A stretch of 28,012 bases of DNA from a virus. The stretch is taken from IMG/VR virus record IMGVR_UViG_3300033141_001915, positions 1-28,012 of that record, one strand, 5' to 3'. The notes below the pieces were generated by a model. It ran no database searches. It was not told where the DNA came from and saw only the letters and a list, made by a program, of their open reading frames with translations. Both the position numbers and the translations under genes were made by a program. Shown here piece by piece: positions 1 through 28,012 of the stretch. How positions within the stretch are numbered: position 1 is the stretch's first letter; every line of letters begins with the position of its first letter.

Positions 1-213
1 ATCCCAAAGGTTTAATATTCCACTAGAGGGACTAATTGTTAAAGTAAAGACAACTCTCCCACCAGCCGGCACGCTTCCAGAAGAAGTAGATACCAAATCA
101 GAAGATGTTATCTGGACAATATCAGCTCCAATTAGCTGTTTAACCCTCTCAAGTTTAGCAATCCGTTTTTCAATATTCTTTATATCTCGAACAATGTTCT
201 GTTCCTGTGCCAT
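1..213 (-). CDS. Putative tail or baseplate-associated protein, N-terminal part only (cut by left edge)
   Basis: An open frame starts at ATG 213 and runs off the left edge, so only the first 71 residues are visible. They begin MAQEQNIVRD, followed by a charged heptad-like helix (about residues 6-27) that could form a short coiled coil. A Ser/Thr/Gly-rich beta-type stretch follows (about 34-66). The ATG directly abuts the TAA of the upstream hub gene, and AGGAC lies about nine bases ahead of it. A coiled-coil N terminus followed by beta structure, directly after Dit and hub genes, suggests a tail-tip or fibre component. That is inference from position; I recognise no family. Confidence 0.6.
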   Translation of the reverse strand, partial: MAQEQNIVRDIKNIEKRIAKLERVKQLIGADIVQITSSDLVSTSSGSVPAGGRVVFTLTISPSSGILNLWD

Positions 214-1284
214 TTAAATAAGTCCTACTACCAAATCAACCATTTCTAAATCATTGTCTTGGATGGTGATTACAATTTCAAAAACCCTAAAGCTTTGGTC
301 TATTTCAAAATAGTCCTCGTTAATTTTCAAACCAACCCTATCCCCCAGATTGAAATCTCCTAAGTTAGGAACAAAATCATCGCTATTAATAAATTTAATT
401 TTATAATAAGGAATAATTTGACCAAACATATTCACATATTGATCGGCAATATCTCCTAACACAGTGGCGTTGGGCATGTCTTTAATAGGTAATATTTTTT
501 CTCTCTTTCCAAAAATCATCTGAGAATCAACATTGTCCCTTTCTACATTAACTTCTTCCAGCCCAAATCCTGACCCTATGGCAAAAACTGAATTAGCCAA
601 TTCCGAAGCATCTCTAATTTCCTTAATACTAATAACGTGGTTGCTGGGATATCTAAAAACAATAGACTCGCTTATATCACTCCCTTTTTGGGGGTAATAA
701 ACATTAAATACCTTGTCGTGTGTTATCTCAAAATCGAAGCCATTTTCTGCTATTGCCAATTCCTCAATTGCCTCTTTAACTGACTTTCTTGAAAAAGATA
801 TTGTTCTATTTAGGGATGTCTGGATTGTTCCCTGAGTAATTCCAAAATCACCATATGGTTCAGATTGCACAGTGTCTATTAAATCCCATGCTATTGATCC
901 GGCGTCTATGTCTGTATATTCTTTATCTTCATCAATGCCAACATACCTCGTTCCTAAAAGCCAAAAGAATCCAAGACCTTTTATTTCGACCTGAGCGGAA
1001 TCAGCATTAAGGTCTTTTTTCATTTCTATAATCTGTCCTGCGAAATAAGTCGTATCTCCCCTTGAACATTCAAGGGTATGTCTTCCCAGTCCTATTAAAG
1101 AATTAACCGTATATCCTAATTTATCAGCCAAGTCATGAAGTTCTTCTAATTCATAAACAAAAGAAGCCTCTCCCGCCTTGTTTAATCCTATTTTAATTTT
1201 CCTCTTTTTTGCTCCTAATAAATTTGCAATTAAATTTCCATCCGCATCCTTTATCTTGAATGTCCAATTTGAATATTCTGCCAT
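214..1284 (-). CDS. Tail hub/baseplate protein, siphovirus ReqiPepy6 gp37-like
   Basis: The 356-residue protein is beta-rich and probably forms the tail-tip hub that follows the distal tail protein. The first 120 residues have the usual pattern of this group: a short entry strand (WTFKIKDADGN), a segment ending in a small-residue strand (KAGEASFVYEL), a strand carrying a Gly-Arg turn (IGLGRHTLEC), and a domain ending LLGTRYV. The C-terminal third has the DFNLGDRVGLKI strand typical of hub proteins that wrap the tail axis. No peptidase or lysozyme motif is visible, so I do not call it a tail lysin. It lies three bases after Dit, in the position where siphoviruses carry the Tal/hub gene. The family assignment rests on pattern and context only. 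Confidence 0.65.
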   Translation of the reverse strand: MAEYSNWTFKIKDADGNLIANLLGAKKRKIKIGLNKAGEASFVYELEELHDLADKLGYTVNSLIGLGRHTLECSRGDTTYFAGQIIEMKKDLNADSAQVEIKGLGFFWLLGTRYVGIDEDKEYTDIDAGSIAWDLIDTVQSEPYGDFGITQGTIQTSLNRTISFSRKSVKEAIEELAIAENGFDFEITHDKVFNVYYPQKGSDISESIVFRYPSNHVISIKEIRDASELANSVFAIGSGFGLEEVNVERDNVDSQMIFGKREKILPIKDMPNATVLGDIADQYVNMFGQIIPYYKIKFINSDDFVPNLGDFNLGDRVGLKINEDYFEIDQSFRVFEIVITIQDNDLEMVDLVVGLI

Positions 1285-1287
1285 TTT

Positions 1288-2118
1288 TTATATCCCTGCG
1301 TATGCGCTTCTCCATTGGATTTTGACATAAGAATCCGGGTGGTTGTCTTCTGAGTTATATTGAATTGAATTAGAACCCGGCTCCAGCCACCACCAATCTT
1401 CAGAAAAATATTGTATATAGTTAATAACTCCATTAAGCAAAACAGTCTGGTCTTGTGGACTAACTACAACATATTGAGCAGCGGTTAGTGTTGTCTCGAT
1501 GTTAAATTGTATTCCTAGAGTGGAATTTCTAACGTGTGCATTTACCGCAGGTCCATAAATAGTTATTGTTGGCCAAGAAATACCATTGCCTGCATTTTCA
1601 ACTGATACAGATCCGCCGCTCGTTGCTAAAGCAAAAGGAATAGCTGTAGGCAAGGCAGTACCACCAGCAACAGGCGGGGTTATAGTTTCTTCGTTTTGGG
1701 TTTGAGTATAAATACTTGGATCTCCTGCTATAAGCTCAATTCTCATCTTCGATGCAGTTAAGTATCCCGGCAAAAATCCTCCATCTATAACATTTGCAAT
1801 ATTGACATCTATTTGTAGAGACTTTCCATCAGTTGTCACAAACTTCATTGTAGTGTTTCCGTTTCTAGGTAAATCAAAAGCTTCTAAGAGGTTTTTCCTT
1901 AAAGTTGCATGCTCTGAAACAGTGGGTGCTCTTACCCCTATCTCTAGCCTTATAATTCTTTCTCTCCACAGCGTCCGGTGAATGGTAACTCCGTGCCTTC
2001 CAGCAAGTGGCGATCTTGCAATATCAACTCCGGGGCTTTCAAATCCCCTTGCGTTGAGAATTGTATAATCTGTCCCTTCTCCTATGGTTAATGATTGTAT
2101 TTCAATTGTGCTTATCAA
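1288..2118 (-). CDS. Distal tail protein (Dit-like), siphovirus tail component
   Basis: This 276-residue protein probably forms the ring joining the tail tube to the tail tip. The N-terminal half shows the Dit pattern: a central GRHGVTIHRTLWRERII strand pair, then a helix (SEHATLRKNLLEAFDLP) and strands (MKFVTTDGKSLQIDV). The C-terminal half carries the companion beta domain (AGNGISWPTITIYGP). The start is a TTG whose bases overlap the tape-measure stop as TTGA. It is supported by GGAGGG about six bases upstream, and no ATG lies in a better place. Position between tape measure and hub agrees with Dit. The family is Pfam Sipho_tail by inspection. Confidence 0.8.
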   Translation of the reverse strand: MISTIEIQSLTIGEGTDYTILNARGFESPGVDIARSPLAGRHGVTIHRTLWRERIIRLEIGVRAPTVSEHATLRKNLLEAFDLPRNGNTTMKFVTTDGKSLQIDVNIANVIDGGFLPGYLTASKMRIELIAGDPSIYTQTQNEETITPPVAGGTALPTAIPFALATSGGSVSVENAGNGISWPTITIYGPAVNAHVRNSTLGIQFNIETTLTAAQYVVVSPQDQTVLLNGVINYIQYFSEDWWWLEPGSNSIQYNSEDNHPDSYVKIQWRSAYAGI

Positions 2119-4415
2119 ATTAATCCCTCCGATTTCATTTTAAAGGCCAACCTCTCAACTAAAACATCAATATCAATTTCATTACTAACAACGGTAATTG
2201 GTGCGTTAATTGTAACTTCCCTGCTAATACCTAATTCTCCCAATAGTCGTGATATATCACCTGTTCTGTTTAATGGTATTACAGCTTCGGGTCCACCTTC
2301 TCCTATAAGAGCAGTAGTAGGCCCTGTAACAATTCCACCCTCCTGAAGCTGGGGGCCAGTCCATTTACCACTTCCGCCTGTTTCTCTAAAATTATAACCA
2401 GCCTCAGGATCACTCCATCCCGCATATCCTCCATATCCCATTGCCACCAGCTCTGCTGCTGTATATAGCTTGTTTGGATCAATTTCTGTCGGTGCACTAG
2501 GAATAGATATCCCGGCCCTTATCGCGTTTTCTGCCTCAACTTGTCTTTTAATCTCTGCAAGCCTTTCCTCATGTTCTTTGATCATTAACTCCCGCTCTTC
2601 TTTAAACTTGCGCTTTAATCTCTCGATATCATCCTCGGCAACAGCATCTTTAAATTCAGCAAACACATCTGCATGTTTTTTTTGTAATGCCAACTCAGTA
2701 TCAAGCTCGGCCTGAAGTGCGTCTATCTTTTCCTGATGTTTTTCTAATTCTTCCTGAATTTCCTCCTCAATCAATTCTTCTTTGAGTTTTAGCTGGTCTT
2801 CGAGAGACTTTCTCTCTCTTCTTATCATATCCTCTAAATTAGCAATTTTATCCTGATCTGCTTTCTTCCCTTTTGCCAACTCTTTGTCTAATTGTCTTTG
2901 AAGCGAAGCCAGTCTCTCTCGTGCCGCAACCTTAAATTGCTGTAAATCTTCTTCGTTTCTATCTCTAATTTCATCTGCCGCTTCCTTAAATGCCTCCCTT
3001 TCTTCTTCTATTTGTTTTTTGATATTTTCTACCTTTTCCTTATGAGAAACAACCAAATCCCGCATATTTTCCTTAAAATTCCTAGCTTGAGTTTCCAGCG
3101 CCCTTGCAAACCTTTTCATCTCTTTCCTTATCTGATCAATCATCTTTTTAGCTGCATTGCTTAACACTGGGGGTAATTCTTCAATTGCCTTCCGTGCTAT
3201 ATCCGTGAATCCTTTAAGCCCCTCTGCCTCAATCCTTCTCCATACTTCTGCTCCTTCCTCAGCTATTTCCTTAACCGCAGGAACATAATTTTCGAAATTG
3301 TCAATAATGTCGTCAATTGCCTCTTTTGATCTATCTGCCATTTCCCAGCTTGTATTTATCAAGGTATCAACAGCACCCTTAAAATCACGCTTTAATATCT
3401 TGAAAACTACATTGGCAAATCCCTTAAACAATGTAATAGCATTTAAAACAGCATCCCTTGCCACAATAAATGCCGGAGCGATGATGGTTTTTATTGTTAA
3501 TCCCAGTATTCTTAGGTTTGTAACAAGCTCAACAAGCACCTTCGCCATCTTTTCCATCGGCCCCAGCCCTTCTCCAATAGCATTTACTTGATCAATCATT
3601 GCCTGAGTTGAAAGCATCAATGCTGGAGTTAATGCTTGTCCTATTTGTGCCTGAAGATTAAACACAGCAGTTCTTAATGTTGACTGTGCTCCTTGTAATG
3701 TCATAGTAGCCCTAGCGGCATCACCGGCAAAGACAGCAGCTTCCCTAAGAAGCCCGTTATATAAAGCTTGCCTAACAGATGCATCGCTAGTAATCCTAGC
3801 CATATCCTGCTGTGATAAACCAGCTTCTTTTAATATCATTGATAGGTTTTTAGTAATACCAACGTTATCAACCATTATTGAGTTTTGGTTTTTAATACCT
3901 TGAGTCGCTCCCACAATCGCTTCACCGAACTCTAAGGTGCCTTGTCTATTAAAAGCAGCTGCATTTTTAAACGCATTCATTAAATTAATTGCCTCATCTA
4001 AATTAAAACCAGTAGCCAAAAGGTTTTTCAATCCTTCCGCTGCCTCGCTTACAGACATTAATCCATCCTCTGCAAGGCTTCTGGCAGCATCTCTCGCTTC
4101 CTCTTGGCTTTCGCCAAAGGCGGCAGCCACAGAAGATAGTCCAATCATCGCAGATGCCATTTCGTTTGAGGCACTTACAACATCCCTAATTTGTTGGGAA
4201 AACCCCTGAAGTATTTTTCTTGCTGCCAATGTCGCCAAATTTCCTACTGCGACACCTGTACCAAATCTTAAAATAGCAGCCGTTGCACCCTCAACCTGTG
4301 GGGCGGCTTTTTTGAATTCTTCGCCAAATCTTTTAATATCCTTTGCTAAGGCTTTCAGTGGCCTTGTAACTTCTTCTTTTAATCCAACCCTAATCTTAAT
4401 ATCTTCTTGTGCCAT
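2115..4415 (-). CDS. Tail tape measure protein
   Basis: At 766 residues this is the longest protein in the window. It should set tail length and act in genome ejection. At about 0.15 nm per residue it predicts a tail of roughly 115 nm, an estimate from the usual rule. Residues 1-250 resemble the tape-measure N-terminal domain (NVGITKNLSMILKEAGLSQQ, GAQSTLRTAVFNLQAQIG). Residues about 295-340 are hydrophobic and may insert into the host membrane. Residues 430-630 form a long, highly charged coiled coil. The C terminus has the typical tape-measure ending (EGGIVTGPTTALIGEGGPEA, residues 692-711). No lytic transglycosylase or peptidase domain is seen. It begins one base after the chaperone frameshift extension ends. 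Confidence 0.93.
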   Translation of the reverse strand: MAQEDIKIRVGLKEEVTRPLKALAKDIKRFGEEFKKAAPQVEGATAAILRFGTGVAVGNLATLAARKILQGFSQQIRDVVSASNEMASAMIGLSSVAAAFGESQEEARDAARSLAEDGLMSVSEAAEGLKNLLATGFNLDEAINLMNAFKNAAAFNRQGTLEFGEAIVGATQGIKNQNSIMVDNVGITKNLSMILKEAGLSQQDMARITSDASVRQALYNGLLREAAVFAGDAARATMTLQGAQSTLRTAVFNLQAQIGQALTPALMLSTQAMIDQVNAIGEGLGPMEKMAKVLVELVTNLRILGLTIKTIIAPAFIVARDAVLNAITLFKGFANVVFKILKRDFKGAVDTLINTSWEMADRSKEAIDDIIDNFENYVPAVKEIAEEGAEVWRRIEAEGLKGFTDIARKAIEELPPVLSNAAKKMIDQIRKEMKRFARALETQARNFKENMRDLVVSHKEKVENIKKQIEEEREAFKEAADEIRDRNEEDLQQFKVAARERLASLQRQLDKELAKGKKADQDKIANLEDMIRRERKSLEDQLKLKEELIEEEIQEELEKHQEKIDALQAELDTELALQKKHADVFAEFKDAVAEDDIERLKRKFKEERELMIKEHEERLAEIKRQVEAENAIRAGISIPSAPTEIDPNKLYTAAELVAMGYGGYAGWSDPEAGYNFRETGGSGKWTGPQLQEGGIVTGPTTALIGEGGPEAVIPLNRTGDISRLLGELGISREVTINAPITVVSNEIDIDVLVERLAFKMKSEGLI

Positions 4416-4416
4416 T

Positions 4417-4647
4417 TTATTTCCTTTTACTTCTCATTCTATCAGCTTTTCTTTCAGCTGCAATAAAAGCATATACCATATCAATAAAAAAGTCGGGTTG
4501 TTTGTGAAAAGTGAAATAATCCCAACCCATTTCTCTCATAACCACAAATTCAGCGTATTCTTTGGGAACACCCTTTCCCTCATCATCTTCTAGGCTGGGT
4601 CGTGGGTTAGATAAGTAGAGATATACCCTGTCTGCCCATTCAATTAT
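4417..4647 (-). CDS. Tail assembly chaperone, -1 frameshift extension (T part of G-T)
   Basis: This frame has no start of its own at the 5' end and is reached only by a -1 shift at the A-run of the preceding gene. It adds 76 residues, from IIEWADRVYL to MRSKRK, giving a 193-residue fusion. The sequence is protein-like, with no stop until TAA one base before the tape-measure ATG. The second half (MGWDYFTFHKQPDFFIDMVY, then a helix IAAERKADRM) resembles T-domain sequence from siphovirus chaperones. In lambda, gpG and gpGT bind the tape measure and recruit tail-tube subunits. Location between the tube and tape-measure genes is the conserved place for this arrangement. Confidence 0.88.
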   Translation of the reverse strand: MIEWADRVYLYLSNPRPSLEDDEGKGVPKEYAEFVVMREMGWDYFTFHKQPDFFIDMVYAFIAAERKADRMRSKRK

Positions 4648-4655
4648 TTTTTTTT
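4644..4655 (-). promoter_or_regulatory. Programmed -1 frameshift slippery site A_AAA_AAA before TAA
   Basis: In the chaperone reading frame the codons are AGT AAA AAA AAA TAA, giving a nine-A run with a perfect A_AAA_AAA heptamer directly before the stop. A slip of one base backwards enters a 76-codon frame that ends at the tape-measure start. I did not find a clear downstream pseudoknot by eye. An in-frame stop just after the heptamer is a known stimulating context. Confidence 0.85.
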
Positions 4656-4997
4656 ACTTGGTGTTTCTATTCCTGCTTGGACTTTTCTCAGCTCTGTTAA
4701 CAGAATGTTCGCGTCTCCATTTGGCAAGCTATCTATCGCTTCTTCTGTTATTTCTATTTTCTTTCCGCTGTTATCAATTAGCTGTTTTATTCCAACCAAA
4801 AGCAGGGCATCATTTTGTCGCTGAATCATGTTGGGTGAGAGCTTGGTTATTTTCACCTCATCTCCAATATATTCAGCCTCTGCCCCTTCTAGTCTTTTGG
4901 CATCAATGGTTTTAACCTCGCCACGTGTCAAAAACGTCACTATTTTTGCAACAAATCCACTAGCAGGAAGTTTTACCTCTTTCAATGGTCTTTCCAT
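4644..4997 (-). CDS. Tail assembly chaperone, unshifted product (G part)
   Basis: The 117-residue product begins MERPLKEVKLPASG and has the mixed strand/helix pattern of siphovirus chaperone G proteins: two strands around GFVAKIVTFLTRGE, then helices with NMIQRQNDALLLVGIKQLID and LLTELRKVQAG. It lies between the tail tube gene and the tape measure. It would be the abundant product that coats the tape measure during tail assembly, while a minor share of ribosomes shift into the T part. The short lysine C terminus is encoded by the slippery run itself. Confidence 0.85.
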   Translation of the reverse strand: MERPLKEVKLPASGFVAKIVTFLTRGEVKTIDAKRLEGAEAEYIGDEVKITKLSPNMIQRQNDALLLVGIKQLIDNSGKKIEITEEAIDSLPNGDANILLTELRKVQAGIETPSKKK

Positions 4998-5025
4998 TTT
5001 GACCTTATATGCCCTTCAGTTAGGC

Positions 5026-6018
5026 TTAGTAGGCTGTATTCCTATCGTTAATAAGAATTGCCCTAAACATCCTTGAATTGCCTTGACTATAATGAGCTGT
5101 GAAATTGGCTGTTAAAACAACCACATTTTCATTAGCTTCATCAATATCAAAATTGTCAAAGTCAACCTGATCAAGGATAATTTCCAGACTTGGGTTTGTT
5201 GACGATCCAATTGTCACATCAGTATTCGCGAGCTTAATACTCATTGCCCGAAGCTGATTCAACAAGGTGTAGTCTTTATAAGTGTCGTTTTCAAAAGCTA
5301 TTTCAAAGCTTCCAGACACCTCTAAGTTCTTGTTTATAAAATCAACCGGATCAACGCTTCCAAGCCCTTGGTAATCTTCAGTATTTTTGTTAACTGACAG
5401 ACTCAAACTCCTTACGGTGGTTAAGGCAGATTCTCCTGATAGTTCTCCCTCAGTTGCTGCAATCTTAATCGCAACATCCTGTGGTCGGAATTTGTTCTCG
5501 GATACATACGCAACAGTCTCTGTGTCATTACCGAAAACTTTACCGATTAATCCAACCGTAGCTCTTACGTATTGGTCGAGAACTACATTTAGAGCAAAAT
5601 TGGAAACGACAACATTACCTGCCGCCAATGTCTCAACTGGATTCTTTTTCCAGACAGTGAGAGATTGATGCTGATTCCCTAACTGAACAGTAAAGGTATG
5701 AGTCCCTACATCTGCCTCTGGGTCATCTGCACTAAAACTTTCAGATCCAAACAAGGACAAAAGAATCAGTCCAATTGAGGCATCTCTAATATTGAACTCG
5801 ATATCTCCTTCTGTCCATCGTTTCACCAAATCAGCGCCGCTTGGAGTTTCAAGCACTCCTATTCCAGCATCATCACGAATCTTTGCAACTTTTTCATGAA
5901 ACGAATAGGCTGCGTAAGGCAGCCAATAATCAGCTGAGGCCGCAGTTGTTCCTCGTGTAGTTTCTTTCGAAATTCCAATATCTGACCTTCTCCCCGTAAA
6001 GGGTGTCGTTAAAGGCAT
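5026..6018 (-). CDS. Major tail tube protein
   Basis: This 330-residue, beta-rich protein starts MPLTTPFTGRRSDIGISKET. The N terminus (GRRSDIGISKETTRGTTAAS) and the alternating strands of the core (IEFNIRDASIGLILLSLFGS, NLEVSGSFEIAFEND) are typical of phage tail tube proteins of the major-tail-protein family. The Ile/Val strand content and the C-terminal hairpin strand VVVLTANFTAHYSQG fit a ring-forming tube subunit. Order supports the call: tail terminator and completion genes lie upstream, and the frameshifted chaperone plus tape measure lie 28 bases downstream. No separate sheath gene exists here, which argues for a non-contractile tail. Confidence 0.87.
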   Translation of the reverse strand: MPLTTPFTGRRSDIGISKETTRGTTAASADYWLPYAAYSFHEKVAKIRDDAGIGVLETPSGADLVKRWTEGDIEFNIRDASIGLILLSLFGSESFSADDPEADVGTHTFTVQLGNQHQSLTVWKKNPVETLAAGNVVVSNFALNVVLDQYVRATVGLIGKVFGNDTETVAYVSENKFRPQDVAIKIAATEGELSGESALTTVRSLSLSVNKNTEDYQGLGSVDPVDFINKNLEVSGSFEIAFENDTYKDYTLLNQLRAMSIKLANTDVTIGSSTNPSLEIILDQVDFDNFDIDEANENVVVLTANFTAHYSQGNSRMFRAILINDRNTAY

Positions 6019-6020
6019 AT

Positions 6021-6203
6021 CTACTTATTCACCCCCTCTCTGATCATTTTATTCAATTTTCTCTTTGCTTCTTTTAAACTTGTAGCCTGAATTGCAAGAG
6101 AGTATTCAGGAAAACTATATGTTTTAACAACTTGCTTAGCTTTCCCTAATTTAATTTTAGTATCAGAAAAGGCCGTTTTAGTTATTTTCTTTTTTTTCGC
6201 CAT
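6021..6203 (-). CDS. Small basic tail-region protein, paralogue of its neighbour
   Basis: I place the start at ATG 6203, giving 60 residues beginning MAKKKKITK. GAGGTGGTGAGA directly ahead supports it over the GTG nine bases upstream. The N terminus is very basic. The C terminus carries the helix ATSLKEAKRKLNKM, which closely matches ATSLKEAKEKVRKM in the gene next door. Both genes sit between the tail terminator and tube genes. The function is unknown. A small accessory factor for tail assembly is possible, but nothing in the sequence proves it. An A8 run lies near the start. Confidence 0.75.
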   Translation of the reverse strand: MAKKKKITKTAFSDTKIKLGKAKQVVKTYSFPEYSLAIQATSLKEAKRKLNKMIREGVNK

Positions 6204-6213
6204 TCTCACCACC

Positions 6214-6465
6214 TCACTTAAACATTTTTCTAACTTTCTCTTTTGCTTCTTTTAAACTCGTCGCTTCAATCATAATACCAAATTTATCAAAGTAAAACTT
6301 ATTTAATATCTCATTGGGTGCATATTGATGAACAATCCTGCCTTTCGAAATAATCTTTCCATATATAAAAGGCGGTTCTTTTATTTTAACCTCTTTTTTA
6401 ACAACCCTAGCAACCTTCTTGGGTTTAGCTGCTTTTTTTCTTCTTGTATATTTTCGTCTTGCCAT
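6214..6465 (-). CDS. Small basic tail-region protein with ATSLKEAK motif
   Basis: The frame is also open from an ATG at 6495. I prefer ATG 6465 (83 residues, MARRKYTRRK) because it begins one base after the stop of the terminator gene, while the upstream ATG would overlap that gene by 29 bases and has no ribosome site. The first 45 residues are rich in Lys and Arg. The last 25 form a compact strand-helix unit (FDKFGIMIEATSLKEAKEKV), shared with the following gene. The two probably arose by duplication. They could bind nucleic acid or an acidic virion surface, but I know of no named family. Confidence 0.75.
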   Translation of the reverse strand: MARRKYTRRKKAAKPKKVARVVKKEVKIKEPPFIYGKIISKGRIVHQYAPNEILNKFYFDKFGIMIEATSLKEAKEKVRKMFK

Positions 6466-6466
6466 A

Positions 6467-6964
6467 TTAGTCTCTAAGCTGTGTAAAGTAGACATTAAAG
6501 CTTAAATTTGCTTCCTGTGCCCATACTCCTTCTCCTCTCCTTCCAACCGAAAATCCATAATCCACCATCATTGGTGTCTCTAAATCTATATTAGCATTGT
6601 TTGTTAAATTATGGTTCTTTCTCAATATATCAACTATCGAGGTATTTTTCAAAGTATAATCTGACTCCCGGCCCTCCATCATGTCATAAAGCTTCTGGAA
6701 ACCGACATGAATATTTTTAGGAGTTTCATCAAAAAATTTCCTAATATCAATAACCAACGTCAACACCACTGCCATTCTATGATAATCTTCTGCATTTGAA
6801 GCATCTCCTATCTCGGTGGTGTCTTTTGAGGCAATTAAACAAGGAAGATCGCTCTTGGCAATAAATATCGGATCTCCATAAAAGAACTTCTTAATTTCTC
6901 CACCATCGCTGGCGTCAATTACTGTGATAATCTTTTCTAATACTGGATCGGTATATAGTCCCAT
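6467..6964 (-). CDS. Putative tail terminator protein
   Basis: The 165-residue protein starts MGLYTDPVLEKIITVIDASD and mixes helices and strands as in lambda gpU-type tail terminators. A first helix precedes a phrase on input values (DLPCLIASKDTTEIGD). A strand with HRMAVVLTLVIDIRKFFDE follows, then a long final strand (EANLSFNVYFTQLRD). It lies directly after the gpG-like morphogenesis protein and ahead of the tube genes, where terminator genes usually lie. Role by family: it would cap the tube at the end that joins the head. The sequence match is only by pattern, so the call leans on order. Confidence 0.6.
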   Translation of the reverse strand: MGLYTDPVLEKIITVIDASDGGEIKKFFYGDPIFIAKSDLPCLIASKDTTEIGDASNAEDYHRMAVVLTLVIDIRKFFDETPKNIHVGFQKLYDMMEGRESDYTLKNTSIVDILRKNHNLTNNANIDLETPMMVDYGFSVGRRGEGVWAQEANLSFNVYFTQLRD

Positions 6965-6965
6965 T

Positions 6966-7439
6966 CTATGTTCTTGTAAACCCTCTCTTTTGGAGAGTTG
7001 TTTGTACTGCCTCTATAAATATTTTGCTAATTAACTGCTTTCTTTCTTCGTCTATCTTCATCATAACCCTTCGGGGCAACTTCCGTCTAGGCCTTCTACT
7101 TTGGTGATAAGGGAAATAGGCCACTGGATTCGATATTTCAACATGAAACCTGCCCACTCCTGCTTTAAAACTATCTCTCATCTTTCCTGTTGCTATTAGG
7201 GGCGTTAAAGGATAACCCTTTCTTCTCTTTTGAGCTATCGTCGAGGGTGCCAGTCTTTTCCAAGGTTCTCCGAGAGTCCTTCCTTGTGTTTGAAAGTTGT
7301 GTTTAAATGTTTTCAGAAGTAAATTGCCTATTCTTTTAAATTCTGGCGTCCAATCTTTTAAATCTCTTTCTATATCACGAAGTCGGCGTATAAGCTGAAC
7401 TTCTCCCTCAATACTAAAAGTTATTTCTAGGTTTGGCAT
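6966..7439 (-). CDS. Phage virion morphogenesis / head-tail joining protein (Mu gpG-like)
   Basis: The 157-residue protein shows the hallmark phrases of the phage virion morphogenesis family (tail completion; Pfam Phage_tail_S / HK97 gp10-like). A helical start (DIERDLKDWTPEFKRIGNLL) leads to FKHNFQTQGRTLGEPWKRLA, then PLIATGKMRDSFKAGV, and then the FHVEISNPVAYFPYHQ strand-turn ahead of a Pro/Arg stretch (RRPRRKLPRR). The family attaches to the portal-proximal neck and helps join tails to heads. The start overlaps the upstream adaptor by one base (TGATG), so translation is probably coupled. Confidence 0.82.
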   Translation of the reverse strand: MPNLEITFSIEGEVQLIRRLRDIERDLKDWTPEFKRIGNLLLKTFKHNFQTQGRTLGEPWKRLAPSTIAQKRRKGYPLTPLIATGKMRDSFKAGVGRFHVEISNPVAYFPYHQSRRPRRKLPRRVMMKIDEERKQLISKIFIEAVQTTLQKRGFTRT

Positions 7440-7894
7440 CAGAATGTCATTCCGATTTCCACCATTGGCGGGTCGTCTTTGTCTGCCTGAGCTGTTTTGT
7501 CAGTTCCAGTATTATCGTCTGGCAATCCTTTCATACCCACCAATTTTGATTGAGTAAGTGCCGTATTATCACTACCGATAAGTCTTATAACCCCATCTTC
7601 TATTTGTTGTAACATCTCCTCAGCCCAGTCAATCTTTATTTGTCCATCTTTTGATGTACCCTCAGCCTGCTCTCCATATTCGTCTAACAACAAATGCCCG
7701 GCAGCCAATTTTCTCTCAATTAATTTAAGAATTTCAGGAGTTTCAGAGAGAGGCAAAGAATAAACACGACTAATAATGCCATCAATATGACTTGTGGCGG
7801 CCTTTTGGTAAGCTTCTATCTTAGCGTCTGTAACATTTTCATTACCAGTAAAGCCCGCCTCGTCTCTTATATTATCGAGTTCTTCATATGCCAT
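7439..7894 (-). CDS. Head-tail adaptor, DUF1320/gp36-like
   Basis: The 151-residue protein has the pattern of the DUF1320 (Mu gp36-like) connector: an N-terminal helix carrying DAKIEAYQKAATSHIDGIIS, then YSLPLSETPEILKLIERKLA and a helix AAGHLLLDEYG that ends the helical bundle. The C terminus is long, loose and acidic (GTDKTAQADKDDPPMVEIGM), as in many members. Such proteins form a ring below the portal. It follows the major capsid gene after a 74-base spacer that holds a stem-loop, and it overlaps the next gene by one base. Confidence 0.8.
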   Translation of the reverse strand: MAYEELDNIRDEAGFTGNENVTDAKIEAYQKAATSHIDGIISRVYSLPLSETPEILKLIERKLAAGHLLLDEYGEQAEGTSKDGQIKIDWAEEMLQQIEDGVIRLIGSDNTALTQSKLVGMKGLPDDNTGTDKTAQADKDDPPMVEIGMTF

Positions 7895-7927
7895 GATTGT
7901 CTTTGCTGTTTAATTTAGGGCTTATTT

Positions 7928-7953
7928 TTGGAGAAACTTTAACCTTTCTCCAA
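7928..7953 (-). terminator. Stem-loop just downstream of the capsid gene (attenuator or mRNA stabiliser)
   Basis: TTGGAGAAA and TTTCTCCAA form a perfect 9-bp stem around an 8-base loop, in the 74-base gap after the capsid stop. No U-run follows the stem on the minus-strand transcript, so it is not a classic intrinsic terminator. A partial attenuator or a 3' structure that protects the abundant capsid mRNA fits its place better. The stem is visible; the role is inference. Confidence 0.45.
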
Positions 7954-7968
7954 CGTATAAACCTTAAA

Positions 7969-8907
7969 TTATGAAGACAATACGTCAGTCAGCAAGTAAC
8001 CAGAAATGTTGCTTGCCAAGACCTCGTCTTGAATGACCGAAACCTCTATTGCTTCAGATCTTAGCTTCTCTTCTCTCCATGCCCTAACTTCCCAATCCCT
8101 AGCTCGGAATATTTTGACAGAGTTAGGTGCATCAATTGGAGACTCTCGGTTAACGTAAAGCAATACAACGTGGTTACCCCAGACGTTGCTGTAAGTGATT
8201 GAAGATGCACCCTCTACACTAGAAGTGTAGGTTGCACCCGGAATAACAACTTCCATATTCCACAATCGTGGAGGAAGGTCTCCGTTCACCAGTAAATCAG
8301 AGTGAGTGTACTTGATTAGATCCCTAACCGTACTATCACGCTTTATTACTTTAGCAACTTGAGCGGGGATGATTATCACGTTTGGCTCAAGACCAATTGC
8401 TTTTCGAACAACCTCTTTGGCATCATCAATGTCTGCCTCAATTGTAGGTGTTCCTGTTCCCCAGTTACCGGGGTCTCCGTAGTGATTGCTGTCCCAGTTA
8501 CTAGAGGTCGTTAAGAGAGTTGCTACACGAATCTCCTGCTCAAGCAAGAGCAAGTCTTGCACTCTGCGGAGCTTCGATTCCCTAAGTTTGAGAACAGAAT
8601 CTGCGTTATCCTTTTCTCTATCAGAGATAAGGACTTTCAGGGCGTACTCTTCTGCGGTGTAGGTTGAGGTACTCAGACCAAAATCAACCTCTTTTGCCTC
8701 TGATTTGTCAGGCCTCAAAGACATTATCCCGCTGGCACTTACTCTGAAAGCTGAAGACCTGTCCCAAATATAGTATTTATCGCTCTCTTTGCTAACCTTC
8801 GCTACTGGAGCTACACGCTCTGCTACCATCCCTGCGGGGTGATAACCGATAGACAAATTGGTTAAAGCTTGATCTACATGGACATCTCTAACTGTGATTT
8901 TACTCAT
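7969..8907 (-). CDS. Major capsid protein
   Basis: This 312-residue protein is of the HK97-fold type by context and pattern. It begins MSKITVRDVHVDQALTNLSI. It continues with a typical N-arm sentence (HPAGMVAERVAPVAKVSKES), a long E-loop/spine helix region (LKLRESKLRRVQDLLLLEQE), a Gly-rich turn (YGDPGNWGTGTP) and the DDAKEVVRKAIGLEPNVIII segment of the P domain. The last part (NVWGNHVVLLYVNRE through WREEKLRSEAIEVSVIQDEV) is the usual capsid C-terminal strand block. It follows the decoration gene by six bases, in the order protease/scaffold, decoration, capsid. No N-terminal scaffold domain is present, in line with a separate scaffold. Confidence 0.88.
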   Translation of the reverse strand: MSKITVRDVHVDQALTNLSIGYHPAGMVAERVAPVAKVSKESDKYYIWDRSSAFRVSASGIMSLRPDKSEAKEVDFGLSTSTYTAEEYALKVLISDREKDNADSVLKLRESKLRRVQDLLLLEQEIRVATLLTTSSNWDSNHYGDPGNWGTGTPTIEADIDDAKEVVRKAIGLEPNVIIIPAQVAKVIKRDSTVRDLIKYTHSDLLVNGDLPPRLWNMEVVIPGATYTSSVEGASSITYSNVWGNHVVLLYVNRESPIDAPNSVKIFRARDWEVRAWREEKLRSEAIEVSVIQDEVLASNISGYLLTDVLSS

Positions 8908-8913
8908 AGTTCA

Positions 8914-9324
8914 TTATCCCCATGGGAAGAAGAACGGTCGGATCAGCATTGAAACAATCTGACCCCCATCCGTTGCTGCTTCCAAAGCAATACCAATTGG
9001 CTTCTGAGCGGTGGCAGTTCCTCCATCAAAGGATGAATCCAGTCCAGACACGGTGTCAACTCTCCCTGTTGTTGCCGCAATTCCCAAAAGGTCTCCCTTC
9101 GAAAATGCTGCATGAGCAACAACCTTAGTAACTCCACTTACCATGACTGGTACAGAATCCCCCTCGCTGGCCGTATCCTGAATAACTCCCAATGGAGTAT
9201 CAGTCGTGGCCGCTGGAAGATCTACCTCTCCCTCGCTTGACCCAATAACAACTACAACATATGCCTCATCCATGTCATTTTCTGCACGGAAGGGCAATAC
9301 TAATCCCGTATGTTTTGTTGCCAT
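8914..9324 (-). CDS. Capsid decoration protein, DUF2190-like
   Basis: The 136-residue protein starts MATKHTGLVLPFRAENDM and shows the DUF2190 pattern of capsid cement proteins: PLGVIQDTASEGDSVPVMVS, then AHAAFSKGDLLGIAATTGRV and KPIGIALEAATDGGQIVSML, a small beta barrel of Gly-rich strands. Such proteins bind the outside of the mature shell as trimers. It lies between scaffold and capsid genes, as in many Mu-like and siphovirus heads. A perfect AAGGAGGTGA stands upstream, but with about 26 bases between GGAGG and the ATG, which is unusually long. No GTG or TTG fills the gap in frame. Confidence 0.82.
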   Translation of the reverse strand: MATKHTGLVLPFRAENDMDEAYVVVVIGSSEGEVDLPAATTDTPLGVIQDTASEGDSVPVMVSGVTKVVAHAAFSKGDLLGIAATTGRVDTVSGLDSSFDGGTATAQKPIGIALEAATDGGQIVSMLIRPFFFPWG

Positions 9325-9343
9325 GATATTTACTTATGGGTAC

Positions 9344-9364
9344 TTTTTCACCTCCTTTCTTTTT
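9344..9364 (-). promoter_or_regulatory. Duplicated long-spaced ribosome-site block upstream of decoration gene
   Basis: The block reads AAAGAAAGGAGGTGAAAAA plus flanking A bases. The same 21 bases recur at 10057-10077 ahead of an internal ATG of the scaffold region. Here GGAGG lies 26 bases from the decoration ATG. A 6-bp stem with a TTCA loop (TGAGCT/AGCTCA, 9369-9384) lies just upstream on the transcript. The sequence match is certain; that both copies load ribosomes is inference. Confidence 0.55.
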
Positions 9365-9448
9365 AACATGAGCTTGAAAGCTCAAGGGGGTGGGGGTGAA
9401 GTAATGCTTGTGTATTCAAAGACCCCCCAACCACTTCAACTTTCAATT

Positions 9449-9471
9449 TGGGCAGGTGGGCAGGTTGGGCA
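9449..9471. repeat. Three TGGGCA repeats in the scaffold-decoration gap
   Basis: The 156-base gap between the protease/scaffold stop and the decoration gene holds TGGGCA three times (9449, 9457, 9466), each separated by two or three bases. On the transcript these read TGCCCA. A C-rich run and a short hairpin lie nearby. No gene or clear promoter was found in this gap. The role is unknown, and short G-rich repeats can occur by chance. Confidence 0.4.
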
Positions 9472-9480
9472 GATAAGATA

Positions 9481-10044
9481 TTATTCGGGCCTAATGCCTT
9501 CCTCGCTAAGCTGTTTCTCAGCCGCAAACATGGCGTCCCGGAGTGTTTTGTATGTTTTGGGCTTTTCCTCTTGAAGTTTCTTGGCCCTTTGTGCCAACTT
9601 CCAAGAGTAATCATCAACTCCCTTGGGTGGAGCCTCTTCCTCAGCAAATGGTACATCTACTCCCATTTCTGAGAAGATTCTTACCTTGGGCAAGCTTTCA
9701 AGTAATTTTATGAAAGCCTTCCTTTGATTCACACCCAATGAAAACAACAGCTTCTTAGCTAGTTTCCTAGATTTTGGAAGAAGAACTCCATCGGGATTGT
9801 CTTCAGAGTAGACAAACTCATTAAGAGTCTTTGTCAATCTCATTCTACGAACCTCTTGTAAAGCTTTTCTTCCCTCCTCAGCTGACTTCTCAAGTTTATC
9901 AAGTTGATCCTCGGTAAGGGTTATTGTTTTGACTTTTTTGTCTTTCTTACCCTCAACGCCTTTCTTACTTAATTTCTTAACTTTCTTTTCCGTCAGCTTT
10001 GTAGGCGCTTTCTTCTTCTTTACTTCTTTCTTTTTCTCAGCCAT
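9481..10044 (-). CDS. Possible nested scaffold protein from internal Met319
   Basis: An in-frame ATG at 10044 would give the last 187 residues of the protease gene: a lysine-rich start (MAEKKKEVKKKK) and the helical scaffold. AAGGAGGTGA lies upstream with about 19 bases between GGAGG and the ATG, inside a 21-base block that is repeated before the decoration gene; a weaker GAGAAG is closer. Lambda makes its scaffold Nu3 from a start nested in protease gene C, so the layout has precedent. The spacing is long and the A/G-rich codons also encode lysine and glycine, so chance is possible. Confidence 0.35.
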   Translation of the reverse strand: MAEKKKEVKKKKAPTKLTEKKVKKLSKKGVEGKKDKKVKTITLTEDQLDKLEKSAEEGRKALQEVRRMRLTKTLNEFVYSEDNPDGVLLPKSRKLAKKLLFSLGVNQRKAFIKLLESLPKVRIFSEMGVDVPFAEEEAPPKGVDDYSWKLAQRAKKLQEEKPKTYKTLRDAMFAAEKQLSEEGIRPE

Positions 10045-10998
10045 AGTCTTCTCGCTTTTTTCACCTCCTTTCTTTTTTGAATCGCCAATACCATATTGTT
10101 TAGCGATCTTCTTTGCTTTGGCAGTTACTTTCGATTTTACACTATCAGACAAATTGGATTGCGGAATTCTCGCAAGAGCGTTTCTGAGGTGTGGCAAATC
10201 CACCTTGCCACTTTTATCTTTATAAGGAAAATGTCTTAAAGAACGAGGCTTGGTTTTACCCTCACTATCTTTTTCCCCTCCCGGTTCAATATATAAAAAT
10301 GCCGAGTCTGGCAAGTCGTTGATATACTTTCTTGTCCATTCAGCATATTTCTCCGAGAGGACTATCTCTCTCAAGTCTTGCAAAAATGGCCTGTTTGTTA
10401 ATGCGCCGCCAATAAGTACATCTCTGAATTCTTGCCCTGTCTTTGGATCTTCATAAATATCATCAAATTCGGGTGAGAAGAATCTGTATTTCTTATTTCT
10501 AATAAGCTGAACTCCCTCAGGTGTCCATTCAACCAAAGCATATAATGAGTTGTCTTTAATTGTAAGGTTTTTTACCCATCCAACCGCTCCCTCATCAGAT
10601 TTGTGTTCTATATCAATTGCAATTGCTTTTCTAACCCCATCGTCAAAATTTTTCTTGAATCGCTCTAGTCTCTTTGGCGTTATTTCCAATTCTCCGTAAA
10701 TGGGATGATGCCAAACTCCCGTTGTAAGTATTTCTATTTCTGATACATTGTCAGATACTGGATCTAAATCTAGTCCTGCTAAATCGGTTACTGAACCGAA
10801 AAACTTATGAGGAATTTTCATTTCTGAGGCCTTTTTTCTAACCCACTTATCGCCAACCTTTTTCCACCCTCTTTTTACCGCTGCCCAAGCAATTTTGGCA
10901 GCTCGTTCCTCTCCAACCTCTTTTTTGTTGGCATTAAAAACCTCTTCCCATACATCAAAGGCTTTTTGTGGAAGATTTTTAGGTTTAACAAATTTCAT
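9481..10998 (-). CDS. Prohead protease (Mu gpI-like) with ChaB-like N terminus and C-terminal scaffold
   Basis: The 505-residue protein appears to be modular. Residues 1-55 resemble a ChaB-like domain (AFDVWEEVFNANKKE, then AAKIAWAAVKRGWKKVGDKW). Residues 88-215 match the Mu gpI protease family: GVWHHPIYGELEITP, AIAIDIEHKS (129-134), YRFFSPEF (171-178) and ALTNRPFL. Residues 227-303 carry a small domain (DLPDSAFLYIEPGGEKDSEG, HLRNALARIPQ) often fused to such proteases. Residues 305-355 are lysine-rich, and 358-505 form a charged helical scaffold. The protease would cut the scaffold after shell assembly. ATG 10998 has AGGAGAC a few bases ahead, directly behind a long hairpin. An internal start at Met319 may yield scaffold alone. 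Confidence 0.87.
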   Translation of the reverse strand: MKFVKPKNLPQKAFDVWEEVFNANKKEVGEERAAKIAWAAVKRGWKKVGDKWVRKKASEMKIPHKFFGSVTDLAGLDLDPVSDNVSEIEILTTGVWHHPIYGELEITPKRLERFKKNFDDGVRKAIAIDIEHKSDEGAVGWVKNLTIKDNSLYALVEWTPEGVQLIRNKKYRFFSPEFDDIYEDPKTGQEFRDVLIGGALTNRPFLQDLREIVLSEKYAEWTRKYINDLPDSAFLYIEPGGEKDSEGKTKPRSLRHFPYKDKSGKVDLPHLRNALARIPQSNLSDSVKSKVTAKAKKIAKQYGIGDSKKKGGEKSEKTMAEKKKEVKKKKAPTKLTEKKVKKLSKKGVEGKKDKKVKTITLTEDQLDKLEKSAEEGRKALQEVRRMRLTKTLNEFVYSEDNPDGVLLPKSRKLAKKLLFSLGVNQRKAFIKLLESLPKVRIFSEMGVDVPFAEEEAPPKGVDDYSWKLAQRAKKLQEEKPKTYKTLRDAMFAAEKQLSEEGIRPE

Positions 10999-11012
10999 AT
11001 TTTATTGTCTCC

Positions 11013-11057
11013 TGAATGGGAAGCAGTAAGCCTGCCCTACATACTGCCTCCCACTCA
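11013..11057 (-). promoter_or_regulatory. 16-bp leader hairpin before the protease ribosome site
   Basis: On the plus strand the arms are TGAATGGGAAGCAGTA and TACTGCCTCCCACTCA, with a 13-base loop. In minus-strand RNA all 16 positions pair: 14 Watson-Crick and two G-U. In a plus-strand RNA the two odd positions would be A-C mismatches. The stem ends directly before AGGAGAC, the ribosome site of the protease gene, and follows a candidate promoter by about ten bases. It could stabilise the mRNA, pause ribosomes or bind a regulator. The pairing is visible; the function is inference. Confidence 0.6.
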
Positions 11058-11073
11058 AGAGATAATTACCTAA

Positions 11074-11103
11074 ATTTTAGATGCAGTTTATCATTAAAGT
11101 CAA
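11074..11103 (-). promoter_or_regulatory. Candidate sigma-70-type promoter for the protease-capsid genes
   Basis: On the minus strand TTGACT (11098-11103) is followed after 18 bases by TAAAAT (11074-11079); each matches five of six consensus bases. A start about seven bases on would fall near 11067, ten bases ahead of the 16-bp hairpin. It lies in the 108-base gap after the 208-residue gene. AT-rich sequence gives such matches by chance, so the support is moderate. Confidence 0.4.
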
Positions 11104-11106
11104 ATT

Positions 11107-11733
11107 TTATACATCTGTTTCATATAAGTGGAGCCTGATTGCTAAATCTTTTGCCGCACCCGCTTTGTTTTGTGCCGCAATTAGATATTCCGTATTTTTA
11201 TTCAATTTCCTTGCGTATAAATTTATTGCCGATCCAGAAGACTCTACAAACTTCCCCGCTGTCCCTAATAAGGCAGTTCTTATTAGCGTTCCATTGTCGC
11301 TGACCGTTGGAGAATGATATATCAAACAATTGATTGTATTGGATGAGGTTCTATTGTTGTTATATATTGGTACAGCTATTCCTCCGTCTGAAAAAGTAGT
11401 TCCCTCATATAAATAAATATATGCTTTAGCTTCGGTTTCAACCGAGAAGTTCATAAAAGCATAATAATCCTCGTGGGTTTTAATTCTAAGATAAGCATAG
11501 TCATCATCTTCAACCAAGGAGAATAAATGGCTGGCAGTAAACAACCTTCCATGATAGACAAGATGTCCAACCGCATCCTCAGTTAAAAGACCATCCGTAA
11601 GCACAGATATATGAGCATCGGTTGTTCCATCAGATATTTTGACTAAAAAAGGAATATTTCCACCCAAAATATCTCTGTCTTCACTTACAACCTTAACAAT
11701 GTCTATCTGATAATCTTTACTTACCCTGACCAT
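11107..11733 (-). CDS. Putative virion structural protein, unknown family
   Basis: This 208-residue protein has no catalytic motif and is mostly short beta strands: ISVLTDGLLTEDAVGHLVYH, EDYYAFMNFSVETEAKAYIY, then a Gly-rich turn, and a last part with LIRTALLGTAGKFVESSG, LNKNTEYLIAAQNKAGAAKD and RLHLYETDV. The pattern of a strand-rich core ending in a phrase about being 'left intact' as a small jelly-roll resembles proteins often found near capsid genes in uncultured phages, which suggests a head surface or decoration protein. It lies between the Com-like gene and the protease gene, and its ATG falls within the last codons of the Com-like gene (17-base overlap), so the two are probably translated together. 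A promoter and leader hairpin follow its stop. Confidence 0.7.
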   Translation of the reverse strand: MVRVSKDYQIDIVKVVSEDRDILGGNIPFLVKISDGTTDAHISVLTDGLLTEDAVGHLVYHGRLFTASHLFSLVEDDDYAYLRIKTHEDYYAFMNFSVETEAKAYIYLYEGTTFSDGGIAVPIYNNNRTSSNTINCLIYHSPTVSDNGTLIRTALLGTAGKFVESSGSAINLYARKLNKNTEYLIAAQNKAGAAKDLAIRLHLYETDV

Positions 11734-11872
11734 CTTCTTTTACTCTCCTTCCTTCTACAATTGTCCATTGTTTACACTTAGGGCATTTGAGTTCGATTCT
11801 ACCCTCTTTGATATCTTCTAGTCCTAAAAATCTTCCGCACCGGCAACAATAAATATTCTTTAAACGACTCAT
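11717..11872 (-). CDS. Com-like zinc-finger RNA-binding regulator
   Basis: A 51-residue ORF begins MSRLKNIYCCRCGRFLG and has two Cys pairs, C9-x-x-C12 and C30-x-x-C33 (ELKCPKCKQW). Spacing and flanking residues follow the Mu Com family (Zn_ribbon_Com): a first pair near the N terminus, then a strand ending in Ile/Leu-Glu-x-Lys-Cys-Pro-x-Cys-Lys. Mu Com binds an mRNA hairpin and turns on translation of mom, a DNA-modification gene. Its start overlaps the portal-MuF stop as ATGA, and its end overlaps the next gene by 17 bases, so it sits fully inside the head operon. No mom gene lies nearby. The target is unknown; the protease leader hairpin is one candidate. Confidence 0.82.
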   Translation of the reverse strand: MSRLKNIYCCRCGRFLGLEDIKEGRIELKCPKCKQWTIVEGRRVKEDGQGK

Positions 11873-14043
11873 CGTCTTTTAATAAATCTTTCTGCTAATG
11901 AACCTTTAAGCGGAATGGGAGAACTAATTTGTTTAAACTCATCTAGCGTCCCAACCCTCTCCCTTAACTGAGCCGGGATACCACCTATTTCGGGCTTTTC
12001 TGCTTCTTCTCTTAATATCTCAACCCAAATTCCTCTACACCTAAAGTGAAATGGCCCCATCTTTGTGATAGGATCTCCTCTTTCAACCACCCGGCCATCT
12101 ATTGACAAACAAAAGTTACAAATTCGATTATCAAGTATTTCACTCCTTTGAAGCGCATAAATCATCTCTGGGTATTCATCAAACACCGAAAGTCTTCCCT
12201 GATTAATTCCGCCAACCGTAGTGACTGATGCAGTAAGTCCGGCAGCAGTCAACATGTCATCTTCTAATATCTTTTCCAAATCTGAAACAGCTTCGGTTAC
12301 GGGCGTCGCTTGTTCTATTTGTTGAATCACGGTCAACTTAGCTTTATCTAGAAGCCTATTTGTTAACCTGTCCGCGATGGCATTAGCCTTTGTCGTTAAT
12401 AGATTTATCATTTTATTTGAGGTTCTGGGAGCAGCAACGTCCATTTCATTAGAAGCTGATATCTTTCCTCTTTCAAATGCAGTATGTAATTTATCTAAGA
12501 TATATTCTCTTATTTCTGTTTTAAATCGAACAAACATATCTTCAACTCTTTTAGCATCACCGCTCTGGAGAGCTTGCCTTGCGTCATTTATTAATCCCTG
12601 AATTTCTGGCGCTAAAACTTTCGGCAGTTCTCTCTTTATCTCTGCCTCAAGAAGATCCATTTGCCTTTTAAGCGAAGCTATATTAACTTTCTCCTCGGCA
12701 AAGGTTAGTGGCCTCCAAGTTCTTATTTCCCTAAATTTCTTTTTTTTTTGACTTTCCCCCTCGATAATTTCCTCTTCTTCCTCTTCCTCGGCAGGTACCC
12801 TCTTTTTCTTAGTAGACCTCTTAATCTCTTCTTCCTCGGATTCTGCTTCCATTTTGTCAGGCAACTTAAGCTTGCTTCTCACATAATCCTCTAAATCATC
12901 ATCTATTGTAAGAACCCCTGACATAGCAAGGCCCTGAAGTGCCCGGCTGAACCTTTCTACATCAACCTTTTCAATACCGGTCACCTTAAGCTTCGGATAT
13001 TTAGTTACATTATCAAAGTTTAAATCAACCAATTGAGGAATTGCATGTCCGTTCCATACAGAAGCGATATAATCTCCTATCGCCTGTAGAGATTTATAAA
13101 AAGCCTCTGATTGGTCAACAGACAGTGCTCTCGATCCAGTTGGCCCTGATCCTAAGTCTAAGAAGTGAGCCAGCACGTTTGCAACAATGTCTCGGTTGTA
13201 TCTATTGATTGCCCTCCCAATTCCTTGTCCCTCATATTTTGAGGATGCAATCTCAAGATCCCAACCGCTAGGTAGCATTACAAAAGCCTTTTCATTAACT
13301 CTCAAATTTTTACCTAATTCTTCGGCTTTTTCCACATCTGCAGCATCGGGGTTAGGCGGCATTTTAAAGATAGGCACGCCGACAGCGTTCCTTTCAAACC
13401 CAATAGCATCAATCTTTTCTAGGTTTTCTTTTAAAAACCATGGCTTATATGCAGACCGAAGAATCGAAACACCCCTCCAGTTATCTCCCTCTTTTTCGTT
13501 CGAAAATATTAAAAGCTTCTCAATAGGGATTGAGGGCATGCGATCCTTTTTATCAGCAATATCTCCAGATAGTATCTGTGTAATACCATCTTTCTTGCCC
13601 TTTGTCTGAAACTTCATTATTGAGGTCTGTGCCCTATATGCAAGCTTTTTCCACCAAACAAAACCATCCTCAACCTTAAACACTTTTTCGCCAACAAAAA
13701 AGCCAAAATCTAAATAAGTAAGAATGTCTTTAAGCGTTTCATTCCAAGGCTTACTCATCCGATCAAACAAGGCCTCTTCGACAAATTCCTTAATCTTTTG
13801 ATCTCTTGAGTCATCCGACCCGGCTTCTACAAACCATTCTCCCTGAAGAATTCCTAATTTAATTATTGAAAGAGTAGACCTAATAACGGGGTCGCTTTTC
13901 CTCATGCGGTTGAGGATTTTAAGACCTGTCCCGCCGTATTCGGTGTTTAGAGTTTGATTATATTCAACATCTGAAACAACCCCGCCATAGACGGTTGTGC
14001 CACTTCCACCCAGCTCCCCTCTGCTAATGGTTTTTCTTGCCAT
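11869..14043 (-). CDS. Portal protein (DUF935, Mu gp29-like) fused to MuF-like minor head protein
   Basis: The 724-residue protein joins two functions. Residues 1-395 are a DUF935-type portal, with the opening helix (KILNRMRKSDPVIRSTLSII), the wing region (FGFFVGEKVFK), the SIPIEKLLIFSNEKEGDNWRG segment and the clip (IGFERNAVGVPIFKMP). Residues 400-440 form a Glu/Lys-rich linker. Residues 450-530 are helical. Residues 540-680 are a MuF domain with C642-x-x-C645 and H666-x-x-C669, which may hold a metal ion. In Mu these are separate proteins: gp29 forms the DNA entry ring and gp30/F is a minor head protein. A ten-A run encodes the KKKK of the linker (12740-12749). A slip either way meets a stop within a few codons, so a portal-only form could be made. 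Confidence 0.88.
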   Translation of the reverse strand: MARKTISRGELGGSGTTVYGGVVSDVEYNQTLNTEYGGTGLKILNRMRKSDPVIRSTLSIIKLGILQGEWFVEAGSDDSRDQKIKEFVEEALFDRMSKPWNETLKDILTYLDFGFFVGEKVFKVEDGFVWWKKLAYRAQTSIMKFQTKGKKDGITQILSGDIADKKDRMPSIPIEKLLIFSNEKEGDNWRGVSILRSAYKPWFLKENLEKIDAIGFERNAVGVPIFKMPPNPDAADVEKAEELGKNLRVNEKAFVMLPSGWDLEIASSKYEGQGIGRAINRYNRDIVANVLAHFLDLGSGPTGSRALSVDQSEAFYKSLQAIGDYIASVWNGHAIPQLVDLNFDNVTKYPKLKVTGIEKVDVERFSRALQGLAMSGVLTIDDDLEDYVRSKLKLPDKMEAESEEEEIKRSTKKKRVPAEEEEEEEIIEGESQKKKKFREIRTWRPLTFAEEKVNIASLKRQMDLLEAEIKRELPKVLAPEIQGLINDARQALQSGDAKRVEDMFVRFKTEIREYILDKLHTAFERGKISASNEMDVAAPRTSNKMINLLTTKANAIADRLTNRLLDKAKLTVIQQIEQATPVTEAVSDLEKILEDDMLTAAGLTASVTTVGGINQGRLSVFDEYPEMIYALQRSEILDNRICNFCLSIDGRVVERGDPITKMGPFHFRCRGIWVEILREEAEKPEIGGIPAQLRERVGTLDEFKQISSPIPLKGSLAERFIKRR

Positions 14044-14073
14044 AACTTCTTTATATCATAATACCAAAAGTTG

Positions 14074-15618
14074 TTAAAATATAGCTTCTGAAACTCCTGC
14101 TGTAATAGGCTTGTCTTTATCTCCTTTAGTTTCTTGGAAATGACCCGCCTGTTTTGCTGGAAAATGGTTAATGAAGAAGTACCGCACCATATCAGGTCCA
14201 TTATCGTTCTTTTTAGCTGGTTCGTCAAGAATAGTGCCGTCTGTACGCACTTTATTAGCGTATGTTTTCATTTCTTTAATCGTCTTTTTACATCTTGGGT
14301 CAAAGATAAGCATATTATCTTGTAAGGCTTTCCTAACAAGAGGTATTCCATTCATAACCTTTCTTGCATCAGCATCTGCCATGGCTTCAACCCTAAATCC
14401 CGCTCTTCTTCTTAATTCTATTTTAGAGGGTTCTTCAATTGGGCAATACCAGACACTAACGGCCTGATTCAATAACCTTCTTAATTCAGCATCTGTTCTT
14501 GGTCGGTCTTTATATCTATCAGGAATAAAACCATGCTCTATTATCTTGTCCTCAACCATCGTAATAATATCGCTGTCTGTTTTGCCCTCTACCCATATTT
14601 CATCTTTCATCTCTGCTAGCCCAGAAGGTTTAACCTGCCAAAAACCAACAACATTGGCGTGTCCCTCTGCAAACCCAAAGTCTTCTGATAAATACAGCTC
14701 AGCGCCGGTATCAAATTTTGTTTTCTTAACATGAAACGCTTCATTAAACTGCGGATATACCAAGGCTTTTTGAGATGGCCTTTTACACATCCATTGAGAT
14801 TCCCAAGTATCTTTATCCAGCCTTAACTTAGTAGCGATGACATCTTCTAGCTTCAAGTATCCGCTGCACTCTAAACACCTGCCCTGACAATCCTCGGCAA
14901 ATACTGATTTCCTGCATACCTCGGGATCGTGTTTCTCGACCGTTTCCATTACACACCATCTGTAAACCTTAAATCCCCTTTCTTCTGCTTCATCCAAAAG
15001 CCTTTCCATTGGCCCAAATGCAAACTTTCTGGTAGAAGTGAGAATTAGCTGCCCAACGATATCTCTTCTGGATTGTGGCATAGAAAACGCCTCTTGAATA
15101 ATATTCCACATCATCAATTCAACCTCGTCTAAAAATGTTTTCTGAGGATGAGGAGAGTTAACGCCAGACATTGTCCCAGTAAGAATTTGCACCATTGAGC
15201 CGTTTGTAAACTTCGTTTCTCGCATTAGCGAATCCATCACCCTTTCATTAAATATTGCAATATTATTAATGAAGTTTTGAAAATATCCGTAACATTTCTT
15301 GGCCTGCTCTTCAATTGCTCCCACCGTTGCCGTTTCGCAATCTGGCCAGTAATAAGAATTAAGAACGTCTAATATAGCGAAATCTGTTGTCTTGCCACCT
15401 GTTCTATTAGCTAAAGCAATAGCATTCTGAACCTTCTGAAAAAACACGTCCGCAACAAAGTCAAAAGGTGCATCATGATGTGGACAAACTGCTTTACGAG
15501 GAATAGCTATACCGAAATTATCATGAATATATTCCCATAATCCGTCTTTGTCTTGATCTTTAAAAATTAACTCCAGTACTTGAAACGCATCCTTGCTATC
15601 CTTAATTAGTTTTGCCAT
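14074..15618 (-). CDS. terL: Terminase large subunit (ATPase-nuclease)
   Basis: The 514-residue motor packages DNA into the prohead. The ATPase part shows a Walker A-like ANRTGGKTT (70-78), a Walker B with catalytic acid TFLDEVE (D164, E165) and the coupling motif LTSTRK (193-198). The nuclease half opens with YLSEDFGFAEGHANVVGF (D313) and has a later D476 in NGPDMVRY. Between them residues 235-251 carry C235, C244, C248 and C251 (CQGRCLEC), a possible zinc knuckle that is not part of the core terminase fold. The start ATG 15618 overlaps the small-subunit gene by 17 bases, so the pair is probably coupled. Confidence 0.93.
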   Translation of the reverse strand: MAKLIKDSKDAFQVLELIFKDQDKDGLWEYIHDNFGIAIPRKAVCPHHDAPFDFVADVFFQKVQNAIALANRTGGKTTDFAILDVLNSYYWPDCETATVGAIEEQAKKCYGYFQNFINNIAIFNERVMDSLMRETKFTNGSMVQILTGTMSGVNSPHPQKTFLDEVELMMWNIIQEAFSMPQSRRDIVGQLILTSTRKFAFGPMERLLDEAEERGFKVYRWCVMETVEKHDPEVCRKSVFAEDCQGRCLECSGYLKLEDVIATKLRLDKDTWESQWMCKRPSQKALVYPQFNEAFHVKKTKFDTGAELYLSEDFGFAEGHANVVGFWQVKPSGLAEMKDEIWVEGKTDSDIITMVEDKIIEHGFIPDRYKDRPRTDAELRRLLNQAVSVWYCPIEEPSKIELRRRAGFRVEAMADADARKVMNGIPLVRKALQDNMLIFDPRCKKTIKEMKTYANKVRTDGTILDEPAKKNDNGPDMVRYFFINHFPAKQAGHFQETKGDKDKPITAGVSEAIF

Positions 15619-16009
15619 AAGCTTTTTTAATCTTATTCTTCAACCACTTTTCCACGCCGGGCATTGATACCTCGATTGGCTTATTGCCTTTGCCTGCATG
15701 TTCAAATCTTTCCTTGTAAATGCTTGGTTTATAACTCTTTAAAGCAAATATAATCGCGGTAATATTTCCCTCGCTAATCAATGTTCTTAATCTATACTCC
15801 GCTTCTTGAACGATTAATCTTCTACCTTTCTTTACTGCTTCCTTCCACTTTTTCCTGAAAACAGCATCTTTCTTTCTATATTTATAGACAGTTTGTCTGC
15901 TAACATTAATCATGCTGCAAGCAACAAGAACATTGCCTGCTGCTTTCTTAGAACGAAGCGCTTTTAGAAACTCCTTTTTTATAGTGTCACTTTTGTTATC
16001 TCTTCCCAC
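15602..16009 (-). CDS. terS: Terminase small subunit with N-terminal helix-turn-helix
   Basis: The 135-residue protein has an N-terminal DNA-binding helix-turn-helix (AACSMINVSRQTVYKYRK region, about residues 27-45), a following helical oligomerisation part (AEYRLRTLISEGNITAIIFA), and a tail that would meet the large subunit. Small terminases bind the packaging start site and regulate the motor. The start is a GTG supported by AAGGAGG four bases ahead; no ATG begins the frame. It overlaps the methyltransferase gene upstream by 31 bases and the large subunit downstream by 17, an unusually tight chain. Confidence 0.85.
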   Translation of the reverse strand: MGRDNKSDTIKKEFLKALRSKKAAGNVLVACSMINVSRQTVYKYRKKDAVFRKKWKEAVKKGRRLIVQEAEYRLRTLISEGNITAIIFALKSYKPSIYKERFEHAGKGNKPIEVSMPGVEKWLKNKIKKAYGKTN

Positions 16010-17220
16010 TGCTCCTCCTTTCCTATAAATCTAGCATATCGTTTTCTGATTACATCGCAATATAGTGGATCTAGCTCTATCATATAACACTTCCTTTTTA
16101 ACTGCTCGCAAGCTATCAATGTTGAGCCTGATCCACCGAACATATCTAAAACAATATCTCCTATTTTTGATGACTTTTTTATTGCCCTTTCGGCTAATCT
16201 AACGGGTTTCTGAGTTGGATGCTCATATTCGAATATTGAATCTCTTTTTTCGTACCATAAATCAATTAACTGCTGTAAATCATCGTAATTTACAATATCT
16301 CTAAAATTACTAAACATTTTATTAGCATATACTTTTTTGCCTTTTTTCCACCCATATAGACAAGGTTCAAATGTCCTAGAAAAACCCTGAGGTTGAGGAA
16401 AATTGGGAAAATCTTTAACCCATATAATAGTTTGTGAGAACCTCCACCCTGCTTCCTTTAGTGCTAATCTCAAGATCTCGTGATATCTCATGTTGTACCA
16501 ACAATAAAAAGCTGCCTCGTCAACACTAAAAGAATAACCATTTACAAAACAATCTCTAATGAAATCAGAGTACTCTTTATCTGTTTTCTTATCACTAAAA
16601 AAACGGTGTTTAACCTTTTTACCTCCATGTAATTCTTCTCTCCAGTCATATGAGTAATCTATATTGTAAGGTGGATCAGTAAATATCATATTGGCTTTTT
16701 CCTTATCAAATAACTTTTTATAGACTTCTATTTTTGTGGAATCGCCACATATTAATTTATGATTGCCCAATCTGTACACCTCGCCAAGTTTAGACCTAGC
16801 TTTATCTCCCGGCTCTATCAAATCATCTTCCTTAATTGGCTTAGATAATTTGTCTAATTCCTCTGAAACAAACCCTACGTCCCTTAACAAATTCTCATCG
16901 AAATTAGCAAGCATATCCCAATCCCAATGTCCCAAGTTTTTATTTAATCTCAAGTTTAACTCTCTTTCTTTTTCAATATCTGGGATATCTACATAAACTA
17001 CAGGCATTGTTTTATTGCCTAATTCTTTCCAAAGATAAAATCTTTGATGTCCACCGATTATTACATTTTCTCTGCCCTTGGCTTTGTTAACAACAATAGG
17101 CTCAACCATCCCAAATCGCTCTAATGAGGTTTTTAAATCCTTTGCCTCTTTTTTGGTTAAAGCTCTGGGGTTATATTCTGCTGGTTTTAAGTCTGATATT
17201 TTAACTTGTATTACTTTCAT
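15979..17220 (-). CDS. ParB-like domain fused to beta-class adenine/cytosine DNA methyltransferase
   Basis: The 413-residue protein has a ParB/Srx-type domain (residues 3-78: LKPAEYNPRALTKKE, VIIGGHQRFYLWKELG) followed by a methyltransferase. Motif IV is DPPY at 182-185 (TDPPYNIDYS), then a target region, HPTQKPV (334-340), and motif I LDMFGGSGSTLIA (358-370), in the beta-class order. A DPPY motif most often marks N6-adenine methylation, though N4-cytosine is possible. No restriction enzyme lies beside it, so it is likely an orphan that shields phage DNA or marks it. Fusions of this kind are common in phages. It precedes the terminase genes directly. Confidence 0.9.
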   Translation of the reverse strand: MKVIQVKISDLKPAEYNPRALTKKEAKDLKTSLERFGMVEPIVVNKAKGRENVIIGGHQRFYLWKELGNKTMPVVYVDIPDIEKERELNLRLNKNLGHWDWDMLANFDENLLRDVGFVSEELDKLSKPIKEDDLIEPGDKARSKLGEVYRLGNHKLICGDSTKIEVYKKLFDKEKANMIFTDPPYNIDYSYDWREELHGGKKVKHRFFSDKKTDKEYSDFIRDCFVNGYSFSVDEAAFYCWYNMRYHEILRLALKEAGWRFSQTIIWVKDFPNFPQPQGFSRTFEPCLYGWKKGKKVYANKMFSNFRDIVNYDDLQQLIDLWYEKRDSIFEYEHPTQKPVRLAERAIKKSSKIGDIVLDMFGGSGSTLIACEQLKRKCYMIELDPLYCDVIRKRYARFIGKEEQWEEITKVTL

Positions 17221-17896
17221 ATGCTTTCTCTGCTTGGTGCTTTTTGATACTTAATATTTTATCATCTGCCATCGCTTGATAATCTCCATATCCTACAATC
17301 TTTTCTCCTAAATGTCCTACTAAGGTTGATGTGTCGCAGAATATATTAAAACCCATTTTCTTGGCTTTTTGGCAAAAACTGATGTCCTCTCCTCGGAATC
17401 CTACATTATCAAAGAATCCCCATATATCTTTGTGCTTTTGAACAAACCCTTTCATTTTTTTAAATACTTTCATATCAATTAAGGTTGCCGCCATTCCTAT
17501 CGCATCACATTCAACCAATTCATTTGGCTTCCACATATAAATGGGAACGTATGATTCGGTTTTTGCATGATAAGTAAAGAATGATGGCTCGTGAGGCTCA
17601 GTTCTAATAAATGTTAATCCCCCGACAATTTGTTTCTTGGTTCTTAGAAGTCTGCACAGAGCATCCGGCTGAAACACCATATCGTCGTCCATAAAAAACA
17701 AATAATCTGCATCGGTTTCTTTCAGCGCTTTTGAGGCAATCTTGTTTCTGGCAAAAGTTATGTTGTCTCTATACGTGGCAATCCTGTCTACCTTAATACC
17801 TTGGCTTAGTGAATAAACAGTAAGGCTTATCAAACTATTTACAAATCTGGTGTGTATTCTCTCCGTTTGATGTGGTAATCCTAATACTACTCTCAT
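17201..17896 (-). CDS. Glycosyltransferase, family 2-like (GT-A)
   Basis: The 231-residue protein has the phage-type GT-A pattern: an N-terminal strand (MRVVLGLPHQTERIHTRFVN), an acceptor-side segment with RDNITFARNKIASKAL, and the metal-binding DXD as FFMDDDMVFQP (69-73). Later conserved parts are IVGGLTFIRT and FRGEDISFCQKAKKMGFNIF. The family transfers a sugar from a nucleotide donor to a glycan or protein. The start overlaps the sulfotransferase stop by four bases (ATGA). It is the last gene of the glycan island, and the methyltransferase gene follows. Donor and acceptor cannot be read from sequence. Confidence 0.82.
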   Translation of the reverse strand: MRVVLGLPHQTERIHTRFVNSLISLTVYSLSQGIKVDRIATYRDNITFARNKIASKALKETDADYLFFMDDDMVFQPDALCRLLRTKKQIVGGLTFIRTEPHEPSFFTYHAKTESYVPIYMWKPNELVECDAIGMAATLIDMKVFKKMKGFVQKHKDIWGFFDNVGFRGEDISFCQKAKKMGFNIFCDTSTLVGHLGEKIVGYGDYQAMADDKILSIKKHQAEKAYESNTS

Positions 17897-18426
17897 AATT
17901 CTACAAACTTCTTAATATGCTTAATTATCTTTCTATTATAGTAATCTACTAACTTTCTTGTTTCTTTTTCTTTAAAGAGCCTGTTTCTTCTCATTAAGCT
18001 CGCCACAACCTTTTTGGGTTTTCTAAAACAGCAATATAAATAAACATCATCGTCTTCCTTAAAATACTTGCTTAATTCCTGAAAAGTAATTGCCGTTCTC
18101 GGATCTTTAAATCCCCAGAAATGAGATTTTGGTGTCATAAGCTCCTTAATCTTTTTTGATAAAGACTTACCAACCCTCGCCATTTTTTCCTCGCTAGGGG
18201 GGTTGTCCCAGTATCCCCCGGCCCTATGTATTAGTTCATTGTTTACTTCTCCTATTTCTCTCGATTCAAAAAAGCACTTTATATCATCTGCATTATTTAC
18301 TCCCATATCCACACCCTGATCGTATAGTGCTTTTGCCAAAAAGGTCGTCCCAGAACGATGCATGCCCAAAACAACATAGATTTTTTGGCTATTATCGGCT
18401 ATTAAATTTTTTCTAATTTTGCTCAT
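17893..18426 (-). CDS. Small sulfotransferase-family protein
   Basis: The 177-residue protein begins with a P-loop-like 5'-phosphosulfate site: VVLGMHRSGTTFLAKALY (residues 18-35), the usual signature of PAPS-dependent sulfotransferases. A KDPRTAITF segment and a CCFRKPKKVVASLMRRN segment follow, matching the family's 3'-phosphate-binding region. At 177 residues it is shorter than most family members (usually 250-300 residues), so it may be a minimal form or have lost part of its substrate side. It would add sulfate to a sugar or protein, in line with its neighbours. The start is ATG 18426, and its end overlaps the next gene. Confidence 0.72.
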   Translation of the reverse strand: MSKIRKNLIADNSQKIYVVLGMHRSGTTFLAKALYDQGVDMGVNNADDIKCFFESREIGEVNNELIHRAGGYWDNPPSEEKMARVGKSLSKKIKELMTPKSHFWGFKDPRTAITFQELSKYFKEDDDVYLYCCFRKPKKVVASLMRRNRLFKEKETRKLVDYYNRKIIKHIKKFVEL

Positions 18427-18551
18427 ATTTTCCGCATTTTTTGCGTTAATTTACCCTCTCCCCTACCCCACTCCTCCACTCTATAATATTAAATTTCAAA
18501 CCTGTATTGCCTCTCCCCTACTCCCTAAATAGGGAGGTCTGTTCATATTTT
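18427..18551. repeat. 125-base gap with 12-base direct repeat and a hairpin
   Basis: This is the largest gap in the glycan island. CCTCTCCCCTAC occurs at 18455-18466 and again at 18510-18521, and CTCCCTAAATAGGGAG (18521-18536) can fold into a 7-bp hairpin. No U-run follows on the minus transcript, so it is not a simple terminator. Pyrimidine-rich plus-strand sequence is dense here, so part of the similarity may reflect composition. It may mark a junction between added gene cassettes; that is inference. Confidence 0.4.
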
Positions 18552-19394
18552 TTACCCATTTTTCTTTATTTTCTGCTCTTTTTTTCGCTCTTTTTCTATC
18601 CGTTTCCAAGGATCAAAACCGTGCTTTTTAATAAAAATCTTCCTATTTTCCTCTAACATTTTCATATAATCAGCTCCGTGCTCTATCCATGTACTCCTGT
18701 GATAATGATGAACGTAAGTGTCCTTTCTTAAAATAAGCTTCCACCCCGCCTCTCTGGCTCTTAAGCAGTAGTCATCGTCATCAAACAATCCCAAATTAAA
18801 ATCTTCATCTAGTCTTCCGATCTCCTTAACCATCTTTGTTCTGAACCCAGCACAATAAAAGGCTAGAAAATCCACCTCTTTTTCCATGCCCGCAAGGTTT
18901 GTTTTTAGTGTGTTTGCCCATCGTTCAATTGTCTCCCTAATATTTAAATACCTTAACTTCTTTTCTATCATTATCTTCGCTCCCGGCAAGCTGCGCCAAT
19001 TAGGGGGTGATGATATCGGCCCAACTATTCCAACTCTATCCTTTTTAAGGGATTGCAAAAGCCTAAAGTCCCATCCGCTTGTAACAATTACGTCATTATT
19101 TAAAACAAAAAAGTAATTGAGCTTCTGTTTTAATACTTCATCTATTCCCTCATTAACCGCCTTAATAAATCCTACCGGTTTCTCTGTATATGAAAAATAA
19201 AAATGGCTTTCGTTATCAAAATGCTCACAAAGCCAATCGAATATCCTGTCGCTTTCGTCTAGGATTGACCCGTTATCTATTACAATAAAATAAAAATCCT
19301 CTAAATTAGAACAAGCTTTAATGCTTTCAAACAAATTAAGAGTCATCCACGAAAGGTTGTAGCAAGGGATTATAAGTCCTATTCTCTTTTTCAT
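18552..19394 (-). CDS. Glycosyltransferase family 2 protein
   Basis: The 280-residue protein has a GT2 N terminus (RIGLIIPCYNLSWMTLNLFE), the metal-binding acid site FFVLNNDVIVTSGWD (95-109), and an acceptor-side helix pair near GRLDEDFNLGLFDDDDYCLR (C-terminal catalytic region) ending HHYHRSTW. That order matches rhamnosyl/galactosyl-type GT2 enzymes. The C terminus is basic, ending KERKKEQKIKKNG. Its ATG overlaps the stop of a 45-residue ORF as ATGA, and upstream bases form a slippery run that could join the two frames. No transmembrane segment is seen, so it is probably cytoplasmic. Confidence 0.88.
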   Translation of the reverse strand: MKKRIGLIIPCYNLSWMTLNLFESIKACSNLEDFYFIVIDNGSILDESDRIFDWLCEHFDNESHFYFSYTEKPVGFIKAVNEGIDEVLKQKLNYFFVLNNDVIVTSGWDFRLLQSLKKDRVGIVGPISSPPNWRSLPGAKIMIEKKLRYLNIRETIERWANTLKTNLAGMEKEVDFLAFYCAGFRTKMVKEIGRLDEDFNLGLFDDDDYCLRAREAGWKLILRKDTYVHHYHRSTWIEHGADYMKMLEENRKIFIKKHGFDPWKRIEKERKKEQKIKKNG

Positions 19395-19528
19395 TTTTTT
19401 AAAAAATTTCTAATCACATATTCATCAATTATGTCAATTGCACGAAAAGAATACTCGTCTATCCCCATTGTGCCTGCGATTTTTTTTGCTTTTCTTACTA
19501 TTTTCCTCCATTCTTTTTCTTTATTCAT
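19391..19528 (-). CDS. Small unknown ORF between two glycosyltransferases
   Basis: A 45-residue ORF begins at ATG 19528 (MNKEKEWRKIVRKAKKIAGT), whose bases overlap the stop of the upstream glycosyltransferase. The frame is open further upstream only from a GTG inside that gene. It is basic and helical, ending EYVIRNFLKK. Its last codons form T_TTT_TTA followed by A_AAA_AAA and then TGA, and the next glycosyltransferase begins in the -1 frame. It may be a separate small protein or an N-terminal extension made by slippage. The function is unknown. Confidence 0.55.
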   Translation of the reverse strand: MNKEKEWRKIVRKAKKIAGTMGIDEYSFRAIDIIDEYVIRNFLKK

Positions 19529-20192
19529 TTTGTCTAAATATTTTAGGCAATTCGCTTTTAGGCCTAACTCCACCACCCGGCATTAAATATATTGAATCCC
19601 TGCCAAATCCGAAATTTACTACAACATCTTCTTTGGGTATTAATGACTTATACCCTTGAGATTGGACATATATCTGCCATCCATCATCTTCTAGTGCAAC
19701 CCCGTATTTGTCAAACAATATTCTCTTAAATCCATATCCTGAATTAACAAAATCCTTTACCACGAAACAATCTTTGCGTTCTTCCAGTTTAACAAATCTT
19801 TCATCAGTTGAGACATAGTTAAGATAATCAAACAATCCGACACACCCAGCGTCCTTATTGTTCTCAATAATATTAATCACTTTCTCTAACCATCCCAGTT
19901 TAAATTCTAAATCTGAATCCAGCTTGAAGATATAGTCTCCATTTGAAACTCCAATGCAATTTCTGAAAGCCCTGCCTACACCCATGTTCTGACCAGCATT
20001 GAGAATTAAATGACTAATGTGTCCTGAAAAAAATTGCTCTGTTAAATAAGAGCTTACGTGCTGATTCATCGAGGCATCGTCGTTCACTATTAACTCATAA
20101 GGATATCGGGTATTTCTTTTTAATGACTCTAGTGAACGAATTAAAAAGTCTGGTCTTTCAAAAGACAATAAACACAAACTCGCAAATCGCAT
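19521..20192 (-). CDS. Glycosyltransferase family 2 protein
   Basis: The 223-residue protein starts with a GT-A fold (FASLCLLSFERPDFLIRSLE), has LIVNDDASMN near residues 34-43, then IGVSNGDYIFKLDSDLEFKL, where DSD is the metal-binding motif. A C-terminal part with EDDGWQIYVQSQGYKSLIPK fits the acceptor side. It is shorter than many GT2 proteins but complete in frame. It begins two bases before the RRM gene ends, and its stop overlaps the small ORF. The donor sugar is unknown. Confidence 0.85.
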   Translation of the reverse strand: MRFASLCLLSFERPDFLIRSLESLKRNTRYPYELIVNDDASMNQHVSSYLTEQFFSGHISHLILNAGQNMGVGRAFRNCIGVSNGDYIFKLDSDLEFKLGWLEKVINIIENNKDAGCVGLFDYLNYVSTDERFVKLEERKDCFVVKDFVNSGYGFKRILFDKYGVALEDDGWQIYVQSQGYKSLIPKEDVVVNFGFGRDSIYLMPGGGVRPKSELPKIFRQNE

Positions 20193-20194
20193 AT

Positions 20195-20464
20195 TTAATA
20201 TCTCCTTTTTTCTTTTGACTTTGGTGGCCGAGCTTCTTTAACAACAATATTTCTTCGATTTAGAGCAACCCCATTAAACCGCTCTATTGCTTTCTTTGCA
20301 TCCTCTGGGTTTTTAAAAGTAACAAACCCAAATCCTTTTGATCTCCTTGTTTCTCTATCAGTAATAACAATTGCATCTATAACCTCGCCTATTTCGGAGA
20401 AAATCTCTCTCAATTGGCCTGTGGTAACTCCCCACTCAAGATTGCCTATATAGAGCCTATTCAA
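20195..20464 (-). CDS. RRM-domain RNA-binding protein
   Basis: The 89-residue protein is one RNA recognition motif. RNP2 is LYIGNL (4-9), RNP1 is KGFGFVTF (43-50), and a long basic tail ends KEARPPKSKEKRRY. The segment GQLREIFSEIGEV fits the first helix and IVITDRETRRSKGFG the usual run into RNP1. Such single-RRM proteins occur in cyanobacteria and in Patescibacteria and some other bacteria, where they bind single-stranded RNA; they are rare in phages. The start is TTG with AAAGGGGTGA just ahead, and a stop lies three codons upstream in frame, so no ATG alternative exists. It sits inside the glycan island. Confidence 0.9.
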   Translation of the reverse strand: MNRLYIGNLEWGVTTGQLREIFSEIGEVIDAIVITDRETRRSKGFGFVTFKNPEDAKKAIERFNGVALNRRNIVVKEARPPKSKEKRRY

Positions 20465-20480
20465 TTCTAATCACCCCTTT

Positions 20481-21131
20481 CTAGTATCCTGTAACTTTCC
20501 TGTATAGCCCAGCAAAGGCCGGTTGGCCAACTTTGCCTTGATAACTAACCCAACCATATCTCAATCCGTCTTTGCGAAAAGTTAATTCATGCACCGTTTC
20601 AAAATCTTCATCAATTAAATTATGAAACCAGAACTCATCTATGTTTTTGAGATGTGCCGGGTGTCGGTGGATTGAAGCCAAATCTATTGTATTATGAATT
20701 GCCAACCATCCCCCGGCCCTTAATACTCTTTTGATTTCAAATATCACTATCTCAGGCGACTGACAATGGTCGAGTGCGTTAGTGATAACAACCACATCAA
20801 CCTCCCCGTTGGAAAAAGGAATAGACTCGCCAACGCCTTTTAAATGATAAGCACAGGGCCAATACTTCTTATACTCATCTGTTAAGGGATCTAAAATAAC
20901 TTTTCTCTTACAATGTAAATCTGCTATTATCCCTATCGGTCCACCCCCTATTTCGAGTACAAACTTATTAGTAAGATCAATTAGATTTAATCCCATCTCC
21001 TTGCGCATTTTTGGATAGCGGGCAATCTCTCTCTCTATTTTTTCCCTACGTTTTTCAGGATCTCTAATTAACCAAGAGTCGGCCTCCGCCTTTTGTGCCT
21101 CATTCCAGCTTAAATTTTTATTGTTATCCAT
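20481..21131 (-). CDS. SAM-dependent methyltransferase, class I
   Basis: The 216-residue protein carries a Rossmann-type SAM site: motif I VLEIGGGPIGII (58-69), an acidic end of strand 2 near VILDPLTD, a motif with ESIPFSNGEVDVVVITNALD (102-121), and VLRAGGWLAIHNTI. This order is class I (Methyltransf_11-like). It likely methylates a sugar, lipid or small acceptor, in line with its neighbours; the substrate cannot be read. An N-terminal helical region (about residues 10-50) precedes the fold. Its start overlaps the epimerase stop by eight bases. Confidence 0.83.
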   Translation of the reverse strand: MDNNKNLSWNEAQKAEADSWLIRDPEKRREKIEREIARYPKMRKEMGLNLIDLTNKFVLEIGGGPIGIIADLHCKRKVILDPLTDEYKKYWPCAYHLKGVGESIPFSNGEVDVVVITNALDHCQSPEIVIFEIKRVLRAGGWLAIHNTIDLASIHRHPAHLKNIDEFWFHNLIDEDFETVHELTFRKDGLRYGWVSYQGKVGQPAFAGLYRKVTGY

Positions 21132-22224
21132 TCCTCTCCCTCTCTTGACAATACCTGTCGTAAATCTTCTTTATCCCCTCTCTTGGGGATATCTTAGGCT
21201 CCCACCCAAGAATTCTTTTAACCTTTGAAATATCGCTAATATAAACCCTCTGATCCGCTGGTCTCCAATCATGATATTCTATCTCAGCCTTTTTACCTGA
21301 TATTTTTTCTATATATTCAACAGCCTCAATTAGGCTCATTGTATTCTCGGGACCACCGCCAATATTAAATATTTGTCCTTTTACTTTTTCCATGCTCTCT
21401 AGCTCGTCTAGATAAAGCCTAGCAACGTCTTCTCCCCATAACATATCCCTAACCTGCTTACCGTCTCCAAAGAAGTTTAGCTTGCCATTCCCGAAGGCTA
21501 TCCTCCTAATGAAATGGTCAATCCATCCCTGATCCTGAACCCCTTTTTGATAATAGCCATAGATACAGCTCATTCTGTTTATTACTACCGGGATTTCAAA
21601 AGCATGAAAATATTCCTGACAATATAAATCTCCCGCTAATTTAGAAGTTCCATAAGGTGAGTGATGATATTTACCAAAGCCATCAAGAGGAAAAGTTTCG
21701 TTTATCCCCTTTTTAGTTACCCCACCAATCCATAGAGGGCGGGGCTTCCCCGCAATATATTTAAATACCATTAAATCTAATAAGTTCCACTCATATCGTT
21801 TTTCTTTCTCCTCTAAAGGAATTTCATTTATCAAATCTGTATAAACCTTATTCGTTGATGCATAAATTACCGGAATTTTTTTATTCATCTGCACCCCCAT
21901 TACCCTCGCATACTCAAGAACATTTAAAGTTCCTTGAGCATTAACTTGAAAATCATAAACAGGCCACCTTATCGACCAAGGAATGCCCGGATTTCCAGCC
22001 AAATGAATAATTGCATCAGGTACAGGTGACCGATGGAAATCAACCATCTGCCTTACATCTCCTCTTAAAATCTCTACACCAGCCTCTTGAAGTATCGGAA
22101 TGTTTTCCTCTGACTTAGGCCGGATAAAGGAGTCCATTGCTATAACTTTGTATCCCCTTTTTATTGCCTCAAGACAAATATTAGTTCCTATAAATCCTGC
22201 CCCGCCCGTAATTAAGATGGTCAT
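21124..22224 (-). CDS. NAD-dependent epimerase, CDP-paratose/tyvelose 2-epimerase-like
   Basis: The 366-residue enzyme is an extended short-chain dehydrogenase. The cofactor site is GGAGFIG (7-13). Catalytic residues appear as the ASTNKVY strand (S123/T124) and Y191-x-x-x-K195 in SPYGTSKLAG. The segment VVINRMSCIYGYYQ and QDQGWIDHFIRR (230-241) closely follows the pattern of CDP-paratose 2-epimerase, which makes CDP-tyvelose, a 3,6-dideoxyhexose of O-antigens. Exact substrate is inferred and could be another nucleotide sugar. The other enzymes of dideoxyhexose synthesis are absent, so the host may supply CDP-paratose. It sits between two methyltransferase genes. Confidence 0.82.
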   Translation of the reverse strand: MTILITGGAGFIGTNICLEAIKRGYKVIAMDSFIRPKSEENIPILQEAGVEILRGDVRQMVDFHRSPVPDAIIHLAGNPGIPWSIRWPVYDFQVNAQGTLNVLEYARVMGVQMNKKIPVIYASTNKVYTDLINEIPLEEKEKRYEWNLLDLMVFKYIAGKPRPLWIGGVTKKGINETFPLDGFGKYHHSPYGTSKLAGDLYCQEYFHAFEIPVVINRMSCIYGYYQKGVQDQGWIDHFIRRIAFGNGKLNFFGDGKQVRDMLWGEDVARLYLDELESMEKVKGQIFNIGGGPENTMSLIEAVEYIEKISGKKAEIEYHDWRPADQRVYISDISKVKRILGWEPKISPREGIKKIYDRYCQERERNG

Positions 22225-22232
22225 AATTTAAC

Positions 22233-22748
22233 TTAACTACTTTTAACAACCCTGTCAATAGCCACCTCAACATAGTCAAATCGTCCATTTCTTTTGTTAG
22301 GATACATATCTACTAATATGTGTTCTTTGTGCGGTGTTTCTAACACGCAAACGTGCCAAAATCCTTTTAAGTATCCATGTGGATCTATTCTTTCAGAATT
22401 GCCGGGAACTTGGAAAAATCCAAAAGTATCTTCAACAAATTGTATTTTATGGTCAGGATTTATATAGTAAGCGTGTGTTCCTGCTTTTGGCACCTCAATA
22501 TGAATATGTCCCTTAGGCTTTAAAACTCGCCAACACTCCTCGATACAATGAAATAGTTCGTGGGGGTAAAAATGCTCAAATAGATGTAGTGCCCTTATTA
22601 TATCCACAGAATCATTTTTAAAGGGCAGCGGATCTTTTCCTAAATCCAAAACATAATCTACTCCCTTAAACTTCCTTATATCTATTCCAATATATCCCTT
22701 AGGCTTCCTCTTTCCACACCCTAAATCAACCCTAACTATTTTGCTCAT
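22233..22748 (-). CDS. SAM-dependent methyltransferase, small class I
   Basis: The preferred start is ATG 22748, giving 171 residues; the frame is also open to a GTG 12 bases upstream. The ATG overlaps the TGA of the upstream glycosyltransferase, and GGGGGTG lies a few bases ahead. The SAM site is VRVDLGCGKRKPKGYIGIDI (6-25), with DPLPFKNDSVDIIRALHLFE and a WRVLKPKGHIHIEVP segment. This is the short methyltransferase type common in sugar-modification clusters. An acceptor sugar is likely; the exact target is unknown. Confidence 0.83.
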   Translation of the reverse strand: MSKIVRVDLGCGKRKPKGYIGIDIRKFKGVDYVLDLGKDPLPFKNDSVDIIRALHLFEHFYPHELFHCIEECWRVLKPKGHIHIEVPKAGTHAYYINPDHKIQFVEDTFGFFQVPGNSERIDPHGYLKGFWHVCVLETPHKEHILVDMYPNKRNGRFDYVEVAIDRVVKSS

Positions 22749-23461
22749 ATCACCCCCCACGCCCTTCCTTTGTTTGCTATCATAGATTTATTTTTTTCAT
22801 ATAATAAAGACTCGTTAGCATCTCCAATTGCTTCTTTTGGGGGTCTAGGATGCCATTGATGAAGTGCCTCTAGCTCATCTACAACAACATGCTCACATCC
22901 ATTTAGTCTTAGCCTGTGCATTAAATCATTATCGTCATTTCCCCAGTATTTAAACCTTTCATCCCACCCGCCAATGTCAAACAATTCTTGTCGCATTACT
23001 CCCCCTATATATGGAGCCATCGAGTGGGGTATAAAACTAAAAACCTTTTTATTCAGAAAAAATAGCTCCACCGTTTGGTTGATGTTTTTACTAAGATACA
23101 TTGATCCCGGCACGATAAATTGTTTTGGATTTTTCTGGAGCATTTCCCTCATCTTTGTAATACAAGGAGATATGTGATAAACCTCCGGATCGCTTATAAT
23201 AATAATCGGATTTCTGGAAATCTTTAATGCTATGTTTTTAGCCTTACACCCGCTTCGGTATCTTTTGTTTCCTGTACTTACATATCTCCATTTGATAGAA
23301 TATCCTTTTAAAACCTCTTTAATTCCATCATATTCGCCATCATCAACCACACAAAGCTCGTCTCCATTAATAAGCTGGGGAACAATAGACTTTATTGACT
23401 CTTTAAATAAGTGAGCTTTCCTGAAATTTGTAACACAAACGCTAACATTTATCTCTCCCAT
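22745..23461 (-). CDS. Glycosyltransferase family 2 protein
   Basis: I place the start at ATG 23461, giving 238 residues (MGEINVSVCVTNFRKAH). GGGAGGTG lies eight bases ahead, while the longer open frame begins with a TTG. The GT-A opening (NVSVCVTNFRKAHLFKESIK), the ELCVVDDG acid turn and the AKNIALKISRNPIIIISDPE segment fit GT2. The C-terminal part (GWDERFKYWGNDDNDLMHRL) resembles the acceptor domain of polymerising or galactosyl-type enzymes. It overlaps the upstream glycosyltransferase by 13 bases and the methyltransferase by four. Donor and acceptor are not known. Confidence 0.84.
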   Translation of the reverse strand: MGEINVSVCVTNFRKAHLFKESIKSIVPQLINGDELCVVDDGEYDGIKEVLKGYSIKWRYVSTGNKRYRSGCKAKNIALKISRNPIIIISDPEVYHISPCITKMREMLQKNPKQFIVPGSMYLSKNINQTVELFFLNKKVFSFIPHSMAPYIGGVMRQELFDIGGWDERFKYWGNDDNDLMHRLRLNGCEHVVVDELEALHQWHPRPPKEAIGDANESLLYEKNKSMIANKGRAWGVI

Positions 23462-24339
23462 TCTGGCGGCACCTCCCAATCAATGCCCATCCTTTTATAC
23501 ATTTCTTTTGTCTTCTGAATAATCCCTAAATCTGGGTTAACCTTTCCAAAATGTTTCATATTAAGTCTCTCTATCTGCAATTTTAGGTTTGGGGGAAACC
23601 TACTCGGCGGTATTTCGTGCCAGATATGATATCCAATGCACCTTTTATCATAAGAAAACTTTACATCATTTTTCCAAAGCCTAATTCCAAATTCTCCGTC
23701 TTCCAATCCACAATATGTTTCCTCATCGTATCCACCAGCTTTCCAAAAAATCTTTCTAGGTATCAACAGATTGCCGCCAAAACAAGCAAGCCCATCATAA
23801 ATTTCATTATAAATATCTTCGGGAGATCCCTTATCAAAAGATGCCATTCTCACATCTTGTCCAATGTGCCCAATTCTTCCTAAAGGGGAAAACCTCTCTA
23901 GTTTACCCAACACTACGTCGTCAAATCTCTCCTCTATGTCTCTGGGAGTTACTTTCTGGGGCGGCAGCCAATTATAAGGACCTATTACAACACGATCCTT
24001 GTCTTTCTGATAATCTTCCCAGTAATATTGCAAAGCCTCGCAATTAAGAACAATATCAGAATCAAGAAATAAATAAACATCTGTTGCCTGCTCGGCCATT
24101 TTCGCTCCATAATTTCTTGGCCTTGAGGCATTCCACGCAATCTTTTTATAAATCCACGCATACTTAAGCGAGAATTCATTCTTAAAAATGTCCACCAGTT
24201 CATAAGTTTTATCATCAGATCCATCATCTACAACAATAACCTCAAATTTGTCTTTTGGTAAACTCTGTATCTTTAGGGCAGTTAAAGCTAACTCAACATT
24301 TTTCTTGCGATTGTGGCACGGTATTATGATTGAAATCAT
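23449..24339 (-). CDS. Glycosyltransferase family 2 protein
   Basis: This 296-residue protein is the most typical GT2 here. It opens MISIIIPCHNRKKNVELALT, has IVVDDGSDDKTYELV, and carries the DXD as FLDSDIVL (91-98). A second domain, with GNLLIPRKIFWKAGGYDEET and GLEDGEFGIRLWKNDV, is the C-terminal GT-A/galactosyltransferase-like part. It ends with a Pro-rich tail (DWEVPPEWER). The start overlaps the HNH gene stop by four bases. Activity is likely intact, as both acid motifs are present. Confidence 0.9.
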   Translation of the reverse strand: MISIIIPCHNRKKNVELALTALKIQSLPKDKFEVIVVDDGSDDKTYELVDIFKNEFSLKYAWIYKKIAWNASRPRNYGAKMAEQATDVYLFLDSDIVLNCEALQYYWEDYQKDKDRVVIGPYNWLPPQKVTPRDIEERFDDVVLGKLERFSPLGRIGHIGQDVRMASFDKGSPEDIYNEIYDGLACFGGNLLIPRKIFWKAGGYDEETYCGLEDGEFGIRLWKNDVKFSYDKRCIGYHIWHEIPPSRFPPNLKLQIERLNMKHFGKVNPDLGIIQKTKEMYKRMGIDWEVPPEWER

Positions 24340-24761
24340 TTGAGCAATTCCTTCAGCTTTTTTCTATACAACAACTCTATTTGTTTTTTGTTTATTTTAC
24401 AGGTAGTTTTAGATCTAACTACAAGATTTTCAAAGGCTTCCTTTCCAATCATTGACTCAAAAAAACTATATTTTTCTAATGGATGTCTGTCTAAATATGA
24501 ATGGCAACCATAACAACCCGCAATCGCATTAAGGGGATCAAACCTAACAGCACTTCCTCTCCTTGAAAAACAATGCATTGCATGTAATCCGGCCGCATTC
24601 CTATACCTGTCTTCATATTGAGGAAGTTTATCAATTAATCGCTTAGGTGGCCTAAAAACGGATCTTCTTCCCAATGTAATACACCTTTGACATTCCCACC
24701 CATCCCTTGTGCGAATGTAATCACTAAAAGCCTGATCCGCGGGATTTATTTTAATACTCAT
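24336..24761 (-). CDS. HNH/NinG-like zinc-binding protein
   Basis: The 141-residue protein has a first zinc pair CQRC (24-27), then a histidine-rich HNH-like core GLHAMHCFSRRGSAVRFDPL (58-77), an asparagine in PLNAIAGCYGCHSYL, and the second pair C83-x-x-C86-H87. The spacing fits the HNH fold and the small phage proteins related to lambda NinG, which act in recombination of phage DNA. Nuclease activity is plausible, though the exact catalytic His cannot be fixed by eye. It sits between two glycosyltransferase genes, with ATGA overlaps on both sides, so it shares their transcript. Confidence 0.75.
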   Translation of the reverse strand: MSIKINPADQAFSDYIRTRDGWECQRCITLGRRSVFRPPKRLIDKLPQYEDRYRNAAGLHAMHCFSRRGSAVRFDPLNAIAGCYGCHSYLDRHPLEKYSFFESMIGKEAFENLVVRSKTTCKINKKQIELLYRKKLKELLK

Positions 24762-25504
24762 ATAGACTGATAAGTTAAAACCTTAAATATCCTGCCGGTA
24801 TAGTGCCATTTCGCAATCCATAAGTTATAGTTTTGATCCTCGTGCCCAAAACGATCTTCCTCCTTGCTTCCCGCAAAATAGTGCCCACACTCCGCCGAAG
24901 GTTCGTATATAATCCGCCCTCCTCTTTCTAAAACCCTTAAACAAAAATCTACATCTTCCCATCCGTTAATAAAGCTTTCATCAAATCCTCCTATCTCTAA
25001 AAACTTATCTCTTCTAACTAGCATACAAGCCCCGGTAACCGCCGGTACAATTTGTCTCTTATTAACGCTTATATCGTTTCTCTTTCGTGTTCTGCCAAAT
25101 TCAAATGGCTTAAATTCTTTAGTAAATTGAATACCTGCATGCTGAATCCTATCTTTAATTCCAAAGATATGCCGTACCTCGTTTTGGAAAATCACGTGCT
25201 TTATAACATTCTTTAAAAAATAAATTTTAGCTCCTACCACCCACACCTCTTGACTAGAGTCCAACACCCTCTCCATATTCTCAAACATATCTTTATGAGG
25301 AACCGTGTCGTTATTTAAAAAAAGCACATAAGGAGTTTTAGCCTGCTTTGCTCCCAAATTATTATTTTCTGCAAAAGTCCTCTTTTTCTTGGGATCACAA
25401 ACAATAATCTTTTCTTTAGGAATTTTATATTTCTTGAGGATTTTCAATAAATCGCTAATCCAAGGATCTCCGGGATAAGTTGAAATTATTATCGTTGTAT
25501 TCAT
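24758..25504 (-). CDS. Glycosyltransferase family 2 protein
   Basis: The 248-residue protein has an N-terminal GT-A pattern (TTIIISTYPGDPWISDLLK), AENNNLGAKQAKTPYVLFLN with the metal-binding acid in LNNDTVPH, and the C-terminal PAVTGACMLVRRDKFLEIGG and GWEDVDFCLRVLERGGRIIY that mark GT2 enzymes related to rhamnosyltransferases. A final His-containing region (CGHYFAGSKEEDRFGHEDQN) completes the acceptor side. It is the first gene of the glycan island in the direction of transcription and begins one base after the membrane-protein gene ends. Its stop is an ATGA overlap with the HNH gene. Confidence 0.88.
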   Translation of the reverse strand: MNTTIIISTYPGDPWISDLLKILKKYKIPKEKIIVCDPKKKRTFAENNNLGAKQAKTPYVLFLNNDTVPHKDMFENMERVLDSSQEVWVVGAKIYFLKNVIKHVIFQNEVRHIFGIKDRIQHAGIQFTKEFKPFEFGRTRKRNDISVNKRQIVPAVTGACMLVRRDKFLEIGGFDESFINGWEDVDFCLRVLERGGRIIYEPSAECGHYFAGSKEEDRFGHEDQNYNLWIAKWHYTGRIFKVLTYQSI

Positions 25505-25873
25505 CTAATTATCTAAAAAAATATCCGATTTTTTTCGTCCAACCCTTCCTGCATTGGCTATTATAAGCTGTCTTAGTATGATATATTTCATTAATCTTTC
25601 TAAGTTCTTAATCGCCTGATCCTCTTGGTATTTTGTTTGCTTTTGTGGTCTTCTAAATAAGTTCCAAATAACCCGATAAATCTCGGCAGGAATTCCTATA
25701 CCCAAAATAATTACAGTCCCTATACAAGCCAAAAATGTTGAAATTGTGCCCAATATCAAAAACTGCAATAAAAATCCTATGATTAATCCCAAGGTTCTCA
25801 AAAGTTCCAATGAAATCAAGACTGTGTTTTTCCAAAGACTAACTATATTTTGACAGGTATTCTTAAATATCAT
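25505..25873 (-). CDS. Small membrane protein of unknown function
   Basis: The 122-residue protein has a hydrophobic part at about residues 17-70 that can hold two helices (LRTLGLIIGFLLQFLILGTI and FLACIGTVIILGIGIP). A basic cytoplasmic-type tail follows (RRPQKQTKYQEDQ to GRKKSDIFLDN). Two-helix membrane proteins next to sugar-transfer genes are sometimes flippase or anchor subunits (for instance GtrA-like, though that family usually has four helices), so I do not assign it. It could also be a holin. It stands between the small zinc protein and the first glycosyltransferase. Confidence 0.7.
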   Translation of the reverse strand: MIFKNTCQNIVSLWKNTVLISLELLRTLGLIIGFLLQFLILGTISTFLACIGTVIILGIGIPAEIYRVIWNLFRRPQKQTKYQEDQAIKNLERLMKYIILRQLIIANAGRVGRKKSDIFLDN

Positions 25874-25879
25874 TGCTAA

Positions 25880-26050
25880 TTAAAGATTGGGGGGTATTCT
25901 TTTATCGTCTTCTTTACAATCATTACACTTATAGGCCCGACCCCCACCCGGCACCCTAACAACCTCGCAATCCACGACCGGCTTCACTCCCTTACAAAAA
26001 TAACAACTAACATTTCCTAAATTACTTCTTCCTATCTTTGATTTCCCCAT
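25880..26050 (-). CDS. Small zinc-ribbon protein
   Basis: A 56-residue ORF begins at ATG 26050 (MGKSKIGRSNLGN), inside the end of the upstream gene. It has CYFCKG (C16-x-x-C19), a single C28, and KCNDCK (C42-x-x-C45), two Cys pairs joined by a basic, glycine-rich loop (VVRVPGGGRAYK). That is the layout of a zinc ribbon, a fold often used to bind DNA, RNA or RNA polymerase. The overlap of 29 bases with the preceding gene and the small gap before the next gene support co-translation. The target is unknown. Confidence 0.65.
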   Translation of the reverse strand: MGKSKIGRSNLGNVSCYFCKGVKPVVDCEVVRVPGGGRAYKCNDCKEDDKRIPPNL

Positions 26051-26312
26051 TCTTTCTTTTAACCCCCTTTGGCACTATAATCCCGCCGGCGGGTCTTTCT
26101 ATTCCTATTTCAATAATCCTTTTGTCCAGTTTTATCTCTAAAGGAATTGTCATCCCTTTCGTTCTCTTCACTCCAGTTTTGGGCAAAATCTCATGAAGCA
26201 CATATTGCATGATTTTGTCTTCTACTGCTTTTGCTTGAATTTGAGCAACCATCATTGCCGTATCCAATCGCTTTAATACCTCATATTCTGTTTCTGTAAG
26301 TTTGTATATCAT
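26022..26312 (-). CDS. Unknown phage protein
   Basis: The 96-residue protein starts MIYKLTETEYEVLKRLDTAM with a helical N-terminal half, followed by strands and a basic tail (PKGVKRKNGEIKDRKK). A middle region has KGMTIPLEIKLDKRIIEIGI. I recognise no family. It overlaps the regulator upstream by four bases (ATGA) and the zinc-ribbon gene downstream by 29. Its place in the early region, with small regulatory genes, suggests an accessory role. Confidence 0.65.
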   Translation of the reverse strand: MIYKLTETEYEVLKRLDTAMMVAQIQAKAVEDKIMQYVLHEILPKTGVKRTKGMTIPLEIKLDKRIIEIGIERPAGGIIVPKGVKRKNGEIKDRKK

Positions 26313-26554
26313 TTTCCTTTTATTTTATATTTTAGGATTTTAGCAATTTCTTTAATCTCCGACCCAGTATAAATACGCCACCTTTTCCTACCTTTTTTCA
26401 TTGTATCGATATGGCTTCTAGGAGAAGGGATAATTCCCATCCTTTCATATTTCAAAATTGTTTGTTTTGAAAAAGGCAACCCCTGAGACTTCAAATAAGC
26501 TGTCAGGTCTTTCCGGAAATATAATTTATTGTCTTGTAATTCGCTTTCTGTCAT
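26309..26554 (-). CDS. MerR/excisionase-like helix-turn-helix protein
   Basis: The 81-residue protein has a winged-helix DNA-binding pattern of the MerR/Xis kind: LTAYLKSQGLPFSKQTILKY (recognition helix region), then GIIPSPRSHIDTM as a wing-like turn, and KGRKRWRIYTGSEIKEIAKI as the second helix pair. It lacks the long C-terminal coiled coil of full MerR proteins, so a small regulator or excisionase-type architectural protein is most likely. Two tandem AAAGGTGT repeats lie just before it and may be its own site. It may control early-late switching. Confidence 0.78.
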   Translation of the reverse strand: MTESELQDNKLYFRKDLTAYLKSQGLPFSKQTILKYERMGIIPSPRSHIDTMKKGRKRWRIYTGSEIKEIAKILKYKIKGK

Positions 26555-26559
26555 ACTTT

Positions 26560-26588
26560 AAGTTAACACCTTTATACACCTTTGTCAA
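26560..26588 (-). promoter_or_regulatory. Candidate promoter with tandem AAAGGTGT repeats
   Basis: On the minus strand TTGACA (26583-26588) is a perfect -35 box. It is 17 bases from TAACTT (26560-26565), a weak -10 match. Two 10-base repeats, AAAGGTGTAT and AAAGGTGTTA (26574-26583 and 26564-26573), fill the spacer, where MerR-type regulators bind in general. The predicted start falls near the ATG of the next gene, so an SD-like role for AAAGGTG is an alternative. Confidence 0.3.
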
Positions 26589-27112
26589 TTACAACTACAG
26601 ATTTCTTTTTTATCCAGATCAATTCTTAACTTCCCACAATCATCACACCTAAAAGCTTTCACTAATATTGTCTTGGCTTTTCTTAATGGTTCCACCTCTC
26701 CTATCTCAATCCTTAAATCGCTTCTGCTTAGCGTTCTTGCTTTTGTAACCCATTCCTTAACTTCCTCTTTTCCCCCAGCTCTCCGTACCGCTGGTAACGC
26801 TAGGTGCAATTTATCCCATGGTACCTCGGCTAGCTCTTGGGGCGGTAATCCATACTTCATAACATACATTTCATATATTGAAATATAGGCATAAATAGTA
26901 GATTGCTTAATAGTTATTTCCCCACTTCTAACAAACTCAATCCACGTATCATATCCGAGCTGTTGATAATAACCCTCATCCCGAATAATCTTTAACAATC
27001 TTCCAATATCTAGATAAAGCAATCCCTGTCTCTTTATTAGTTCCTTAAGCTGATTAAAAATCCGGAACGCAATTGCACTATTCTTTGTCAGCCTAGTCAT
27101 TTTCGTCTTCAT
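26585..27112 (-). CDS. Helix-turn-helix protein with C-terminal zinc motif
   Basis: The 175-residue protein has a helical part, ends of which read DIGRLLKIIRDEGYYQQLGY then TWIEFVRSGEITIKQSTIYA and ISIYEMYVMKYGLPPQELAE. The order 'short conserved helix, LGY-x-x-W-x-E-F, then a recognition-type helix with tyrosines' resembles a group of phage and bacterial DNA-binding proteins. The C terminus has C-x-x-C...C-x-C (FRCDDCGKLRIDL to CSC), likely a zinc knuckle. I cannot name the family. It probably binds DNA, perhaps in replication or regulation. It overlaps the upstream gene by 20 bases. Confidence 0.65.
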   Translation of the reverse strand: MKTKMTRLTKNSAIAFRIFNQLKELIKRQGLLYLDIGRLLKIIRDEGYYQQLGYDTWIEFVRSGEITIKQSTIYAYISIYEMYVMKYGLPPQELAEVPWDKLHLALPAVRRAGGKEEVKEWVTKARTLSRSDLRIEIGEVEPLRKAKTILVKAFRCDDCGKLRIDLDKKEICSCN

Positions 27113-27656
27113 CTAATGAAACCTCCTCGCTATTTTCCTCAAAAGACTTAACTTGTTCTTTATACCTCTCTTCTAGGTTCTTAGAATAAGCATCCATTCT
27201 TCTCTCAAGTATTTCGTTATTCTTCTCTATCTCCGCTTTATTAATCTTGACCTCACTTCCCCTAATCGTACTATAGCGAGTTTTTTTGCCTTCTCCTGTT
27301 TTCCCAATAATCCAATCAAATTCTCTTTTTGACTTTTTTAACAATCTTTCATTGCTAGACATTTCATAAAAAACTGAGGCCGGCACTCTAGCTATTCCTT
27401 TTTCCGGCTCATCATTTCCTTTATGATAAACGTCTGCGATGTAAAAATATTCCTTTCTCGGCTGAGATCCTCTTTGGCAAAAATGACAATCCTCTTTTTG
27501 AGTACAAATAACCGATATTTTTTCTCGCTGAAGATAGTGACTAACTAGCCAATATAAATTAGACTTTAAAATAACCCTATCTCCATCTTGGAACTTGTCC
27601 AAAAAAGCCCCTGTTTGTTTCATTTTTCTTTCCTCTTTATCTGTCGCCATAGGCAT
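27093..27656 (-). CDS. Putative single-strand DNA-binding (OB-fold, gp32-like) protein
   Basis: I start this at ATG 27656, with AAGGAGG nine bases ahead; the frame is open to a GTG nine bases further up. Residues 22-110 have the layout of OB-fold single-strand-binding phage proteins: FLDKFQDGDRVILKSNLYWL, then CTQKEDCHFCQRGSQP (a Cys-rich loop as in gp32), YFYIADVYHKGND and FDWIIGKTGEGKKTRYSTIR. A long coiled or acidic C-terminal tail follows (EEVSLDEDEND), as in gp32 and bacterial SSBs, where it recruits partner proteins. It would protect DNA in replication or recombination. Confidence 0.62.
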   Translation of the reverse strand: MPMATDKEERKMKQTGAFLDKFQDGDRVILKSNLYWLVSHYLQREKISVICTQKEDCHFCQRGSQPRKEYFYIADVYHKGNDEPEKGIARVPASVFYEMSSNERLLKKSKREFDWIIGKTGEGKKTRYSTIRGSEVKINKAEIEKNNEILERRMDAYSKNLEERYKEQVKSFEENSEEVSLDEDEND

Positions 27657-27674
27657 ATTGCTCACCTCCTTTCT

Positions 27675-27842
27675 TCATTTCATTTTATCTTTCAAACTTT
27701 CAAGATATTTTATACTCAAGAATGTTTCCGCTATATAGAAAATAACCAGAAAAAGCTGTGCTTCGTCGGGTGTCATCATGGCATAGCAAACCATAAGAAT
27801 GTTGAGAATCAGCATTATTGTGCCAAATATTTTAGCTCCCAT
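27675..27842 (-). CDS. Small two-helix membrane protein
   Basis: A 55-residue ORF starts at ATG 27842 (MGAKIFGTIMLILNIL), with AAGGTG seven bases ahead. It has two hydrophobic stretches (about 5-22 and 29-45), split by a short acidic turn (MTPDEAQ), and a basic tail (KYLESLKDKMK). Its start overlaps the stop of the upstream gene by three bases (TAATG). Size and shape would fit a small holin-like or membrane-anchored phage peptide, but there is no proof. Confidence 0.6.
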   Translation of the reverse strand: MGAKIFGTIMLILNILMVCYAMMTPDEAQLFLVIFYIAETFLSIKYLESLKDKMK

Positions 27843-28012
27843 TATCTATCACCTTCTTTCCTTTTTATATCCACCCCGCAAGGAGGATACATTTCTAATC
27901 CTTCTTCCATTGTTATTGTATCGCTATTTAGCCGTGCCATTTTTTCTATCTCCTCTTTAATTTGTTTGGGAGTTGGTTTCTCGTTGTTTAGATATATTTG
28001 TTTTAGTTTTTG
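27842..28012 (-). CDS. Unknown protein, C-terminal part (cut by right edge)
   Basis: This frame is open to the right edge, so only the last 56 residues are visible. They read as a charged helix (LKQIYLNNEKPTPKQIKEEI) followed by a region with MARLNSDTITMEEGLEMYPP and a basic end (CGVDIKRKEGDR). I recognise no family. An internal ATG at 27940 could give a 32-residue product instead, but the upstream frame stays open. It overlaps the start of the small membrane-protein gene by three bases. Confidence 0.5.
   Translation of the reverse strand, partial: QKLKQIYLNNEKPTPKQIKEEIEKMARLNSDTITMEEGLEMYPPCGVDIKRKEGDR

Follow-up and report, generated by a model that had tools for sequence, protein, structure and literature searches.

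Gene content of the locus

The window analysed, a 28-kb stretch of DNA, is a fragment of the incomplete genome of a tailed phage whose source microbe is uncultivated. Profile searches matched TerS, TerL, portal, protease, major head, connector and tail PHROGs within it, and the phage context of the locus described here is solid. The window yielded neither a tRNA nor an Rfam match, and no strong repeats were present; a search of cultured phages for near-identity to it gave no match. Its minus strand carries, at 17201-25504, an island of six GT2s, two SAM methyltransferases, an epimerase, a sulfotransferase-like protein, an RRM protein and a NinG/HNH protein, with ORFs and coordinates that match those of an initial annotation made from the sequence alone. 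The features are, in the order of transcription:

24758..25504 (-), GT_F, GT2-type glycosyltransferase, 248 aa (PF13641 5e-13; PF00535 36.7 bits; NND and WEDVD acidic motifs)
24336..24761 (-), NinG/Rap-like HNH protein, 141 aa (phrog_5034 7e-16)
23449..24339 (-), GT_E, GT2-type glycosyltransferase, 296 aa (PF00535 67.6 bits; DSD motif)
22745..23479 (-), GT_D, GT2-type glycosyltransferase, 244 aa (PF00535 50.7 bits; PF02709; D-P-E replaces DxD; C-terminal GNDDND)
22233..22760 (-), MT2, SAM methyltransferase (PF08241 34 bits)
21124..22224 (-), EPIM, NDP-sugar epimerase nearest CDP-tyvelose/paratose 2-epimerase (best PDB match 9rl0/1orr)
20481..21131 (-), MT1, SAM methyltransferase (PF08241 39 bits)
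20195..20464 (-), RRM RNA-binding protein, 89 aa (PF00076, RRM_1, about 82 bits (81.9))
19521..20192 (-), GT_C, GT2-type glycosyltransferase (PF00535 66.3 bits)
18552..19394 (-), GT_B, GT2/rhamnosyltransferase-like glycosyltransferase (PF00535 49.3 bits; TIGR01556 1.6e-9)
17893..18426 (-), SULF, short PAPS-sulfotransferase-like protein, 177 aa (motifs; 31% to L054 sulfotransferase; under the Pfam cut-off)
17201..17896 (-), GT_A, small phage-type GT2, 231 aa (PF00535 23.4 bits; phrog_1574/12406; DDD motif)
15979..17220 (-), flanking, no glycan gene: ParB-like N-terminal domain and N6/N4 DNA methyltransferase (PF02195, PF01555; phrog_498 7e-113)
14074..16009 (-), start of the packaging/head module: TerS (15602-16009) and TerL (14074-15618) (phrog_4044, phrog_5653 and others)

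The island genes overlap or are separated by tiny gaps, the exception being a 125-nt gap at 18427-18551. The island runs unbroken into the DNA-methylase-TerS-TerL genes on the same strand, where GT_A, DNA methylase, TerS and TerL each overlap the next. Terminator-like sites were not in excess, and those on the minus strand fall within genes.

Conservation in related phages

Most of the island is present in an 81%-identical phage (L012), ahead of TerS-TerL-portal, and a 62% phage (L004) has the GT_B-SULF-GT_A end immediately ahead of TerS-TerL, with no DNA methylase in between; the SULF-GT_A end was seen again in a second assembly. A distant phage contig from a bacterial bin (G085:C39; CAIJKW010000039.1) preserves the order of eight island genes, whose products are 30-57% identical. 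Its island is without SULF, GT_A, GT_B and RRM, includes additional UDP-glucose dehydrogenase-like, UDP-glucuronate decarboxylase-like and RmlA-like genes, and adjoins a CHAP lysin, not terminase. Comparison of neighbourhoods, as the initial annotation had proposed, thus showed that island genes recur in related phages beside terminase or in the same order. Misassembly or a host-chromosomal origin had been considered there as well: an assembly accident is ruled out because parts of the island recur in the second assembly and in several related phages, and the block has a single match among bacterial bins, where the contig concerned is a phage genome. The central claim, that of a phage-borne glycan-modification island, is supported, with the gene set, coordinates and phage context confirmed.

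In a phage of 59% identity the terminase genes are the same but no glycosyltransferase lies upstream of them, which gives the island the look of a modular cassette that was acquired. The ratio dN/dS was 0.05-0.09 in the enzymes where it was measurable and 0.05 in TerL; the island genes tested are under purifying selection. These observations bear on the view that the block is passive, horizontally acquired cargo, for instance travelling with HNH elements, and has no coherent function. The interspersed HNH genes, which differ between relatives, and the absence of glycosyltransferases at the site in the 59% phage would fit that view, whereas the gene order kept in the distant phage, selection on the enzymes as strong as on TerL, and intact motifs make it very improbable.

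Predicted activities of the island enzymes

The profile searches placed the GT2s, methyltransferases and RRM protein above their Pfam cut-offs and the sulfotransferase-like protein below. Five GT2s clearly passed the PF00535 cut-off of 23.3 bits (36.7-67.6 bits) and GT_A barely did (23.4 bits). GT_A also matches a phage glycosyltransferase family (phrog_12406, 4e-12) and an unnamed one (phrog_1574, 2.5e-25), and is homologous to gp11 of phage Baka, annotated as a glycosyltransferase (28%, 2e-15), and to a glycosyltransferase of MW202711; its predicted structure had a pLDDT of about 49, too low to be informative, from shallow alignments (3-4 sequences). Homologues were found for GT_B in L012 (77%) and L004 (60%, partial), for GT_D in L012 (69%) and L137 (30%), for GT_E in L137 (38%, 6e-60) and for GT_F at the matching place in L137 (31%, 3e-32), and the LDxD motif of GT_C is kept in L012 and L137. 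The acidic motifs described initially as intact are indeed so, and the catalytic motifs are conserved across relatives. None of the island enzymes has a membrane segment, and all look soluble.

Both methyltransferases pass the Methyltransf_11 profile; MT1 is 86% identical in L012 and about 50% in L137, and MT2 shares its SAM motif LGCG and FEHFYP with both. The RRM gene occupies the same position in L012 (57% identical), and a homologue of the HNH protein opens the L137 island (33%). The best solved relatives of EPIM are CDP-tyvelose 2-epimerases (7e-63, then 1e-57), the next best family following at 1e-33, and its GGAGFIG and Y191-x3-K195 motifs are invariant in three phages. The nearest characterised relatives and the SDR catalytic motifs bear out the earlier CDP-paratose-2-epimerase-like call: assignment to the CDP-tyvelose/paratose 2-epimerase family is right at family level, and use of a CDP-sugar is predicted. 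No CDP-sugar pathway genes were seen in the fragment. A compensated frameshift in EPIM (residues about 147-172) was considered and rejected, as no other frame matches L012.

The weakest call in the island is SULF, which scored 14 bits against PF13469 (cut-off 27; E 0.06) and is therefore called sulfotransferase-like rather than a PF13469 member; its L012 homologue reached E 0.004. SULF carries a PAPS-loop motif (GMHRSGTT) together with a 3'-loop-like motif, R-x7-S, and has homologues in L012, L003 and L004; R24-S25-G26-T27, R135 and S143 do not vary among four sequences. A protein of phage L054 that passes PF13469 shares 31% identity with SULF (E 2e-14). The predicted model of SULF (pLDDT about 49, likewise too low to be informative, 3-4 sequence alignment) retrieved only weak P-loop-kinase-type matches in a fold search. 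A PAPS sulfotransferase is plausible on these grounds; the PAPS-type assignment made initially is supported indirectly, by the motifs and the homology to a PF13469 member, and the profile cut-off was not reached.

Scanning bacterial genomes with TerL revealed no prophage and therefore yielded no host. Three of the four bacterial-bin relatives of EPIM are in Blackburnbacteria/Levyibacteriota bins; a host assignment from EPIM was dropped, the ribosomal L2 of the fourth bin being only 48-51% identical to that of the other three.

Similar cassettes in other phages

In Baka, the GT_A relative comes right after the major head gene and precedes kinase-MTase-GT-GT-GT; in MW202711 it is one gene beyond the major head gene; and in L054 (IMGVR_3300035698_032311; L054/L131) it also follows the major head gene, with an intervening homing-endonuclease-like ORF. 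TerL families were among the commonest matches for the neighbours of 59 viral GT_A genes. The L054 cassette, of roughly 16 kb between the major head and neck genes, encodes a sulfotransferase, an APS-kinase-sulfotransferase fusion, methyltransferases, an epimerase and an aminotransferase. It resembles the window island in combining GT_A, sulfotransferase, methyltransferases and epimerase in one head-module block, whereas L054 is unrelated to the window phage, has GT4-type glycosyltransferases and the APS-kinase-sulfotransferase fusion, and shows no synteny. The G085 phage has two glycan clusters, one between portal and protease and the other syntenic with the window island.

The mycobacteriophage cassettes (Corndog gp35-38; Baka gp11-16, gp20) likewise consist of small soluble glycosyltransferases and a methyltransferase in a structural operon; the window island differs in being larger, in its NDP-sugar epimerase and probable sulfotransferase and in its place before terminase. 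The likeness to Baka is one of genes (GT_A and gp11). Phage glycan cassettes are thus already known from a few phages, but one with so many enzymes, sulfation and methylation among their activities, is unusual; the initial figure of one to three such genes per phage is too low, since there are four in Corndog, about seven in Baka and about fifteen in L054. The literature searched contained no report of a phage-encoded sulfotransferase and glycosyltransferase with the virion. To our knowledge, phage virion glycosylation has been demonstrated mainly in actinobacteriophages.

Possible targets of the glycan

The proximity of GT_A to the DNA methylase and terminase could mean that the glycosyltransferases modify phage DNA to give hypermodified bases, as known for other phage glycosyltransferases (Pyle 2024, cited in PMC12619734). 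A DNA-methylase PHROG was also among the neighbours of GT_A relatives (8/93), and L012 has a C5-cytosine methylase at that place. The window methylase is, however, of the N6/N4 type, no hydroxymethylase is among the gene calls of the window, itself part of an incomplete genome, and TET/JBP matches were obtained in 0/16 records, in a search without a working positive control. Six sugar-polymer-type glycosyltransferases with sulfation and an NDP-sugar epimerase also go beyond the requirements of known DNA glycosylation, and we regard DNA as an improbable target.

Alternatively, the enzymes might change a polysaccharide of the host surface, or its precursor in the cytoplasm, while the phage infects the cell or persists as a lysogen, and so alter a receptor (superinfection exclusion) or adhesion. 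GT2s, epimerases and sulfotransferases are typical of surface-polysaccharide loci, relatives of EPIM occur near GT-like genes in Levyibacteriota bins, and 46 nucleotide-sugar genes in groundwater Patescibacteria phages were read by the authors as host-surface change (PMC12911398). GT_E resembles the GtrB-like phrog_841/22739 in the PHROG search, and its N-terminal half is locally about 29% similar to TarP, a soluble Staphylococcus prophage GT2 that acts on wall teichoic acid; TarP differs from the island in being a single gene with the host wall as target. The island shares phage-encoded GT2s with the gtrABC serotype-conversion cassettes and, unlike these, has no GtrA flippase, membrane-anchored GtrB or Gtr, and no adjoining integrase in the fragment. 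No GtrA/GtrB/Gtr-type membrane protein, initiating transferase, flippase or polymerase was found in the island-bearing phages, in whose scanned DNA the only multi-pass membrane proteins were tape measures or antisense ORFs, and the fragment lacks a lipid-carrier gene, an integrase and a lysogeny region. There is thus no specific support for superinfection exclusion by way of a host glycan, as put forward initially. Together with the position of the island beside terminase and of similar cassettes within head modules of unrelated phages, this makes the host surface a possible but rather doubtful target, though still the strongest competitor of the virion reading. Lysogeny or membrane genes may be missing because the genome is incomplete.

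The block is phage-borne, conserved and enzymatically coherent, and is probably a modular phage glycan-assembly cassette that heads the packaging/virion operon. Decoration of virion proteins, also named in the initial annotation, fits the genomic context better than the host-glycan alternative, and we give about even chances to a late-expressed module that glycosylates a virion protein. EPIM would adjust a CDP-sugar (or other NDP-sugar) supplied by the host, an oligosaccharide would be assembled on an acceptor in the cytoplasm by the soluble GT2s, and the methyltransferases and sulfotransferase would cap it with O-methyl and sulfate groups from SAM and host PAPS. The acceptor would most likely be at least one virion protein encoded in this late operon. 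In some mycobacteriophages, phage-encoded glycosyltransferases are reported to glycosylate subunits of the capsid and tail tube (Freeman 2023, as cited in PMC12619734), and the O-MTase and three GTs between portal and protease of Corndog were proposed by the authors to modify its capsid (PMC4351075). Such a glycan could shield the particle or alter its surface, with effects on stability, adsorption or evasion of binding proteins; this would also account for the swapping of accessory genes between relatives. Against virion decoration stand the position of the island before terminase, not between portal and capsid, and the existence of soluble phage glycosyltransferases, such as TarP, that act on host polymers. 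Compared with relatives for which no glycosyltransferase was found, the major head protein lacks a Ser/Thr-rich extension at its C-terminus.

More speculatively, and with rather low confidence, tailed phages of uncultivated, possibly Patescibacteria-type bacteria may wear a methylated, sulfated oligosaccharide that they build with exchangeable cassettes of the late operon, of which some (L054) would also supply the PAPS. If true, the recurrence of a conserved, multi-enzyme sulfating/methylating module beside the capsid/packaging genes of unrelated environmental phages would suggest that chemically complex phage coats are widespread. Many phage glycan genes now filed as host-surface auxiliary metabolic genes, and likewise some sulfate-activation genes such as the L054 APS-kinase fusion, may then serve the virus particle.

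Organization of the island

The virus record is linear (28,012 bases), and all genes called as real lie on its minus strand. In order of transcription, small regulatory-type genes are followed by the island, a DNA methylase, the terminase genes TerS and TerL and the portal, and then by the protease, the major head protein, connectors, the tape measure and tail proteins. The features discussed below are:

25505-25873, minus strand: 122-aa protein with two hydrophobic segments and no family match, immediately upstream of glycosyltransferase GT_F
25504-17201, minus strand: the island, with 12 recognisable genes and one 61-aa ORF
21124-22224, minus strand: epimerase (EPIM)
20195-20464, minus strand: RRM RNA-binding protein inside the island
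15979-17220, minus strand: ParB-like N-terminal domain, followed by an N6/N4-type DNA methylase

Island neighbours overlap or almost touch, with the single exception of a 125-nt gap that is the exact site of an HNH gene in the related phage L012. As GT_A, the methylase, TerS and TerL each overlap the next, the island continues into the packaging operon. The RRM protein, which has a counterpart at the equal position in L012 (57% identity), was matched in only 3 of 50,697 phage records.

The initial annotation had described six GT2-like glycosyltransferases with intact acidic metal motifs, and all six are GT2-type enzymes in which these motifs are indeed visible (GT_D with a D-P-E variant). The SAM motifs of the two methyltransferases are conserved. 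EPIM matches CDP-tyvelose 2-epimerase better than every other solved family, and its catalytic Y-x3-K and nucleotide-binding glycine motif are invariant across three phages. Its residues 147-172 (approximately) form a hypervariable loop within an otherwise 83% conserved protein; a frameshift was rejected as the cause, and the loop is possibly substrate-related. The weakest identity call is SULF, a probable sulfotransferase: it scores under the Pfam cut-off, but the residues of its P-loop and 3'-loop do not vary among four sequences, and it shares 31% identity with a protein of the unrelated uncultivated phage L054 (IMGVR_3300035698_032311) that passes Sulfotransfer_3. Structure predictions of SULF and GT_A were too poor to help with identities.

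Recurrence and selection

The stretch from SULF through portal is repeated in a second assembly, L003 (TerL and portal 100% identical), where GT_A and the DNA methylase read as one fused ORF (L003:561-2480), the frame in the region of overlap differing slightly from that of the window. L012 (TerL 81%) has most of the island in unchanged order at 57-86% identity, its exchanges comprising two additional methyltransferases, an HNH protein and a Fic/DOC-family protein between GT_C and GT_B (L012:4709-5227) that the window does not have. The ParB-like domain is 84% conserved there (L012:8293-9746), whereas the methylase that follows is a C5-cytosine type in a separate ORF. In L004/L005 (TerL 62%) GT_A lies immediately ahead of the terminase genes, L004 also having SULF and the end of GT_B. 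In L015 (TerL 59%), methylase-TerS-TerL is present and the 4.4 kb upstream contain no glycosyltransferase. Of 26 more distant TerL relatives, only 5 gave a PF00535 match, one of them above cut-off.

An epimerase scan of bacterial genomes recovered a distant copy on a 56-kb contig (CAIJKW010000039.1) that had been placed in the bin of a bacterium with a genome of roughly 1 Mb. The contig is a phage genome in its own right, encoding a portal, a protease, a major head protein, connector and tail proteins and a CHAP lysin. It shares NinG, GT_F, GT_E, GT_D, MT2, EPIM, MT1 and GT_C in window order, with extra genes interspersed and NinG and GT_F exchanged. It also has genes resembling UDP-glucose dehydrogenase, UDP-glucuronate decarboxylase and RmlA, so that this module can, judging from these likenesses, be partly self-sufficient for activated sugars. 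This phage also has a second glycan cluster in the portal-to-protease interval and, in the gene that adjoins portal at the terminase position, an intein containing a LAGLIDADG domain (L142:197-6745; L142:8725-11409).

Between the window and L012, dN/dS is 0.05-0.09 for the enzymes where computable (synonymous sites are saturated for SULF and GT_D) and 0.05 for TerL. Synteny and selection speak against passive cargo, which we disfavour. It is almost certain that the island is, as first proposed, a genuine phage-borne glycan module.

Comparable cassettes and the target of the module

In the unrelated phages Baka (a mycobacteriophage) and L054, a GT_A-family gene directly follows the major head gene; in MW202711 it lies one gene further away. 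In mycobacteriophage Corndog the portal-to-protease interval contains an O-methyltransferase together with three glycosyltransferases, for which its authors proposed capsid modification (PMC4351075), and glycans on mycobacteriophage capsid and tail tube subunits are reported (Freeman 2023, as cited in PMC12619734). The cassette of L054 (roughly 16 kb, head-to-neck interval) includes a sulfotransferase and a fusion of APS kinase with a sulfotransferase domain (L054:18992-20128), with which the phage may produce its own PAPS. In view of this fusion, APS-kinase matches in viromes may serve sulfation instead of sulfur assimilation. Two more GT_A paralogues adjoin tail-region genes of the same phage (L131:9290-10764).

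Because such cassettes sit in head modules, the island enzymes appear soluble and the island-bearing phages yielded no flippase, polymerase or Gtr-type membrane protein, we favour decoration of the virion, to which we give an even chance; this case is context, not proof, and no glycan acceptor was found (major head protein examined). Modification of the host surface, the reading used for nucleotide-sugar genes of groundwater Patescibacteria phages (PMC12911398), is possible but less likely. Some soluble phage glycosyltransferases are known to act on host polymers, and GT_E has similarity to TarP, a Staphylococcus prophage enzyme acting on wall teichoic acid. DNA modification is improbable, as no base-hydroxylating enzyme was seen in this incomplete genome, in a search without positive control.

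Glycan cassettes in phage head modules are already known. This one stands out by its size, by the added CDP-sugar-type epimerase and probable sulfotransferase, and by the evidence of such modules recurring, recombining and moving from one phage lineage to another.
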